Virus record (IMG/VR): IMGVR_UViG_3300035704_000011
Location: 1-55,941 of that record
Direction: 5' to 3' (one strand)
DNA length: 55,941 nucleotides
DNA from: a virus
A program made the position numbers and the translations under genes. Numbering within the stretch: position 1 is the stretch's first letter; every line of letters begins with the position of its first letter. Below, piece after piece: positions 1 to 55,941 of this stretch. The notes beneath the pieces are model-generated. The model did no database searches. It was not told where the DNA came from and saw only the letters and a list, made by a program, of their open reading frames with translations.

Positions 1-183
1 ACCTATTACGCTCCGGCGGATCTGGTCGAGACCGTCAACACGATCGGCATGCGGCTCTATGCCAAGCAATACGAGATGCCGAACGGCAAGGGTGTGCACC
101 TCGATATGCAGATGAACGGCCTGGAGATGTGCACCCGGCCCGGCGTCCTGGTCCGCGTTCACAAGGGTCCAGCAGGGCCCTGA
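1..183 (+). CDS. Major capsid protein, C-terminal part (gene crosses the window ends)
   Basis: This is the last 60 codons of the capsid gene whose start is at 54954. Positions 1-127 repeat 55815-55941 in the same reading frame, so joining the ends gives one uninterrupted 347-residue protein. The tail of the protein ends in VHKGPAGP and a TGA at 181-183. Lambda gpE-family capsid proteins end in a similar beta-rich segment. The next gene starts only 3 bases later, which fits one head-to-tail transcript. Confidence 0.9.
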   Translation, partial: TYYAPADLVETVNTIGMRLYAKQYEMPNGKGVHLDMQMNGLEMCTRPGVLVRVHKGPAGP

Positions 184-186
184 GAA

Positions 187-360
187 ATGGCTTCGTTCTG
201 GCTTGGGTTCTGGCTTGCCAGCGCATCGCTGAACATCGTCGCTAACCTCTACTACGTAGGCCGCGGCGGCCGCCAGAAGAGCGCCATGGATTGCGCGCTG
301 GACGCCAGCATGAGCGCAGCCTTTGCGGCCTGGTTCTACTTCGGGTCCGGGATGTTCTAA
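187..360 (+). CDS. Small membrane protein of the head-tail junction region
   Basis: A 57-residue reading frame fills the gap between the capsid gene and the FII-like gene. It starts at ATG 187, three bases after the capsid stop. It has a hydrophobic N-terminal segment (FWLGFWLASASLNIVANLYY), a short basic loop, then a second aromatic, Ala-rich hydrophobic segment near the C-terminus. This pattern suggests a two-pass inner membrane protein. I do not recognise a family. Its tight spacing inside the structural operon suggests late expression, but a structural role is not shown. It could also be a small holin-like or superinfection protein. Confidence 0.6.
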   Translation: MASFWLGFWLASASLNIVANLYYVGRGGRQKSAMDCALDASMSAAFAAWFYFGSGMF

Positions 361-362
361 GG

Positions 363-719
363 GTGGACTACCAGGCGCTGCTCTACGACCCGATTTACAA
401 CGCGCTCGGCGTCGACGCGGTGCTGCACATGGGCATCGAGGCTGGCGACGTGCCATTGCGGGCGATCGACAAGACCGCCGGCATCATCATCAACCAGGCG
501 ATCGGTCTCGAGACGGTGTCGCCGGCGGCAACGGTGCGCGCGGCCGAGTTGGCCGCCGCCGGGGTTCCGCTTGCGGACATCTACAGCCGGACCCTGACGC
601 TGAACGGCAGGGACTGGACCGTGGCGAGCTGGCGGCGCAAGCCCAGCCCCAACGGCGCGGATGACGGCGAGGTCTATCTGATACTCGACGGCGATATCGG
701 CGACGGCGACCCCGGATGA
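363..719 (+). CDS. Head-tail joining protein, lambda FII-like
   Basis: A 118-residue protein read from GTG 363, two bases after the previous stop; an upstream in-frame ATG at 291 would overlap the preceding gene. The sequence has the size and position of lambda gpFII-type attachment proteins, which cap the connector and receive the tail. After an N-terminal Asp/Tyr-rich strand comes a beta-rich core and a C-terminal LTLNGRDWTVASW / GEVYLILDG pair of strands, typical of this small barrel fold. The downstream tail terminator starts at 716, overlapping its TGA by ATGA. The family call rests on gene order and strand pattern, not on strong identity. Confidence 0.65.
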   Translation: MDYQALLYDPIYNALGVDAVLHMGIEAGDVPLRAIDKTAGIIINQAIGLETVSPAATVRAAELAAAGVPLADIYSRTLTLNGRDWTVASWRRKPSPNGADDGEVYLILDGDIGDGDPG

Positions 720-1165
720 GCCTCGATCGGCGAGAGCAGCTGCTGGCGCAGCTCGTCCAGATTGCCCTGAACATCGACGGCATCAGGACGGTCGAGCGCA
801 ACAAAGACCAGATCCCGGCGCAGCTGCGCCCGGCGATCGTCATCCTCGATGCGCACGAGGAGGGCATCGAGGGCCAGTTCGGGCTGGGGCGGCCATTGGC
901 TTCGCCCGGCATCATGCATCTCAACCCCGAGATCTATGTCATGTCAGGCGGCGCTTCGGCGACGCTCGGCAGCGACCTCAACGGGTTTCGGCTGCTGCTC
1001 CTGCCGGCGATCCTCTACGACCCGGTGCTGCTCCAGCTCTGCGGCACAAGCGGCGGCATCCAGTATACCGGTTGCATCACCGATCTGGCGCGCGGCGGCA
1101 CGATGGAGGGGCAGATGGCGCTGACATTTTCACTTCATTATCCGCTGCTGCAGGCCGACTTCTAG
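716..1165 (+). CDS. Tail terminator / tail completion protein (gpU-like position)
   Basis: A 149-residue protein starting in an ATGA overlap with the joining protein. It begins with an amphipathic helix (LDRREQLLAQLVQIALNIDG) and then alternating strands, the usual layout of tail terminator proteins that stop tail-tube polymerisation and bind the head connector. Its place directly before the tail tube gene and just before a terminator matches lambda Z/U. It is the last gene before the hairpin at 1191, so transcription may be partly reduced between it and the abundant tube protein. The exact choice between the Z-like and U-like role is uncertain. Confidence 0.6.
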   Translation: MSLDRREQLLAQLVQIALNIDGIRTVERNKDQIPAQLRPAIVILDAHEEGIEGQFGLGRPLASPGIMHLNPEIYVMSGGASATLGSDLNGFRLLLLPAILYDPVLLQLCGTSGGIQYTGCITDLARGGTMEGQMALTFSLHYPLLQADF

Positions 1166-1190
1166 GCCCCAACCGGGCCGCCAAATCCAG

Positions 1191-1214
1191 AACCCGCCCA
1201 TCGGCGGGTTTTTT
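1191..1214 (+). terminator. Intrinsic terminator after tail terminator gene
   Basis: An 8-bp perfect stem, AACCCGCC / GGCGGGTT, with a 4-base loop CATC, runs straight into a T tract. It lies 25 bases after the tail terminator gene and 25 bases before the tail tube gene. Confidence 0.85.
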
Positions 1215-1238
1215 ATTGTCCAAATTTAAGGGCGACCA

Positions 1239-1766
1239 ATGGCAATACTGACCCCAACAAACACGTCGCCAAACCCGGCGAATTATTACATCGGCCGCGG
1301 CATCGTCACTTGGACGCGCGATGGCGGCAGCGCGCGCGATCTCGGCAACTGCCCGTCGATGCAACTCAAGCCCGCAGTAAAAAACCTGGATCATTTCTCG
1401 TCGCGCAAGGGCCTCCATCTCAAGGACCGCTCCGTCATTACCGAGGCCAACATGACCCTGGTGATGCAGCTTGACGAGTGGACTGGCGACAATCTCGCGA
1501 TGGCGCTGATGGCCCTGGAGGGCGGCGGCACAATCCAGATTATGAGCCTGGCGGAGGTAACAGGCGGGATCAATTTCGTCGGCACCAACGAAGTCGGGGC
1601 ACCGGTCACGATGATCCTGCCGAGCGTAAGTTTTACGCCGACCGGAACGCTGGATTTCATCAGCGCGGACAAGTACGGCATCATTGAAGTGACTGGCGAC
1701 GTGCTGGCCGATCCGTTGACGGGCAGCTTTGGTACGCTCGACTGGAACACAGCGATCCCGGCATGA
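1239..1766 (+). CDS. Major tail tube protein
   Basis: A 175-residue protein in the position of lambda V. It is beta-rich, with motifs typical of tail tube proteins: an N-terminal YYIGRGIVTW strand near residue 20, a central LVMQLDEWTGDNLAMALMAL helix at about 75-95, and a C-terminal domain ending LDWNTAIPA. Tube proteins form stacked hexamers around the tape measure. The gene follows its own terminator-bounded leader and overlaps the next gene by ATGA at 1763. A gpV-like extra Ig domain is absent. Confidence 0.75.
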   Translation: MAILTPTNTSPNPANYYIGRGIVTWTRDGGSARDLGNCPSMQLKPAVKNLDHFSSRKGLHLKDRSVITEANMTLVMQLDEWTGDNLAMALMALEGGGTIQIMSLAEVTGGINFVGTNEVGAPVTMILPSVSFTPTGTLDFISADKYGIIEVTGDVLADPLTGSFGTLDWNTAIPA

Positions 1767-2182
1767 CCGGACTGCTCGATATCGCACCGCAGCGCGCCGG
1801 CGTCGAGGTGCTGGGCCACACGCTCGAGGTCGAGGGCGTCACGGTGCGCGGCATCGCCGATCTGCTGCGCCGCTTCCCCGAACTGCTCAAGCTGTTTGGC
1901 GGCGGCGAAAGCCCGGCGGGTGCCATCGTGGCTGCAGCTCCCGATCTCGTCGCTGCGGTCATCGCTTGCGGCCTCGGTCATATGGGCGACGAAGAGCAAG
2001 AGGCCGCCGCCGCCCGGCTGCCGGCTGAAGCGCAGGCGGAGCTCGTCGGCGCGATCCTGAAGCTCACGATGCCGAGCGGCGTCGGCCCTTTCGTCACAAA
2101 GCTGGCCGCGGCGTTCGGCGCGGTCACCGGCCAGCAGGGCACCCAGGCGATGGCCCAGACGAGCAGATCGCCGGCGCCGTAG
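1763..2182 (+). CDS. Tail assembly chaperone (gpG-like)
   Basis: A 139-residue protein overlapping the tube gene by ATGA. It is rich in Ala, Leu and Glu and mostly helical, like lambda gpG, which coats the tape measure during tail assembly. A second frame, open from before 2086 to 2373, encodes a T-like extension. A heptamer C CCT TTC at 2086-2092 lies in the zero frame exactly as a -1 slip site requires (codons CCT and TTC). A chaperone gene with a -1 extension located between tube and tape measure is a hallmark of siphoviruses. Confidence 0.7.
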   Translation: MTGLLDIAPQRAGVEVLGHTLEVEGVTVRGIADLLRRFPELLKLFGGGESPAGAIVAAAPDLVAAVIACGLGHMGDEEQEAAAARLPAEAQAELVGAILKLTMPSGVGPFVTKLAAAFGAVTGQQGTQAMAQTSRSPAP

Positions 2183-2373
2183 AAGAACTCATCGCCTCCG
2201 GCCACAGAAGCGCCGAGGTGTGGGCGATGACGCCGCGCGAGCTCGCCGGCTGGCTCGGGCTGGCGCGCGACCGGCGCCGCACTCAGCTGGCCGAGCTGCT
2301 CGCCGTCGCTGCGCTGGGCGCGCAGGGCAAGGGCGAGGACATCAAGCGGCAAATCAAGGAATGGGCCGAGTAG
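2086..2373 (+). CDS. GT frameshift extension (gpT-like), -1 frame
   Basis: From 2086 the -1 frame stays open to TAG at 2371-2373. Its recognisable T-like part begins near EQIAGAVEELIASGHRSAEV (about 2160) and continues MTPRELAGWLGLARDRRR to a helical end. This helix-rich, Arg/Glu-rich domain resembles the T domain that links the chaperone to the tail tube. There is no well-placed ribosome site for independent start; ATG 2227 and GTG 2218 are possible but would split the domain. Expression as a G-T fusion is therefore favoured. The stretch just after 2092 has poor coding character in this frame, so a slip point closer to the end of G remains possible. Confidence 0.55.
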   Translation, partial: PFRHKAGRGVRRGHRPAGHPGDGPDEQIAGAVEELIASGHRSAEVWAMTPRELAGWLGLARDRRRTQLAELLAVAALGAQGKGEDIKRQIKEWAE

Positions 2374-2448
2374 AGGGTTTCACCCCGTCCTCCCCGGCAC
2401 TCAGCCCCCACGCCCAGTGGAAAGCCAGCCGACCCGAAGCCTTTTTTT

Positions 2449-2506
2449 GGCGATTTTCACTTTAAGAAAGCAGCGACTTTGTCAAGGTGAAAATCGCCCT
2501 TTTTTT
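2449..2506 (+). terminator. Hairpin terminator after chaperone genes
   Basis: Perfect 12-bp arms GGCGATTTTCAC (2449-2460) and GTGAAAATCGCC (2487-2498), with a 26-base loop, are followed by a CTTTTTTTC tract. A matching T tract also precedes the left arm. It separates the tail chaperones from the small beta proteins. Confidence 0.7.
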
Positions 2507-2526
2507 CTTAACAGGAGTTTTTTGCA

Positions 2527-2910
2527 ATGGCCGTTACTCATTCGTGGCAGACCAGCGTTAAGCCGTCAGGCCTGCCGTCCATGCCAACGGACGCGGCGGT
2601 GGTAATAACCGGAGATTTTTCCGTCGACGTCGAGGAGACGGTCGCCGCCGGGGCGAGCAAGATCGTCTACACCGGCACGATCGATCACACGAAGACGGTT
2701 TCTTTCGTGCTGCACAGCGCGCAGTCGAACGTCACCGTTACGACCGGCAGTCAGACAGTTCCCCTTGGCACCGCCAAGGCGGAGGGCTGGAACTCCTCGA
2801 TGACGAGCGTCGCAAACCCTCTCTCCGGGGACATTACGACACTGACCGTCGATAACACCGCCGGCACCAAGGACACGCTGTTCCGCGCCTCCTTCCTCCA
2901 GCTGGCGTAA
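2527..2910 (+). CDS. Small beta-rich tail-associated protein A
   Basis: A 127-residue protein with a good ribosome site (ACAGGAG) just before ATG 2527. It is rich in Thr, Val and Ser and predicted to be nearly all beta strand. There is no signal peptide or membrane segment. The next gene encodes a protein of the same size and character with a similar ending (DNTAGTKDTLFRASFLQLA versus TSTAGGLLKIRSLLNVAP), so the two are probably diverged duplicates. They sit between tail chaperones and a DUF6441-like gene, after their own terminator. A decorative or accessory tail role is inferred; the family is not recognised. Confidence 0.65.
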   Translation: MAVTHSWQTSVKPSGLPSMPTDAAVVITGDFSVDVEETVAAGASKIVYTGTIDHTKTVSFVLHSAQSNVTVTTGSQTVPLGTAKAEGWNSSMTSVANPLSGDITTLTVDNTAGTKDTLFRASFLQLA

Positions 2911-2942
2911 GCCCCCGCGCAACTGAAAGGGCTTTATTGAAA

Positions 2943-3332
2943 ATGGCCAATTTCACGCATTCCGTCGGAATTACCTACCGCAATGACGCCGGCACCGTCG
3001 CCGCCACGACCCAAAACTATAACGGCGACGGCGAGACTAATTTCAACGAGACCATCGCCGCCTCTGCAAGCAACGCAGAATATGACTGGACCCTGCAAAA
3101 AGACGATGCCGTCACGCTCGCGATCTTCGCCAGCGGAGCGATGACGCTAAAGAGTAACAGCAGCGGCTCGCCGGATGACACGATCACCCTGGCGGCTGGT
3201 CAGCTGCTCGTCTGGACATCGGATAGCGGGATGACGAACCCGTTCAGCAACGGCGACGTGACGAAAATCTATGTCACCAGCACCGCCGGCGGATTGCTGA
3301 AAATCCGTTCGCTGCTCAACGTCGCCCCGTAA
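2943..3332 (+). CDS. Small beta-rich tail-associated protein B (paralogue of the previous gene)
   Basis: A 129-residue protein read from ATG 2943; a TTG two codons upstream is less likely. Like its neighbour it is Thr/Ser/Asn-rich with alternating strands and a C-terminal TAGGLLKIRSLLNVAP that parallels the neighbour's end. The spacing of 32 bases and shared character suggest tandem duplication followed by divergence. Such pairs may form an outer tail layer or a tip ornament. This is inference from gene position only. Confidence 0.65.
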   Translation: MANFTHSVGITYRNDAGTVAATTQNYNGDGETNFNETIAASASNAEYDWTLQKDDAVTLAIFASGAMTLKSNSSGSPDDTITLAAGQLLVWTSDSGMTNPFSNGDVTKIYVTSTAGGLLKIRSLLNVAP

Positions 3333-3353
3333 GCACTTTAGACCGGTTCCCCG

Positions 3354-3989
3354 ATGGCCCTGCAGCTCGTCTTCAGCGCCGTCAAGGGTGAGTTCGACCA
3401 GGCGCTGCGCGCGATCTATCAGCCGATCGCCGCAGCCGCCACGGGCGCGATCAAGGATGCTGCGGCGCAGGTCAAGACCGAGGGGCGCGCCGCAATCGCC
3501 AACGGCGGTTTCGGCCGAAACTTCCAGAACGCGCTGCAGGTCAACGTGTATCCGAAGACCGGCACCTCGGCCAATGCGGCGGCGCTCGCCTTTCACAAAA
3601 TCCCCTATGCCGGCGTCTTCCAGACGGGCGCCGACATCAGCGGCAAGCCACTGCTCTGGGTCCCGGTGAGCGACTCGCCGGCGCGGGCCTCCGGCCAGTG
3701 GCTGACGCCTAAGACCTTCCCGCAGCTGATCGGCCCGCTGGTGGCGATCAAAAGCAAGAAGGGCCTGCCGATCCTCGCCTCGCCGATTTCTTCCGGGCGA
3801 GCGAGCTCCCGGGTCACCGTGGCGCGACTGCGCAAGGGGCAGCGCGGGCAGGGCACGCGGATTACGCTGCAGCCGATCTTTATCGGCCTCTCGCAGGTGC
3901 GGCTGACGCAGCGTTTCGATCTGCTGGCGGTGTTCCGGAAGGCCCAAGCCCAGCTCGGCCAGTTCTACCTCAACAATCTCAAGACGTAG
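3354..3989 (+). CDS. DUF6441-like tail protein
   Basis: A 211-residue protein starting at ATG 3354. It opens with a long helix (FSAVKGEFDQALRAIYQPI...), then an Ala-rich stretch, an NFQNALQVNVYP strand and a KIPYAGVFQTGADISGK segment leading to LLWVPV. This order resembles the DUF6441 proteins found before tape measure genes in alphaproteobacterial phages. The C-terminal part ends in helices (FDLLAVFRKAQAQLGQFYLNNL). It precedes the tape measure gene by 10 bases. The function of the family is unknown; its position suggests tail completion or tape measure handling. Confidence 0.55.
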   Translation: MALQLVFSAVKGEFDQALRAIYQPIAAAATGAIKDAAAQVKTEGRAAIANGGFGRNFQNALQVNVYPKTGTSANAAALAFHKIPYAGVFQTGADISGKPLLWVPVSDSPARASGQWLTPKTFPQLIGPLVAIKSKKGLPILASPISSGRASSRVTVARLRKGQRGQGTRITLQPIFIGLSQVRLTQRFDLLAVFRKAQAQLGQFYLNNLKT

Positions 3990-3999
3990 CCGGGTAAAA

Positions 4000-6852
4000 A
4001 TGGCCGATTCGACGATCAGCACCCGGATTTCGCTAGAGGGCGCCGAGGACATCCAGAAGCAGCTCGCCGACCTCGGCACGGCCGGCGAGACCGCGTTCAA
4101 GCAGATCGCGGACGCCACGAACGCGACAGGCGGCAGCGCGGCGCTGTCGGGGCTGTCGAACATCGCGGCGACGCTGCGAAATGCCTTCGGGTCCGCCAGC
4201 GAGGCTCTAGCACCGCTGCGAACTGCCTTCGGCGAGCTCGGCGAGGCCATCCTCGGCGTCGGCGAGCACCTCAAATCGGTCGCCGAAGTGTTCGGCATCG
4301 GCCTCGTCGCCGGGCTTGCGGGCGGCGTCGCTGGCATCTTTGAGCTAATCAAGGCCGCGGCCGAGAGCAGTCACCAGCTAGAGATCCAGGCGGGCGCGCT
4401 CGGCCTGTCGGTCGAGCAGCTGCAGGTTTACCGTGCAGCGGCGGCTGCGGTCGGCGTCGACGCAGACAAGCTGTTCACGAGCCTGGCTCGGCTGGCGCAG
4501 AATGTCGGCAAGGAGCACGAAAATCTAAATCAGTCCGCTCTGAAGGTGCTGGAGTCGCTGCCTGCGGCAGCAACTTCGACCGGCGTCGCCGTTGTCCAGG
4601 GCATCAAGCCGGCCGGCGACGCGATCAAGTCGAACATCATCGACAACATCCAGCAGACCGCACCCCAGGTGCAGCAAACGCTGGATGTGCTGACGCGTTC
4701 TGCCTCCGATCTGGGTGCCAAGCTGCCAGCCTCTGCGGTCGAGGCGTTTCGTAAGAACATCCAGGATCTCGCTGTCGCCAATACAGACGCGGGGGCGAAG
4801 TTCCGAGAGGCAGTGGCGGCGCTCGGGATTATGTTCCCGCCGTTGACCTTCGGCGAGCAATTCAAGGACGCCGCCGAGAAGGCGAAGTCCCCGCTCCTGG
4901 CGCTTGGCGTCACACTCAAGGATTTGCAAGACGCCGACGGGAACCTCGACCCGGTTATCCGCAAGCTGATAACCGGCTTTGGTAACATCACAGACCCGGC
5001 CGACAAGGCGCAGCTCGGCCTGGCTGTGCTCGGCAGAGGCTGGAAGGACCTAATCAAGCTCTTCGACGGCGGCGTCGGGAGCATCGACGCGGTCAAAAAG
5101 GCACTGGAAGAACAGGGCCTCGTTCTCAACGACGCCGACGTCAAGACGGGCGCCGAGGCTGCGGTCGCGCTGACCAAGCTGGAAGGCGCGGCAAAAAAGC
5201 TGCGCGACCAGCTCGGGGTCATCTTCGCGCCAGCCAGCACCGAAGCAGCCAGTGCCTTTAAGGATCTGATTACTCAGAACGCCGATGCCCTTAAGGACTT
5301 GGCCAAGGCGATCGCGACCGAGGTGCTGCCCGGCATCGGCAACCTGATCAAGCAGTTTGGTCTTGCCGGCGACGCAGCGAAGAAGGAGAAGCCGCCGGAA
5401 CTCCCGATCGTTGCGCAGGGCAGAGCGCCGACGGTCGGCGCGGGAGGGAAGTTCCATGGCGGCGAGCTCGTTACGGCGCCCGCGCCGCACGCTGCGCCCG
5501 AAACGCCGGCCCCGGTGTCCCAAGCTCCGGAGGATTTGGGGCTGCCGCCAATCGACACCTCACGCATCCAGGATGCGCAGCTAAAGCTGGATGGATTCAA
5601 AACTACGCTGACGGCGATCAAGGATGACATCGTCATCGCCTTCACAGTGATCAAGACCGTTTTAGACGGCATCGCCAGTGCCACTAACTCGTTGTTCGGA
5701 ACCATGATCACGGGCGCCGCCCTCGCGATAGGGCTGGCCATCGGAAGACTGTCCGGCGTCTTTGGGCTGCTGCTGCCGCTACTCCGTGCCGTGGCCGTCT
5801 CTATCGCCTTCCTGGCGACGCCGCTCGGCCTCGGTGTCGCGTTCTTTGTTCTCCTCGCGGCGACGATCGTTCAATTTTGGCCGCAGATATCCGGCGCTGC
5901 AAAAGTCGCCTTCGACTACATCAAGTCGGCAGCCGCGATCGTTGCGGCAGCCTTATCGACTGCTTTCCGCGCATCCATCGCTTTCGTTGTAAATCTATGG
6001 AACGGGCTTTTTGAGAAGGCCACGCAAATTTTCGGCGCAATTTCTGGCGCCATTCAACAAGCTGGCGCAGGCATTGCGCAGTTTATTGCCCCGGCCGTGA
6101 TGGTGTTCTCCGCCATTCAAAAAGGTGTCGCGGGCATTGCGCAGTTTATTGCCCCGGCCGTGATGGTGTTCTCCGATTTGGTAAATGCGATCGGCTTTGT
6201 CGAGCAGGCGTTTAACGGACTCGTCGACTGGGTCAAAGGCTCGGCGCTCGCGATCCTCGGCTTTCTGCAACCGGTCATCGATTTCGTTACGCAGCTCGCC
6301 AATAAGATCGCCGGGCTGTTCTCCTCGGCGGCTTCCGCCGGATCGGCGGGCGGTGGCGACGGCGGCGGCGCGCCAAGCGATGGCAGCGGGCTCGGCCTGG
6401 GCAGCGGCGACTTTAACAGCGGCGCTGGTCAGTTTGCCAGCGGTGGTCCGGTTAGCGGGCCGAGCGGCACCGACACGGTCCCGGCCTGGCTGACCGCGGG
6501 CGAATTCGTGATCCGCGCCGGCGCGGTGCAGCATTATGGCGGCGCGCTCTTTGCCGCGCTGAACGGGATGCGGATGCCGTTCGATACGCTGCGGCATTTC
6601 TCGATGGGCGGGTTTGTCCAGGCGTTGGGCGCCGTGCGGCCGCCGCCCTTGCGCTTTGCCGATGGCGGCATGGTGCCGGCGCTCGCCGGCGGCGGCAGCA
6701 GCGGGCCGATGCAACACCTGACGCTCAATCTCAATGGGCACAGCTTTGGGCTCTCCGTAAGCCCTGGGGAGGTTTTCGACAAGCTGTCGCGCCACGCGCG
6801 CGCGAGCTCCATCCGCAGCGCCGGGCGCAAGCCCGGATGGTTCGGCGGCTGA
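4000..6852 (+). CDS. Tape measure protein
   Basis: At 950 residues this is the longest protein in the genome. Tape measure proteins set tail length, and at about 1.5 Å per residue this predicts a tail near 140 nm. Long helices fill residues 1-470. Hydrophobic segments lie at about 85-115 and 565-625, as expected for a protein later ejected into the host envelope. The C-terminus carries the typical FASGGPVSGPSGTDTVPAWL / GEFVIRAGAV motif near 808-850. A perfect 43-bp direct repeat (6070-6112 and 6133-6175) gives a 21-residue duplication containing GIAQFIAPAVMVFS. No catalytic lysozyme or peptidase motif was seen. Confidence 0.92.
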   Translation: MADSTISTRISLEGAEDIQKQLADLGTAGETAFKQIADATNATGGSAALSGLSNIAATLRNAFGSASEALAPLRTAFGELGEAILGVGEHLKSVAEVFGIGLVAGLAGGVAGIFELIKAAAESSHQLEIQAGALGLSVEQLQVYRAAAAAVGVDADKLFTSLARLAQNVGKEHENLNQSALKVLESLPAAATSTGVAVVQGIKPAGDAIKSNIIDNIQQTAPQVQQTLDVLTRSASDLGAKLPASAVEAFRKNIQDLAVANTDAGAKFREAVAALGIMFPPLTFGEQFKDAAEKAKSPLLALGVTLKDLQDADGNLDPVIRKLITGFGNITDPADKAQLGLAVLGRGWKDLIKLFDGGVGSIDAVKKALEEQGLVLNDADVKTGAEAAVALTKLEGAAKKLRDQLGVIFAPASTEAASAFKDLITQNADALKDLAKAIATEVLPGIGNLIKQFGLAGDAAKKEKPPELPIVAQGRAPTVGAGGKFHGGELVTAPAPHAAPETPAPVSQAPEDLGLPPIDTSRIQDAQLKLDGFKTTLTAIKDDIVIAFTVIKTVLDGIASATNSLFGTMITGAALAIGLAIGRLSGVFGLLLPLLRAVAVSIAFLATPLGLGVAFFVLLAATIVQFWPQISGAAKVAFDYIKSAAAIVAAALSTAFRASIAFVVNLWNGLFEKATQIFGAISGAIQQAGAGIAQFIAPAVMVFSAIQKGVAGIAQFIAPAVMVFSDLVNAIGFVEQAFNGLVDWVKGSALAILGFLQPVIDFVTQLANKIAGLFSSAASAGSAGGGDGGGAPSDGSGLGLGSGDFNSGAGQFASGGPVSGPSGTDTVPAWLTAGEFVIRAGAVQHYGGALFAALNGMRMPFDTLRHFSMGGFVQALGAVRPPPLRFADGGMVPALAGGGSSGPMQHLTLNLNGHSFGLSVSPGEVFDKLSRHARASSIRSAGRKPGWFGG

Positions 6853-7121
6853 TGGCTAAGCCGATAAGGATTAACCGCCTCATTTCAGTTTGGCCGAGCG
6901 AAATCGTATCGCTGGAAAAGGTCTTTCTCGGCGACCCTGACGGATGGCTTAATGTCCGCGTCAGGGGCGGCAACCTTTACCAGACCGAGTTGGTCCATAA
7001 GGTCGACCCGGAATGCCCGATAGACCCGGCTGAACTGTGCGCCCGCCTGGAGACCATAACCGGCATAACGGCCATTAATATTGGGCTCCATTGGGCGCCC
7101 GGTTCGTTGAGCGACCACTGA
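6852..7121 (+). CDS. Small conserved-looking tail protein
   Basis: An 89-residue protein. Its ATG at 6852 overlaps the tape measure stop (TGATG), giving translational coupling. It contains IRINRLISVWPSEIVSLEKV near the N-terminus and a VDPECPIDPAELCARLE segment in the middle. No family is recognised. Genes in this position often encode small tail tip factors. The stop lies 3 bases before the next ATG, so it is part of the same tight late operon. Confidence 0.6.
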   Translation: MAKPIRINRLISVWPSEIVSLEKVFLGDPDGWLNVRVRGGNLYQTELVHKVDPECPIDPAELCARLETITGITAINIGLHWAPGSLSDH

Positions 7122-7124
7122 GCC

Positions 7125-7886
7125 ATGCCTGTACTACCGCCCGGCGCATCGACGGTGCTGGCGATGACCGGCATCGGCATCCCCGCCTATTCGGCGCGCG
7201 GCCTCCACCAAACACTGCAGCCGATCGACGCCGCAGTGATGACCCGGCGCACCGTCAATGGTGCGCTCCTCAATCTCGCGCCGCCGCAATTCGCGAAATA
7301 CAAATCGACGATCACCGGCGCCGATCAGGACCCTCCGGGGCTCGACGGCATCTTTCCGGGGCTGGCGGTGACCGTGGATTGCATCGCCGAGCTTAGCATC
7401 AGCGGTGCGGCGCAGCGACCCGAGGTGCCGGGCTCGATCCGCGTCAATGACAACGATACGTTCTATCGGCCGCGTCTGGAGATGATGGTTACCGGATTTT
7501 CGATCGATACCGACGAATGGGGCGCTCAGGTCGGCTGGACCCTCGACCTCGAGGAGGCGCCCGGATCGTTTCCGGGTTCCGTGGTGGTGCAACCCCCTGC
7601 GCTGCTGCCGCCGCCACCGGCATTGACGGTGACGACCAGCCTCACGGTGACCGCGGTGCCGTTTGCGAGCCCCGCGCCTCTCGGGACTACGGTCGCGACC
7701 GTCTCGGCTGTCAACAGCGACGGCTCGGTGTTCGCCGGCATGGTCTTTTTCGCGGCGCCGCTCTTTGATGCCGGCGGGGTCTTTGCGCTGCAGGGACACA
7801 GCGTCGTCATCAACCCGCTCGGCCCCGGCATCGGGAGCCTCTCCGGCCCGGTCACCAATTTATTTACCTTGGGCGCGACGCCATGA
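7125..7886 (+). CDS. Tail tip protein with C-terminal Ig/cadherin-like domain
   Basis: A 253-residue protein in the position of a distal tail or minor tail protein. Residues 1-160 form a beta domain with FYRPRLEMMVTGFSIDTDEW at its end. A Pro-rich linker (QPPALLPPPPAL, about 163-174) leads to a C-terminal beta sandwich beginning LTVTTSLTVTAV and containing VATVSAVNSDGSVFAGMVFF. That last domain looks like the secreted protein encoded at 48677. Its stop at 7886 lies close to two minus-strand cargo genes, so the tail operon is interrupted after this gene. Confidence 0.6.
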   Translation: MPVLPPGASTVLAMTGIGIPAYSARGLHQTLQPIDAAVMTRRTVNGALLNLAPPQFAKYKSTITGADQDPPGLDGIFPGLAVTVDCIAELSISGAAQRPEVPGSIRVNDNDTFYRPRLEMMVTGFSIDTDEWGAQVGWTLDLEEAPGSFPGSVVVQPPALLPPPPALTVTTSLTVTAVPFASPAPLGTTVATVSAVNSDGSVFAGMVFFAAPLFDAGGVFALQGHSVVINPLGPGIGSLSGPVTNLFTLGATP

Positions 7887-7917
7887 TGGGCCGGAAAAGG
7901 ATTGCTTGCTCAGATTT

Positions 7918-8178
7918 TTACTTGAGAAACTCGATCTCGTCCGCGATCAAGGGGATGGTTTGACCCGGCTCATCCGATTGCCGACCATCCATCAAATCAG
8001 CCATCGCGCGGAGCTCCTCAGCCGAGAAGTCGCCGTGCAAACTTATATACTTCTCGCCCTCAACCCAGGTGACCTGCCGCTCCTCAACCCAGCAGCCCTC
8101 CCGCTCTCCAGTCTTCGCTTCCGCGATATATAGCGAGCTGCCAAGGCGTTTCAGAAAACTTGGGATGGGTCCGGTCAT
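7918..8178 (-). CDS. Hypothetical cargo protein, second gene of a minus-strand pair
   Basis: An 86-residue protein on the strand opposite the tail genes. A clear ribosome site (GAGAGGGA) lies 8 bases before its ATG at 8178, which supports it as real. The sequence is acidic, with KRLGSSLYIAEAKTGERE, WVEGEKYISLHG and a C-terminal helix AEELRAMADLM. The family is not recognised. It follows the gene at 8205-8468 after 26 bases, so both may form a small operon read from within the next tail gene. A moron expressed in the lysogen is the best guess. Confidence 0.6.
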   Translation of the reverse strand: MTGPIPSFLKRLGSSLYIAEAKTGEREGCWVEERQVTWVEGEKYISLHGDFSAEELRAMADLMDGRQSDEPGQTIPLIADEIEFLK

Positions 8179-8204
8179 TAATTTGTTCCCTCTCGTTTGA
8201 CGGT

Positions 8205-8468
8205 TTATCGACGAACGAGGCCACAGAGCGCAGCAATAATTTTTTGCTTCGCCCTGCCTTCTGCCAACGGCGTTCCGCGCTGCTCTCGATAGGCGTCAAC
8301 CGCCTCCGCCAACTCGCCGGCGAGATCGTAATCACCATCGACTCTGGCACGGCCAGAATCGGTGATTTCCCACTCTAAGCTGTCGGCGTAATTCAAAGCG
8401 GCTTCGATCAAACGTTGCGTCGGGTTCACGTAGGCTTCTCCGCTTACCGATAAAAAGGCTTCCGCCAT
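8205..8468 (-). CDS. Hypothetical cargo protein, first gene of a minus-strand pair
   Basis: An 87-residue, mostly helical, acidic protein with NPTQRLIEAALNYADSLEW and ELAEAVDAYREQRG. Its start codon (8466-8468) overlaps that of the plus-strand tail gene (8467-8469) in a CATG palindrome. Any promoter and ribosome site would therefore lie inside the tail gene; no good Shine-Dalgarno is seen, so the start is less certain than for its partner. No family is recognised. Good codon character and the paired gene downstream support it. Confidence 0.55.
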   Translation of the reverse strand: MAEAFLSVSGEAYVNPTQRLIEAALNYADSLEWEITDSGRARVDGDYDLAGELAEAVDAYREQRGTPLAEGRAKQKIIAALCGLVRR

Positions 8469-9558
8469 GTCAGTCGTAATGCAGGCGCCGGCAGCGGTGC
8501 TGCCTGGGCAAACCTTCAAGCTTCCCGTGCCCCCGTTCAATTCCTTCGCCGTGGACGACCAGGGCTTTGTCACGGTCAGTGCCGGCGTCGACCAGATGGT
8601 GCTCGGGTTGGTGGGCTTCGTAAAGGTGGAAGGGCGCAACAACCTTAGCGCTACCACCGACCCGACGACGATGGATGACTCGACGGTCGATTACCTCCCC
8701 GGGTCGCAATGGATCAATGGGTCGGCAACCAATGACTCGGGATCGGCGCCGCGGGCGTGGCTTTGTGTCTCCTCGGCGCCAAGTGCGGCGGTGTGGATCC
8801 AGACCTCGGTCGGCAGCGACGTGGCAGGCTCGGCGGAATTCGGCAATCTCACGATCGACGGTCTGATCAACGGGTCGTGCACCCAGGTCACCGCGTTCTC
8901 AGGCGGCGGTCAATCCGGCGCGACGCAGCTGACGACGCTCATCAACAATATAACCACCGCAACTTCGTCGAGTTCGCCCTACGACAGCTATAAATTGCCC
9001 GCGACCGGCACCGGCGGTGGGCGCTGGGTGTGGGTACTCAATTCGGCGGCAAACCCGGCCCAGGCGTTCGGCCTGAGTGCGGCGACGATAAATGCTTTCG
9101 GTTCGACCATAGGCTTTACTCACCCCCCCGGTTCGCTCGTGCTCTTCGTCGCCCGCGACACCGACAAGTGGAGCGCCTTTAATTTCGACAAGGGCTTTAC
9201 GGTCCCTTATGTCTATAACACGAATAGCGCCACCGCCGGAACGACGCTGACCGGTGCCGACATTTCGGGCGCGATCAATGAGGTCGCGCTGGCGATGACA
9301 GGCACGATGTCAGGCGACGCCAATTGGCAGCTGCCTACGGTGGCAAACTTGGTTGCGGCTATTCCGAACCCGGTCGCCGGCTGGGCCTACAAATTGGCCA
9401 TCGTCAATAAAAGCTCGGCAAACCACACCGGAACGATCACCACAAATACCGGCTGGGACGTGCAGGGCACGATGACGATCGCGCAGGGTGCGACGCGCAG
9501 CTTCCATGTGAAATTGACGACCTTGAGCGCGGCCGTATTGCAATCGATCGACGCCTGA
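8467..9558 (+). CDS. Tail tip / host-contact protein, beta-rich
   Basis: A 363-residue Ser/Thr/Gly-rich protein starting at ATG 8467, with an AAAAAGG ribosome site upstream. It starts with a small beta domain (LPGQTFKLPVPPFNSFAV), passes through Ser/Thr-rich segments and ends with repeated strand pairs such as HTGTITTNTGWDVQGTMTI. The composition is that of phage host-contact or fibre-like proteins. It lies between tip and hub genes, and is flanked on both sides by minus-strand cargo genes. No enzyme motif is visible. A role in the tail tip is inferred from position. Confidence 0.6.
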   Translation: MSVVMQAPAAVLPGQTFKLPVPPFNSFAVDDQGFVTVSAGVDQMVLGLVGFVKVEGRNNLSATTDPTTMDDSTVDYLPGSQWINGSATNDSGSAPRAWLCVSSAPSAAVWIQTSVGSDVAGSAEFGNLTIDGLINGSCTQVTAFSGGGQSGATQLTTLINNITTATSSSSPYDSYKLPATGTGGGRWVWVLNSAANPAQAFGLSAATINAFGSTIGFTHPPGSLVLFVARDTDKWSAFNFDKGFTVPYVYNTNSATAGTTLTGADISGAINEVALAMTGTMSGDANWQLPTVANLVAAIPNPVAGWAYKLAIVNKSSANHTGTITTNTGWDVQGTMTIAQGATRSFHVKLTTLSAAVLQSIDA

Positions 9559-9570
9559 CCTCGAGGAAAT

Positions 9571-9783
9571 TCAGGGTTGCTCTTGATCTTTGACCCGCCA
9601 AACTTCAACGACCTTGGCAGGCTCGAATTCGAGTTTTCGCCCTTCAATGATTACGAGATCCCGATAGCCGTATTCGTTCTCCGCCGCCTTTTTGACCAAG
9701 TCCAGCACATCGGCAAGGCGGTCAAATTCTTTTCGGCTGGCTGACGAGCCGTATCCCCAGAAAGCAAAGTATCGGTCGCACAT
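9571..9783 (-). CDS. Hypothetical cargo protein
   Basis: A 70-residue protein on the minus strand between two tail genes. Its ribosome site AAAGGG lies 7 bases upstream of ATG 9783. That start codon overlaps the start of the plus-strand hub gene in a CATG palindrome, the same arrangement as at 8466-8469. The protein begins CDRYFAFWGYGSSASRKEFD and continues with a helix (LADVLDLVKKAAENEYGYRD) and a short beta segment. No family is recognised. The matching junction design suggests the two cassettes arrived, or were kept, by the same process. Confidence 0.6.
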   Translation of the reverse strand: MCDRYFAFWGYGSSASRKEFDRLADVLDLVKKAAENEYGYRDLVIIEGRKLEFEPAKVVEVWRVKDQEQP

Positions 9784-11914
9784 GGCTGGCCCTTTCTACT
9801 TCGCCTGGACAGCGCCGGATGAGCTGTGGAGCTCCAGCGTCCTGCGCGAGGACGAAGCAATCTTCGCGATCGAGCTGCGCCAGGTAGAGGGCGATTTCTG
9901 CACCCTGCAGATCGATCTCGTCAACCCGCGGGTCGGCCTGCTGGCGGCCGGACGCGGCCTGTGGAGCTGGCTGTCGTGGACCCCGGCGGGCGGCGACGCG
10001 ATGCCGATCTTCCGCGGCCGTCTCGTCGGCGTGCCAGAAAACCTGCAGGATGAGGTCGTGCGGCTCCAATTCATCGCGCGGCCCGCCGACTACAACGCGC
10101 AAAAGGCGGCCGTCGCGGCGACCCTGCAAGTCGCGCCCTATTGGGATCCGGTGTGGCTCAAGGACAAGGTCGACGATCCCGACACCGTGCTCGAGAGCCG
10201 GCCGGTGCTGTGGCACATCGACCGCGTGACGCTCGCGGTTAGCGTCTCTGACATCATCGACGGCGAGGATGGTACGGTCGACGTCACTGAGGCCGATCAT
10301 TTTTATGACGCGATGACCGTCAGTTATGGTCAGACGCCGCTTCGCGAGGTCACGGTGACCGGAACCGTCACCTGGGCGCAGACGGGCGATGGCACGGTCG
10401 ACCTGACGCCGCCGCTGATCGCCGCGTTTCAGAATTCCGGTTCGCCGCTGGGGTCGCCGCTGATCGCCAGCCTGACGAGCGACGGCCTGTTGTCGTCATG
10501 GCCATCGCCCGGCTCTAACATCGGCGGCGGCTGGTCGGTCGGGATCGATTCCAGCATCGTCAAGGCTGACTGGATCAAGCCGGCCTTTCACAAGGTGGTC
10601 TATACCGACATCGACCCGTTTCCTGTGCCGCCATTGCCGACCAACGACGTGACGGCACCCAGTGTCTGGGTGTATCCGGATTCCTGGTATTTCCCGACGC
10701 CCATTAATAACTTGCGAACTCTGTTGGGTGGCAACGCGGCGGTCAAAACCTGGGGCATCGTGTTCCCGGTCACGCCGCTGTCTGTCCAGTTGATGGCCGA
10801 CTGGATCGCTAACCGCAATCGCTCGGAAACCGTGACCTTCACCCTGTCGGCCGATGTTCAGCCGATTATCACCGACCCTGGCAGCGACGAGAGCACCGCC
10901 CTTACCTATTCCTCGGACGTGATCGGCCAGGCGGTCGATCCGGGCGGTGCCGTGCCGCTCGGCGACCCGGGCCTCGCCAGCTACTTCAAATCTGATCGCG
11001 GCGTGCAGAGCTTCGAATATCTCGTGACATTGGCGCGCGCCAAATTGCTGGCGCGGGCGCGCTGTGTGATCGTCAAATTCGTCGCGCCGTGGGATTTGGT
11101 CATCCCGTGGATCTCGTGCCGTATCAATGTGAAATTGTTCGACGGCCGTTTGCCTGGGGGCGGCGTCATCGGCAAGGTCACCGGCTACGTGCTGACGTTC
11201 AGCGATCAGGGCATCGCGGCCGAGGTGACGCTGGGATGCACGGTCGGGCGGGGCAATACGGTGCAGGGATCGCCCGGCGATCCGACCTACGCCGAGGCGG
11301 GCTATATCGATGGCCCGACCTATACCAGCTTTATCAACGGCCAGATCGACCTCGTGCCGGGCGAGATCACCTATCTGAGCCTCGACAATTTCGACATCCT
11401 CGATGATGGCGCCAATCTTCAGGGCCTCACCGCGTCGAGCGCATTGCAGCCGACGCTGGCGGTCAGCCTCTCGACCCGGTGCACCACGATCCTCGGCAGC
11501 ACAACGGTGCTCAGATTGGGCCCCATCGACGGCCTGGAAAACGGCGGCCTCTACGCGATCGATGATGGAGGCCACGGTTTTATCCAGCCGGGCTCGCTGT
11601 TCACGTTCGACGGAACCAGCGGCGGCACGTTGAGCGTCGGCGCGAGCGCCCACGGAGACGGCATCGACGTGACGATCAGCCGGGCGGCCTCAAACGGCAT
11701 TACGGTAATCAATGGGCTCGCCGACCAGGTTAACGCGGTCAATCAGGCCGCACGCGTAACGGCCATGCCCGACCCGCTGGGGGCATTGAAACGTCTGCCT
11801 ACCACCGTCTGCCTCGAGCTCAGAAGCCTCGATGGCGGCTCGTTCAACACGACATTTCCGATGCAGCTGTCGCAGCTGATGGTGCCCAAGACGATCGACC
11901 TCGAAGCCGCGTAA
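9782..11914 (+). CDS. Tail hub / baseplate-like protein
   Basis: A 710-residue protein starting at ATG 9782; a longer reading frame from 9692 would cover the minus-strand cargo gene. The N-terminal 150 residues look like a tail hub barrel (IFAIELRQVEGDFCTLQIDL, PIFRGRLVGVPENLQDEVVRL), as in the central hub that joins tube to tip fibres. The middle is a long beta region, and the C-terminal 200 residues look like a fibre-binding beta segment. Its size and position after the tape measure correspond to lambda J or its functional equivalents. It is followed by a strong terminator. Confidence 0.6.
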   Translation: MAGPFYFAWTAPDELWSSSVLREDEAIFAIELRQVEGDFCTLQIDLVNPRVGLLAAGRGLWSWLSWTPAGGDAMPIFRGRLVGVPENLQDEVVRLQFIARPADYNAQKAAVAATLQVAPYWDPVWLKDKVDDPDTVLESRPVLWHIDRVTLAVSVSDIIDGEDGTVDVTEADHFYDAMTVSYGQTPLREVTVTGTVTWAQTGDGTVDLTPPLIAAFQNSGSPLGSPLIASLTSDGLLSSWPSPGSNIGGGWSVGIDSSIVKADWIKPAFHKVVYTDIDPFPVPPLPTNDVTAPSVWVYPDSWYFPTPINNLRTLLGGNAAVKTWGIVFPVTPLSVQLMADWIANRNRSETVTFTLSADVQPIITDPGSDESTALTYSSDVIGQAVDPGGAVPLGDPGLASYFKSDRGVQSFEYLVTLARAKLLARARCVIVKFVAPWDLVIPWISCRINVKLFDGRLPGGGVIGKVTGYVLTFSDQGIAAEVTLGCTVGRGNTVQGSPGDPTYAEAGYIDGPTYTSFINGQIDLVPGEITYLSLDNFDILDDGANLQGLTASSALQPTLAVSLSTRCTTILGSTTVLRLGPIDGLENGGLYAIDDGGHGFIQPGSLFTFDGTSGGTLSVGASAHGDGIDVTISRAASNGITVINGLADQVNAVNQAARVTAMPDPLGALKRLPTTVCLELRSLDGGSFNTTFPMQLSQLMVPKTIDLEAA

Positions 11915-11947
11915 AGACCCAGGTTCATTTTCATTTCTGGCCCGCAT

Positions 11948-11970
11948 GGCCCGCTCTGGCGGGCCTTTTT
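11948..11970 (+). terminator. Intrinsic terminator after hub gene
   Basis: A 7-bp stem GGCCCGC / GCGGGCC with loop TCTG, followed by TTTTTTATT. It lies 33 bases after the hub gene stop. Confidence 0.85.
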
Positions 11971-11994
11971 TATTGGCCGAAGGGACTTTCTATT

Positions 11995-12429
11995 TTGGAA
12001 CAGATCATCCGCCCGTTTCAATTGCAGGATCCGGCCTCGACGGCGCGCATTCCCGTCATCGTCGGCCAGGTCGACGTGCAGCCGGCGCATTTGTGCTGGG
12101 GCGGCGTCGGCACGTTGCCGATGGCGGTGCTGCAGGCCGACGATTTCAACGGCGAGAATTTCCGCCTCGAGGAGTGCGACGACCAGCAGGCCGAGGACAC
12201 GCGCGACACCGAGAATTTTGATATCGTCGATCAAAACAATCCCAACAACAAGATCACCGCGCAGCGTATCCGGCGCATCAATTTCAAAAAGACGTCGAAG
12301 CAACATTTTCTCGGCGTCTTCCACACCGACACGACCGATTTCGACCTCCCCGATTTTTTTGCCGGCTCCGGCTTTGGCGATGTGCCGGAAGAGGGCAAGT
12401 GCAAGTCGACTTTCTCGCTCAACCGCTGA
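11995..12429 (+). CDS. Tail-associated protein of unknown family (TTG start)
   Basis: A 144-residue protein. The TTG at 11995 is chosen because AAGGGA lies a suitable distance upstream and the first in-frame ATG would remove about 40 well-composed residues. The N-terminal half is a beta domain (RIPVIVGQVDVQPAHLCWGG). The second half is Asp/Asn-rich and basic, ending in FFAGSGFGDVPEEGKCK. No family is recognised. It opens a new transcription segment after the terminator at 11948 and overlaps nothing. The next gene starts 1 base after its stop. Confidence 0.55.
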   Translation: MEQIIRPFQLQDPASTARIPVIVGQVDVQPAHLCWGGVGTLPMAVLQADDFNGENFRLEECDDQQAEDTRDTENFDIVDQNNPNNKITAQRIRRINFKKTSKQHFLGVFHTDTTDFDLPDFFAGSGFGDVPEEGKCKSTFSLNR

Positions 12430-12430
12430 C

Positions 12431-13360
12431 ATGGCTCAATTACCGGACGATCCGGGCTCCTATGGTAGCCCTTCGAAGCCGGTGCGGTTCGATCCGTGGC
12501 ACACGATCATCGCAGTGCAGTGGGATAAAAAGCCAGAAGAGCCGCCGCCGCCGCCGCCGCCGCCGTCTGGGCAGCCTTACTGCGGCAGCTATGGATATGG
12601 TGAAATCGTCCAATCCGTATCCCCCGACCGGATTAGCGCCGTGCCATATGGGCCTATCCTAAAAGCGCCTTTCGTCGGCACATTCTCGACAAGGTTGCCA
12701 GTAGGCCCCGGCGGGAGGGACGGCCATCTGTCGCATGTAAACACCGACCTATCGCATTTAGACGACAACGGCGCTCCAATAATAACGGCGGACCCTTTCG
12801 GCAACATCGCCACATCCATTCTGTTGGAATATACGAGCCTGAGCTTCACCAATTTTCAGCTGCTTGGGGAGCTGATAAACGCTGATGGCTCGCCCGACAA
12901 TAACGGCTGGACCGTACCGATGGCGCAGGGCGGGTTCCCGCCGAATGTTGTTACCGGATACAACATCCGCATGGATTGGAATATCGTCTCTGGCACCGTC
13001 GACGATCGCGACCAGGTCGGGCTTGGAATGACGCATCCTTTTAAGGTGGGGACGCTGCCAGCTCCGAGCGTACCGTTTGCCATACTCGGCTCGCGCACGG
13101 GTGGGTCCGCATCATATTTTTACGATTTCAAATATTTGGACTTTGCGCGCCGAGGCATAGGAATCTTCACCGAAGCGAACCAATTTGATCCGGCCGTCGG
13201 AGGGCCGGCGGTACTTTGGTGGATGTCAAAACGATGGTTTGAGACAGAGTGGTTCGCCTCCTCCGAGTTCATGTGGAACATATTAAGCCAGATTGGTGAT
13301 AATTACACATGGCAGATAACCGCCACATGCGCGCCCGAGCCTCCATTTATCTTTTCATGA
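12431..13360 (+). CDS. Tail fibre-region protein with poly-proline linker
   Basis: A 309-residue protein with a short N-terminal attachment domain (FDPWHTIIAVQWDKK), a run of eight prolines near residue 38-45, then a beta-rich C-terminal domain with many aromatic residues (SYFYDFKYLDF, VLWWMSKRWFETEW). The rigid linker and aromatic domain suggest a tip-mounted binding protein, possibly carbohydrate-binding; this is inference. Its base composition is visibly less GC-rich than its neighbours after about 12600, which may mark a recent domain exchange. A terminator follows. Confidence 0.5.
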   Translation: MAQLPDDPGSYGSPSKPVRFDPWHTIIAVQWDKKPEEPPPPPPPPSGQPYCGSYGYGEIVQSVSPDRISAVPYGPILKAPFVGTFSTRLPVGPGGRDGHLSHVNTDLSHLDDNGAPIITADPFGNIATSILLEYTSLSFTNFQLLGELINADGSPDNNGWTVPMAQGGFPPNVVTGYNIRMDWNIVSGTVDDRDQVGLGMTHPFKVGTLPAPSVPFAILGSRTGGSASYFYDFKYLDFARRGIGIFTEANQFDPAVGGPAVLWWMSKRWFETEWFASSEFMWNILSQIGDNYTWQITATCAPEPPFIFS

Positions 13361-13408
13361 AATACCCGCCATTATTTGACTAACCGCTAACCGCGATTTC
13401 CTTTTTCC

Positions 13409-13433
13409 GCCGCCTCCGGGCGGCTTTTTTTAT
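13409..13433 (+). terminator. Intrinsic terminator
   Basis: A 6-bp GC-only stem GCCGCC / GGCGGC with loop TCCG, followed by TTTTTTTATT, 14 bases before the next start codon at 13447. Confidence 0.8.
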
Positions 13434-13446
13434 TCCCCGGAGCCAG

Positions 13447-14289
13447 ATGGCTGATCTGACAGTCCCGCTGACCTTCCGCACTGCCGGTGCTTGGGGTCCG
13501 GGCCAGAACCGCAATCTCAGCGCCGAGCAAGTCGACAGCAATTTTTACGAGCTGGCGCTGGCGCTCGCAAACGCCCTCGCCAACCCGCCGAGCCCGATCG
13601 AGATCGCTTCGTTCAACGTCGCCGGCGCGGCCCTGACGATCGTGATGTCGAACGGCTCTACAGTGGGGCCGTTGCCGCTGCCGGTGCTGATGTGGCGCTG
13701 GCGCGACGCCTGGATGCCGTTCGTCCCCTATGCGCAGCTCGATGTGTTCAAGGTCGAGGGCACCGGCATTTTCCTGGTGCTGCTCTCCCACAATGCTGCA
13801 GCAAGCTTCGACCCGCTGGCGACCGACGTCGGCGGCAATCCGCTCTACATGAAGCTTATCGGCACCGCGATCCCGCCCGGCGGCGGAACGACAGGGCAAA
13901 TCCTGCGCAAGGCCAGCGACGCCGACAACGACACCCGCTGGGAGGACGCCCCGTTGCCGGTCGCCTTCTTCATGCCGGGCGCGCCGGACAGCAACGCGCT
14001 CAGCCAAGTGGTGATGACCGAGGCGGGCCTGTTCCCGGCCAATTTTGCGGGCAGCTTCGGCCCGGCCCGCGTCGCGGCAACCGCAGCCGCGACGGTGATC
14101 GTCAATGTCGCCGGCAGCGCGGTCGGCAGCGTCACCTATGACGCGGCATCGGCGACGCCGGTCTTTATGACCGCCGGCGGCGGCGTCGCCACGTTCACCG
14201 CCGGCGACGTCGTCGAATTGGGGTTCCCGGCCGTCCCCGACCTGACGCTCGCCGATATCGCCATCACCCTTAGAGCCATCAGGTCCTGA
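13447..14289 (+). CDS. Tail fibre-like protein
   Basis: A 280-residue protein. Residues 1-60 carry a conserved-looking start (WGPGQNRNLSAEQVDSNFYE), the part that usually attaches fibres to the tail. The segment GGGTTGQILRKASDADNDTR at about 145-164 is a motif common in phage fibre proteins, where it marks the change from shaft to head domain. The C-terminus is Ala/Val/Thr-rich beta. The gene is first in a fibre operon that runs to 19.3 kb. No chaperone or enzyme motif is visible. Confidence 0.65.
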   Translation: MADLTVPLTFRTAGAWGPGQNRNLSAEQVDSNFYELALALANALANPPSPIEIASFNVAGAALTIVMSNGSTVGPLPLPVLMWRWRDAWMPFVPYAQLDVFKVEGTGIFLVLLSHNAAASFDPLATDVGGNPLYMKLIGTAIPPGGGTTGQILRKASDADNDTRWEDAPLPVAFFMPGAPDSNALSQVVMTEAGLFPANFAGSFGPARVAATAAATVIVNVAGSAVGSVTYDAASATPVFMTAGGGVATFTAGDVVELGFPAVPDLTLADIAITLRAIRS

Positions 14290-14295
14290 CCCACC

Positions 14296-15765
14296 ATGTC
14301 TGCGATATTTACCGAGGGCTTTGACAAATATGGGCCGGCGAATTCGATCAGTGCTGCCGTGCTGGCGGCGCTGACCGCCGGCGAGTGGAATGCCGGCAGC
14401 GGCACCTTCGCGATCGCCGCCGGCCTCAACGGCATCGCCGGCCAGGCGCTGGCGCTGGTCGGCACGCTCGACAAGACTCTGCCCGATAATTACCCGCGGC
14501 TGATCGGCGGCCTGCGCTTTGCAGCGACCCTTAGCGGGACCAGCGGGATCCTATTCGCCGACGGCGCGACCGCGCAGTGCACAGTTACCATCAACCCGAC
14601 GACAGGCACGTTCTCGTTGCGCACCGGCGCCAGCGGCGGAACTGCGATCGCGACGTCCAGCGCGTCGGTTAGCGCCAACGCGACCCACTACCTCGAATGG
14701 GACATCGAGATCGACGCCAGCGGCGACTATTCGATCTGGCTCGACAACGCGCTGATCCTGACCGGGACCGGCAACACCAAGGGCGGCACCGCCAACGCCT
14801 ACGCCAATCTGGAGCAGGTGATCGGCAGCGCAATGACCATCGACGACCATTACCTGTTCGATGACAGCGGCAGCCTCAACAATGCCGCGCGCAACGACAA
14901 CCCGATGATCGTCACGCAATTCCCGACCAGCGACGCCGCAGTGCAAATGACCTTTGGCGCCGCGCTCATCGGGCAGGATTATTCCGTGTCGGCCTCGACC
15001 AACGCGGCGGGCGCCAACCAGCTGGTGGCGCGAAGCTTCACCGCCGGGGTCGCCTGCACGCTCGACTCGGTCGCGATCATGCCAAAAGCCTCATCCGGCA
15101 CCGCCAAGTTCAAGGCGGCGGTGTACGATGGCGCGACCGGGACGTTGCTGTCCACCGGCCCCGAGGTGGTCGGCTGCACCTCCGGCACGGCCCTGATCCT
15201 GAGCCTCACCACGCCGCAGAGCCTTTCTGCTGCGTCTGACTACTGGGTCGGCTACATCACCGACACCTCGATCGTGCTCGCCCAGGTCGATGTAACGCTG
15301 ACCGGCGCCCGGGCCTCGAATACCTACGGCTCGGGCGCGCCGGGCACCTTGCCGACGATGACCCTGGGTCAAGCGAGCTGGCAGATCTGGGGCAACCTCT
15401 CAGGTGTCGCGGTCAATTGGTACGAGGTGGCGAACAACCCGCCGCCCGGCGATGTCAGCTTTGTCTTCGACAGCACCGTCGGGCACGAGGACCTCTACGG
15501 GTTCCCGGCGTTGCCGTTCACCCCGTCCTCGATCGGCCCGGTCGCGGTCAAAGGATTGTGGCGGCTGTCGCAGCCGGGCGTCCGGACCGTCGATCTGCGC
15601 CTCAAATCGGGCACGACCGACGATCCCGGCAATAATCCGGGGCAGACGCCGGCTGGTACCTACGGCTGGCTTTCCAGCTATTTCGACGCCGACCCAGACA
15701 CAATGACCGGCTGGGACCTGGCTGGAGTCAACAACGCCACCGCTGGCGGCAAGATCGCGTCTTAA
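14296..15765 (+). CDS. Large tail fibre / lectin-like protein
   Basis: A 489-residue protein. Residues 1-190 resemble a concanavalin-A/LamG-type jelly-roll: FTEGFDKYGP at the N-terminus, repeated beta strands, and HYLEWDIEIDASGDYSIWLD, the type of strand pair seen in such lectin domains. Residues 220-370 form a second beta sandwich, and residues 385-489 a third. Such multi-domain proteins bind surface glycans. Gene order (between two other fibre genes) supports a host-recognition role. The lectin call is by pattern, not by residue-level match. Confidence 0.55.
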   Translation: MSAIFTEGFDKYGPANSISAAVLAALTAGEWNAGSGTFAIAAGLNGIAGQALALVGTLDKTLPDNYPRLIGGLRFAATLSGTSGILFADGATAQCTVTINPTTGTFSLRTGASGGTAIATSSASVSANATHYLEWDIEIDASGDYSIWLDNALILTGTGNTKGGTANAYANLEQVIGSAMTIDDHYLFDDSGSLNNAARNDNPMIVTQFPTSDAAVQMTFGAALIGQDYSVSASTNAAGANQLVARSFTAGVACTLDSVAIMPKASSGTAKFKAAVYDGATGTLLSTGPEVVGCTSGTALILSLTTPQSLSAASDYWVGYITDTSIVLAQVDVTLTGARASNTYGSGAPGTLPTMTLGQASWQIWGNLSGVAVNWYEVANNPPPGDVSFVFDSTVGHEDLYGFPALPFTPSSIGPVAVKGLWRLSQPGVRTVDLRLKSGTTDDPGNNPGQTPAGTYGWLSSYFDADPDTMTGWDLAGVNNATAGGKIAS

Positions 15766-15796
15766 ATCGGAATCCAGGTTAGGGAATTAATACGCA

Positions 15797-16264
15797 ATGA
15801 GCGGTCGCGATACCTACACAATTCATTTCCGTCATGTTGCCGTCTCGGCCGTGCAGGATCTCTGTGCCGCCTATGCTGGCGCCAGCATGGCGCTCGAGGT
15901 GGTTTCGCTCACCATAGGCCAAATCACGCAGACTGCGGTCGAAAATCTTGAACTTTCGGTTAAGCATCTGCCGGCCACCGTTACCGCAGGATCTGGAGGT
16001 ACGGCGCCGACGCCGGTGCCCGGTGGCGGAGTAGCCGCGACATTTACCGCGCGCGTCAATGACACGACACCCGCGACTAGTTCCGGCACGACGGTCTATC
16101 CGCATGTCGATATCTTTAATCTGGTGAATGGATATCAGTGGATCTTCCCGGCTCTGCACCGGCCAAATTGCAAGCTCTCTGAAGCGCTGGTCTTCAGCCT
16201 CGACAGCGCGCCTGCTGGCTCCCGCACGATGACGGGCTCGATGACGGTCCGCGAGCTGTTCTAG
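15797..16264 (+). CDS. Fibre-region protein of unknown family
   Basis: A 155-residue protein with an N-terminal domain (DTYTIHFRHVAVSAVQDLCA) and a C-terminal beta domain that ends GSMTVRELF. A GSGGTAPTPVPGGG linker separates the two. It lies 1 base before the next gene. Small proteins of this design often pair with the following fibre gene as adaptors. The family is not identified. Confidence 0.55.
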   Translation: MSGRDTYTIHFRHVAVSAVQDLCAAYAGASMALEVVSLTIGQITQTAVENLELSVKHLPATVTAGSGGTAPTPVPGGGVAATFTARVNDTTPATSSGTTVYPHVDIFNLVNGYQWIFPALHRPNCKLSEALVFSLDSAPAGSRTMTGSMTVRELF

Positions 16265-16265
16265 C

Positions 16266-17333
16266 ATGACCACCGTCACCGTCTACCGCTCGACCGACAC
16301 CGGGGCGCCCAGCCTCACCGGCCAGGCCGGCGCGCTCGTTACCGTGCTCGATGCGGTGCTGGTCAACGGCTACAACAGCAACAACCCAGCCGGCGCGGGC
16401 TGGGCCAAGTCATTCTCTGGCACCAACAAGGCGGTCTACCGCAACAGCGCCGTCGACGGGACCGGGAGTTACCTGAACGTTGACGACAGCGCGGTTACCA
16501 CCGCCAAGGAAGCCTATATGACCGGCGCGACGGGAGCGTCTGGAGTCGGCACGCTGACCGGTCAATTTCCGACTAGCTCTCAGCTTAATATTGGAACATC
16601 GCCGGCTGGCGCTTTGGTGTGTCGCAAATCAACGACTGCGGATTCGACAGCGCGAGCCTGGACGATTGTCGCGGATGATACGGTGTTTTATCTGTTCGCT
16701 GAGACAGGCGATCAAACAAATCCATTTGCGACTTTTCCTTTCGTTTTCGGTGACATTTTTTCCTACAAGGCCAGCGATGCCAATCGCTGCATCATCATCG
16801 GCCGCAACGCCGCCAACATTTCAAGCGGCAATTCCGAACCGTTGGCTGCCCTGCTAAACACTACGGCCGGATTAAGTGGGACAATTATTGGTCATTACAT
16901 GGCGGCCACATGGACCGGGGTCGGCGGCTCGATTATCGTCGGAAAACATGTAGATCAGTACAAACTTGGCGGTAATATCAACGCCGCCGGCACCGGCATC
17001 TCCGGAGCCACAGCTTTCGTTAATGGCGTCTCTTATTCTGCAGCCATTGGTCGTGCCATAACTCCGAATTTGCCCTATCCAAACGGGCCAGATGGCGGCT
17101 TGTATCTATCTCCAATTTGGATCCATCATACTGGTTGCTTGCGAGGATATTTGAAAGGTTTATGGTCACCCCTGCACGACAGGCCGCTGAATCATAATGA
17201 CACGTACAGCGGCACCGGGAATCTGAGTGGCAAAAGCTTTTTATCACAAGCCATTCTGTCTTGGGCCAACACCACAGTTTCAGTCTCTGACGCAGCGCAG
17301 ATTCATGTCGAGACGTCCTCGACGTGGAGCTGA
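16266..17333 (+). CDS. Tail fibre-region protein, beta-rich
   Basis: A 355-residue protein with an N-terminal segment (VYRSTDTGAPSLTGQAGALV, then YNSNNPAGAGWAK) that looks like an attachment module, followed by a globular beta domain of about 250 residues. It contains no clear enzyme motif. Its codon use drifts towards A/T after about 16570, unlike the first 300 bases. This suggests the receptor-binding part was exchanged more recently than the attachment part. A fibre or tip adhesin role is inferred from context. Confidence 0.55.
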   Translation: MTTVTVYRSTDTGAPSLTGQAGALVTVLDAVLVNGYNSNNPAGAGWAKSFSGTNKAVYRNSAVDGTGSYLNVDDSAVTTAKEAYMTGATGASGVGTLTGQFPTSSQLNIGTSPAGALVCRKSTTADSTARAWTIVADDTVFYLFAETGDQTNPFATFPFVFGDIFSYKASDANRCIIIGRNAANISSGNSEPLAALLNTTAGLSGTIIGHYMAATWTGVGGSIIVGKHVDQYKLGGNINAAGTGISGATAFVNGVSYSAAIGRAITPNLPYPNGPDGGLYLSPIWIHHTGCLRGYLKGLWSPLHDRPLNHNDTYSGTGNLSGKSFLSQAILSWANTTVSVSDAAQIHVETSSTWS

Positions 17334-17336
17334 GCA

Positions 17337-18254
17337 GTGGCCGCCACCACATGGGACCCCAACAATAAAGCGGCCGGAATTACGCTGTCGAGCGGCAACC
17401 TCGTCGCGCTGGCGGCGAGCGGCACCAACCCCGGCGTCTTTGCCACCCGCCCGATCACCGGCAAGAGCTACGGCGAGCACACGGTCACGACGATCCCGGG
17501 GAACTTCGCGCTGGGCTTCGCCAACCGCAGCTGGAACGACGCGAGCACCACGATCCTCGGCGGCGACGCCAACGGGCTCGCCTTTCGCCAGGACGGAACG
17601 GTCAAGCTCAATAACGCCAATCTGACGACGATCCAGACCTATGCAGTCGGCAATGTCGTGCAGTTCGCCATCGATCCGTTCGCGGCGCTGGTCTGGTTCA
17701 ACGTCAACAATGGCAGCTGGAATAATTCCGGCGCAGCCAACCCGGCGACCGGGGTCGGCGGCATCGATTATTCATCGATGTCGTATGGCTCGCTGCTCCC
17801 CGCCTTTGGTGCAGTCACCACGACATCGAAGGTGACGACGGTATTTTCATCGGGAGGCTGGACCTATCCGGCGCCGTCCGGCTTCTCCTCGGTCGACGCG
17901 GTCGGCGCATCTGGCGTGGCGGCTGACTTGCTAAGCGCTACGGCACCCTATCTCGGCGCGGCGCGGCAAGACCCATTGACGGGCAGCTTCCAGCGCGTTT
18001 CGATTAATCAAGCCGGCTGGGGGCCGAACGGCAGCACCAACGTATCCGGCACCGTGACGGAGTCGGGCTCGCCGGTCGCCAAGATCGTCAGGATTTACGA
18101 TCGGGCGTCGGGAAAATTTCTCGGTCAGACGACATCGAGCGCGATCGACGGCACCTATTCGATCCCAGCCTTCGGCCATGCTCCCGTCGTAGCAGTCGCC
18201 TTCGACGACCCGACATATAACGCGCTCGTATTTGATGAAGTGATCCCAGCCTAA
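17337..18254 (+). CDS. SPRY-domain tail protein with C-terminal carboxypeptidase-regulatory-like domain
   Basis: A 305-residue protein starting at GTG 17337, 3 bases after the previous stop. Residues 1-180 follow a SPRY/B30.2-like pattern: ITGKSYGEHTVTTIPGNFAL near 40-60, LGFANRSW, a VGNVVQFAIDPFAALVWFNV strand pair, and NNGSWN. The C-terminal about 75 residues (VSGTVTESGSPVAKIVRIYD ...) match the CarboxypepD_reg-like beta fold. SPRY domains bind proteins or glycans, so this is probably a receptor-binding or decoration protein. The domain call rests on motif order. Confidence 0.6.
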   Translation: MAATTWDPNNKAAGITLSSGNLVALAASGTNPGVFATRPITGKSYGEHTVTTIPGNFALGFANRSWNDASTTILGGDANGLAFRQDGTVKLNNANLTTIQTYAVGNVVQFAIDPFAALVWFNVNNGSWNNSGAANPATGVGGIDYSSMSYGSLLPAFGAVTTTSKVTTVFSSGGWTYPAPSGFSSVDAVGASGVAADLLSATAPYLGAARQDPLTGSFQRVSINQAGWGPNGSTNVSGTVTESGSPVAKIVRIYDRASGKFLGQTTSSAIDGTYSIPAFGHAPVVAVAFDDPTYNALVFDEVIPA

Positions 18255-18265
18255 CCGGGGAAGCC

Positions 18266-19288
18266 ATGGCGTACACCCCGCCGGCCGGGAACGCCGCCAA
18301 CTTCAATTTTGCCAGCAGTGGCTATGCGGCCCCCGCAGGGAATGCCGCCAATTTCCCGTTCGGCGTAAGCCCCGCCGCATCGGCGCAACAGGCATGGCGC
18401 CGTTTCAGCGCCGGGTCAGACGAAGCCGAGGACCTGCCATTCCGAGCACGGCGCTTCGCGCCGGCTCCGGCCCCAGGGATGGCGGCCGGCGCTGTCCCGT
18501 GGCGACGGCCCTTCTTCGCCGAAGAGGATGGCGAGCCCGACTGGCAGCCGCGACGCGGGCTGGCCGCGCCGATCCAGGCGTTCCTCAGTGGGCTTTCGCG
18601 CGAGGTCCTCGCCAGCGCTGCGGCCGATGCCAATCTTGGCGGCCTGGCGCGGGAGATCCTCGCCAGCGGCCCGGCCATCGCCGATCTCGGAGGCCTCGCC
18701 CGCGAGATCCTGCTCGGCCAGGAGACCGTCGGGCAGCTGGGCGGGCTCGCCCGCGAGATATTGGTCTCCAGCGCGGCAGGCGGCCGGCAGGCGGCGCTGG
18801 TTCGCGAAATCGTGCTGGGCCAGGCGATCACCACCGATCTCGGTGGCATCGCCCGCGAAACGCTGGTCAGTCGCGCTGCGGAAGCCGCGCTCGCCGGCCT
18901 CGTACGCGAGATATTGGTCGGGCCGCCGGTCGCCGCCGAGCTCGGCGGCCTGGCGCGCGAAATCCTGGTTTCCGCCGCGCCCGACGGACATATCGGCGCG
19001 CTCGCCCGCGAGGTCCTGCTCGGCCGCCCGGCCGAGGCGCGCCTTGCGGCGCTGGCGCGAGAGACTCTGACCGCTGTTGCGGCGACAACGTTCTTTGGCG
19101 GCATCGCCCGCGAAGTACTGGTCTCCGGCCCGGCGGCGGGAACGGCAACGTTCTTCGGCGGCCTCGCCCGCGAGACACTGGTCAGCAACGTTGCGGATGC
19201 GCAGCTCGCCGGCCTCGTGCGCGAGGTGCTGATGGCGCGGCAGCGGCCGCGGATGCGCCGGCCATCGGTGCAGTGCTGGCCCCTGTAA
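18266..19288 (+). CDS. Repeat protein: thirteen 17-residue GGLAREILVS-type repeats
   Basis: A 340-residue protein with a ribosome site GGGGAAG. The N-terminus has two copies of an AGNAANF motif (residues 8-14 and 24-30), a Pro/Ala-rich stretch follows, and residues 107-330 consist of thirteen units of 17 residues (one unit has 20) with consensus LGGLAREILVS plus six variable residues. The conserved half predicts a short amphipathic strand or helix repeating regularly, as in a solenoid. It closes the fibre operon. I know of similar repeat proteins near phage tail genes but no function. DNA identity between units is low, so the array is old. Confidence 0.7.
   Translation: MAYTPPAGNAANFNFASSGYAAPAGNAANFPFGVSPAASAQQAWRRFSAGSDEAEDLPFRARRFAPAPAPGMAAGAVPWRRPFFAEEDGEPDWQPRRGLAAPIQAFLSGLSREVLASAAADANLGGLAREILASGPAIADLGGLAREILLGQETVGQLGGLAREILVSSAAGGRQAALVREIVLGQAITTDLGGIARETLVSRAAEAALAGLVREILVGPPVAAELGGLAREILVSAAPDGHIGALAREVLLGRPAEARLAALARETLTAVAATTFFGGIAREVLVSGPAAGTATFFGGLARETLVSNVADAQLAGLVREVLMARQRPRMRRPSVQCWPL
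18584..19255 (+). repeat. Degenerate 51-bp tandem coding repeat
   Basis: Thirteen in-frame units of 51 bp (one of 60 bp) encode the 17-residue repeats of the host gene. Conservation is at protein level (GLAREIL core) more than at DNA level. Confidence 0.8.
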
Positions 19289-19300
19289 AAGAGGTTACTG

Positions 19301-19498
19301 ATGAAGCTCGAATCCTGGCACAGCGCTGAGGACAAGCGGCGCTGGAAAATTGTGCGCACCGACGACTATACCGACGTAGCGGGCGAAATCATCACCGCCG
19401 ACGAGCTGTCTGGCGAGTGCTGCATCCAGGTCGGCGGTGAGACCAAGGTCTTGAGTTTCGGGCCGCGCGGTATCCGCATCGTCGGACGCCGCAGATGA
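19301..19498 (+). CDS. Small hypothetical protein
   Basis: A 65-residue protein with a good ribosome site (AAAGAGG) before ATG 19301. It is mixed alpha/beta with KRRWKIVRTDDYTDVAGEI and a basic C-terminus (GIRIVGRRR). Its stop overlaps the next start at 19495. The family is not recognised. It sits between the fibre operon and the lysis-related genes. Confidence 0.6.
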   Translation: MKLESWHSAEDKRRWKIVRTDDYTDVAGEIITADELSGECCIQVGGETKVLSFGPRGIRIVGRRR

Positions 19499-19782
19499 CC
19501 GTCGATGCCGGCGCCCAGATCTTCCAGGCGCTGGGGCGGTTGCAGGGCGATGTCGATGCGGTGTTGCGCGGGCAGGAGGAGCTCGCCGTCCGGCTCGACC
19601 GGCATTTCGAGGACGACAAGCGGCTCGCCGATCGGGTCGGCGCGATCGAAATCGAGCAGGCGCGCTTTGCCGGCGCAGAGGCGAGCCGCACCCGTCGCAA
19701 CGCAGGCATTGCCAGCGTGATCGGCACGATCACCGGGGTCGCCGGCGCGATATTCGGCCACTGGGTCTCCGGCGGCCACTAA
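19495..19782 (+). CDS. Coiled-coil protein with C-terminal membrane anchor
   Basis: A 95-residue protein. Residues 10-65 form a charged coiled coil (QGDVDAVLRGQEELAVRLDR and following), and residues 70-90 form one hydrophobic segment (NAGIASVIGTITGVAGAIFG). This layout resembles XhlA-type or other small phage membrane proteins that assist holins. It overlaps the previous gene by ATGA. The lysis cassette lies 2 kb downstream, so a role in lysis is possible but not shown. Confidence 0.6.
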   Translation: MTVDAGAQIFQALGRLQGDVDAVLRGQEELAVRLDRHFEDDKRLADRVGAIEIEQARFAGAEASRTRRNAGIASVIGTITGVAGAIFGHWVSGGH

Positions 19783-19959
19783 ACCTCTTTCCCGCCCGGC
19801 CCGCTGCGAAGGGGCCGTTCCCAGACGCGACTGCACCACCTCCGAGCTCTTCATCGCCGCTCGGCGGGTGCGCCGTCGCAATACCCCCACGACCACGCAC
19901 CCCCCTGAACGCGCGTCCAGGCCCTTCGCAGGCCGGGCGGCGATGGAGATTTTACTCAC

Positions 19960-20904
19960 ATGGATATCGCCGGGCAGCAGGCATTGCTGGATGTCGTCGC
20001 CGCCTATTCGAACCCGGTCCGCTGGGAAAGCCGATTGCGGCTTACGCTCGAGTTCATCGAGCGGATGCTCAACACCCGCGGGGTGCGATTGACGATGGTC
20101 GAATGCGCCCACGGCGAGCGGCATTTCGAGCTCCCCGAGCACCGCGGCATGAACCTCGTGCGGGTGCGGCAACGCTCGATGCTGTGGAACAAGGAGAACC
20201 TGCTCAACATCGGGATCGCGCGGCTACCCGATAACTGGTCATACGTGGCATGGCTCGATGCCGATATCATGTTCCGCGATCCACACTGGGCGGGCGAGAC
20301 GATTCACGCGCTGCAGCATTACGATGTGATCCAGCCCTGGTCCGACGCCTATGACCTCGGCCCGAAGGGCGAGCACGTCGGCGGCTGGAAAAGTTTCTGC
20401 TACCAGCACCGCCGCGGCTTCCGGGTCAACTGCCGGACCGGCGATGGATATGTTTTCGGCCATCCCGGCTATGCCTGGGCGGCACGGCGGCGCGCGCTCG
20501 ATGCGGTCGGCGGGCTGATCGACACCGGAATCCTCGGTGCCGGCGATCATCACATGGCCTATTCTTTGATCGGCCGCGGCGGGGAGACGACCTCGAAGGA
20601 CAAGCTCCCGGCGACGTATATGGCGCCGATATTGCGCTGGCAGGCATTCGCCGAGGAGGCGATCCAGCGCAATATCGGTTATCTGCGCGGCACGCTCGAG
20701 CATTTCTGGCACGGGCCCAAGCCCGACCGCCGCTATGTCGACCGCTGGAAAATCCTGATTCGCAACCAGTTCGACCCGGCGATCGATCTGCGCCGGACGA
20801 CCCGCTGGGTCTACGAGCTCGCCGGCAACAAGCCGCAATTGCGCGACGACCTCGATGCCTATTTCCGACAGCGCAACGAAGACTCGAACGAGTGTCCCCC
20901 GTAA
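19960..20904 (+). CDS. GT-A type glycosyltransferase
   Basis: A 314-residue enzyme likely to transfer a sugar from a nucleotide sugar. The GT-A metal motif DAD is at residues 100-102 within YVAWLDADIMF. A conserved-looking GYAWAARRRALDAVGGLIDT (170-189) and GAGDHHM (193-199) match the acceptor/Galactosyltransferase-like half, where D196 is the candidate catalytic base. There is no membrane segment, so it is cytoplasmic. It stands between fibre genes and small membrane proteins. Possible targets are host surface glycans (receptor masking), tail fibres or DNA; the sequence does not decide. Confidence 0.75.
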   Translation: MDIAGQQALLDVVAAYSNPVRWESRLRLTLEFIERMLNTRGVRLTMVECAHGERHFELPEHRGMNLVRVRQRSMLWNKENLLNIGIARLPDNWSYVAWLDADIMFRDPHWAGETIHALQHYDVIQPWSDAYDLGPKGEHVGGWKSFCYQHRRGFRVNCRTGDGYVFGHPGYAWAARRRALDAVGGLIDTGILGAGDHHMAYSLIGRGGETTSKDKLPATYMAPILRWQAFAEEAIQRNIGYLRGTLEHFWHGPKPDRRYVDRWKILIRNQFDPAIDLRRTTRWVYELAGNKPQLRDDLDAYFRQRNEDSNECPP

Positions 20905-20916
20905 CGGAGAGATACC

Positions 20917-21141
20917 ATGAAGGTGATTCCCCTGACCCTGGCCGGCGGCCGCACGGTATTTTGCCGGTTCGATGGCGATTTTTACCTATGGCGGGCGGCC
21001 GACAATTCGGTGACCGTCGTCATTTCGGCGGCCGGCGAAATCGACGTGATGGAGACGCCGGCGGAAGTGCTTCACATCATCCGCGAGTCGGGCGGCGACA
21101 TGCACGCCCGCGTCGCCGAAGCCCTCGCCAATGTCCGATGA
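20917..21141 (+). CDS. Small hypothetical protein
   Basis: A 74-residue protein with a strong ribosome site (GGAGAGATACC) before ATG 20917. It has two beta hairpins (FCRFDGDFYLWRAADNSVTV) and a C-terminal helix. No membrane segment or motif is visible. The next gene starts 11 bases inside its end, so the two are coupled. Confidence 0.6.
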   Translation: MKVIPLTLAGGRTVFCRFDGDFYLWRAADNSVTVVISAAGEIDVMETPAEVLHIIRESGGDMHARVAEALANVR

Positions 21142-21313
21142 CAAGGTGGTGCGGCTCGTGCCGACGCGAGAGCCGCAGCCGCCGCGCGCCGACCGCGTGC
21201 TCGCCGCGCTGATCATCCTGACCAACGGCGTCGTGAGAGTCGGCAAGACCGCCGTCTATGCGGCGATCCTGCTGCTCGCCGCGATCGGCGCCGTCAGCCT
21301 GATCGGGCGTTAG
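21131..21313 (+). CDS. Small single-pass membrane protein
   Basis: A 60-residue protein with a basic N-terminal tail and one or two hydrophobic segments (LAALIILTNGVVRV and AAILLLAAIGAVSLI). It overlaps the previous gene by 11 bases. The stop codon TAG overlaps the stop of the minus-strand gene at 21310 within TTAG. It could be a holin-like or antiholin protein, given its place just before the endolysin; this is inference. Confidence 0.6.
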   Translation: MSDDKVVRLVPTREPQPPRADRVLAALIILTNGVVRVGKTAVYAAILLLAAIGAVSLIGR

Positions 21314-21720
21314 GCAGCGGCGCGGTAGACCCCATTTTCAAGGGTCAGCTTGCCCTTGTTGACGAGAAGCCGCTGCACGTTCGATGGCGGCGCAGTCGGT
21401 TTCCATCCTGCGAGCTGACGAATCTGCTCATAGGTCGCGCCGTCCGGAAATTTCTCGGCGAGCAGCTGCGGGATTGCATTCATTGCAATCTTGGTCGGCG
21501 CGGCCGGTGCTTCGGCGCTCGCCGCCTTGCGCGGCCGGCCGCGTCCTGGGGTGGCCACCGTTTTCGTCCTCATCGTTGCAAGCAAATCACCCGCGCTCTC
21601 GCATAGGACCTCTGCTGTAGTGAAGTTGCCGCCGGTGATGGCGGCCGATGCCTTTTTCAGAAAGTCGCCCGCCACCGTCGCGATCTTAGCGCGGTAATTC
21701 GTAGTAGTCGTTGATTGCAT
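21310..21720 (-). CDS. Putative DNA-binding protein with AT-hook-like motif
   Basis: A 136-residue protein. The start at 21720 is chosen because GGAGGATCACA lies directly upstream; a longer frame to 21756 has none. A PGRGRPRK motif (residues about 58-65) is the core of an AT-hook, which binds the minor groove of AT-rich DNA. The C-terminal 60 residues (PQLLAEKFPDGATYEQIRQL...) resemble a small winged helix ending in NVQRLLVNKGKLTLENGVYR. It lies alone on the minus strand between membrane-protein and endolysin genes. A cargo regulator or silencer is possible. Confidence 0.65.
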   Translation of the reverse strand: MQSTTTTNYRAKIATVAGDFLKKASAAITGGNFTTAEVLCESAGDLLATMRTKTVATPGRGRPRKAASAEAPAAPTKIAMNAIPQLLAEKFPDGATYEQIRQLAGWKPTAPPSNVQRLLVNKGKLTLENGVYRAAA

Positions 21721-21860
21721 TGTGATCCTCCTTTTCTCGTGCCCTCCAAATACCACCCACCCGCTGCCGGATTAAACAATTATTTGCCCAAAAGACCCGC
21801 GTTTTCGCCGCAAAAAAGGCCGCAGCGCCGACGAGACCGCGCCAGGAATTAAGGAAAATC

Positions 21861-22544
21861 ATGACCGCCAGCACCGAGATCCTCACGGCAATCGCCGGCT
21901 GGGCGCCAAAGCCCGTCGCGGCGAGCGAGGCGCAGGCGGCCCTCGCTGCAATCTTCGAGGGCGAAGGGGGCCGCTCGTTCCGCGAACTCTACAGCGGCGG
22001 CGAGTTGCTGATGCCCGACCATCCGAACATCGAAATCATGGGCAAGCGGCGGCTATGGACCGGCAACCTCGCCGTGTTCCCTGACTGGGGCGGCGCAGAA
22101 CTTGACGACCGTCGCACCAAAACCCACGCCGCCGGCGCCGGCCAGGACGAGCCGGCGACATGGCAGACAATCGGCCGGCTCACCGGTGTCACCGGGTTTG
22201 AACCGACCGATCAACTCGATGGAAATTGGTTCCTCGCGCAGCACGATTTCGCCGCGCGCAGCGGCCAGGACCTGCTCGCCGCGCTGCAGGCCGGTCACCC
22301 CGAGCTCGTCACGACCTATCTCATCCGGGTCTGGCCTGGCGGTGCTGACCGCAGCTTCGCCAAGCGCTTCGCCGCCAACCTGGCGGCCCTCAAGGCGCTC
22401 TCGATGCCGCCACCGCCACCACCGCCGCCCTATGCCGGCATGGTGCCGCAGCGGCTCTCGGTCGAGCTCCTCCTCAAGCCGGCGAGCGACGGCCACAGCC
22501 TCGAGCTCACCGCCGAGCACCTCACTGCGGGACCCGCGCCGTGA
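21861..22544 (+). CDS. Endolysin (lysozyme / lytic transglycosylase-like)
   Basis: A 227-residue protein in the lysis cassette. A catalytic-type segment IFEGEGGRSFRELYSGGELL (residues 31-50) offers E33 or E35 as the acid. DHPN follows, and then HAAGAGQDEPATWQTIGRLT, which parallels the A-G-x-Y/G-Q segment of lambda-R-type and related phage transglycosylases. The C-terminal part contains an eight-proline run and a short beta tail. It has no signal peptide, so export would need the holin. It is followed by a membrane protein overlapping its stop. Confidence 0.65.
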   Translation: MTASTEILTAIAGWAPKPVAASEAQAALAAIFEGEGGRSFRELYSGGELLMPDHPNIEIMGKRRLWTGNLAVFPDWGGAELDDRRTKTHAAGAGQDEPATWQTIGRLTGVTGFEPTDQLDGNWFLAQHDFAARSGQDLLAALQAGHPELVTTYLIRVWPGGADRSFAKRFAANLAALKALSMPPPPPPPPYAGMVPQRLSVELLLKPASDGHSLELTAEHLTAGPAP

Positions 22545-22981
22545 TGAACCCGAAAATGACGACCGGCGCAGCCGCTGGCATCGCAGTTCAGATCGTCGTC
22601 GTGCTGATGTGGCTCCTGGCGATGGCGCACATCACCGTCCCGAACGACGTTGCGATAGCGCTCGCCGGGATCATCACCTGGGCGGGCGGGCTTGTCCTGC
22701 ATCCCAACAATTCAGCCGATGCACCGCCCGGCAATCGTATGACGCCGATCGTTCGCTCGATAATTGCCGCCCTCGCCGTCGTCGGGCTCGCCGGTCCGCT
22801 CGCCTTGCGGGCGCTCGCAACCAGCGATGAGCCGACGACCGTCTGGCAGACTATCGCCGCGGCGCCGTCGATCGTCGACTTGATCGAGCCGGCTTTCGAT
22901 CCCTGCAATCGTTCTGGCCAGGGCGCCGTCGAATTGCGCCGCTGCCTGGCCCTGAGCGCGACCACCAAAGGCCCACAATGA
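22541..22981 (+). CDS. Membrane protein of the lysis cassette (candidate holin)
   Basis: A 146-residue protein overlapping the endolysin stop. It has two hydrophobic segments at about 8-28 and 33-52 and a third at about 70-90 (SIIAALAVVGLAGPLALRAL), then a soluble tail with two cysteines (DPCNRSGQ, LRRCLAL). Several membrane segments next to endolysin suggest a holin. The long periplasm-type C-terminus is unusual; an Rz-like spanin partner is the alternative, because the next gene is a small lipoprotein that overlaps it. Confidence 0.55.
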   Translation: MMNPKMTTGAAAGIAVQIVVVLMWLLAMAHITVPNDVAIALAGIITWAGGLVLHPNNSADAPPGNRMTPIVRSIIAALAVVGLAGPLALRALATSDEPTTVWQTIAAAPSIVDLIEPAFDPCNRSGQGAVELRRCLALSATTKGPQ

Positions 22982-23172
22982 TCCGGCTGACCCTTTTCCT
23001 CTGCGGCGCGCTCGCCGCAGCCGCGCTCGCGATGCTCGGCGGGTGCTCGACGCCGCAGGTCGTCCAGGCCACCGATTGCCGCGGTGCCGCGGCACCGTGC
23101 GGGACAATCGCCATCGATCAACACGCAATGACCCCCCTCATGCTCACGGTTCCGGTGTCCGCCCTACCCTAG
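22978..23172 (+). CDS. Small lipoprotein, Rz1-like
   Basis: A 64-residue protein overlapping the previous gene. Its N-terminus is a lipoprotein signal: LTLFLCGALAAAALAMLGGC with the lipobox LGGC, cysteine at about residue 23. The mature part is 41 residues. Size, lipobox and place after endolysin and a membrane protein match an outer-membrane spanin subunit (Rz1 type), which helps fuse the membranes at lysis. Proline content is modest for Rz1, so another envelope role is possible. Confidence 0.6.
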   Translation: MIRLTLFLCGALAAAALAMLGGCSTPQVVQATDCRGAAAPCGTIAIDQHAMTPLMLTVPVSALP

Positions 23173-23351
23173 GCGGACTTTTCCGGCCCGATTGCGGGCG
23201 ACCGTTCGGGCGGCGCTCCTGCGCTTTCTAATGCCTCATCGATCCTCTGGATCGCCGCGATGAAAGCCGCCCGTAGCTGGCGTATTTCCTGAATTTCTTC
23301 GTCGCCGCAAATTTTATCGTCGACGGAACGGCCCCGGATGTGGCTGTCCAT
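23169..23351 (-). CDS. Small hypothetical protein at the end of the left operon
   Basis: A 60-residue protein read from ATG 23351. A longer open frame to 23504 exists, but its extra part is only the reverse of the tRNA-like attachment site (the well-known GGIEPPTHGFSV artefact), so it is not used. The real part is helical and acidic with EEIQEIRQLRAAFIAAIQRI. It overlaps the lipoprotein stop by 4 bases, convergently. The family is not recognised. Confidence 0.5.
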   Translation of the reverse strand: MDSHIRGRSVDDKICGDEEIQEIRQLRAAFIAAIQRIDEALESAGAPPERSPAIGPEKSA

Positions 23352-23442
23352 TAGGCTAGACGAGCCCCGCGTAATCTGGCGGAATGCGGTAGCGATGTTA
23401 GACGGAGATTTCGTAAAACCCCATTGAAAACAAAGGCCATAA

Positions 23443-23494
23443 CATCCGACTGAAAATCCGTGTGTCGGTGGTTCAATTCCGCCCCTGGGCACCA
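23443..23494 (+). other. attP: attP core: 3' half of a tRNA-Phe gene
   Basis: The sequence reads as the anticodon loop (CTGAAAA, anticodon GAA), variable loop, T arm (GGTGGTTCAATTCCGCC) and CCA end of tRNA-Phe, with no matching 5' half. It lies about 500 bases from the integrase stop. A phage copy of a tRNA 3' half next to an integrase is the standard form of an attachment site, so the phage should integrate into a host tRNA-Phe gene and restore it. Confidence 0.85.
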
Positions 23495-23531
23495 GCGTTT
23501 TCAATCACTTGCGAGAGGCAACGAAAGCGCG

Positions 23532-23999
23532 TTAGACATCTATGTCGCTCGCGCTAGACACCCAATTCCAAAATCCTTGCGCACCGCGGTGCGGGATAGG
23601 CGGTTCGAAGCGCTCGATGCTCGTAAGCGGCCAGGCGAATTTGTGCGCATCGATCCGATCACTGTCGAATTCCCTTTTCCAGTTGGTGCGCACCCATTCG
23701 AGCGCCGGCACTGACCTGCCAATGATCGCCGTGCCGAGGATCGACGACAGCGGCCAGGATTTGGTGTGAACGGTAGCCAACAGTGGGCGCGCGATTTCGC
23801 AGATAAGAGACGTCTCCTCGTCGTCGATGCGGGCGATGATGTCGGCGATCTCATCCGCCCGCGCCGGCCGCGCGCCTGCGTGGAGGGCGATGCGCTGCCC
23901 AACGATCCGCTTCGGACAATACCAGCTTCGCCATTCGACGGTCTTCGCACCGGCGATGATCAGGCTACACCAAGGCTGCCAAATCGTGAGGGCTTTCAC
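23532..23999 (-). CDS. ASCH-domain protein 1
   Basis: A 155-residue protein starting with GTG 23999, which overlaps the integrase stop as GTGA. The N-terminus KALTIWQPWCSLIIAGAKTV and following EWRSW match the ASCH fold, where W-x-P-W, G-x-K and E are characteristic. RIALHAGARPAR follows at about 36-47, and the C-terminus closes with GAQGFWNW. ASCH proteins are PUA-like; some bind RNA, and E. coli YqfB removes N4-acetyl from cytidine. A second paralogue lies at 26073. The role in a phage is unknown; a nucleic-acid modification link is possible because a cytosine methyltransferase is nearby. Confidence 0.75.
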   Translation of the reverse strand: MKALTIWQPWCSLIIAGAKTVEWRSWYCPKRIVGQRIALHAGARPARADEIADIIARIDDEETSLICEIARPLLATVHTKSWPLSSILGTAIIGRSVPALEWVRTNWKREFDSDRIDAHKFAWPLTSIERFEPPIPHRGAQGFWNWVSSASDIDV

Positions 24000-25030
24000 T
24001 TCCGCCTCGGCCTGAGCTTCGCGACCGCCGCGACGGCGCGCTTTTTGCGATCCGCTTCCTCGCTGTAGTGCGCGGCCATCTGCAGGGTCTTGTGGCCGAG
24101 CAGCGCGGCGATGGTGCGCGAGTCGGCGCCGCGGTCGGCGAGCAGCCGACCCGCCGTGTGACGTAGACCGTGGAAAGTCAGCCCCGGCCGCACCTTCCCC
24201 TCTACCTGGAGCTTGCGGACGAGCCGGAAGAACATGACGCGGAAGCCGTTCCCGCTGTAGGGCCGCCCGCTCTGGTTGGCGACCAGGGTTAGCGCGACGA
24301 TATGAATCCGACTTTCCGACTCGGCGTCCAAAATGGTCTTTAGCTGCGGGTGCACCGGCAGCTCGACCAGTGATCCGGTCTTGCCCTGCGACCAGCGCAG
24401 CCAGCTGCCGTCATAGATCGACCGCTGCGCGCGGATGACGTCGCCCTCGCGCATGCCCGCAAACATGCCGAGCGCGATCCCGACCTTAAGGCCGCCAGAG
24501 GCTGCCGCGAGCACCACATCGCACTCGTCTGGGTCCCATGCTCGATTAGCTTGTGGCGTCCCGCGCGGCCGGCGCAATTTCGGCACGGTCGCCGCCTGGT
24601 TGGTTTCGACCAGGTCGCGCACGGCTCCCCACTTCAGCAACAGCCGCAGCACGCTCAGGACATAGTTGGCGAACCGCCGCCTGTGCGCCTGGAAGGCCGC
24701 GTCCCGCACCTCGATCACGTAGGCCGAGGTGATTCCGAGCAGCGCGTCACCATCGAGTGGCCGCAGATAGTCGAATACCTTTTGATAGTCAGCCCGTGTC
24801 CGGGGTGCGAGCTCGAGGAACTCCGGCGAGCGGTGATAGGCGGCGATCAGCGCGCCGAGTGTTCCCGGGTTCGGCGCCTGCGGCCGCTGGCCGTCTAGCC
24901 GCTCAACCTCAGCCAGGAATGCGGCGGTGCCGAACGGTGCGTGGATGCGGGTGCCGGTGCGCCGGTGGTAGGCGTAGAGCCTCCCGCGGCTGCGGTAGAG
25001 CTTAACGCCGCGCACCTTGATCTCCACCAT
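23996..25030 (-). CDS. int: Tyrosine integrase
   Basis: A 344-residue phage integrase read from ATG 25030, preceded by GGGGGATGG; a longer frame to 25087 is possible. All catalytic residues are visible: R194 (GMREGD), K217 (SQGKTGS), H287 and R290 (FHGLRHT), H313 (LGHKT) and Y322 (AAHYSEE). An N-terminal arm-binding part (VEIKVRGVKLYRSRG) and a SAM-like core-binding domain precede it. The enzyme recombines attP at 23443-23494 with the host tRNA-Phe gene. It is last but two in the left operon and is coupled to the following ASCH gene. Confidence 0.95.
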   Translation of the reverse strand: MVEIKVRGVKLYRSRGRLYAYHRRTGTRIHAPFGTAAFLAEVERLDGQRPQAPNPGTLGALIAAYHRSPEFLELAPRTRADYQKVFDYLRPLDGDALLGITSAYVIEVRDAAFQAHRRRFANYVLSVLRLLLKWGAVRDLVETNQAATVPKLRRPRGTPQANRAWDPDECDVVLAAASGGLKVGIALGMFAGMREGDVIRAQRSIYDGSWLRWSQGKTGSLVELPVHPQLKTILDAESESRIHIVALTLVANQSGRPYSGNGFRVMFFRLVRKLQVEGKVRPGLTFHGLRHTAGRLLADRGADSRTIAALLGHKTLQMAAHYSEEADRKKRAVAAVAKLRPRRK

Positions 25031-25823
25031 CGGCCATCCCCCGCACCGCAGAGAGGACAGCTTTCGCCACCGCGCGGCCCATGGCAAGCGGGACGCCGTT
25101 CCCTACAGCCTTGCGCTTGCTGGTCGCCGCAAGCGGGCAATCCTTATCGGCCAGGAAATCCGGTGGCAGCCCCTGCAGCTCGCACATGCGCGACAGCGGC
25201 ATTGCCCGTCCTGTGGTCGGCAGCCGCCCACCATCCCATCCTCGGTTCAGGCACGACGATCGGCCGCCGCTCTCAGTCGGTTTCCGCAATCCGCCCTTTA
25301 GCTTACCACTACCGCCGATTTTCACTGGAATTATTTCGCGCGCATCGCAAGTCACCGCTCGTTCCGGGTCTGGCCGATGAAGCGCAAGCGTGTCGATCCT
25401 AAGCCGGGTGCTGTCCGGCGAGCCAAAGCTGAAGCGGCGCTGTCGGTTGGTCAGTCCGCCAACCCAAACATCGCGGAGAATTTCGTCGCGGACGTGATAG
25501 CCCTCGACCGATGGGAGCGGCGCGTCTGGCACGTTCTCCATCAGGAACCATCCTGGCCGCGCCTCGGCAACGCACCGATCAAATTCCGGGGTCAGGTTTT
25601 CGGCTAGCTGATGGCCGTTTGCAGAGATGATGAACCGCAGCTTGCTGAATGCCTGGCACGGCGGGCCGCCTATCACGCCATCAAATTTGCCGGCTGGCGG
25701 ATGGAACTGCTTAATATCGCCGCCCCACAGCAGATCCGGCCCGCGCACGACACAAAAGCCGACCTCCTCGAAGGCCCGGTCCAAAAGGCCTATTCCTGGA
25801 AACAGGGACAGCACCAGTTTCAT
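25002..25823 (-). CDS. C5-cytosine DNA methyltransferase
   Basis: A 273-residue enzyme that transfers methyl from S-adenosylmethionine to C5 of cytosine. Motif I is LSLFPGIG (5-12), motif IV is GGPPCQAFS with catalytic C56, motif VI is ENVPD (97-101), motif VIII is NRQRRFSFG (127-134), and motif X AVGNGVPLA is near the end. No restriction enzyme gene is near, so it is an orphan methylase, useful for evading host restriction. Its start GTGATG overlaps the upstream stop; either codon could be used. It is short for the family, with a small target-recognition region. Confidence 0.92.
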   Translation of the reverse strand: MKLVLSLFPGIGLLDRAFEEVGFCVVRGPDLLWGGDIKQFHPPAGKFDGVIGGPPCQAFSKLRFIISANGHQLAENLTPEFDRCVAEARPGWFLMENVPDAPLPSVEGYHVRDEILRDVWVGGLTNRQRRFSFGSPDSTRLRIDTLALHRPDPERAVTCDAREIIPVKIGGSGKLKGGLRKPTESGGRSSCLNRGWDGGRLPTTGRAMPLSRMCELQGLPPDFLADKDCPLAATSKRKAVGNGVPLAMGRAVAKAVLSAVRGMADGGDQGARR

Positions 25824-26080
25824 CACCGCCGCTGCTCACCATTGAGCCGCTCCCCCATCGACCGAGCGTCGACAGGCTGCGCGAGCCCGGATTGCGCGTC
25901 CAGCCAGCGGTCCAGGGCTTTGACATCCCACAGGTTCCGGCGGCCGAACTCGAGCGGCGGCACAGCGGGCTTGACCTGCTCGTCGAAAAAATTGGGCGAC
26001 ATGCCGCAGTAAAGCGCCGCTGCCTCGCGCGACAGTAATCGCGGCGTCATGCCGGCGGGCAGGCGGCGAGGCTCAGGCAT
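25823..26080 (-). CDS. Winged-helix/HTH protein, excisionase-like
   Basis: An 85-residue protein starting at 26080 (overlapping the ASCH 2 stop) and ending at the methyltransferase start. It has RLLSREAAALYCGMSPNFFD, a helix-turn-helix of the MerR/AlpA excisionase kind, then LEFGRRNLWDVKALDRWLDA, the usual wing and helix. Proteins of this size near integrases act as recombination directionality factors or small regulators. It is two genes upstream of the integrase in the same operon. A later start at 26050 is possible. Confidence 0.7.
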   Translation of the reverse strand: MPEPRRLPAGMTPRLLSREAAALYCGMSPNFFDEQVKPAVPPLEFGRRNLWDVKALDRWLDAQSGLAQPVDARSMGERLNGEQRR

Positions 26081-26555
26081 CCGCAGCCCACCGCCAGAAG
26101 CCTTGTGCACCGCGCGCCGGCAGCGGGAGGTCGAACCGTTCGATCGCGGTTAGCGGCCACGCCCACATATGATGGTCGATCCGCATCGAATCCGCTTCGG
26201 CTGCGGCGGATTGCTCGCGACTGAACAAGATGTGAGCGCGGCGCGGCTCTCCCAGGATTGCTGTTCCGAGCACAGCAGAGAGAGGCAACATTCCTGGCGC
26301 GAGGTGCCATCGTTCCAAAAACGGCGCAGCGGCCTCGTTGATTATCGAGTGCTTCCGGTGCATGCGATCCAGTAGATCGGCGATTTCGTCTCGGCGAGCT
26401 GGGCGGGCACCGGCGTGGATCGCAATCCGTTTGCCGATCAGATCAGGTCGCCGAGACCGATAATCCCACTTGCGGAATTCGTAAGGCTTCCAGCCTTCGA
26501 TGATCAAGGTCGACCAAGGTGCCCACACCGTAAGGGCATAAACCGGCTCAGCCAT
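26073..26555 (-). CDS. ASCH-domain protein 2
   Basis: A 160-residue protein, start at 26555, whose ATG overlaps the preceding stop. It shares its whole layout with the ASCH protein at 23532: ALTVWAPWSTLIIEGWKPYE, KRIAIHAGARPARRDEIADL, LSAVLGTAILG, and ARGAQGFWRWA at the end. The two are clearly paralogues, diverged to roughly half identity by eye. In both the Lys and Glu after the first helix are kept. It may act on modified nucleosides or RNA. Two divergent copies in one early operon suggest different targets. Confidence 0.75.
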   Translation of the reverse strand: MAEPVYALTVWAPWSTLIIEGWKPYEFRKWDYRSRRPDLIGKRIAIHAGARPARRDEIADLLDRMHRKHSIINEAAAPFLERWHLAPGMLPLSAVLGTAILGEPRRAHILFSREQSAAAEADSMRIDHHMWAWPLTAIERFDLPLPARGAQGFWRWAADA

Positions 26556-26715
26556 CGGCAATGCACCAACATCCGTCGCAGTCATATTTGAGACGGATGA
26601 GCCCGAGCGATTCCGCGACGAATACGGCGTGCGCGACCATGATGCCGAGCAGCGTGCAGCCCAGCCGAAAGGCGAAGCTTACCGCGCCATCCATCCAATA
26701 ACCAGGAGGCCTCAC
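26548..26715 (-). CDS. Small membrane protein
   Basis: A 55-residue protein from GTG 26715, which overlaps the upstream stop as GTGA; ATG 26694 is the alternative. It has one hydrophobic segment (FAFRLGCTLLGIMVAHAVFV) and a Cys-rich end (YDCDGCWC). No family is recognised. Confidence 0.5.
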   Translation of the reverse strand: MRPPGYWMDGAVSFAFRLGCTLLGIMVAHAVFVAESLGLIRLKYDCDGCWCIADG

Positions 26716-26888
26716 GCCAGGCCCTCGATCGTCGCCAGCACGGCACGCATCGCAGCGAGTTCGTGGTCGGCGGTCTCCTGCTTCATTTTTTTGATGGAGA
26801 CGCGCCGGGGATAGACGGCCTCGCGCATGGCGATCTCTCGCCTGACGCAGCGGATCTGGTCGGCGAGCGAAATGGTCGGTTCGCTCAT
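26712..26888 (-). CDS. Small helical protein
   Basis: A 58-residue protein with ADQIRCVRREIAMREAVYPR and a second helix (ADHELAAMRAVLATIEGL). Proteins of this pattern are common and uncharacterised in phage recombination operons. The start overlaps the upstream stop by ATGA, and the stop overlaps the next start. Confidence 0.65.
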   Translation of the reverse strand: MSEPTISLADQIRCVRREIAMREAVYPRRVSIKKMKQETADHELAAMRAVLATIEGLA

Positions 26889-27121
26889 TCCGCCCAATCC
26901 AAGTCGCCGATTTCAATGGTCGGCTTAGACAACTCCAAAATGGCGGCCATCCGGGCGATAAACTCCTGCAGCTTAGAAATCTGGGATGCGTCAGCGATCG
27001 TGGCGTCGATCACGAACCGCACACGCTTGCCAGATTGCTCCAGGTACGAATTGAACCCATCCTCGCTCGCAATTGCGTTGGCGCGACGCCAGGCGGCCGT
27101 TTCTGCTCGCCCGCCGCTCAT
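26885..27121 (-). CDS. Hypothetical protein
   Basis: A 78-residue protein overlapping RecT upstream and the small helical gene downstream. It is mixed alpha/beta (QSGKRVRFVIDATIADASQI, then ISKLQEFIARMAAILEL) and ends acidic. No family is recognised. Its coupled position suggests co-expression with the recombination genes. Confidence 0.6.
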   Translation of the reverse strand: MSGGRAETAAWRRANAIASEDGFNSYLEQSGKRVRFVIDATIADASQISKLQEFIARMAAILELSKPTIEIGDLDWAE

Positions 27122-28434
27122 AGCGCCGGAGTCTCCCGCTCAACCTCCGACATCGCCATCGCCAGATCGGTCGAGGCTTGCTTGTCGGCCTGGCGCAGCA
27201 GGCTCAGGTAACGCGCCTGCGCGGCGCGAAAGGCTTTACGGTCATCCGGCGCGACAGCGCGGAATTCGGCCAGCACGCGTGCTGCGTAGTCTTTCCAGTC
27301 AAAGCCGCCGCGGACCTTTGACGGCTCGATCTCGGGATCGCCCCGGGGAGGGGTAGCACCTGGGGAAATCGCAACAGGGGGTCCTCCTTTCTGCTGATGT
27401 TGCCGATCCCCCTCCCCGGGGCGGTTCTGTTGCGCGCCGCGCAGCCGGGTGGCGAACGCCGCCTCGACCGCCGCGACGTGCTCGCGGTGCTGATCGCGAT
27501 ATTCCCGCATCACCGGCGCGTTGATCTCGCGAAAGCGGTGCACGTTTGCGAGTTCCCCGATGCTCTGGATCGCCGTCACCATGCGACCGCGCCATTCCTC
27601 GATCGTCGAGCAGCTGGTTTCGTCGCGGTTGCGCTTGATCGCGAAGCGGCGCGGCTCCAGCGCCTCGACCGATGGCCCTTGTGTGGGCGCGGGAGGCGCC
27701 GCCGTCTCGCCGTCGATGACGATCCCCTTCTCCGGGTGCAGATAGGCGTGTCGCCCTTGTTCCTCGTGCGCCTCGTCGATGCGGGCGGCCAGCACGAAGG
27801 AGGATAGGGGCAAGGACCGCCCCAAGCGTCGCCGCGCGGTCTTGGCGCACATTGCGGCGTACGGAATTCCAGGCTGATTCCATGGCGACTCGGCCCGCTT
27901 CGCGCCAGGTGCCCGATTTTTGATTTCGAGGATTTCGTCGATCGACATCACGACGACAATCGGCCGACGATCGGGCGCGGTAGCTGTCGCCCAGCTCGCG
28001 ACGATCCTCCGATCTTTCTCGCCCCCTAGCTGTGGCCGATGCAGGACATGGGGTTCGCTGCCGAGCTGGAAGTCGAATTCATCGTTATCACGCACGACCT
28101 CGCCAGCGACCGTCAGACCGGCGCGCCATCCCAAAGTTGCCTGACCTTTATAGCCCGTAATCCAATTCGCCTTCGCGATACCCTTGTCTCGGAAGGGCAC
28201 GAGGAATCCCTGGCCAGTCACACCATCCGCTTCCAGACCAAGGACGGCACCAGTCATCGCTGCCTGCATGATCGAGAGTGGTGTGCACGCCAAAAGCTGC
28301 TCGTTCCGTTCGCAGGAGATGACGACCGTGCGGATCATCCGCTCAGCTGTCAGGCCAGTCGGCCGCAGCACCTGATCGAACATTGGCCGAAGGGCCGACA
28401 GCTGGTGCTCGATGACGGCGAGGGCTTGGCTCAT
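27118..28434 (-). CDS. recT: RecT-family single-strand annealing protein
   Basis: A 438-residue protein read from ATG 28434, which overlaps the ATPase stop by ATGA. The N-terminal core is RecT-like: LTAERMIRTVVISCERNEQL, then AAMTGAVLGLEADGVTGQGFLVPF, WITGYKGQATLGWRAG and YAAMCAKTARRRLGRSLPLS. RecT anneals complementary single strands made by the partner exonuclease (here at 29948). It is longer than typical RecT (about 270 residues); the extra 170 residues are a Pro/Gly-rich linker and a helical C-terminal domain of unknown role. Confidence 0.85.
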   Translation of the reverse strand: MSQALAVIEHQLSALRPMFDQVLRPTGLTAERMIRTVVISCERNEQLLACTPLSIMQAAMTGAVLGLEADGVTGQGFLVPFRDKGIAKANWITGYKGQATLGWRAGLTVAGEVVRDNDEFDFQLGSEPHVLHRPQLGGEKDRRIVASWATATAPDRRPIVVVMSIDEILEIKNRAPGAKRAESPWNQPGIPYAAMCAKTARRRLGRSLPLSSFVLAARIDEAHEEQGRHAYLHPEKGIVIDGETAAPPAPTQGPSVEALEPRRFAIKRNRDETSCSTIEEWRGRMVTAIQSIGELANVHRFREINAPVMREYRDQHREHVAAVEAAFATRLRGAQQNRPGEGDRQHQQKGGPPVAISPGATPPRGDPEIEPSKVRGGFDWKDYAARVLAEFRAVAPDDRKAFRAAQARYLSLLRQADKQASTDLAMAMSEVERETPAL

Positions 28435-29759
28435 AGTGGCAGCTCCCGCGCCTCCGACGTCGCCGCCTGTTCGGGACGGCTCCCCTCGGAGGATCGGATT
28501 GCGCCGTCTTCGATCACCACGCCAGTTTTGCCCTCGTCGTCGGTGACCTCCAGCCAGCATTGATAGTCCTGCGACTCGATCATTTCCGACAAAAGACGCA
28601 GGCTCTCGCGGTCGAGCAGCGAACCGTCGCGGATGCACAGCACGCGCAGCTTCGGATTGGCCGCCATGGCAATGGCCACGCTGACGCGGATCTTCTCGGC
28701 TTGCGAGGCTTGATCGAGCGGCAGCCCGTCGAACAGAACCTCGCCATCGCCAAAGCTCAGGCCCGGCACCGGCATCGAAGCATTGGCGATCGCCTCGGTC
28801 CTTCTCGCGAGCCGCTCTTCCATCGCGGTAGTCAACGCATGAGAGCGCGCTTCGAGAACCCGCGCTTCGGCCTCTATCGTCTCCCGACGCAGCTTGGCTT
28901 CGACCTGCGCGTTGATCTCGCGCGCCGCCTCAAGCTGATCGACGATGTCGGCGGTATCCACTTGATCCGGAACCGGCGGTTGTTCAGCGAGCTCTTTGTC
29001 GATCCGAGCCGCCTGCGTTTCGAGCTCGGCCGCGGCAGACTCCAGCGCGTCTGCTTCCCGGCGCAAATCCGCGGCTTCCTCGCGTCGTTCCGCTGCGGTC
29101 CGGCGCTCGCGATCGGCCTCGGCCTCCGTCGCCTCGCGCCGCCACTTTAGCCGCTCGAGTAAGGAATTCGCCTCCCCTGCCGAGCGCAACCTCTCTGTCA
29201 ACGCCGCAACGTCGATCGGCTCAGTCGGCAGGTCTCCCGGATATTGAATGCCGCCGGCCTGGCCGCGCAGCCGGCGCGCATCGCGGTTGACCTCGGTGCG
29301 AGTCTCGTAATCGCGTGCGTTTTGCCCATCCAGCGCATCAACGTCGCCGTCGAGCTTCACGAGGCGGCGCAGCGCGTCGAGCTGCTCTCGCGGCTCCATC
29401 CTGGTGAATTCGAGCGGGTCGAACGCGATCGCGCCAATCATCTCGTCGAGCATCCGCTGCGGCGATGGAAAGCGCGCACCTGACGCCGCCTCGACGGTCA
29501 CTGTCGAGCTGCCCTGCCCAAATCTCCGCGTGACGATGATCTCGCCGAGATCTAGTCGGATCCGCGCACTCTCCGCGCCGCGGCGGATTGGCCGCTGAGG
29601 CGTGGCCTTCAGGCCACCCACCGCGCTCCAAATCGCATCGAGCACGCTGGATTTCCCGGCAGCATTGGCTCCCCGGATTTCGACCAGATTGCCGTTTGGG
29701 GTGATCTCCACGGCGCGCAGCCGCTTGAAATTCTCGGCGGCCAGTTTGATGATCTTCAT
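28431..29759 (-). CDS. Rad50/SbcC-like AAA ATPase
   Basis: A 442-residue SMC-type ATPase. Walker A is GANAAGKSS near residues 30-38, the central part (about 185-320) is a charged coiled coil, and the second half of the nucleotide site lies near the end (LPLDQASQAEKIRVSVAIAM as signature motif and VLCIRDGSLLDRE as Walker B). Walker B has Asp followed by Gly, not the usual Glu, so hydrolysis may be altered. Its neighbours RecT and YqaJ exonuclease suggest that it loads or regulates the nuclease at DNA ends. Confidence 0.82.
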   Translation of the reverse strand: MKIIKLAAENFKRLRAVEITPNGNLVEIRGANAAGKSSVLDAIWSAVGGLKATPQRPIRRGAESARIRLDLGEIIVTRRFGQGSSTVTVEAASGARFPSPQRMLDEMIGAIAFDPLEFTRMEPREQLDALRRLVKLDGDVDALDGQNARDYETRTEVNRDARRLRGQAGGIQYPGDLPTEPIDVAALTERLRSAGEANSLLERLKWRREATEAEADRERRTAAERREEAADLRREADALESAAAELETQAARIDKELAEQPPVPDQVDTADIVDQLEAAREINAQVEAKLRRETIEAEARVLEARSHALTTAMEERLARRTEAIANASMPVPGLSFGDGEVLFDGLPLDQASQAEKIRVSVAIAMAANPKLRVLCIRDGSLLDRESLRLLSEMIESQDYQCWLEVTDDEGKTGVVIEDGAIRSSEGSRPEQAATSEARELPL

Positions 29760-29762
29760 GGT

Positions 29763-29951
29763 TTATGATCCGGTCGCGGTGACGATCAGCGTGTCGCCAG
29801 CAACGATGCGGAATGACGCCATGTTAGCGGCCCGCTCTCTAATAGGCTCGATGACGGTGCGTTTCGGCTGCTGGCCGACGACGAGTTCAATAACCTGAAT
29901 GTCTCGTGTCGCTGACTCGTCGTCGTTGTAGATGCTGACGGTGATCTTCAC
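29763..29951 (-). CDS. Small beta-rich protein
   Basis: A 62-residue protein from GTG 29951, overlapping the exonuclease stop as GTGA. It has alternating strands (MKITVSIYNDDESATRDIQV, ASFRIVAGDTLIVTATG). Family unknown. It separates exonuclease and ATPase genes in the recombination module. Confidence 0.6.
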   Translation of the reverse strand: MKITVSIYNDDESATRDIQVIELVVGQQPKRTVIEPIRERAANMASFRIVAGDTLIVTATGS

Positions 29952-30880
29952 GCAACAATCCCCTGCCCTTCGCCGACCGGCGCCACTTCCTGCGTGCGCT
30001 CGATCTTGATCTTGGTCTGCACCGAGGCCTTGCGGATCTCTTTCGCCCCGTCGTGCGGCGCGCAGATGGTCGGCCGGATCGGAATTCGGGTAATCTTGCA
30101 GCGCGCGCCGTTGACGATCAGCCGGCCGGCGGTGCCGGTGCGCGCCAGAATCTTCGCCTGCATCAGTTCCTTGAGTTTGCGATTAAAGGTTTCATCCTTG
30201 CGCGCCGACGCAAACTGCCGAACCGTCTCCGCCAGCTCCTGGTCCTCGAGGTCCTCGATGATCTCTTCGGGATCGGCAGTCGGATAGAGCGCGGCGAGCA
30301 TCGGCAACTCGAGCGGCGAGCCCAGCGGATCAGGCGCGTCGTTCCTTTCGATGCTTTCGAAGAACAACGCCGCCTCCTCGCGCAGCCGGTCGGCCAACTC
30401 GCCGTTGCGCTCGCGTTCTAGCCAGCGCATTTCGTTGCCGCCGACCAGCGCGGCGATGATCCCATGATCGGTGCCGGCGGCGAGCATCTGGACCTGCAGC
30501 TGGATCTCGACATGCGGCGCTGCGGCGGTCTCGCTCCAGGTTTCTTTCCACCTGAGCCAGTCGATATTTTTCGCTTCGACAATGACGGGTCCGCGATCCG
30601 GCATGACCATCCGGCCATCGATCGTCGCCCCGAGTTGGCCGGCGCGCGTATATTCGTTGGCCGTGTTCTCGGCGACCTCCAGCCGGTAGGCGAGCGACGT
30701 GGCGTAGAGAATATCGTCCTGCAGCAGCTTGCCCCAGGCGATCCGCTCATTGCCGGCAACCTCCAGCGGCATGCCGTTTTTGAAGTGATGCCAGAGCATA
30801 AATTTGGTGAAGTACGGGTGCGCGTTGAACAGGGCCGCCGCTTGCGAGGCCGACACGCTTTGCTGGGTCGGATCGGGCAT
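29948..30880 (-). CDS. YqaJ-like viral exonuclease
   Basis: A 310-residue nuclease of the PD-(D/E)XK type. ASQAAALFNAHPYF at the N-terminus is the usual YqaJ entry motif. The active site is D88 (GATIDGRMV), E102 and K104 (VIVEAKN), with Q127/Q129/Q131 (EIQLQVQ) following. It degrades one strand from double-strand ends so RecT can anneal. It is the first gene of the recombination set in transcription order. The C-terminal 100 residues carry an extra basic region. Confidence 0.85.
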   Translation of the reverse strand: MPDPTQQSVSASQAAALFNAHPYFTKFMLWHHFKNGMPLEVAGNERIAWGKLLQDDILYATSLAYRLEVAENTANEYTRAGQLGATIDGRMVMPDRGPVIVEAKNIDWLRWKETWSETAAAPHVEIQLQVQMLAAGTDHGIIAALVGGNEMRWLERERNGELADRLREEAALFFESIERNDAPDPLGSPLELPMLAALYPTADPEEIIEDLEDQELAETVRQFASARKDETFNRKLKELMQAKILARTGTAGRLIVNGARCKITRIPIRPTICAPHDGAKEIRKASVQTKIKIERTQEVAPVGEGQGIVA

Positions 30881-31213
30881 TTACATCGCCCAGCGCAGGA
30901 GCGCAGCCTCAGTGATCGTGACGCCGGCCCACGCGACCCCGGCACCCAGTGAAATTGCAACCAGCCACAGGAAAAGGTTGGCGACGATCGCCCAGCCATC
31001 GGCGCAGCGCAATATTATCGCTACGACCGCGCTGAGGGCCGTAATAATCAGTCCCCAGGCACCCAGCGACAGCGCGAGCAGTATGGCCGCAGCCGCTATC
31101 TTTGGGGCCCGGCGCTCATAGCGCCGCGGGTCGATCGTGCGGGTGGGGGGATTGCTGACCGCGCCGGTGATGGAAAGGAGCTCCGGACGCAGCGGAACGA
31201 CCTCTCCGGTCAT
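30881..31213 (-). CDS. Two-pass membrane protein
   Basis: A 110-residue protein, start at 31213. Two long hydrophobic stretches (AAAAILLALSLGAWGLIITA and AIVANLFLWLVAISLGAGVA) cover the second half, and the N-terminus is soluble and basic. The family is not recognised. As an early gene product in the membrane, it could affect superinfection or host physiology; no evidence decides. Confidence 0.6.
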   Translation of the reverse strand: MTGEVVPLRPELLSITGAVSNPPTRTIDPRRYERRAPKIAAAAILLALSLGAWGLIITALSAVVAIILRCADGWAIVANLFLWLVAISLGAGVAWAGVTITEAALLRWAM

Positions 31214-31389
31214 AGAGGGAACCAGCCGGCCGGGGCCTGCAGCGCGGCAGTGACGACGAGCGTCAGCCCCGCGGCTACGCACATAACGAAAATCACGGCG
31301 TCGGTGCGCTGGCGTTGCCGCCGCATCCCGATAAGCTGCTCCTTGAGCGGGTGGCTCATGACGTTGTCTCCTCTACTTGCGTCGTTCAT
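31210..31389 (-). CDS. Single-pass membrane protein
   Basis: A 59-residue protein. The ATG at 31389 is chosen because GGAGGAGACGAA lies directly upstream; ATG 31359 has a weaker site. A basic QLIGMRRQRQRT stretch precedes a hydrophobic segment (AVIFVMCVAAGLTLVVTAAL). Its start overlaps the upstream stop by ATGA. Family unknown. Confidence 0.55.
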   Translation of the reverse strand: MNDASRGDNVMSHPLKEQLIGMRRQRQRTDAVIFVMCVAAGLTLVVTAALQAPAGWFPL

Positions 31390-31619
31390 TTCGTCTCCTC
31401 CACAGGCTTGTATAAAATCGCTCCAGCCGGCGCGGCCTCGACCGCAGTGATTGGCGCGTTCAGCGCCTTGATGTAAATTGCGCGGCACTGCTCAATGCCG
31501 TCGATGTGCCGCTGTTGCGCGTAGAGTTCGATCAGCGAGATGGCGCGCCGGTGCTCCAGATCCGTCAGCACATCCCGGCAGTGGAGAAGGCAGTCGGCGG
31601 CTGATTGGGGATCGCTCAT
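31386..31619 (-). CDS. Hypothetical helical protein
   Basis: A 77-residue protein with two helices (AADCLLHCRDVLTDLEHRRA and LYAQQRHIDGIEQCRAIYIK). It overlaps neighbours by 4 bases on both sides, so translation is coupled. No motif is recognised. Confidence 0.6.
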   Translation of the reverse strand: MSDPQSAADCLLHCRDVLTDLEHRRAISLIELYAQQRHIDGIEQCRAIYIKALNAPITAVEAAPAGAILYKPVEETK

Positions 31620-31807
31620 TCAGGAAGCCCTTTCCTTTCTATGAGCGCGCGCAGCAGCTGCGCCTTGGCGACGACCGTGATTTTGGAGGCCCGCAGATAG
31701 GTCATCGCGGTGATCGCCACGTCATTGCGGCCGGCCAAATCCTGCCGCCGGCTGAGGCGGTCGAACCGCACCTTGTTAGGACCCCTCGGCACGCCGCGGC
31801 GGCTCAT
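31616..31807 (-). CDS. Small basic protein
   Basis: A 63-residue basic protein with RRGVPRGPNKVRFDRLSRRQ at the N-terminus and a helix (AQLLRALIERKGL) at the C-terminus. Nucleic-acid binding is possible from charge. It overlaps both neighbouring genes by 4 bases. Confidence 0.6.
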   Translation of the reverse strand: MSRRGVPRGPNKVRFDRLSRRQDLAGRNDVAITAMTYLRASKITVVAKAQLLRALIERKGLPE

Positions 31808-32136
31808 CGCCCGCGCGCCTTAGCGAGCGCTGCGGTAGCTTCTTCCCACGCACTGAGCGCTAACCGGTAGCTTGCGTCGGCGTCTACGTACTCCTCTGGC
31901 ATCGGCTTGCCGCGCGTTACCAGCACAGCATTGAGCGCCTCGAACATATCTGGCGCGGCTGCAATCAGTGCGGCGCGCTGTCGTTTAGCCTCGAAAGGCG
32001 TCGGGTCAGCAAAACTTAGCCGCGCTATGTCGAGGTTGTTCTCCGGGTGCGGCCATGCCGGATAGCGGATATACGGGCCGCCATAGGTCACCCAATCAAT
32101 CCGCCAGTCCTCGTATTTGCCTTTCCACTCGGTCAT
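31804..32136 (-). CDS. Hypothetical protein (DUF551/Ead-like ending)
   Basis: A 110-residue protein. The segment AKRQRAALIAAAPDMFEALN is widespread in small phage early proteins (Ead/Ea22-like AAPxLLEAL motif), and a Trp/Tyr-rich N-terminus precedes it (KYEDWRIDWVTYGGPYIRYP). No biochemical role is known. It overlaps both neighbours by 4 bases. Confidence 0.6.
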   Translation of the reverse strand: MTEWKGKYEDWRIDWVTYGGPYIRYPAWPHPENNLDIARLSFADPTPFEAKRQRAALIAAAPDMFEALNAVLVTRGKPMPEEYVDADASYRLALSAWEEATAALAKARGR

Positions 32137-32549
32137 CGCCCGATCTCCGCGAGCGCGATCTCGGCCCGGCGCATCGCGGTTGCCTCGGGTTCGGCGGCAA
32201 GCGCGGTCTCGATTCGTTCATGCCGCCGGATGCGTTCGCGGATGTTCCGCTCGGTCAGTGTGATCATTTCGCCACCATGCAGCTCCACCAGGAGCGTGCG
32301 ATTGCGCTGCAGCCAACGGAGCCCGAACCAGGGCTTGTCTGATGGTGGCGCCTGCTCGTACTCCGGCGGACACGGCACCAACTCGCACCGGTCGTATCTG
32401 CCGAGCTGTTGTCCCGGCTCATCCTCGGGCCGCGCGAAGACCGGACCGTTGGGCTCGGGCTCGCCCGCGAAGTGCGTGCGAACGTGGTCGACGATCAGCG
32501 GGCTGACGAGCGGCTGATCCCGGAGCAGCACCCGGTCGCCGGGCTTCAT
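32133..32549 (-). CDS. Hypothetical protein
   Basis: A 138-residue protein with a beta N-terminal half (KPGDRVLLRDQPLVSPLIVD, RYDRCELVPCPPEYE) and a helical C-terminal half (TERNIRERIRRHERIETALA). The family is not recognised. Start and stop each overlap neighbouring genes by 4 bases. Confidence 0.6.
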   Translation of the reverse strand: MKPGDRVLLRDQPLVSPLIVDHVRTHFAGEPEPNGPVFARPEDEPGQQLGRYDRCELVPCPPEYEQAPPSDKPWFGLRWLQRNRTLLVELHGGEMITLTERNIRERIRRHERIETALAAEPEATAMRRAEIALAEIGR

Positions 32550-32863
32550 ACGAGGCCCCGGGACAGCTCGATCGCCGCCTGTTGAATCGTAATTACAGCC
32601 TTGTCCGCATGCGCTTGCGCTTTATGCCGAGCGCTCGCTGCCGCGTCGCGGGTGTCATAAACCAGCGCGGCGTCGAACCACTGCGGTCGCGAATACCGGC
32701 CTTGTGGATCGTGCTTGCTGCCGGCAACTTCAAGACAGATCTGCAGCCGCCCGGCACGGGTGCGCTCAGCCCGACCTTGGAGGAAGCACAGCCTAGCAAG
32801 GCGAGCTCCGGGCCCGGCTACGAGCCAGCGGATGTTGTCGGCGGCGGCGGCCGGCGCGATCAT
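32546..32863 (-). CDS. Hypothetical protein
   Basis: A 105-residue protein that starts in the pentapeptide gene's stop (ATGA). It has a beta core (GRLQICLEVAGSKHDPQGRY) and a C-terminal helix (ARHKAQAHADKAVITIQQAA). No family is recognised. Confidence 0.55.
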   Translation of the reverse strand: MIAPAAAADNIRWLVAGPGARLARLCFLQGRAERTRAGRLQICLEVAGSKHDPQGRYSRPQWFDAALVYDTRDAAASARHKAQAHADKAVITIQQAAIELSRGLV

Positions 32864-34143
32864 CCCGCCGCTCCGGCGAGCGACTGGAATTCCGCGATCC
32901 AGCCCTCAACGATCATCGCCAGTTGATTCGTCGCTGGAGTGTCGCCCTTGTGGATCCCGAGAAACCAACGCTCAATCTGCCGATCAGAATTGGCAAAGCC
33001 GAGTTCACTTAACGGCACGCGCCGAATATTGGCGATCGTTCCAGCCAAGCAGGCGCAATCGCCGGTGTAGGTCGATCCGTCTATCCGACCTTCGCGTAGG
33101 GCGGCGAGCAGGCCAGGGATCTCGGGCTGCGCGCGCAATAGAACATCCCAAAAATCATTGCGGACGCCGTCGAGGCGGGCGCCGTCGAGGCTGGCGCCGA
33201 AGAGGCTGGCGCCGTCGAGGCGGGCGCCGTCGAGGCGGGCGGCGTCGAGGCTGGCGCCGACGAGGCTGGCGCCGAAGAGGCGGGCGCCGTCGAGGCGGGC
33301 GCCGTCGAGGCGGGCGCCGTCGAGGCGGGCGGCGTCGAGGCGGGCGCCGACGAGGCTGCCGCCGTCGAGGCTGGCGCCGAAGAGGCGGGCGCCGACGAGG
33401 CTGGCGCGGTCGAGGCGGGCGCCGTCGAGGCGGGCGCCGTCGAGGCGGGCGCCGTCGAGGCGGGCGGCGTCGAGGCTGGCGCCGTCGAGGCGGGCGCGGT
33501 CGAGGCGGGCGCCGTCGAGGCGGGCGGCGTCGAGGCTGGCGCCGACGAGGCTGGCGCCGTCGAGGCTGGCGCCGAAGAGGCGGGCGCCGACGAGGCTGGC
33601 GCGGTCGAGGCGGGCGCCGTCGAGGCGGGCGCCGTCGAGGCGGGCGCCGTCGAGGCTGGCGCCGACGAGGCTGGCGCCGACGAGGCTGGCGCCGACGAGG
33701 CTGGCGCGGTCGAGGCGGGCGCCGTCGAGGTGGGCGCCGTCGAGGCGGGCGCCGTCGAGGCGGGCGGCGTCGAGGCTGGCGGCGTCGAGGCTGGCGCCGA
33801 CGAGGCTGGCGTCGAGGCGGGCGCCGTCGAGGCTGGCGCCGACGAGGTGGGCGCCGTCGAGGCGGGCGCCGTCGAGGCGGGCGGCGTCGAGGCTGGCGCC
33901 GACGAGGCGGGCGCCGACGAGGCTGGCGCCGTCGAGGCGGGCGCCGTCGAGGCTGGCGCCGACGAGGCGGGCACCGTCGAGGCTGGCGCCGTCTGAGACT
34001 ACGATCTCAAGCGCGGCACGAAGGTACCATCGCTCTTCGTAGGCCGGGATCTGCACCTCAAGTGAGGCGCGGCCCGTCCATCTGAGGAACGGGATCTTTA
34101 CGGTGATGGTGCCGGTAGCGGCGTCGGCGTCGTCGTCTGGCAT
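32860..34143 (-). CDS. Pentapeptide-repeat protein, 55 tandem repeats
   Basis: A 427-residue protein, first gene of the left operon, start at 34143 behind GGGAGGGGAGC. Residues 1-52 are an N-terminal domain. Residues 53-326 are 54 pentapeptides plus one tetrapeptide of the form A[S/R]L[D/V/F][G/R/A]; four residues of this kind per side build a square right-handed beta helix. Residues 327-427 are a C-terminal domain ([20 protein letters not shown] ... [19 protein letters not shown]) that I have seen with pentapeptide arrays in other phages. Such helices can mimic B-DNA and inhibit gyrase (Qnr/MfpA). A gyrase- or repressor-related DNA-mimic role is inferred. Confidence 0.88.
33166..33987 (-). 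repeat. 15-bp tandem repeat array coding for pentapeptides
   Basis: Fifty-four 15-bp units and one 12-bp unit cover 822 bp. On the plus strand the unit is close to GCCGTCGAGGCGGGC. Differences are confined to codons 2, 4 and 5 of each unit; almost no silent change is seen. One unit near 33811 lacks a glycine codon. All six frames are poor in stop codons, which creates long false reading frames. Confidence 0.95.
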
Positions 34144-34171
34144 GCTCCCCTCCCGCATATTGTCCGAGCCA

Positions 34172-34200
34172 CGATATTTGCATTCATGCACATTGGTCAA
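34172..34200 (-). promoter_or_regulatory. Early-left promoter PL
   Basis: On the minus strand, -35 TTGACC (34200-34195) and -10-like ATATCG (34177-34172) are separated by 17 bases, and operator 34178-34191 fills most of the spacer. The layout is the same as at PR. The start point should lie about 20 bases before the pentapeptide gene. Confidence 0.65.
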
Positions 34201-34223
34201 GAGGAAAGTTTGCAATTATGCGC
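34178..34223. promoter_or_regulatory. Left operator cluster (two sites)
   Basis: Two copies of the palindromic element TTGCA-N4-TGCRM: TTGCATTCATGCAC at 34178-34191 and TTGCAATTATGCGC at 34210-34223. Their centres are 32 bp apart, close to three helical turns. The first overlaps PL and the second lies just upstream of its -35. Confidence 0.75.
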
Positions 34224-34318
34224 ATCGGGGGGGGGCAGCGGCGCGGACGGCGAGACAATAATGTGGCAGCTTATGCAATCGGCCGAGCCACGTTGGTTAG
34301 CTATGTCGGGAGGAAAAA

Positions 34319-34717
34319 ATGAACGCCCTAGAAGAGGCCGAAAATCGCTTCCTTAGTACGGTCGAGCGACTGATCCCGGACTATTTCGCAGAGGCCGCGC
34401 CACCGAGACCGGGCTGGGGTTGGCCAGTGGTCAAGGTTAGTGCGGTCCCCATGGCGGCGGTCTGCGCCGCGCTTGCTGCCGCGAGTTTCGGTTGGCTGCC
34501 AGATATGGACGCAGGCTTCGAAGGCTCGCTGAGTGGCCTTTTCCTGGCAATCCTGGTGAGTCGGTGGCTCGCCGGGCCCTACGCCGCCATGGTGGGCGTC
34601 GCTCTGTCGGGCGCCGGAATACTTTGCCTGTCAGGGACAACCGACGGCGCGCAATGGCTCGAAGGATATGCCGCCATGATGGTCTGCTTGTGCGGCACAG
34701 CGATGATGACCGGCTAG
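34319..34717 (+). CDS. Membrane protein of the immunity region
   Basis: A 132-residue protein with a strong ribosome site (GGGAGGAAAA). The N-terminal 35 residues are soluble; the rest has three to four hydrophobic segments (AVPMAAVCAALAAASFGWL, SGLFLAILVSRWLAG, YAAMVGVALSGAGILCL, YAAMMVCLCGTAMM). It is convergent with the repressor; the two stop codons share CTAG at 34714-34717. A membrane protein in the immunity region suggests superinfection exclusion, comparable in place though not in sequence to lambda RexB. It could be expressed in the lysogen from a promoter near the left operators. Confidence 0.6.
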   Translation: MNALEEAENRFLSTVERLIPDYFAEAAPPRPGWGWPVVKVSAVPMAAVCAALAAASFGWLPDMDAGFEGSLSGLFLAILVSRWLAGPYAAMVGVALSGAGILCLSGTTDGAQWLEGYAAMMVCLCGTAMMTG

Positions 34718-35172
34718 TCTTGGCCGCGCAGGTTCCTTCGTCGGCGTAGAATCGTCCGCGCCAAAAAGAGCGCGTTCTCATCGTTGATGACGGGACGCCC
34801 GGCGTTCTCGCATTCAGCCAGGACGTCGTAAAAATCCGCGGCGATCTCGGCTATCACGGCAGCGCGATCGGGCAGCTCGCGACTACCCACGACATCCTCG
34901 GCGACAAGATACGCCGCTCGAAGTTTCTGCAGATCCGGCATCTTCGCCTCTGCGTTCGACAGCGCAGGCGGCAGCGGCACGCCGCTGGCGCCTGATAGCT
35001 TGGCGAGCGTGAGCGTCGACAGCACATGCTTGGTCGGCTGATTGAGGAACCGGGTAACGGTCGACGGCGCAACGCCCGCCGCTATGGCGAGCTTTGTCGC
35101 GCTGAGCCCGCTGACCCGCACCATCGCCTCGACCAAGTCTTTTATGACCTGTCGCACGTCGTCATTGCGCAT
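34714..35172 (-). CDS. Phage repressor (CI-like, no peptidase domain)
   Basis: A 152-residue protein read from ATG 35172. Residues 22-46 are a helix-turn-helix (LSATKLAIAAGVAPSTVTRF). The C-terminal 80 residues are helical, with no S24 Ser/Lys dyad, so RecA-type self-cleavage is not expected; induction would need an antirepressor or another signal. No Shine-Dalgarno precedes the ATG, and an operator ends 3 bases upstream, so the message may be leaderless, as for lambda cI from PRM. It is divergent from the Cro-like gene, which supports the repressor call. A longer frame to 35412 would cross the operators and is rejected. Confidence 0.75.
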   Translation of the reverse strand: MRNDDVRQVIKDLVEAMVRVSGLSATKLAIAAGVAPSTVTRFLNQPTKHVLSTLTLAKLSGASGVPLPPALSNAEAKMPDLQKLRAAYLVAEDVVGSRELPDRAAVIAEIAADFYDVLAECENAGRPVINDENALFLARTILRRRRNLRGQD

Positions 35173-35174
35173 GT

Positions 35175-35256
35175 TTGCATCTTTGCGCGCGAGAGGGCCG
35201 GCTGTCCGCTTGCAAGATTGCGCAAATTTTCGCTTGACGATGTTGCAAGAATGCAA
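35175..35256. promoter_or_regulatory. Right operator cluster (three sites)
   Basis: Three copies of TTGCA-N4-TGCRM: TTGCATCTTTGCGC at 35175-35188, TTGCAAGATTGCGC at 35210-35223 and TTGCAAGAATGCAA at 35243-35256. Centres are 35 and 33 bp apart. The last is a perfect palindrome in its arms and lies inside PR; the first abuts the repressor start codon. Confidence 0.8.
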
Positions 35257-35262
35257 ATAGCC
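35234..35262 (+). promoter_or_regulatory. Early-right promoter PR
   Basis: -35 TTGACG at 35234-35239, a 17-base spacer containing the operator 35243-35256, and -10-like ATAGCC at 35257-35262. The start point would fall at or just before the ATG at 35271, so the Cro message may be leaderless. Confidence 0.65.
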
Positions 35263-35270
35263 TTGCGCGC

Positions 35271-35495
35271 ATGAGCATTCCCAGCCCGGAGGAAATCGAG
35301 CGCCGCGTGAAGAGCGCCGGCCTTTCGATGCGAGAGGCCTGCAAACGAGCGGATGTCCACCAATCCACCTGGTCTCGGTGGAAATCAGGGAAGGGCGCCA
35401 CCGTCGGCGCACTGCAGCGGCTCGTGGATGTGGTTGTCGCGGCCGAACGGGCGCGCGGTGCTGCGGATCAGCCTTCTGGGGCGGCGCGGTGCTGA
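35271..35495 (+). CDS. Cro-like regulator
   Basis: A 74-residue protein, the first gene right of the operator cluster. Residues 16-40 form a helix-turn-helix (LSMREACKRADVHQSTWSRW) of the Cro/CI type. The C-terminal part is a helix. Size, position and divergence from the repressor match Cro, which would favour lytic growth by blocking repressor expression. No ribosome site is visible, and the gene may be read from a leaderless message. Confidence 0.75.
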   Translation: MSIPSPEEIERRVKSAGLSMREACKRADVHQSTWSRWKSGKGATVGALQRLVDVVVAAERARGAADQPSGAARC

Positions 35496-35576
35496 GCTTC
35501 CGGCCGGGACCCTATGGTGGGGCAGCGTCGGCTACGGCGGGCCGCGCTGGCGGGAATTGCAGCTGGGGAGCTGACG

Positions 35577-35720
35577 TCATTCGCGGCGCCGGTCCCGCAA
35601 GTCTTCCAGGCGCGCGCGCCGTCGCCGCCTGCTCTCCAGCTTGCGGCGCAGCCGCAGCCACAGCACTGGCACGGCGAGCACGCCGAGCGCCGCCAGCCCT
35701 AGCGCGATAGGCGCGGTCAA
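35577..35720 (-). CDS. Possible small membrane protein (TTG start)
   Basis: A 47-residue frame from TTG 35720, with AGGAG 7 bases upstream. One hydrophobic segment (APIALGLAALGVLAVPVLWL) is followed by a very basic tail (RRKLESRRRRRARLEDLRDR). Its start codon overlaps by one base the ATG of the plus-strand gene at 35720. The strand is against the PR transcript, so it is doubtful. The 35496-35719 stretch holds no better plus-strand gene. Confidence 0.35.
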   Translation of the reverse strand: MTAPIALGLAALGVLAVPVLWLRLRRKLESRRRRRARLEDLRDRRRE

Positions 35721-35989
35721 TGGCAGACTCCTGCACCGCGCTCGAATTCCCGGTCGTTGAACTGGCAGACCGGCCCGGTGCCGCACGCTACGCCATCCGC
35801 TTTCGCGGCCAGGCTTCCACCTATGTCGCCGTGTACCTGCAAGAGAATTGGCGGCACGCATGGGAGCGCGCCGGGCGTTCGGTGCCGCCGGCCCTGGTCA
35901 TCCTCGATTCCGATATGGAGCTGCTGACCGCTTTCGGCGATGCCGACCTGCGCGCGGTCGGGGTCTTGCGGATTGAGGCCGGTCAATGA
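35720..35989 (+). CDS. Hypothetical protein of the early-right operon
   Basis: An 89-residue protein with alternating strands and helices (YAIRFRGQASTYVAVYLQEN, then VILDSDMELLTAFGDADLRA). No DNA-binding motif is seen. It is the second clear gene of the PR transcript. The family is not recognised. Confidence 0.6.
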   Translation: MADSCTALEFPVVELADRPGAARYAIRFRGQASTYVAVYLQENWRHAWERAGRSVPPALVILDSDMELLTAFGDADLRAVGVLRIEAGQ

Positions 35990-36484
35990 CGATCCCCAGG
36001 CGTCACGGTGCCGGGGATGCGGCTCGCCTTTGGCTGAGGGACGAGGGCTCGACGCCGCGCCTGTGGGGGGCCGTCGGAGATCACGGACCCGGCGGCTCCC
36101 CTGTCGCACAGCGCGCCGCGGGTGCAGGCGCACTGACGCTCGCGAGCCTCGGTCAGCTTGTCGTTGGGGGAAAACGACTGAAGCTCGCGGGCGTTCTCAT
36201 TCGAATCCATAGGGGGCCTTTGTCGGGCAACCGGTGCCAAAGGCATGCAGGCCGGCCTTCGATGTCGGGTCCGGCCCTTTGTCTCTGCCGAGAAAAATCT
36301 CGGTGGCCAGATGCTGGGCGTCGTGGCGGCCCCAATACGCGAAGGCCGGTGGAGGTGGAGCCGATCCAATGCTCCGCCGGCCAGCGCTGCGTCAGTCTCT
36401 CTGATCAGCCGCCGCGCCTGTTCCACCAGTCGCGCGGCCCAATGTTTCACGGGAAACCGGTCTCCTTTCATCGCTGCGCTTTCC
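35990..36484. other. 495-bp stretch without a secure gene
   Basis: A plus-strand frame (35986-36540) starts in an ATGA overlap but has weak codon character. The minus strand shows better composition in pieces: 35983-36213 from an ATG (DSNENARELQSFSPNDKLTE ...), a GTG near 36456 behind AAAGGAG (KHWAARLVEQARRLIRETDA), and an out-of-frame segment between about 36208 and 36380 (FAYWGRHDAQHLATEIFLGR). These could be one frameshifted minus-strand gene or separate small genes. I cannot decide. Confidence 0.4.
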
Positions 36485-36841
36485 ATGTCCCAACAATCGG
36501 CAGGAATGCGCGAAATGGCGAGGAGGCCGGTGGCCAGTGAGACTAGCTTGTTCGATAGCGGCATTGCCGACCGCGCCGCGACATTCCTGGCTGTTAACCA
36601 CGCCGGGCCGCACGCCACGAAGCGCATTTCGCGCGCGTTCGGCGTCAGCTTGGGGATGGCGAAACTGCTGCGCGCCGGCCGCGGCTGGACCGTGGCGCGC
36701 CTCGATCAGGCTGTCCGGGTTTATGGCCAGGCGTTTGGCGATTTTGTGTTTCCGCCATCGGCCGACGAGATCCACGACCGCCTCGACCGGATCGAGCGGC
36801 AATTGTCGGAAATCCGCAACGACCTGCGGGGGGAGCAATGA
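36485..36841 (+). CDS. Putative small regulator, HTH-like
   Basis: A protein of up to 118 residues; the start may be ATG 36485, ATG 36515 or GTG 36527, none with an ideal ribosome site. The middle (ATKRISRAFGVSLGMAKLLR) looks like a helix-turn-helix, and the C-terminal 30 residues (DEIHDRLDRIERQLSEIRND) form a coiled coil for oligomers. Its place after Cro suggests a CII-like role, but the fold is not clearly CII. Confidence 0.55.
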   Translation: MSQQSAGMREMARRPVASETSLFDSGIADRAATFLAVNHAGPHATKRISRAFGVSLGMAKLLRAGRGWTVARLDQAVRVYGQAFGDFVFPPSADEIHDRLDRIERQLSEIRNDLRGEQ

Positions 36842-36979
36842 ATGGTCGATTGGATCCGTCGCGTTGTCGGCTGTGCGCTGGCGTGCGCGTCAGATGCGTT
36901 CAGATGGCTTTCGCGGCAGGTGACGCCACCACGTAGCAAGGGGGGAGAGAATGGCACGGAAAGGGAAGAGCAACGGTAA
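36842..36979 (+). CDS. Small hypothetical protein
   Basis: A 45-residue frame that starts directly after the previous TGA and overlaps the next gene by 29 bases. The N-terminus is hydrophobic/basic (VDWIRRVVGCALACASDAFR); the C-terminus is charged. It may mainly couple translation. Support is positional. Confidence 0.4.
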   Translation: MVDWIRRVVGCALACASDAFRWLSRQVTPPRSKGGENGTEREEQR

Positions 36980-37583
36980 TGGGTATGCCGACGGCGAAGC
37001 GCCAGAGGCCTTACCTGGTGCCGACGTCGAGTTGCTCGACAGGCTGCCCGACATTGCCGCTCGTATCGACAGCGCCAAGGCAAAGTCGGATGACGCGCGC
37101 AGCGACCTCGGGCACATCTACCACCAGGCCGAGGAGGACGGCTTCAACCGCAGGGCCATCAAAGAGGCGGTACGCCTGCGCAATATGGAGCCGGACAAGC
37201 GGAATGATTACCTCGCGAGCCTCAACGCCTACTGCGCCAAGCTCTGCATCTGGGGTCAGGGTGCGATTTTCGAGGAACCGCGGCCGCCGCAGCCGGATGC
37301 ACTTTCCTTTGTTGCGGCACCAACCAAGGAAGAGCTGCACGAGAGCTTGGCGCAAGCCAATCATGACGCTGCCGGCTATACACACGAAGTCGGCCGGCAA
37401 GCCGGGCTAGAAGGCAAGAGCCCCACCGACAACCCCTGGCCCGCAGGCGGCGCGGCGTACGGCGTGTGGCACAGGGGCTGGCTCGCCGGGCAGGAAGAGC
37501 TCGTCAACAACACCATCGGCAAAGCCCCGCGCAAGCGCCGCAAGGCCAAAGATGGCGGGGGCACTGAGGCCCAAGTCCATTGA
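36951..37583 (+). CDS. GapR (DUF2312)-like protein fused to an RMF/CrpP-like domain
   Basis: A 210-residue protein. Residues 25-90 (ELLDRLPDIAARIDSAKAKS, then HIYHQAEEDGFNRRAIKEAV RLR) have the helix order of DUF2312/GapR, an alphaproteobacterial DNA-supercoiling sensor. Residues 130-185 follow the small RMF/CrpP pattern: AAGYTHEVGRQAGLEGKSPT, NPWPAGGAAYGVWHRGW, GQEEL. RMF inactivates ribosomes, and CrpP-like proteins are poorly understood. The ribosome site GGGGGAGAG precedes ATG 36951. The fusion suggests control of replication-coupled gene expression; this is inference. Confidence 0.6.
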   Translation: MARKGKSNGNGYADGEAPEALPGADVELLDRLPDIAARIDSAKAKSDDARSDLGHIYHQAEEDGFNRRAIKEAVRLRNMEPDKRNDYLASLNAYCAKLCIWGQGAIFEEPRPPQPDALSFVAAPTKEELHESLAQANHDAAGYTHEVGRQAGLEGKSPTDNPWPAGGAAYGVWHRGWLAGQEELVNNTIGKAPRKRRKAKDGGGTEAQVH

Positions 37584-38068
37584 CCGACGCTGTCGAGATA
37601 ACCGTGCTCGGCAAACCGGTCAGCTGGAAGCGGGCCCAGCGAAACCCGATGACCGGCGCCGTCTATGTCGATCAGGCCAGCGAGAATTACCGCGCGATCA
37701 TCCGGGAAGCGGCGCGCGCTCCGATGCGCGGTCGCCCTATCTTCGATGGGCCAGTGGAAGTCTCGGTCATCGCAGTGTTCCAGATCCCGCGATCCTGGCC
37801 GAAATATCGAATAGCGCAGGCTGTAGCGGGCTGTGTTCCCTACACTGGCAGTCTCGACCTCGACAATATCATCAAGGCGCTGAAGGACAGTCTCAAGGGC
37901 GTCGTCTATCAAGACGACAGGCTCGTCTCGTCATACGGCGCCTGCGCCAAAATCTATGGCGAGAAGCCCCGGCTCGAGGTCCGCATTGCGCCGATCGCCG
38001 TGAAGGCTGCGGTCAGGATCGGCCGGCCGCTCGAGCACACGCCGGACCTATTCGCGGGTGGAGCATGA
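37580..38068 (+). CDS. rusA: RusA-type Holliday junction resolvase
   Basis: A 162-residue nuclease starting with TTG 37580, which overlaps the previous stop as TTGA; the conserved N-terminus (EITVLGKPVSWKRAQRNPMT) would be lost from the next ATG. The RusA active site is complete: D93 and D95 in SLDLDNIIKAL, K99, and D112/D113 in VVYQDDRLV. It resolves branched DNA before packaging. It lies in the replication part of the right operon. Confidence 0.9.
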   Translation: MTDAVEITVLGKPVSWKRAQRNPMTGAVYVDQASENYRAIIREAARAPMRGRPIFDGPVEVSVIAVFQIPRSWPKYRIAQAVAGCVPYTGSLDLDNIIKALKDSLKGVVYQDDRLVSSYGACAKIYGEKPRLEVRIAPIAVKAAVRIGRPLEHTPDLFAGGA

Positions 38069-38169
38069 GCCGCGCCCGCAAAGCTTCGGCGCCGTTTCAT
38101 TGGGTGCCGGAGGCCTTGCTGGCCAGGTCCCAATGCGCCCTGGCCAGCCCTTTCGGGAGCGGCGCATGA
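38065..38169 (+). CDS. Micro-gene between resolvase and next gene
   Basis: A 34-residue frame whose ATG overlaps the RusA stop (ATGA) and whose stop overlaps the next ATG (ATGA). It reads SRARKASAPFHWVPEALLAR and a short tail. Double coupling supports translation, if only as a relay; no function is apparent. Confidence 0.45.
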   Translation: MSRARKASAPFHWVPEALLARSQCALASPFGSGA

Positions 38170-38480
38170 CCGCCATCCATGCAATCGAAGCCGCGATCGG
38201 GCACGCATACGCGATCGGACGCGTCGACCAGTCGATCCAGGTCGCCGGCGAGGAGCTGCTGCGCATGGTGGCGGCGCAGCCGGGGATAACACCGGAAGCG
38301 ATCCTATGGCTCTGCGGCGAGGAAGCAAACCGTCCTGATTGGGACGAAGTCTTGTGGAGACTCGCCGATGTGTGGTGCGAGCTGCAGCGCGGGCTACAGG
38401 GCCGCGGCGCTCGCCAGCTACCGCCGTCCCCTCACTCCGGAATACCCGTCTCGGAGGCTGCGGCCCTTCGGCCGCCATAA
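38166..38480 (+). CDS. Hypothetical protein
   Basis: A 104-residue protein from ATG 38166 with GGGAGCGGCGC upstream. Helical (AIEAAIGHAYAIGRVDQSIQ), with ILWLCGEEANRPDWDEVLWR in the middle and a Pro-rich end. The family is not recognised. A hairpin follows at 38489. Confidence 0.55.
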   Translation: MTAIHAIEAAIGHAYAIGRVDQSIQVAGEELLRMVAAQPGITPEAILWLCGEEANRPDWDEVLWRLADVWCELQRGLQGRGARQLPPSPHSGIPVSEAAALRPP

Positions 38481-38488
38481 AACCCAAA

Positions 38489-38517
38489 GCGCCGGCCTCG
38501 GGAAATGAAGCCGGCGC
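38489..38517 (+). terminator. Strong hairpin without T tract
   Basis: Perfect 8-bp arms GCGCCGGC and GCCGGCGC around a 13-base loop, 9 bases after a gene stop. There is no T run, so it may be an attenuator, a Rho-dependent end or an mRNA stabiliser. Confidence 0.45.
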
Positions 38518-38625
38518 CTTGGTCGACCAACGAAACCACACTCTCCTGGGGGAAAAAAGCGTGGCCCGTTCAACCCTTTATAGCAGATTTATATGTAGAA
38601 TTCGAGACGCGGGGCGAGGCCGGCC

Positions 38626-39324
38626 ATGAAGGTCCGGCGGGTCGATTTCTATCCCGATGAATGGCTGGCGGGGACATTCAATCTCACTGCCGTCGAGCGC
38701 GGCGTCTACATCACGCTCTGCGCGCTCATCTACAGCCACGGAGGACCCATCAAGGCAGATGGCTTGGCCAAGCTCTGCGGGCTGCACGGCAATGCTTTCC
38801 GCAGTATAAAATCGCGGCTCGTCGAGCTTGGGAAAATCTTCGAAAACGCCGGAGAAATAACCGTCAAACGGTGCGAAAAGGAATTGGAAAACGCTCGGAA
38901 AAGGCTCGAAAATAAAAAAAGTAGAGCCGAAGTCAACGACTTACGAGCGACTCCAACTATCAACCATCAACTAAACCAACTATCAACGAACGAAAAAGAC
39001 GCGCCCGCGCGCGAGGACAGCGAGTTCGTTCGTTCGGAAGAGGACTTCGCAAGATTTTGGGAAGCCTATCCCAGCCAGGTCGGAGAGGTCGCCGCGAGGC
39101 TGGCGTTTGCCATCGCCGCCCGCAAGGTCGAGGTTGCCGTGCTGATCGCCGCAGTCGAGCGATACCGCGCCTCGAAGCCTCCGGATCGCCAATGGCTGAA
39201 TCCGGAGAACTGGCTGAATGGCGAGCGCTGGCTTGATCGCCCGGGTGGGCTCAACGGCGCTGGCGTGGCTGCTGTGGAGCCTGAACGCCGGCGGCCTAGG
39301 GCGCCGCCGCCCGAAAGGCTGTGA
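38626..39324 (+). CDS. DUF1376-type replication protein
   Basis: A 232-residue protein. The N-terminal 95 residues are DUF1376/YdaU-like (VRRVDFYPDEWLAGTFNLTA, ERGVYITLCALIYSHGGPI), a winged-helix found in phage replication initiators. A basic, Asn/Gln-rich linker of lower GC content follows (about 95-130), then a C-terminal helical domain with FWEAYPSQVGEVAARLAFA. It occupies the place of lambda O and probably recruits the host helicase. An origin may lie within the AT-richer linker codons (about 38870-39000), as in lambda O. Confidence 0.72.
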   Translation: MKVRRVDFYPDEWLAGTFNLTAVERGVYITLCALIYSHGGPIKADGLAKLCGLHGNAFRSIKSRLVELGKIFENAGEITVKRCEKELENARKRLENKKSRAEVNDLRATPTINHQLNQLSTNEKDAPAREDSEFVRSEEDFARFWEAYPSQVGEVAARLAFAIAARKVEVAVLIAAVERYRASKPPDRQWLNPENWLNGERWLDRPGGLNGAGVAAVEPERRRPRAPPPERL

Positions 39325-39328
39325 GCCA

Positions 39329-39595
39329 ATGGCGATCGATAATCGCTTCCCCAGTGAGGCGCACTACGCCGAACTGAAGGCCAAGGGCTACACCGGCAGG
39401 ATCCATGACGAGGACCTCTGGGCGTGGCACGCCTACGACTACGGCTGGCGCCGCATCATGCTGCAGACCCGCGAAGACCATTCGCCGATCGATTCTGATC
39501 GGGCGTGGTACGACGCCAAGTTCGCGGCAGAAGCCGAGATTTTCTACGCTCGGAAGTTCAATCGCCAGGCGCCGGCGATTGGCACGGCAGCATGA
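39329..39595 (+). CDS. Hypothetical protein
   Basis: An 88-residue protein from ATG 39329. It is aromatic and charged (AHYAELKAKGYTGRIHDEDL, AWHAYDYGWRRIM, ARKFNRQAP). The next gene overlaps its stop by ATGA. Family unknown. Confidence 0.6.
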   Translation: MAIDNRFPSEAHYAELKAKGYTGRIHDEDLWAWHAYDYGWRRIMLQTREDHSPIDSDRAWYDAKFAAEAEIFYARKFNRQAPAIGTAA

Positions 39596-39789
39596 ACGCA
39601 CAACCGACCAAAGAGCAGATCCTCTCCGTCGCCTGCCCGCAGTGCTCGGCGCGATCGGGGGACGCGTGCAAGGTGCGCAATGAGGAGGTGGGCGCATTCC
39701 ACGCCGCCCGCATCGGGACGGCACGCCGGTCGGTCGCCGAGCGCCGCGAGACCCAGATCCGGGTCGCGGCTCAGCTGTTGCGACCGTGA
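39592..39789 (+). CDS. Zinc-finger-like small protein
   Basis: A 65-residue protein overlapping the previous stop. CPQCSARSGDACKVRNEEV followed by HAARI gives Cys-x2-Cys, Cys and His ligands of a small zinc finger known in many phage proteins (C-x2-C-x7-C-x9-H spacing). It may bind nucleic acid. It closes the replication operon before a structured gap. Confidence 0.65.
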   Translation: MNAQPTKEQILSVACPQCSARSGDACKVRNEEVGAFHAARIGTARRSVAERRETQIRVAAQLLRP

Positions 39790-40120
39790 CGCCGGCGAGC
39801 CGCAGCTGTGACGCTGAATGATTTTCTACAACGATAACGATCGCTATGTGGCGCAATGGCTGGGTATATTGCTCGCGCGTGTGAACGCGAGTCGGGCGGT
39901 CTCTTCGCCTGCCTCCGGCTGGTGGTTGGCTACACTTCCACCAGCCCCGATAAACCGCCCCGTTGCGAGATCTGACCCTCGCGCGGGGCGTTAGGCTTTC
40001 GGGTCGATGCTGTGGCGCTGAATGACCACCCGCGTGCCTATGCCAGCATGGCCGATCGGCGCATCCGCGATGACAGCCCGGCTCTTTTCACAGATAGCTG
40101 CCGAATGAGGAGTTTCAGCG
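39790..40120. other. Gene-free region with several strong hairpins
   Basis: No convincing gene is seen. Hairpins: CTCGCG/CGCGAG (39871-39890); an outer helix GGGCGGT/ACCGCCC (39893-39899 with 39954-39960) enclosing GGCTGGTGG/CCACCAGCC (39917-39946); and CGCCCCG/CGGGGCG (39956-39990) with an inner GCGAG/CTCGC. The last overlaps the outer helix, so the two are mutually exclusive. Near-repeats GCTGTGACGCTGAATGA (about 39805) and GCTGTGGCGCTGAATGA (about 40009) flank it. It could be a non-coding RNA, an attenuator or an origin. Confidence 0.55.
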
Positions 40121-40294
40121 ATGCGAGACGCGATCGACGCGATTGTGCGGCAGACCGGATTTACCGCCGAGGAGGCGGGCGAGATCCTGATTGCGTTGGC
40201 CGATCTTCGCGACGGGTCGGAGGCGCGGCTGGTGGCACTGATCAACGTCTTGTTGCTGCGCTACGATCATCAGCCGGCGCCGGTGGAGTGCTGA
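40121..40294 (+). CDS. Small helical protein
   Basis: A 57-residue protein with AGGAG 8 bases before ATG 40121. Two helices: AIDAIVRQTGFTAEEAGEIL and SEARLVALINVLLLRYDHQP. It overlaps the end of the convergent HTH gene by 53 bases. Family unknown. Confidence 0.5.
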   Translation: MRDAIDAIVRQTGFTAEEAGEILIALADLRDGSEARLVALINVLLLRYDHQPAPVEC

Positions 40295-40550
40295 AGACGG
40301 CGATATCGAACGTCGCCAGCAGCCGTCTTGCAGCGTGACTCTCGAGCTCGGTGACCATCGAGAAGTAGTTGACACGCTCGCCATAGATGCGCCGCGTCGC
40401 GGTGCGGGCGGCGAGCTGGGCAATGGCAATCGTGTAACGGCGCGAAACAGGGATTCGCCCACTGGCCCACCCATATACCCGCTGCCTCCGGACGCCGATG
40501 GCAAGCGAGAGGGGCGTTTTCCAATGGCTGCCGAAGATGTACGCGCCCAT
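40242..40550 (-). CDS. HTH-like protein on the minus strand
   Basis: A 102-residue protein read from ATG 40550; a TTG-started frame extends to 40622 but crosses the promoter region of the next gene. SHWKTPLSLAIGVRRQRVYG followed by WASGRIPVSRR fits a Cro-type helix-turn-helix of the kind that recognises a non-self promoter. It is divergent from the BTAD activator at 40675 and may regulate it through the inverted repeat at 40620-40639. Confidence 0.6.
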   Translation of the reverse strand: MGAYIFGSHWKTPLSLAIGVRRQRVYGWASGRIPVSRRYTIAIAQLAARTATRRIYGERVNYFSMVTELESHAARRLLATFDIAVFSTPPAPADDRSAATRR

Positions 40551-40619
40551 CCTTGCGAGGTCCCCCTTGGTGAGCTGGCTAATGGCGGTGGGCTTCAAAA
40601 ACGCGGCATTTACGTACCC

Positions 40620-40639
40620 CAAACTACGGGTTTAGTTTG
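40620..40639. promoter_or_regulatory. Inverted repeat (candidate operator) upstream of the activator gene
   Basis: Perfect arms CAAACTA and TAGTTTG separated by 6 bases, lying 35 bases before the BTAD activator start and between two divergent regulatory genes. It differs from the TTGCA operators, so a different protein should bind it. Confidence 0.5.
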
Positions 40640-40674
40640 CCATTAACCAAGCAGAATGCGAAAGGGGGAACGGG

Positions 40675-41640
40675 ATGTGTAGTACTTTTAGGGGCGGGGC
40701 TGAGATGACGTTGTCGGTTCGCCTGCTCGGCTCTTTGGTGATTGAAACGGGGGATCGCGGGCTCGGGAAAATCCCGAAGAAAGCTCGCGCCCTGCTCGCC
40801 TTTCTTGCCGCTCAACACGGCCAGCCCGTCGCTCGCTCACGAGTGGCGGACATGCTCTGGCCGTACCAGGGACATGAGCAATCCCTCCACAGCCTACGTA
40901 ATTGCCTAATGGAGCTGCGCAAGGCTTTGGGGCGGGGTACAGACACTCACTTAGCCGCCGACTATGTGCGCTGCCGGATCCAGGACGCCGCCGTTGACCT
41001 TGTACAATTTGAGCAGCTATCGCGTTCCCAGCGGTTTTGTGACCTGCAGGCGGCAGCCGATTTGTACCGCGGCGAGCTCCTGGACGATGTCGAGATAGAT
41101 TCCGAGCCGTTTCAGGAATGGCTGACGGCGGAGCGTCGCCGGACACTCGCTGTGGCGTGCGATATCTTGCAACGATTGATGACGATGCACGATGCTGCCG
41201 GCGACCACGACGCGGCGATTCAGTGCGGCCGACGGCTAGTTTTTCTCGACCCGTTCGCGGAATCAGGACAGCGCGCCTTGATGCGCGCATATGCCGGTGC
41301 GGGGCGTCGTAGTGAAGCGCTCCTCCAATATAGGAGCTGCGCCGAGACACTGAAGCGCGAACTGGGCGTCGCGCCTGACACCGAGACGCAGTCGTTGGCG
41401 ATAGAGATTGGGGGTTCGAAGATGGCTATAATCGAGCGATCTATACCTCCAGCGAGACGGATCAGCTGTCCGGCCGCTGATGCGCTAATCCCGCTCGGCA
41501 TTGAATTGGGTAATGCGATCGACGGTGGTGCGAAATTGCGGCGCGGGATGGCTGTCGAGATCGTCAGCCACATAAAATCGCTCGGGGATTTTTTTGCATC
41601 AGCAGCGTCGCGCTCCTCCTGCTCAGAATCCTCATATTGA
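40675..41640 (+). CDS. SARP/AfsR-type activator with BTAD domain
   Basis: A 321-residue regulator with a strong ribosome site (AAAGGGGGAACGGG). Residues 11-110 form an OmpR-like winged helix (LSVRLLGSLVIETGDRGLGK, RSRVADMLWPYQGHEQSLHS, LRNCLMELRKALG). Residues 115-250 are a bacterial transcriptional activation domain with tetratricopeptide-type helices (LYRGELLDDV, AERRRTLAVACDILQRLMTM, PFAESGQRALMRAYAGAGRR, ALLQYRSCAETLKRELGVAP). SARP proteins activate secondary-metabolite and other operons; finding one in a phage is unusual. In place it corresponds to a late-gene activator. The C-terminal 70 residues are unique. Confidence 0.82.
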   Translation: MCSTFRGGAEMTLSVRLLGSLVIETGDRGLGKIPKKARALLAFLAAQHGQPVARSRVADMLWPYQGHEQSLHSLRNCLMELRKALGRGTDTHLAADYVRCRIQDAAVDLVQFEQLSRSQRFCDLQAAADLYRGELLDDVEIDSEPFQEWLTAERRRTLAVACDILQRLMTMHDAAGDHDAAIQCGRRLVFLDPFAESGQRALMRAYAGAGRRSEALLQYRSCAETLKRELGVAPDTETQSLAIEIGGSKMAIIERSIPPARRISCPAADALIPLGIELGNAIDGGAKLRRGMAVEIVSHIKSLGDFFASAASRSSCSESSY

Positions 41641-41673
41641 TTTCTGTCGGATTTTCAGGTATGCTCTAGGCCG

Positions 41674-41686
41674 AAATACGGTATTT
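41674..41686. promoter_or_regulatory. Short palindrome upstream of DUF6456-like gene
   Basis: AAATAC-G-GTATTT, in an A/T-richer 157-bp gap between two regulatory genes. A possible operator; support is symmetry and position only. Confidence 0.35.
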
Positions 41687-41797
41687 GCGCCCAGCTCGTT
41701 AGCCGACGGCGCGTTGACGCCAGGAAAGCTAAAGTTCAGATCTGCCCCGGTTCATAAAACTGCGGGCGGATTTTTGTTAGATATTTTAAGAGATTTG

Positions 41798-42337
41798 ATG
41801 AAAGCGCGCAGGCGGTCAGCTCAGCTGACTGATATTCTGGCGCCGACCATTGAGCGATCAACGCACGATGTCGTCGAACGTCTGGAAAAACCGATCGCCG
41901 ATACCGCCGGCTGCGTGGCGAGGCCGTATCGTGCGATCGACATCCTGGCCGCGATGGAGCGGCGCGGCGCGATAACCGTTGGGATGCGGATGGCTGGCGA
42001 GACCTTCCGAATGAAATTCAACCGTGCCCACTTAGAGCAGTTGCGTGCGGCCGATATGTCGCGCTCGCCCGGAGGAGGCAAAGGTCCCAACGATCTCCCA
42101 TCGGCAACCTATGCAGCACGCGAGCACGTCTGGCGCGCAATCTGCGCCGTCGGCGGCCTCGCCTCGGCGGGCGGCGCATGCTTGTGGCATGTCGTCGGGC
42201 TCGAGGTCAGCCTAAAACGGTGGGCCCAAGAGCAAGGCTGGAACGGTCGTATGGTCAGCCAGGAAGCTGCCACCGGTATATTGATCTGCGCGCTCGGCGC
42301 GCTCGAGGCGCACTATGACGATGGCAGGCGCGCATAA
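41798..42337 (+). CDS. DUF6456-like protein
   Basis: A 179-residue protein from ATG 41798; the open frame continues upstream to 41594 but that part overlaps the activator end. The segment AIDILAAMERRGAITVGMRM is a small winged-helix-like stretch, and the C-terminal domain (REHVWRAICAVGGLASAGGA ... GLEVSLKRWAQEQGWNGRMV ... ALGALEAHY) follows the DUF6456 pattern found widely in Alphaproteobacteria. The function of that family is unknown, but it accompanies regulators. An XRE gene overlaps its end. Confidence 0.6.
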   Translation: MKARRRSAQLTDILAPTIERSTHDVVERLEKPIADTAGCVARPYRAIDILAAMERRGAITVGMRMAGETFRMKFNRAHLEQLRAADMSRSPGGGKGPNDLPSATYAAREHVWRAICAVGGLASAGGACLWHVVGLEVSLKRWAQEQGWNGRMVSQEAATGILICALGALEAHYDDGRRA

Positions 42338-42608
42338 CCTTCAGCCATTCAGGTCGCCATCGCTGGCTGAAGTCACGACGAATCTAAAAGAATGGCGTCG
42401 CCAGTTTGATCTCGAAATGTGTGCAAACCTGTTGCGCGCACGCAAAGAGGCCGGATTGACCCAAGCAGAACTTGGCTACCGATGCGGCATTGATGCCGCG
42501 AAGGTGTGCCGCTGGGAAAGTGGCGCCCTGGTGATTGCCGCGTCATATCTGGCACTGGTCGCGTCTGCGCTCGGCGTGCCGCCGATGTCGCTGTGGCCGA
42601 AATACTGA
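42315..42608 (+). CDS. XRE-family DNA-binding protein
   Basis: A 97-residue protein overlapping the previous gene by 23 bases. Residues 38-92 form a classical XRE helix-turn-helix: LLRARKEAGLTQAELGYRCG, DAAKVCRWESGALVIAASYL, ALGVPPMSLWP. The N-terminal 35 residues are a short extension. It is one of two XRE proteins in this regulatory block. Confidence 0.8.
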   Translation: MTMAGAHNLQPFRSPSLAEVTTNLKEWRRQFDLEMCANLLRARKEAGLTQAELGYRCGIDAAKVCRWESGALVIAASYLALVASALGVPPMSLWPKY

Positions 42609-42624
42609 TAACCGTTGCAGTTGA

Positions 42625-43002
42625 ATGTTGTGCCCTCACTGTTTTGGAAGGCTCGACGGGCAACCATCGGTGATCCTGTCGCCGCCTTGGTTTGATCATC
42701 AGCGACGCGAGATCATCGTTGATGGTGAGCGGCGGCATCTCCGAAGTGGTTTGTGGAGGCTGCTCCTCATCTTTTGGGATCGCCAGGATCAGTTCTTGCC
42801 CGTGGGCCGTCTTATAGACCTCCTATATGCTGGAAATCTCCAGAGTAGCCAAACAGATACCTTTAGGGTCCAGATTAGTCGTCTGCGCAAAGCCCTCGAT
42901 GGCACGCCATTCGCGATTCTTAATCAGTACGACTGCGGTTATATGCTTACATCCGGGCGGGCTGATGAGAGGGAAATCGCCCGAAGGCGCCGGAACTTAT
43001 AG
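42625..43002 (+). CDS. Winged-helix regulator with N-terminal zinc knuckle (I)
   Basis: A 125-residue protein. It starts CPHC (Cys 3 and 6), then from residue 20 carries an OmpR/PhoB C-terminal winged helix (trans_reg_C): FDHQRREIIVDGERRHLRSG, LLLIFWDRQDQFLPVGRLID, VQISRLRKALDG, YDCGYML. No receiver domain is present. It is the same design as the protein at 43387, and shares the winged-helix class with the BTAD activator at 40675. All three lie in the block upstream of the late operon. No clear ribosome site is seen before ATG 42625. Confidence 0.7.
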   Translation: MLCPHCFGRLDGQPSVILSPPWFDHQRREIIVDGERRHLRSGLWRLLLIFWDRQDQFLPVGRLIDLLYAGNLQSSQTDTFRVQISRLRKALDGTPFAILNQYDCGYMLTSGRADEREIARRRRNL

Positions 43003-43050
43003 CCATTGTTGCTGCGCTGCTCTGTTCCTCGTGTTGAGGTAGCCATCGGG

Positions 43051-43206
43051 ATGGAGCCGCTGACCGCGCCCTGCCCAGGCTGCGGCACTGCTGTATTTTA
43101 TTCGGGCTATTGGTGCGACGATTGCGGCATATCCGCGATTGAGGGCGCGGCGCTGGACGCCGACTTCGAGCCCGACGCCGATTTCGAGGCCGATAATCAT
43201 GATTGA
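43051..43206 (+). CDS. Zinc-ribbon micro-protein
   Basis: A 51-residue protein with CPGCG and CDDCG pairs (ALTAPCPGCGTAVF is not complete here: the pairs are about 16 residues apart), as in a zinc ribbon. The C-terminus is a run of Asp/Glu/Phe (DADFEPDADFEADNHD), strongly acidic. Such acidic zinc ribbons may contact RNA polymerase or nucleic acid mimics. No family is named. Confidence 0.55.
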   Translation: MEPLTAPCPGCGTAVFYSGYWCDDCGISAIEGAALDADFEPDADFEADNHD

Positions 43207-43390
43207 TTATGTTTTTCGCGGCCCTCGCGATGGCAAAATGCGTGACCGGATTAGAAAGAGCGACGGACCTTGCAATAAATCGGACAATTTTTCCGTTGAA
43301 AACGCAACCGAGATTTGCCTCAGGTTTGAAATTTCGGGCGTAGGCCTCCTGCGGTCCATAGTATCACGAGCGATACTAGGACGACCATGA
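43199..43390 (+). CDS. Small hypothetical protein
   Basis: A 63-residue protein whose ATG overlaps the zinc-ribbon end and whose TGA overlaps the next ATG. It is basic at first (GPRDGKMRDRIRKSDG) and beta-rich later (ATEICLRFEISGVGLLRSIV). Its codons are less GC-rich than those of neighbours. Function unknown. Confidence 0.5.
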   Translation: MIDYVFRGPRDGKMRDRIRKSDGPCNKSDNFSVENATEICLRFEISGVGLLRSIVSRAILGRP

Positions 43391-43800
43391 TTTGCGAGCG
43401 CTGCGCCGACGAAATCGAAAACGCGGCAGCGCGCCCGCCTCCAGAAATGCGTGGGCCGATCTGGGTCATCGCCGGAGAAAAGCGCAGCGTGCGGCCTATC
43501 GTACGCCGCATTTTCAAGATCCTATGGTCGCGCCGTGACGTGCTGGTCCGCCGCGAGGCGTTCATGACGCAGCTTTATGGCCACCGTGCCGACCCGCCAT
43601 TCGACGGCACCTTAGATACGCATCTCTGCTATTTGCGCCAGGCGCTGGAGGGGAGCGGCTTCGGGATCCACACTTACCGCGGCGAGGGATGGCAACTCGT
43701 CCAACTCTCGCCTGGAACACAGGCCAGCGAAGCGCGGCGCTCTGCTGCGGCCAGCAGTAGGCAGATCGCGCGGCGCCTGCGCGAGGCTATGAGCCGTTGA
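43387..43800 (+). CDS. Winged-helix regulator with N-terminal zinc knuckle (II)
   Basis: A 137-residue protein. CERC at residues 3-6 parallels the CPHC start of the protein at 42625. The winged helix follows: RPIVRRIFKILWSRRDVLVR, REAFMTQLYGHRADPPFDGT, LDTHLCYLRQALEG, GFGIHTYRGEGWQL. The C-terminal tail is basic and helical. The two proteins seem to be diverged paralogues. Without a receiver domain their control must come from expression level or a partner, possibly the BTAD activator. Confidence 0.72.
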   Translation: MICERCADEIENAAARPPPEMRGPIWVIAGEKRSVRPIVRRIFKILWSRRDVLVRREAFMTQLYGHRADPPFDGTLDTHLCYLRQALEGSGFGIHTYRGEGWQLVQLSPGTQASEARRSAAASSRQIARRLREAMSR

Positions 43801-43906
43801 ACCTCTGGGAGATTTTGTTTCCCTGTTAGATAATTAGCCGAGCGAGGCGCTGCCCCGGTTCGCAGCCGGAGCAGCACCTCTGACCACAGCGAGATGAGGC
43901 TCGCAG

Positions 43907-44773
43907 ATGGCTTCTCGGAATAAAGATAACTCCCCGATTTTTACGCAAGTGTTGAGGCGCGTCGAGCTCCCTCGCCTCGTCAAACGGGCGTCTGGTGACG
44001 TAAAAAATGGCTCGCACGAACAAATAGATAATAGGATCCGTGAAATGGCCCGCAAGATCAGTGGGTTAGAGTATGCGGACCGCAGATATATCGCCTACTA
44101 CCGCGTTTCAACGCTTCAACAAGGGGCTTCTGGACTTGGTTTAGAGGCCCAGCGCGAAGCGGTAGGTCGATATGTTTTTAGCGTGGCTGGCGAGATCATT
44201 GCTGAGTTCGAGGAGATCGAAAGCGGCAAGCGATCAGAGAATCGACCCAAGCTGATCGAAGCTCTAGCCCACGCGAGGGCGACCCGCGCGACGCTCGTGA
44301 TTGCGAAGCTTGATCGCCTGGCCAGGAACGTGGCTTTCATCAGTTCGCTGATGGACGCCGGCGTCGACTTCATCGCGGCCGATATGCCGATGGCCAACAG
44401 ATTAACAGTCCACGTTCTGGCCGCGGTAGCCGAGCACGAACGTGAGATGATCAGCGTCCGAACGAAGGCAGCGCTTGCTGCGGCAAAAGCCAGGGGCGTG
44501 AAGCTTGGCAATCCTAAGCTTCGCGCCGGCGATCGCGAAAGCGCGCGCGCGGCCTGCCGTGTTCGGGTGGCAAAGGCGAACAAGATCGCAAGCTCGATCA
44601 TGCCATACATCGAGGCTGCGCGAAGTGCTGGATGCAGGACTCTCGCCGAGCTGGCCGACGCGCTGACCGCTCGCGGCATTAGAACTCCCGGAGGCAAATC
44701 TAAATGGAGCGCGGAACAGGTGCGTCGGATAACGGCGCGGCTTTCGATGAGCGCGCGTTCAATATCAAGCTAG
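43907..44773 (+). CDS. Serine recombinase (resolvase/invertase family)
   Basis: A 288-residue recombinase with a GAGG ribosome site. The catalytic domain starts near residue 60: YIAYYRVSTLQQGASGLGLE with nucleophile S68, then EIESGKRSENRPKLIEAL, LVIAKLDRLARNVAF and EREMISVRTKAALAAAKARG. A C-terminal helix-turn-helix (RTLAELADALTARGIRTPGG, WSAEQVRRI) binds DNA. The 55-residue N-terminal extension is unusual for small resolvases; a start at residue 48 is possible. The genome already has a tyrosine integrase, so inversion, dimer resolution or a regulatory role is likely here. Confidence 0.88.
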   Translation: MASRNKDNSPIFTQVLRRVELPRLVKRASGDVKNGSHEQIDNRIREMARKISGLEYADRRYIAYYRVSTLQQGASGLGLEAQREAVGRYVFSVAGEIIAEFEEIESGKRSENRPKLIEALAHARATRATLVIAKLDRLARNVAFISSLMDAGVDFIAADMPMANRLTVHVLAAVAEHEREMISVRTKAALAAAKARGVKLGNPKLRAGDRESARAACRVRVAKANKIASSIMPYIEAARSAGCRTLAELADALTARGIRTPGGKSKWSAEQVRRITARLSMSARSISS

Positions 44774-44964
44774 GAGCGGCGATCCGCGCCAGCCGCCGCG
44801 CGCAAGGCCTGGCCCAAAAAGCCCTGGCTCGCGCCTGCGTCTTGACCACGACTTCGATGTCCCGCATCGAACGCGGCAAACGAGGGCTGAGGCTGTCGCA
44901 GCTGCAGACGATCGCCGACGAGCTAGGCGTGACGTCGGTGGCTCTGTTGCGAGCCGCATGCTGA
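44704..44964 (+). CDS. XRE-family DNA-binding protein
   Basis: An 86-residue protein overlapping the recombinase end by 70 bases. Residues 22-84 are a typical XRE domain: LGAAIRASRRAQGLAQKALA, TTTSMSRIERGKRGLRLSQL, ADELGVTSVALL. Because it is coupled to the recombinase gene it may control it. Confidence 0.78.
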   Translation: MERGTGASDNGAAFDERAFNIKLGAAIRASRRAQGLAQKALARACVLTTTSMSRIERGKRGLRLSQLQTIADELGVTSVALLRAAC

Positions 44965-45083
44965 AGGGCGAGGCGCCGCGTTGCAGATTGTGCGGTCGCT
45001 ACGTCTGCCGCTGGTGCGACTATTTCGATTGCCCGCACGGGATCGCTAGGGAGTGGACGCAACGACGACATCCGTCGCGATAA
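44958..45083 (+). CDS. Cysteine-rich micro-protein
   Basis: A 41-residue protein overlapping the XRE stop. CRLCGRYVCRWCDYFDCPH holds five cysteines and a histidine within 19 residues, enough for one or two zinc sites. The C-terminus is basic. Small treble-clef-like phage proteins of this kind are unstudied. Confidence 0.5.
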   Translation: MLKGEAPRCRLCGRYVCRWCDYFDCPHGIAREWTQRRHPSR

Positions 45084-45319
45084 CGATCATTCTCCACGCA
45101 TTTATGTGGGCTGGCGGCCCGGATGTTCCCGATTCGGTTTATGCATGGCGGATCAATGACGTCGATGTTGCTGCGGGTTATGCGATCAGATTAGAAGATC
45201 CGCCTTACGTGTACCAAAGCCGCAACTCCTGCGATGCTGGCCGAGCAGCCAAGGACAAGGTCAATCCGCCGGCCCCGAACACCTATTCGGTCTGCCTGCC
45301 GATGGCTCGAGATGGATGA
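45053..45319 (+). CDS. Putative exported protein
   Basis: An 88-residue protein from GTG 45053. A hydrophobic N-terminus (VAITIILHAFMWAGGPDVPD) may be a signal peptide; the rest has three cysteines and a YAWRINDVDVAAGYAIRLED stretch. It overlaps both neighbours. Family unknown. Confidence 0.5.
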   Translation: MDATTTSVAITIILHAFMWAGGPDVPDSVYAWRINDVDVAAGYAIRLEDPPYVYQSRNSCDAGRAAKDKVNPPAPNTYSVCLPMARDG

Positions 45320-45458
45320 GTTTGGTTTTTGTCGCGTGCGTTTTTGGCGCAATCCGTTCCGTTGGATCATGCGTGATCCCCACGCGTATTGGTTCTGGTT
45401 CTGGTTAGGGGTTTACGTTGCGTCGTCGATGATCTGTATCGTGCGAATTCTGAGGTGA
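45312..45458 (+). CDS. Small membrane protein
   Basis: A 48-residue protein from ATG 45312 with a very aromatic membrane segment (AYWFWFWLGVYVASSMICIV) and a basic front (CRVRFWRNPFRWIMRD). It overlaps the previous stop. Confidence 0.5.
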   Translation: MDEFGFCRVRFWRNPFRWIMRDPHAYWFWFWLGVYVASSMICIVRILR

Positions 45459-45503
45459 ACCCTGGACAGGCTCAGCCCCCGTTCACCGCCGGACTGGCGC
45501 GTC

Positions 45504-45677
45504 ATGTCCTCGTCACATGAAAAGGCCGACGATTGCGCTGTTGTTGAGATAACGCTGGCGCCGAGCGTCTACGCTGAGTTGCTCGAGCGGCTAGACCGCT
45601 TCGTGTATCAGCGTGACACTTACGCTGACCGCAACTGGCTCAAGCGGTTCTGCGGGAGCTTACGCCGAGCCGGATAG
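45504..45677 (+). CDS. Small hypothetical protein
   Basis: A 57-residue frame with VEITLAPSVYAELLERLDRF, a strand-helix pattern like ribbon-helix-helix beginnings, and a basic C-terminus. No clear ribosome site. A DNA-binding antitoxin-like role is possible but not supported by a partner gene. Confidence 0.4.
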   Translation: MSSSHEKADDCAVVEITLAPSVYAELLERLDRFVYQRDTYADRNWLKRFCGSLRRAG

Positions 45678-45745
45678 ATAGGTTTCACCCGCCCGCGTTG
45701 GTCAGTCCGGCGAGGAAAGCCGATGCGGTGCGGTGCGCCGGGGAA

Positions 45746-45784
45746 GGACGCCTCGCCTCTACCACTCGTTTAGGCGAGGCGTCC
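45746..45784. repeat. 13-bp perfect inverted repeat
   Basis: GGACGCCTCGCCT at 45746-45758 and AGGCGAGGCGTCC at 45772-45784, with a 13-base loop. It lies 26 bases before the gene at 45810 and has no T tract. A GC-rich repeat GCGGTGCGGTGCG precedes it. It may end the regulatory transcript or be bound by a protein. Confidence 0.6.
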
Positions 45785-45809
45785 GACCGCCTCAAAGGAA
45801 TGCCGAGTA

Positions 45810-46016
45810 ATGTCGCTGAGCGTCCATGAGTTCATCAGGTGCGCGAAGGCCATCTTTGCCTTCGGTGCAGGATACAAGGCGGGTGAGCGCTATGCGCTGG
45901 GTGAAGCCGAAGCGGCGCGAGCCAAGCGCATCGATGCTGAGGCTTGGCAGCTCGGCTACGACCTGAGCAATCGCAGGTACATGGGCGCCGACAAGCAATC
46001 CTTTTCCCAGGATTAA
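45810..46016 (+). CDS. Small hypothetical protein before the terminase genes
   Basis: A 68-residue helical protein with AAAGGA upstream of ATG 45810. FAFGAGYKAGERYALGEAEA and RIDAEAWQLGYDLSNRRYMG are its main segments. No family is recognised. Confidence 0.55.
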   Translation: MSLSVHEFIRCAKAIFAFGAGYKAGERYALGEAEAARAKRIDAEAWQLGYDLSNRRYMGADKQSFSQD

Positions 46017-46175
46017 GTAATTCTTTTCAAGTAATGCTTTCTAAAACCCCGACATTCTACGACTAATCCACAAACAAGTAGGTTGTGTTGCGGGTCCTTG
46101 TACAACCAAATAGTAATACGGGAGCTTCGGAGCCCGAATCGTCTCCAGCTGTCGACTTTATTTTATCGATGAAAC
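46017..46175. other. A/T-richer gap before terminase: candidate cos and late promoter region
   Basis: This 159-bp stretch is clearly less GC-rich than its surroundings. It has an inverted repeat GGTTGT/ACAACC (46081-46107) and ends directly at the small terminase gene. In lambda-type phages cos lies just upstream of the small terminase gene, so the packaging site and a late promoter are expected here. No exact cos could be identified. Confidence 0.4.
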
Positions 46176-46667
46176 TTGCCAAGGAAGTCTAACTTTTCGG
46201 GCCAGGTCGCGAACCGGGCCGAGATGGCCGGGATCCTTGGCGTCAGCCCGACAACCCTCGATCGCTATGTCGCGGCCGGCTGTCCGGTCGAAACGCGCGG
46301 CGAACTGCGACGGGAGTACCAGTTCAACTCGGCTGCGGTGATCGCCTGGCGTGACCAGCGGGACGCTGCGGCGCGCGAGAAGGCTGGGGCCGCCGGTCTG
46401 ACCGGCGCCGAGAGCGCAAGGGAGCGCTATACGCTCGCATCGGCCGAGCTGAAGGAGTTGCAGCTTGCCGAAAGGCGCGGGCTGATGATCTCGGTCGAGG
46501 ACGTCGCGCCGATTCTCGCCGACGAGCTGGCGAATGTCCGCTCGCGGCTGATGGCGATGCCAGGGCGGCTGGCGACGGTGCTCGCCGACATGACCGATCC
46601 GGCGACGATCGAGACGACGATCGAGGAAGAGGTCGCCGGTGCCCTCAGCGAATTGAAGAGTGGCTGA
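46176..46667 (+). CDS. Terminase small subunit, Nu1-like
   Basis: A 163-residue protein from TTG 46176; ATG 46224 would cut into the DNA-binding domain. Residues 10-60 resemble the Nu1 winged helix: ANRAEMAGILGVSPTTLDRY, AAGCPVETRG, FNSAAVIAWRDQRD. The rest is helical (RERYTLASAELKELQLAERR, the segment that binds the large subunit). It should recognise cos. The large subunit overlaps its end. Confidence 0.8.
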   Translation: MPRKSNFSGQVANRAEMAGILGVSPTTLDRYVAAGCPVETRGELRREYQFNSAAVIAWRDQRDAAAREKAGAAGLTGAESARERYTLASAELKELQLAERRGLMISVEDVAPILADELANVRSRLMAMPGRLATVLADMTDPATIETTIEEEVAGALSELKSG

Positions 46668-48672
46668 ACCGAAAACTGCGCTGGAAGCTGCGGAGAAATT
46701 ACGAGGGCTCGTTAGGGCCGCGATTACCGAGGCGCTGCGGCCGCCGCTGCGCATCAGCCTGCCGGAGTGGGCCGATACATACCGCCGGCTGTCGCGCGAC
46801 AGCGGCAGCATCGGCGGGGCCTGGCAGACGAGCCGCGTTGCGGTCGCGCGCGGCCCGATGATGGCGGTGACCGAGCCCGGGGTGCAGGTCATCACGCTGA
46901 TGGTCGCGACCCAGCTGCTCAAGACGAGCGTCTTGGAAAACGTCATCGGCTACTACGCGCACACCGACCCATGCCCGATGCTGCTGGTGCAGCCCAAGGA
47001 CGAAGCGGCCGACTCGTTCTCGAAGGAGCGCCTCGCGCCGATGATCGCGGCGACGCCGATCTTGCGCGAGCTGATGGGCGACCAGCGCACGCGGCGCTGG
47101 GAAAACACGCTGGGGTTTCGCAAATTCCCCGGCGGGTCTCTGGCGATCGTCTCGGCCGGAAGCCCGACCAACCTGGCGATGCGCGCGATCCGCGTCACCT
47201 TGCTCGACGAGATCGACAAATACGAGACGAGCAAGGAGGGCGACCCGGTCGGGCTCGCCGAGGAGCGCAGCGCCACCTTCACGACCCGGCGGCTGTCGAT
47301 CCGGGCCTGCTCGCCGACCTGGGAAGAGACCAGCCGGATCAACCGCTCTTACAACGAGAGCGACCAGCGGCGCGCCTTTGTCCCCTGCCCGCATTGTGGA
47401 CACTCACAAGACCTCGACTTCTTCCGGCACGTCCATTGGGAGAAATCCGAGGACGGCCGGCACCTACCCGAGACCGCGCATATCGGCTGCGAAAGCTGCG
47501 GCGTTGTGTGGAGCGAGGCCGAGCGGCTTCTCGCGCTGCAGCGGATCGAGTGGCGGCAGACCCGGAAAATCACCTGTTGCGGCGAGGCGCAGGACCCGCG
47601 CGCGACCCGGTCGTGGCTATGGGACGCCAAGACCGAGGTCGGTTATGCGACTTGCACGCATTGCGGCAAACGAGCGGTGCCGCACCGGCACGCCGGGTTT
47701 ACCGCATCGAAGCTCTACAGCCCATGGCTGACGGTCGTGGATCTGGCGAAGGCGTGGATCGTCGCCAAGGACGATCCGGAATCGAAGCAGACCTTCTACA
47801 ACACGCAACTCGCGCTGGCCTACAAGACCGAGGCGCTGAAGGAACTCGGGCACGAGGCGCTGCTGCGCCGCCGCGAGCATTGGGAAGCGGTGCCGGACGA
47901 GGTGCTGGTCATCAGCGCCGGCGTCGACATGCAGGACAACCGGCTCGAGGTCGAGGTCGTCGGCTGGGGGCTCGGCGAGGAAAGCTGGTCGCTGGCCTAT
48001 GAGATTTTCACCGGCGACCCGGCGAAGAATGAGGTTTGGAGCGAGCTCGACGAATTCCTGCTGGCGCCGCTGACGCGAGCCGACGGCAGGGCAATGGCTA
48101 TCCGCGCCGCCTGCATCGATAGCGGCGGTCACAACACGCAGGACGCCTACCGCTTCGCGCAGGCTCGCATCGGCCGCAATGTGTGGGCGATCAAGGGCGC
48201 CTCCGACCGCGCGCAATGGTCGCCGATCTGGCCGAGCTCGACGCGGTCGAAGGGCGGTCGCTACCGCGCCGGCTATCGGCCTATCATCCTTGGCGTCAAC
48301 GCCGCCAAAGAGGCGGTTCGCCAGCGCCTACTGATCGCCGAGCCGGGACCCGGATATTGCCATTTCCCGGTCGGACGATCGGCCGGCTATTTCGAGCAGC
48401 TGACCAGCGAGCGGCTGGTCATCGAGCGCAAGGGCGGCACGTTGCTGCGCCGCTGGGTTTTGCCGGCGCACCGCGCTGCCGAGGCGCTCGACTGCCGGGT
48501 CTACGCCTATGCAGCCCTGTGGGGTCTCTATCACCTGCGCCGCCTGCGGCTCGATCGCGCCGCGCAGCTGATCAACGATGCGCCGCCGGCGGTCGCTGCG
48601 CACGCAGCGGCGCCGACGGCAGGCGCAACCATGCGGCCGCGCTCGCGGCACAGCAACTTCGTCAGAGGTTAA
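46660..48672 (+). CDS. Terminase large subunit, GpA family
   Basis: A 670-residue packaging motor from GTG 46660. The ATPase half has a GpA-type deviant Walker A with QLLKTS (85-90), and Walker B LLDEID (181-186, D183/E184). Zinc-type pairs CPHCG, CESCG and CTHCG fall in the middle. The nuclease half begins SAGVDMQDNRLEVEVVGWG near 420, which gives the first catalytic Asp. Length matches lambda gpA (641). It cuts at cos and drives DNA into proheads. Confidence 0.93.
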   Translation: MAEPKTALEAAEKLRGLVRAAITEALRPPLRISLPEWADTYRRLSRDSGSIGGAWQTSRVAVARGPMMAVTEPGVQVITLMVATQLLKTSVLENVIGYYAHTDPCPMLLVQPKDEAADSFSKERLAPMIAATPILRELMGDQRTRRWENTLGFRKFPGGSLAIVSAGSPTNLAMRAIRVTLLDEIDKYETSKEGDPVGLAEERSATFTTRRLSIRACSPTWEETSRINRSYNESDQRRAFVPCPHCGHSQDLDFFRHVHWEKSEDGRHLPETAHIGCESCGVVWSEAERLLALQRIEWRQTRKITCCGEAQDPRATRSWLWDAKTEVGYATCTHCGKRAVPHRHAGFTASKLYSPWLTVVDLAKAWIVAKDDPESKQTFYNTQLALAYKTEALKELGHEALLRRREHWEAVPDEVLVISAGVDMQDNRLEVEVVGWGLGEESWSLAYEIFTGDPAKNEVWSELDEFLLAPLTRADGRAMAIRAACIDSGGHNTQDAYRFAQARIGRNVWAIKGASDRAQWSPIWPSSTRSKGGRYRAGYRPIILGVNAAKEAVRQRLLIAEPGPGYCHFPVGRSAGYFEQLTSERLVIERKGGTLLRRWVLPAHRAAEALDCRVYAYAALWGLYHLRRLRLDRAAQLINDAPPAVAAHAAAPTAGATMRPRSRHSNFVRG

Positions 48673-48676
48673 GCAA

Positions 48677-49084
48677 ATGAAGGTTATGAAAGCTGTCCTG
48701 ACCTGGGGCATGCCAGCCACGCTGGCCTTGCTGGTCTCGTGCTCGCCTGCAATGGCGGCCAGCACGACGACGTCGAACGTAGTGATTACCGTCAAGCACT
48801 CTGCGGCGGTCATCGCTGTGGCGCCTAGCGCACCAAGTATTTTCGACGACCTCGCCGCCGGCCAGATCGTCTTTGTCGCGACGGTGACGATGACGAATGG
48901 AAAGGCTTTCGCCGGCCAGGTCAGCTTTTCCGATCCCAGCAATGTGTTCAGCCTAGTGCCGGCGAGCCCTCAAACGACACCCCCATCGTGGAACGTGGTT
49001 GTGGGCGCAAACGGTCTGCTGAGCATGATCCCGGCGGGCCAAGCGCAAATTATTGACACCGTGTCGATCACCGCGAAGCCGTAA
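48677..49084 (+). CDS. Exported Ig/cadherin-like protein (possible lipoprotein)
   Basis: A 135-residue protein with an N-terminal signal (KAVLTWGMPATLALLVSCSP). The LVSC sequence could be a lipobox, and AMAA a signal peptidase I site. The mature part is a beta sandwich with IVFVATVTMTNGKAFAGQVS, similar to the C-terminal domain of the tail tip protein at 7125 (VATVSAVNSDGSVFAG). It lies between terminase and gpW genes, an odd place for an exported protein. A receptor-masking or superinfection role is inferred from that likeness. Confidence 0.6.
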   Translation: MKVMKAVLTWGMPATLALLVSCSPAMAASTTTSNVVITVKHSAAVIAVAPSAPSIFDDLAAGQIVFVATVTMTNGKAFAGQVSFSDPSNVFSLVPASPQTTPPSWNVVVGANGLLSMIPAGQAQIIDTVSITAKP

Positions 49085-49088
49085 AAAA

Positions 49089-49298
49089 ATGGCGGATGAT
49101 GCTGCGAGCCAGCTCGCCGCGCTCAAGAAAGCAAGAGCCAGCGGTGTGCTGACCGTGCACCACGGCGACACGTCGACGACGTTCCGCACGCTGGCGGAAA
49201 TCGACTCGATCGTCCGCAGCCTCGAAGCCGAAGCCGAGGCCGCCAGCAGCCCGCGCCCTCGGTTGCGCTACGCGGTTCAGCTGACCAAGGGCCTCTGA
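49089..49298 (+). CDS. Head-tail joining protein, gpW-like
   Basis: A 69-residue protein from ATG 49089. ASQLAALKKARASGVLTVHH followed by TSTTFRTLAEIDSIVRSLEA matches the gpW pattern (helix, beta hairpin, helix) that stabilises filled heads. It follows the terminase region as in lambda (A, W, B), although a minus-strand cassette now separates it from the portal gene. Confidence 0.75.
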   Translation: MADDAASQLAALKKARASGVLTVHHGDTSTTFRTLAEIDSIVRSLEAEAEAASSPRPRLRYAVQLTKGL

Positions 49299-49307
49299 AG
49301 GATAGCG

Positions 49308-50198
49308 TCAGGCCGCTGCGCGCGGCGTGTCTTCGGCGGGATGCACGCGCAATCTGGGCTCCAAATCAGAGCCGGCATCCCGCCACGCCCGCCACAGATC
49401 GCGCAGCAGGCGCTTTGTCATATAGCGGCGCGCGTCGGCATCGGCGTGCGCCGGGGTCCAGCCGCGGGCCAGCACCCAGGCCTTGCGCTCGGCGTAGGCC
49501 TCGCCGTAGGGACCGATCGGGTGGGCTGGCGCATCGTCCTTGGCGCCGCGCCACTGCGCGCGGAACAGCACGTCGGAGCAGAAGACCCAGACCTCGGCGC
49601 GGCGTTGCCGGTTGTAGCCATGCCGGATCCAGTCATCCTTGGTGGCGCCCTCGCCGGGGCTGCCCTGGCGGTGACCGTCGAAGACCGCGAGGCCGAGCCG
49701 CTTCCACAGCTTTGCGGGGTTGGCATAATTGCCGAGATCGCCGGCCTCGCCGACGATAACGGCAAGGCCGAGCTCGCCGAAGCCGCGGACGGCGTGGACG
49801 AACGAGATTGCCGGCAATGCGCGAGCCAGCTTGATCATGCGCTTCTCGACATCGCCGCGCAGCTGGTCCCAGGTGGCGCGCGACGCCGCCGATGCGATGA
49901 CCAGACGCGGCAGGTCGCTATTCGCCGGGAACTGGTCGATCTTGCCGCCCTCGATCTCGCGGCGCAGCTTTGCGGCTGCGCTGAAGAGCGCCTTCCGCTC
50001 GGCTGGGACAAGGCTGGTATGGTAGCCCGACGACCGCGCCAGCAGCGCCTCGATCGAACGATCGCAGCGCTGCTGCTGGCGGATGCAAAAGATCCTGTGG
50101 CGTTGCCGCTCAATAAGATTTTCGCAGGCCTCGCTGACGGACATGTTCCCCAAGGGGGGCAGCGTCGACCCGGTCCGTCCGGCGCGGTCGTCAGGCAT
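49308..50198 (-). CDS. Protein with IS110-type (transposase_20) C-terminal domain
   Basis: A 296-residue protein on the minus strand inside the head module. Residues 125-235 resemble the transposase_20 helix-hairpin-helix domain of IS110 elements: FVHAVRGFGELGLAVIVGEA, LGNYANPAKLWKRLGLAVFD, then WIRHGYNRQRRAEVWVFCSD. The N-terminal RuvC-like DEDD domain of IS110 recombinases is not seen; instead there is a helical, basic region. Start may be 50198 (overlap with the upstream stop) or 50144 (better ribosome site). It is probably domesticated, perhaps a DNA-binding protein with a new role. Confidence 0.6.
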   Translation of the reverse strand: MPDDRAGRTGSTLPPLGNMSVSEACENLIERQRHRIFCIRQQQRCDRSIEALLARSSGYHTSLVPAERKALFSAAAKLRREIEGGKIDQFPANSDLPRLVIASAASRATWDQLRGDVEKRMIKLARALPAISFVHAVRGFGELGLAVIVGEAGDLGNYANPAKLWKRLGLAVFDGHRQGSPGEGATKDDWIRHGYNRQRRAEVWVFCSDVLFRAQWRGAKDDAPAHPIGPYGEAYAERKAWVLARGWTPAHADADARRYMTKRLLRDLWRAWRDAGSDLEPRLRVHPAEDTPRAAA

Positions 50199-50862
50199 TC
50201 GGCGCGCTGGTCGCGAGTTTCCAGCAGAGCATGATCTCGTCGTCGGAGCGCTCGCCGATCAGCATCGAATCGGGCATGCCCTCCGTGACCAGGGCGGCAA
50301 AGCGCACCCATGCGCCTTGGGCGAGGCCCCAGGCGCGCAGCTCGCCGGCCGAGAGCTGCGCGAGCTGTTTGCCGTTGATGACATGGTCGAGCAGGAAGCA
50401 GCGCTTGGCTCGCTCGACCGCAGCCTGAGCCGCGGTTGATGGCCCAGCTGGCGGACGGGCATCACGGCTTTGGGTATCAATTGCGGAACGGCCCGTCGCG
50501 CTCGGCTGGGTTTGGTGTGGTCTAGCCGCGGGCTGGGCATGCGGGGGCTGGGCATCGTGCCCTTTATGGCCTGACCCGGGGCTGGATTTCGCTTTGTTGC
50601 GCTCACGCATTTCGTGCAGCACCTGTCTGAACAGGTGGAGCATGGCCGGCCCGCGGACCTCGGCGACGAGCTCCCAGATCAGCGCTGCGGCATCATCGTC
50701 GGCGAGCAGCGTCTGCTCGAAAACGACGAGAGACGGCTCGGGGATGCCCTTGCCGATGCGGATCGCTGCCGCCATGAGCGAGCGCAGCCGCTCGGCGGCC
50801 GTCTGAAACCCGGCTGCCCGCATGGCGGTGCCGACGGTCGTGGGTGTTTCGATCTCTTGCAC
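50191..50862 (-). CDS. Unknown partner of the IS110-domain protein
   Basis: A 223-residue protein from GTG 50862 behind AGAGGGGGAAGCCT. Residues 1-95 are helical (MRAAGFQTAAERLRSLMAAA, ALIWELVAEVRGPAMLHLFR). Residues 96-150 are a Pro/His/Gln-rich disordered linker. Residues 150-223 are a second helical domain (AAVERAKRCFLLDHVINGKQ, LSAGELRAWGLAQGAWVRFA). It overlaps the next gene by 8 bases, forming a two-gene operon. No family is recognised. Transcription starts from the 111-bp gap it shares with the portal gene. Confidence 0.65.
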   Translation of the reverse strand: MQEIETPTTVGTAMRAAGFQTAAERLRSLMAAAIRIGKGIPEPSLVVFEQTLLADDDAAALIWELVAEVRGPAMLHLFRQVLHEMRERNKAKSSPGSGHKGHDAQPPHAQPAARPHQTQPSATGRSAIDTQSRDARPPAGPSTAAQAAVERAKRCFLLDHVINGKQLAQLSAGELRAWGLAQGAWVRFAALVTEGMPDSMLIGERSDDEIMLCWKLATSAPNA

Positions 50863-50973
50863 AGGCTTCCCCCTCTGCTGCGGGTCGCGGCATCAGTGAA
50901 ATGGGCGGCAAACTTATTAGGGCCGCAACCCGCGGGCCGAGAGTAGCAATCGCGAGAGGGTGACGCAACGCAA

Positions 50974-52515
50974 ATGCCACTGGACGGGCCGCGCATCCTC
51001 GACCGGTACGGCAATCCGGCGCGCCGCGCCACCGGGCTCAACCCCGGCGCCATCGGCGGAACCGCCGCATCGCCGCATGCCTCGTGGGATGCCGGCCAGA
51101 CCGGGCGCCGCCTCAGCGCGATCCCGACCGCGGCGCGCTCGATCAACACGCTGCTGCGCAGCTATGGCAAGGCGGTGCTGGCGCGGTCGCGCTACCTGGC
51201 GGCTAACAACCCTTATGCCGCGGCGGCGCGCGAGGCCTACATCAGCTCGATGGTCGGCTCGGGCATTATCCCGTCGCCGAATTTCGACGACGCGAAATTG
51301 AAGGCGACGGTCAATCAGGTCTGGGATGACTGGACCGACGAGGCGGACGCCGACTGGATCACCAATTTCTACGGGCTGCAGTCGATCATTGCCGGCGAGC
51401 TCTTCGAGGCCGGCGAGGTCTTTGTCCGGTTCCGCCCGCGCATGCAGCAGGACGGTTTTATCGTGCCGCTGCAATTGCAGGTGCTGCCGGCCGAGATGCT
51501 CGATGCGAACTGGAACCGGAACCTCAACCTCGGCAACGGCAGCCGTATCGAGTGTGGCATCGAGTTCGATGCGATCGGGCGACGCCGCGCCTACCACTTC
51601 TGGGCCACGTTCCCCGGCACCGACCAATATTTCGGGGTGGGCCCATGGACCCGGATCGCGGTGCCCGCCGACCAGATCCTGCACATCTACCGGCCGATCC
51701 GCGCCGGCCAGCTGCGCGGGATCCCGCACACCCTCTCGATGATCACGACCTTGGCGTTGCTTGATCTCTACGACGACGCCGAGCTCGAGCGGAAGCGCGT
51801 CGCGGCGCTCTTCGGCGCCTTTATCACGCGGCCCGACCGCGACGACGAGGACCACCCGCTCGGGATGGCGCAGAACCTGACGACACCGCGCGGCGACGTG
51901 CAGCCGAGCCCGGCGCTGGAGCCGGGTGTGACGGTCGATCTGGCGCCCGGCGAGGACATCAAATTTGCCGAGCCGGCCGATGTCGGCAGCACCTATGAGC
52001 CATTCCAGTACCGCTGCCTGCTGCGGGCCGCCGCCGGCGCCGGCATACTCTATTCGGACATGACCGGGGACCTGCGGCGCACCTCGTTCGGATCGATCCG
52101 CGCCGGCCTCATCGCGCACCGCCGGCGCGTCGACACACTGCAGCAGTCGGTGATCATCTATCAGCTGTGCCAGCGGGTCTATAACCGTTGGTGGACTGAG
52201 GCGGTGTTAGCCGGCGCGTTGCCGGTCAGCCCGGCCGATTTTGCGGCCAATCAGCGGATGTACCGCCGCGCCGACTGGATCCCGCCGAAATGGGACTGGA
52301 TCGACCCGCTGAAGGACATCGAAGCCGAGCAGCTCGCGGTGCAGAACGGATTCAAGTCGCGCAGCGCCGTCATCAAAGGGACGGGACTGGACCCGGCGAT
52401 CGTCGACATGGAACGAAAACAGGATTTCGAGCGCGAGACGAGGCTCGGCCTGCCGCATACAGAGGCCCAGCCGCCGCCGCCGGTTCCGGCCGGCGCGAGC
52501 GGGCCATCGGAGTGA
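50974..52515 (+). CDS. Portal protein, lambda B family
   Basis: A 513-residue protein. The N-terminus LRSYGKAVLARSRYLAANNP, then EAYISSMVGSGIIPSPNF, the clip region WNRNLNLGNGSRIECGIEFD and VPADQILHIYRPIRAGQLRG, and LLRAAAGAGILYSDMTGDLR are the typical lambda-portal segments. It forms the ring at the unique vertex through which DNA passes. The Pro-rich end (QPPPPVPAG) may be processed, as in lambda. Confidence 0.92.
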   Translation: MPLDGPRILDRYGNPARRATGLNPGAIGGTAASPHASWDAGQTGRRLSAIPTAARSINTLLRSYGKAVLARSRYLAANNPYAAAAREAYISSMVGSGIIPSPNFDDAKLKATVNQVWDDWTDEADADWITNFYGLQSIIAGELFEAGEVFVRFRPRMQQDGFIVPLQLQVLPAEMLDANWNRNLNLGNGSRIECGIEFDAIGRRRAYHFWATFPGTDQYFGVGPWTRIAVPADQILHIYRPIRAGQLRGIPHTLSMITTLALLDLYDDAELERKRVAALFGAFITRPDRDDEDHPLGMAQNLTTPRGDVQPSPALEPGVTVDLAPGEDIKFAEPADVGSTYEPFQYRCLLRAAAGAGILYSDMTGDLRRTSFGSIRAGLIAHRRRVDTLQQSVIIYQLCQRVYNRWWTEAVLAGALPVSPADFAANQRMYRRADWIPPKWDWIDPLKDIEAEQLAVQNGFKSRSAVIKGTGLDPAIVDMERKQDFERETRLGLPHTEAQPPPPVPAGASGPSE

Positions 52516-52527
52516 CGGATACGGTTG

Positions 52528-52665
52528 TCAGTGGAGCCATCCTCGCACCATATCGACGAACTGAATCACGTCCATCGTAAACCACACTAGCACAAAGACG
52601 CCCGCCGCAGTGATCTGGCGCGGCGTCAGTGATTGGCCGGAAAGGATACGATGAAGAGCTTCCAT
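52528..52665 (-). CDS. Possible small membrane protein
   Basis: A 45-residue frame on the minus strand, with a hydrophobic segment (AAGVFVLVWFTMDVIQFVDM). A longer frame from 52743 would run through the terminator and is not used. No clear ribosome site is present. It fills the gap between portal and protease genes. Confidence 0.4.
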   Translation of the reverse strand: MEALHRILSGQSLTPRQITAAGVFVLVWFTMDVIQFVDMVRGWLH

Positions 52666-52716
52666 GAGGCGCGAGAATAGCGCTAACCGCCTCGAAAAAG
52701 CACAGTGCTTAGCAGC

Positions 52717-52739
52717 AAGCCGCCTTTTGGGCGGCTTTT
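52717..52739 (+). terminator. Intrinsic terminator after portal gene
   Basis: 8-bp stem AAGCCGCC / GGCGGCTT with a 5-base loop and a short T run, 19 bases before the protease gene. The stem resembles that at 54907. Confidence 0.75.
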
Positions 52740-52757
52740 GCATTTCAGGGACAGCAA

Positions 52758-53900
52758 ATGGCGAAAAAGACGTGGTTCTCCGCTGCGGCGGGAGCCAATG
52801 GCACGGCCGATATCGCGATTTACGACGATATCGGCTCCTGGGGAGTCACTTCGGGTGATTTTCGCGACGCGCTGGCCGCCGTCGGGCCGGTCGACACGAT
52901 CAAATTGCGGCTGAATTCGCGCGGTGGCGACGTATTCGACGGGATCGCGATCCACAACATGCTGGCGCGCCATCCAGCCAAGGTCAACGTCACCGTCGAC
53001 GGCGTCGCCGCCTCGATCGCCAGCATCATCGCGATGGCCGGCGACGAAGTGACGATGCCGGAAAACGCGACGATGTTCATCCACAACCCCTTCGCCCTCG
53101 CGATGGGTGACGCGACCGTCATGGCCGAGATGTCCGACGCCCTCGACAAGCTCGGTCGGGGTATGGCGGCGACCTATGCACGCAAGACCGGGCAGGAGCC
53201 CGAGGCGATGCTGGCGGTGATGAATGCCAACACCTGGATGACTGCGCAGGAGGCCAAAGACAAAGGGTTTGCGGATGTCGTGGCCGCGCCGGCAAAGATC
53301 GTGGCGCGGTTCGATCTGCGGCACCTGGCGCCTCCCGCCGCGATCGTCGCGCAGCTGCAAGCGGCCTACGACCCAGACGGCGACGGCGACGACGATGTGC
53401 TCGAGTGCCTCGGCTTTATCGGCAAGGCCATCGATAACCTGGCGGACGCGGTCGGGTGCCTGACCGGCGCCGGCGATCCGGATGATGACAGCGAGCCGGC
53501 GCCCCCGGCGATGGCATCGCTACGCAAGGCCTTGCGCGCGGCCCTTTCAGCGCTCCCGCAGGCGGCCGCAGACGCCCCCGCCGTCTACCTGACAGGAGAT
53601 CTGGCGTCCTTTCCCGCGAACAGCGGCGAGGCCGAGCAAAATGGCGGCGGCAAAGAGACCCGGGCCGAGGAGATGATCCAGATCTCCGCCGCCTGCAAGC
53701 TCGCCGGGCTATCGGATCTCGCAACGGAATTTATGCAATCGGGCAAGAGCCTGGTGCAGGTGCAATCCGAGCTTCTGAAGCTGCGGGCCAATCGTGGCGA
53801 CGGCTCCGATGGCGAAATCGGCTCGCGCCACAACCCGATCTCCCGCGACCTGACCGAGACCTGGGCGAAGACGCTGGACAAGATTAACGCAAGGAACTGA
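52758..53900 (+). CDS. ClpP-like prohead protease with C-terminal scaffold region
   Basis: A 380-residue protein. The protease half shows SRGGDVFDGIAIHNML, the nucleophile S86 in VDGVAASIASIIAMAG and H109 in MFIHNP, as in ClpP-related head maturation proteases. A C-terminal part from about 200 is acidic and helical (DDDVLECLGFIGKAIDNLAD, EMIQISAACKLAGLSDLATE) and probably acts as the scaffold, analogous to lambda C/Nu3. An internal start for a separate scaffold is possible. Decoration and capsid genes follow. Confidence 0.87.
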   Translation: MAKKTWFSAAAGANGTADIAIYDDIGSWGVTSGDFRDALAAVGPVDTIKLRLNSRGGDVFDGIAIHNMLARHPAKVNVTVDGVAASIASIIAMAGDEVTMPENATMFIHNPFALAMGDATVMAEMSDALDKLGRGMAATYARKTGQEPEAMLAVMNANTWMTAQEAKDKGFADVVAAPAKIVARFDLRHLAPPAAIVAQLQAAYDPDGDGDDDVLECLGFIGKAIDNLADAVGCLTGAGDPDDDSEPAPPAMASLRKALRAALSALPQAAADAPAVYLTGDLASFPANSGEAEQNGGGKETRAEEMIQISAACKLAGLSDLATEFMQSGKSLVQVQSELLKLRANRGDGSDGEIGSRHNPISRDLTETWAKTLDKINARN

Positions 53901-53904
53901 GCAA

Positions 53905-54459
53905 ATGAGCACACTCGAATGGAACCCGCCGCCCGGCGCCTTCATCCTCTCCGAAGCCAATGCCATGCGCGCGCGAGAGAATTACCCTCTCTCGCTGGGC
54001 AAGACGCTGAAGGCCGGCGGTGTAGCCAAAGTCGAGCCGGCGGTCGACCTGACGACGACAGCCAGCACGCATACGAACAAGACCCTGGACACACTGGCGG
54101 CGGTGACCGACCTGGTCGTGGGCGATGTTTATGCGATCAGTGGAACGGGGATCCCGACCGGCACGACGTTCACATACACAGGGACAAGCGCCGGGACCCT
54201 GAGCGCCGCGGCGACCGCCAGCGGAACCGGCGTTTCGATGCACATAACCAAGCCCGCCGGTGTCGGCCCGTGGCTGGTCGTGGGAGACACCCCGGCGGGC
54301 GTCTCGATTTATGACATGGACGCGACCGCCGCTGCGCTGATGGGCTCGTTTATCGCCCGCGACGCCGAGGTCAACCTCAAGCTGCTCGTCTTCCCCGCCG
54401 ACAGCGACGCCGATGTCGTCTCCGATCTCGCCGGTCTCGGCATCGTCTGCCGCAACTGA
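53905..54459 (+). CDS. Head decoration protein, gpD-like with insertion
   Basis: A 184-residue protein from ATG 53905. The gpD/HDPD ends are present: FILSEANAMRARENYPLSLG near the start, and FIARDAEVNLKLLVFPADSD, LAGLGIVCRN at the end. Lambda gpD has 110 residues; here a Thr/Gly-rich beta insertion (about residues 45-115) adds about 70. It trimerises on the capsid surface and stabilises it. The insertion probably projects outward. Confidence 0.75.
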   Translation: MSTLEWNPPPGAFILSEANAMRARENYPLSLGKTLKAGGVAKVEPAVDLTTTASTHTNKTLDTLAAVTDLVVGDVYAISGTGIPTGTTFTYTGTSAGTLSAAATASGTGVSMHITKPAGVGPWLVVGDTPAGVSIYDMDATAAALMGSFIARDAEVNLKLLVFPADSDADVVSDLAGLGIVCRN

Positions 54460-54470
54460 GGGAGCTAAAG

Positions 54471-54884
54471 ATGACAATCTCCCCACAGGATCTTGCTGCC
54501 GCGATTGCCCAGGGCGATGCGCCCGCCGACCAGGTCGGAGCCTCCGGCCTGCAAGCCGCCTCGAACCTCTCCGACCTGGCCAGCGCGGGAACCGCACGGA
54601 CCAATCTCGGGCTCGGCACGGCGGCGGTGCGCAATCTTGCCGCTGTGTTTCTCAAAAAGGCCCTCGTCGCCGGGGCCGCCGCCGGCAATATCACGGTCAC
54701 CGGCATCAAGACCACCGATGCGCTATCGCTGGTGCTGCAGTTTATCGGCGCCGGGACTGCGGTGACCGATGTCACCGACCTGACGAGCGAATTCACGATC
54801 AGCGCCACGAACACCATCAACAACACCAGCGGCACCGCGAGCACCGGCGACAAGCTGCTCGTCGTCTGGGTAGCCGCCAGCTAA
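54471..54884 (+). CDS. Possible capsid accessory protein with fibre-type motif
   Basis: A 137-residue protein with a ribosome site GGGAGCTAAAG. Residues 26-50 (LQAASNLSDLASAGTARTNL, then GLGTAA) match the repeated motif found in tail fibre shafts. The C-terminal 75 residues are a beta domain (FIGAGTAVTDVTDLTSEFTI). It lies between decoration and capsid genes, so it may be a capsid fibre or ornament, not a tail part. A terminator follows. Confidence 0.6.
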   Translation: MTISPQDLAAAIAQGDAPADQVGASGLQAASNLSDLASAGTARTNLGLGTAAVRNLAAVFLKKALVAGAAAGNITVTGIKTTDALSLVLQFIGAGTAVTDVTDLTSEFTISATNTINNTSGTASTGDKLLVVWVAAS

Positions 54885-54906
54885 ACGGCGCAATTTTCCG
54901 CCTAGC

Positions 54907-54930
54907 AAAGCCGCCTTCGGGCGGCTTTTT
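54907..54930 (+). terminator. Intrinsic terminator before the capsid gene
   Basis: 9-bp stem AAAGCCGCC / GGCGGCTTT with a TTCG tetraloop and T tract, 24 bases before the capsid start. It would adjust capsid expression relative to upstream genes. Confidence 0.85.
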
Positions 54931-54953
54931 CATTTTTCAGGAGTCCGGCCAAA

Positions 54954-55941
54954 ATGCCGATGCTTGACGTATTCCGAACTGATGCATTTTCGGTCACGAG
55001 CCTGACCGATGCGATCAGCAAGATTAAATATGTGCCGGGCCGCATTGGCAGCCTGGGCCTCTTCCGCGAGAGCGGCGTCTCGACCACCTCGGTGGTGATC
55101 GAGGAGCGCAACGGCGTCCTGACCCTGGTCGCGCCGACCCCGCGCGGGGGCCCCGGCCACACGATGCCGCTGCTGACCCGCGCCGCGCGCTCGTTCCGCG
55201 TGCCGCATTTCGAGGTCAATGACAACATCATGGCCGAGGAGGTCGAGGGCGTGCGCTCCTTCGGCTCAGAAACCGAGGTCGAGACCGTGCAGGGCAAGGT
55301 CGGCGATCACATGATTGACGCGACCAACTCGCTGGCTGCAACGCAGGAATATTCCCGCGTCGGCGCGGTGACCGGGATCATCACCTATGCCGACGGCAGC
55401 ACGATGAACCTGTTCGACGAGTTCGACGTGACCCCGCCCAGCGACGTCTATCTCGACCTGGAGGCGATGAGCCCGGTGTTGGGCGCGTTGCGCGTGGCGA
55501 TCACCGGGATTGCGCGCACGATCGGCAACGAGCTGAGCACCGTGCCGTTCAGCGGCCTATATGCGATCTGCGGCGACAATTTCTATGACACGCTGATCGC
55601 CCACCCAGAGGTGCGGGCTACTTATCTCAGCTATGCGGCAGCGGCCGATTTGCGGGCCCCGACCGTCAGCTCGCCGGCAACCGGCGGCAGCTGGGGCGCC
55701 TTCCCCTTTGCCGGCGTCATGTGGGACAATTATTTCGGCAAGGTCGGCTCGACCGATTTTGTCGATACCGACGAGGCGCAGATCTTCCCGCTCGGCGTGC
55801 CCAACCTGTTCCGCACCTATTACGCTCCGGCGGATCTGGTCGAGACCGTCAACACGATCGGCATGCGGCTCTATGCCAAGCAATACGAGATGCCGAACGG
55901 CAAGGGTGTGCACCTCGATATGCAGATGAACGGCCTGGAGA
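54954..55941 (+). CDS. Major capsid protein, lambda gpE family (continues at position 1)
   Basis: The gene starts at ATG 54954 behind CAGGAG and is open to the end of the window; it continues at base 128 after the 127-base overlap and ends at 183. The 347-residue product has the gpE pattern: PMLDVFRTDAFSVTSLTDAI, LGLFRESGVSTTSVVIEERN, TLVAPTPRGGPG, and HFEVNDNIMAEEVEGVRSFG. Later segments (AICGDNFYDTLIAHPEVRAT) belong to the HK97-like A domain. Lambda gpE has 341 residues. Confidence 0.92.
   Translation, partial: MPMLDVFRTDAFSVTSLTDAISKIKYVPGRIGSLGLFRESGVSTTSVVIEERNGVLTLVAPTPRGGPGHTMPLLTRAARSFRVPHFEVNDNIMAEEVEGVRSFGSETEVETVQGKVGDHMIDATNSLAATQEYSRVGAVTGIITYADGSTMNLFDEFDVTPPSDVYLDLEAMSPVLGALRVAITGIARTIGNELSTVPFSGLYAICGDNFYDTLIAHPEVRATYLSYAAAADLRAPTVSSPATGGSWGAFPFAGVMWDNYFGKVGSTDFVDTDEAQIFPLGVPNLFRTYYAPADLVETVNTIGMRLYAKQYEMPNGKGVHLDMQMNGLE

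Follow-up and report, generated by a model that had tools for sequence, protein, structure and literature searches.

A GafZ-like DUF6456 gene and receiver-less OmpR-family regulators in a candidate late-gene control block of a temperate phage

The window, the whole 55,941-nucleotide stretch analyzed here (IMG/VR record IMGVR_UViG_3300035704_000011, positions 1 to 55,941), is from a temperate phage and carries a regulatory block at 40675-43800. We read this block as a late-gene control module with a DUF6456/GafZ-like core and sensor-stripped OmpR-family activators, an assignment to which we give an even chance. The core protein is probably a late activator or antiterminator, judging from its homology and the position of its gene.

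RESULTS

The block is embedded between replication and terminase genes, with a primosomal gene immediately upstream, and its genes share their strand with the late operon. From its end to the start of the terminase small subunit gene (terS, 46176-46667, + strand; PHROG 57, E 8e-34), which is followed by that of the large subunit (46660-48672, +; PHROG 15, E 7e-219), the distance is 2.4 kb. Within this gap are a serine recombinase gene (43907-44773, +; Pfam 92 bits), a homologue of which also follows the DUF6456 gene in phage G052 (E 1e-66), and a second XRE-family regulator gene (44704-44964, +; Pfam HTH_3 36.1 bits). The first XRE-family gene (42315-42608, +; Pfam HTH_31 34.4 bits) overlaps the end of the DUF6456 gene, and a small zinc-ribbon-like open reading frame (43006-43206, +) has two CxxC pairs and only sub-threshold Pfam matches. 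PADLOC was negative, and a defence role for the block is not supported.

The DUF6456 gene (41798-42337, +) likelier starts at ATG 41798, giving 179 aa, than at TTG 41594. Its product scored 30.1 bits against the Pfam domain (cut-off 26.3) and matched host GafZ profiles in hhalign (prob 96.5, E 9e-10). These profiles were built from loci including one (L214) with an adjacent gene for a DnaA_C-type GafY; this host locus has a Bac_DnaA_C match, unlike the window block, where a scan of ten proteins from the block and its flanks yielded no Pfam match to that GafY-type domain. Lambda Q-type antiterminator families were likewise absent from the Pfam and PHROG matches of the block proteins. The predicted DUF6456 structure was of low confidence (pLDDT 59.5), and a fold search with this model gave no significant match. 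An earlier sequence-only reading of this DNA had correctly listed DUF6456-like and XRE genes here, mentioning the former, the most telling gene of the block, only in passing.

That reading had centered on three OmpR-type winged-helix proteins within 3 kb, and all three exceeded the Pfam Trans_reg_C cut-offs. The first (40705-41640, +), whose start was placed by alignment with a homologue in a second phage at 40705 (311 aa) rather than at the earlier 40675, has an N-terminal Trans_reg_C domain (PF00486, 26.9 bits, cut-off 26.2) directly followed by the BTAD domain (PF03704, 84.9 bits, E 9e-24, cut-off 22.1) that had been assigned to it. Receiver and ATPase domains are absent, and the product has the layout of a small SARP. 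The other two, WH1 (42625-43002, +; 125 aa) and WH2 (43387-43800, +; 137 aa), scored 27.3 and 32.7 bits against Trans_reg_C, both above the cut-off, and are paralogues (BLASTP E 9e-10) with a common C-terminal R.IARR motif. As described before, both carry an N-terminal CxxC (MLCPHC and MICERC), and neither gave a Pfam match to a receiver domain.

Profile searches and structure prediction had been proposed as checks on these three proteins. In the PDB, the BTAD profile matched AfsR (8k60, E 3.5e-12), including the winged-helix region, and EmbR, and a profile of WH1, WH2, and one relative matched the DNA-binding domain of PhoB (E 1.9e-6). The AfsR complex 8k60 was also the fold match of the BTAD-protein model, the winged-helix part of which is of low confidence, and identity to the structural matches was 26-28%. 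Nothing significant was returned from PHROGs for the BTAD protein, WH1, or WH2.

A DUF6456 gene is located on the same strand upstream of terminase in the window, in IMGVR_UViG_3300037852_000247 (hereafter G001), in G051, G048, and AcaML1, and in the prophages G113 and G149, and the terminase types differ among them. BTAD was found in only two of these, the window and G001. The remaining DUF6456 phages have neither BTAD nor CxxC winged helices, so neither is generally required. This distribution favors a rather unlikely alternative in which DUF6456 alone is the late switch and the BTAD and CxxC winged-helix proteins are accessories, captured from host regulators, that reprogram transcription of the host during lysogeny or infection. 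BTAD regulators are indeed common in alphaproteobacterial hosts, and the CxxC winged-helix gene of G001, whose product is 48% identical to WH1, is about 25 kb from the regulatory block, among structural-type genes. The arrangement in G001, however, argues against this alternative: the BTAD ATG overlaps the DUF6456 stop (ATGA at 20885), and the BTAD/DUF6456 neighborhood, with the gene order swapped relative to the window, is conserved in two phages whose structural modules differ. The shared late-operon strand of every gene speaks against mere capture as well. The two BTADs form one clade (100/98) although the terminases differ, and the conservation and coupling in G001 support the BTAD gene as a likely accessory to DUF6456.

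A YdaS/Cro-like helix-turn-helix gene (40242-40622, -; weak Pfam YdaS match, E 0.004) runs divergently from the BTAD gene and has a G001 homologue in the equivalent place (19512-19976, -; E 9e-10). Between the divergent genes, a perfect 7-bp inverted repeat, CAAACTA-N6-TAGTTTG (40620-40639), is a candidate operator and the sole exact match in the window, with 0.23 matches expected when up to 3 mismatches are allowed. Ahead of terS on the + strand, a perfect 13-bp hairpin (45746-45784) is a candidate non-canonical terminator, as it has no U-tract; the RNA fold of 45735-45800 is -36.4 kcal/mol (z -4.5). Three AAGYAATNCTTT repeats (45993-46040, +), spaced 22 and 14 bp apart, are weak candidate binding sites, with a shuffle fraction of 0.016-0.05 for a motif that was picked post hoc. 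A 16-bp repeat common to 45991 and ~7909 was discarded, being within chance for the window size by our estimate. Scans for sigma-70 promoters and for terminators did not exceed chance, and no consensus sigma-70 promoter was found on the late strand. Direct repeats with an approximately 11-bp period near the -10 element are SARP binding sites, and 11-bp spacing is typical of OmpR/SARP proteins. A perfect 10-bp repeat with an 11-bp period is present just upstream of the DUF6456-BTAD operon of G001 (20138-20158); none was found upstream of the window's own BTAD gene, and a scan of the window's upstream regions for SARP heptamers combined with a -10 element was negative.

The divergent YdaS-like gene with its perfect palindrome, the two XRE genes, and the primosomal gene just upstream could also fit a lysis-lysogeny or replication switch, in which early promoters are the targets of the BTAD and winged-helix proteins, acting together with the YdaS-like and XRE products, while late control resides elsewhere. 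We consider this improbable, because the DUF6456 family activates structural operons of gene transfer agents (PMC11150451, PMC9638019) and its position ahead of terminase is conserved.

BTAD genes are common in alphaproteobacterial hosts, with matches at E<=1e-25 in 23 of the 385 genomes sampled and in 128 Rhizobium plasmid records, which contradicts the earlier view that BTAD/SARP proteins are mainly actinobacterial. Among phages they were rare in our searches: beyond the window, G001 was the only one of the 50 records scanned with BTAD or a CxxC winged helix and the sole match of the IMG/VR profile scans for BTAD and the winged helices, and IMG/VR close-relative scans with BTAD and WH2 gave no match. 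INPHARED phages contained no match to the window's BTAD protein or to the winged helices; two weak matches to the G001 BTAD, both "UNVERIFIED" fecal scaffolds, are probably high-GC bacterial DNA, judging by their open reading frames. The winged-helix profile had no match in genome contigs, and no CxxC winged helix was detected in the 385 alphaproteobacterial genomes at E<=1e-12, in a search run without a positive control. The bacterial affinity of the nearest non-phage relatives and the metagenomic origin of the record might suggest that the BTAD and winged-helix genes are recent non-functional host acquisitions or host DNA assembled into a viral contig, an already strained reading that we regard as highly improbable given intact reading frames between replication and terminase genes and the same genes, with BTADs of one clade, in the independent phage G001.

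DISCUSSION

Late control at the position of lambda Q, as first suggested from the sequence, remains the best reading of the block. However, the evidence points first to the DUF6456 gene, which is found upstream of terminase also without BTAD, rather than to the three winged-helix proteins. In the proposed late switch, the DUF6456 protein would associate with the late promoter or its vicinity and with RNA polymerase, which it would then escort past a terminator so that the terminase and structural operon is transcribed, the mode of action published for Caulobacter GafZ. GafY for GafZ, like the AfsR-type SARPs of Streptomyces, recruits sigma-70 RNA polymerase. The BTAD protein, perhaps together with WH1 and WH2, may perform this recruitment in place of GafY by recognizing direct repeats that precede phage promoters. 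Because all three OmpR-family proteins are without receiver or sensor parts, we propose that they would be active once made, with their timing set by the divergent YdaS/Cro-like repressor. Several observations weigh against this model: other DUF6456 phages lack BTAD and the CxxC winged helices, G001 has the two coupled genes in swapped order and its CxxC winged-helix gene at a distance, the structure models are of low confidence, and the late strand shows no consensus sigma-70 promoter nor the window's BTAD gene an 11-bp repeat ahead of it.

A bolder form of this model, which we offer tentatively and hold to be doubtful, makes the SARP-type activator an obligate partner of the GafZ-type antiterminator in phages, in a two-step late switch of promoter recruitment and terminator bypass. 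Control of gene transfer agents by GafYZ would then be an inherited phage late switch in which one DNA-binding partner repeatedly took the place of another, be it DnaA-type, CtrA-type, or BTAD. With GafZ-type genes at the late-regulator position of phages and prophages with varied terminases, a direct test becomes feasible of whether gene transfer agent activators derive from ancient late regulators of phages, which bears on the late regulators of alphaproteobacterial phages and on the origin of gene transfer agent control. The SARP-type partner, if true, would be the first such activator tied to a phage late switch within the searches made.

Among known systems, lambda Q resembles the block in its site between replication and late genes and in its proposed function; no sequence relation was found. 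Small SARPs and the N-terminal half of AfsR (PDB 8hvr, 8k60), the best PDB matches of the BTAD protein by profile and fold, have the same order of OmpR winged helix and BTAD, whereas the window protein is phage-encoded, alphaproteobacterial-type, and coupled to DUF6456. GafA and GafZ of the DUF6456 family are direct activators of gene transfer agents (PMC11150451, PMC9638019), and GafZ is an antiterminator in Caulobacter, the only organism for which antitermination with NusA/G/E is published (PMC11150451). Like GafY/GafZ of Caulobacter crescentus and GafA of Rhodobacter capsulatus, which act on a phage-type structural operon, the block combines a DUF6456 domain with an adjacent gene for a candidate DNA-binding partner and a putative repressor in control. 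Here, in contrast, the candidate partner is an OmpR winged helix with BTAD rather than the DnaA-type GafY, and the module is phage-encoded beside terminase, with a predicted role. In roseophage RDJL Phi 1, a homologue of GafA is encoded next to a CtrA that lacks the receiver (gp37-gp38; PMC6363796). This phage likewise has a DUF6456 protein adjoining an OmpR-family winged helix devoid of a receiver, so the earlier description of the system as previously undescribed was too strong. Its gp37 consists of the DNA-binding domain of CtrA and has no CxxC, the phage lacks BTAD, and the terminase is far off on the opposite strand. BTAD regulators also adjoin phage-tail-derived operons of extracellular contractile injection systems (eCIS; PMC8213781), beside phage-derived structural genes as in the window, although eCIS are not phages and no DUF6456 has been reported in them. 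In view of the GafA/CtrA pair of RDJL Phi 1 and these eCIS-adjoining BTAD regulators, the block looks like a variation on late-gene switches already described, not an entirely new system.

A DUF6456 gene upstream of the terminase

The most important gene of the regulatory block is the DUF6456 gene (41798-42337, plus strand), which shares its strand with the terminase and lies upstream of it in the window, in a second phage, G001 (IMGVR_UViG_3300037852_000247), in G051, in prophages G113 and G149, in Acidithiobacillus phage AcaML1, and in the IMG/VR record G048. It directly precedes the small and large terminase genes in G051, opposite-strand genes intervene in AcaML1, and the serine recombinase found after DUF6456 in the window also comes after it in G052. 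This count leaves out G047 (E 0.007) as well as G265 and G077, two prophages in which the terminase was recognized by eye only, without Pfam support. The terminases of DUF6456 phages differ, being of the GpA type, a different type common to G001 and G051, or Terminase_6. Because G051 and G052 lack BTAD, and G051, G052, G047, G048, and AcaML1 lack Trans_reg_C, DUF6456 is the constant element and the OmpR-family proteins are its variable partners. The late-control role that the sequence-only reading suggested for the block is partly supported by this constant position, with the focus moving from the BTAD and winged-helix proteins to DUF6456. In AcaML1, an isolated phage, the DUF6456-like gene gp20 (L216:8863-9390) follows the primase operon and is annotated as hypothetical.

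GafA homologues are annotated in Pfam as DUF6456 (PMC9638019; PMC9765227). GafA directly activates the Rhodobacter gene transfer agent (GTA) (PMC9638019); in Caulobacter its halves are separate proteins, GafY, which contacts the sigma-70 RpoD, and GafZ, an antiterminator with NusA, NusG, and NusE (PMC11150451), and RogA represses the GafYZ operon (PMC9632790). In the host-type loci that we recovered, a GafY-like DnaA_C-HTH gene was followed by a DUF6456 gene with a strong match (171 bits), and an XRE-type gene ran divergently; the phage-type DUF6456 profile matched the host-type set (probability 96.5, E 9e-10). Homologues placed the start of the window gene near ATG 41798 rather than TTG 41594. 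The predicted protein structure was weak (pLDDT 59.5), and its only suggestive fold matches, at non-significant E-values, were sigma region-4 domains, which fits, without proving, the published sigma-like HTH of GafZ. Small proteins whose zinc motif resembles that of the GcrA C-terminus directly precede DUF6456 genes in host loci and one phage (L175:12349-13287, L176:6127-7074, L149:733-1735), with a divergent XRE-type repressor in L176; they are possibly another partner type.

The BTAD and winged-helix proteins

The three winged-helix/BTAD proteins proposed from sequence are real, with family matches above cut-off. The BTAD gene (40705-41640) encodes a winged helix of the OmpR type (26.9 bits; cut-off 26.2) together with a BTAD domain (84.9 bits, E 9e-24); alignment with the G001 homologue placed its start at 40705, not 40675. 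Its profile matched AfsR and EmbR among PDB sequences, the best fold matches of its predicted structure were the AfsR transcription complex 8k60 and EmbR (the winged-helix part being of low confidence), and the best NCBIfam model was AfsR, below cut-off. The genes 42625-43002 (27.3 bits) and 43387-43800 (32.7 bits) encode paralogues with only a winged helix, an N-terminal CxxC, and, in the domain scan, no receiver; a C-terminal R.IARR motif occurs in both and in a third homologue, and the winged-helix profile matched PhoB/OmpR DNA-binding domains in the PDB. They may be further activators or antagonists, and their cysteines could bind metal.

G001 (93.7 kb) was reached via 42625-43002 (48% identity) and carries a BTAD gene as well. 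The BTAD scan of 49 other records gave none, and in the Trans_reg_C scan of 50 records that domain occurred only in the window and G001. The two phages share an integrase (E 5e-147), a primosomal gene, a divergent YdaS-like gene, DUF6456, and BTAD; the terminase is not common to them. In G001, DUF6456 precedes BTAD, whose ATG at 20885 overlaps the DUF6456 stop codon (ATGA). The two phage BTADs form one clade (support 100/98). The BTAD gene is thus a resident of phages and linked to DUF6456. A second tyrosine recombinase (22456-23553; L145:2456-3553) directly follows the G001 BTAD gene, separate from the integrase at about 6.8 kb.

The suggestion that BTAD proteins are mainly actinobacterial was contradicted, as 23 of 385 sampled alphaproteobacterial genomes had matches (E<=1e-25), most of which lie in long reading frames, and many Rhizobium plasmids carry BTAD regulators. 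No match to the window BTAD was found among annotated phage records. Because the phage forms are short (311 aa in the window, about 336 aa in G001), they may plausibly derive from a host regulator that was captured and trimmed.

Surrounding genes and candidate cis elements

The linear, 55,941-base IMG/VR virus record carries genes for the tape measure (4000), RecT (27118), a primosomal protein (38626), terminase (46176 and 46660), portal (50974), and head protease (52758). The serine recombinase (PHROG DNA invertase; 43907-44773), between the regulators and the terminase, may possibly serve DNA inversion or a second recombination system. A seemingly repetitive 451-aa minus-strand protein (32860-34215) has several overlapping matches to PHROGs such as 923 and 7713, of unknown function, and a perfect 15-bp inverted repeat with a 23-nt loop (20626-20678) lies inside reading frame 19960-20904.

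Weak candidate elements include a perfect palindrome between the divergent genes (40620-40639) and, before terS, a perfect 13-bp hairpin lacking a U-tract (45746-45784, z -4.5) and three AAGYAATNCTTT repeats (45993-46040; shuffle fraction 0.016-0.05, for a motif chosen post hoc). Another weak candidate, a perfect 10-bp direct repeat of 11-bp period in G001 (20138-20158; L145:138-158), looks like an OmpR/SARP-type site; no other perfect direct repeat in the contig has this period, and the likely DUF6456 start of the DUF6456-BTAD operon lies about 40 bp downstream. The identical 16-bp sequence CAAGCAATCCTTTTCC occurs just past a minus-strand gene and before terS (7896-7909 and 45991-46006), which is within chance for this window size.

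Proposed mechanism and known systems

By analogy with GafY and GafZ of the Caulobacter GTA, the BTAD protein would most likely bring polymerase to phage promoters, after which DUF6456 would most likely load on polymerase and pass terminators into the late operon. With receiver and sensor domains lost, activity would be set by the timing of gene transcription. Roseophage RDJL Phi 1 has been described as pairing a GafA homologue with a receiver-less CtrA (PMC6363796), and our domain scan agrees: gp38 (DUF6456, 42.4 bits) adjoins gp37 (Trans_reg_C, 52.8 bits). BTAD genes are also listed beside eCIS operons (PMC8213781); in light of both, the window extends a known pattern, in which a GafA/GafZ-type protein is accompanied by sensor-stripped OmpR-family partners.
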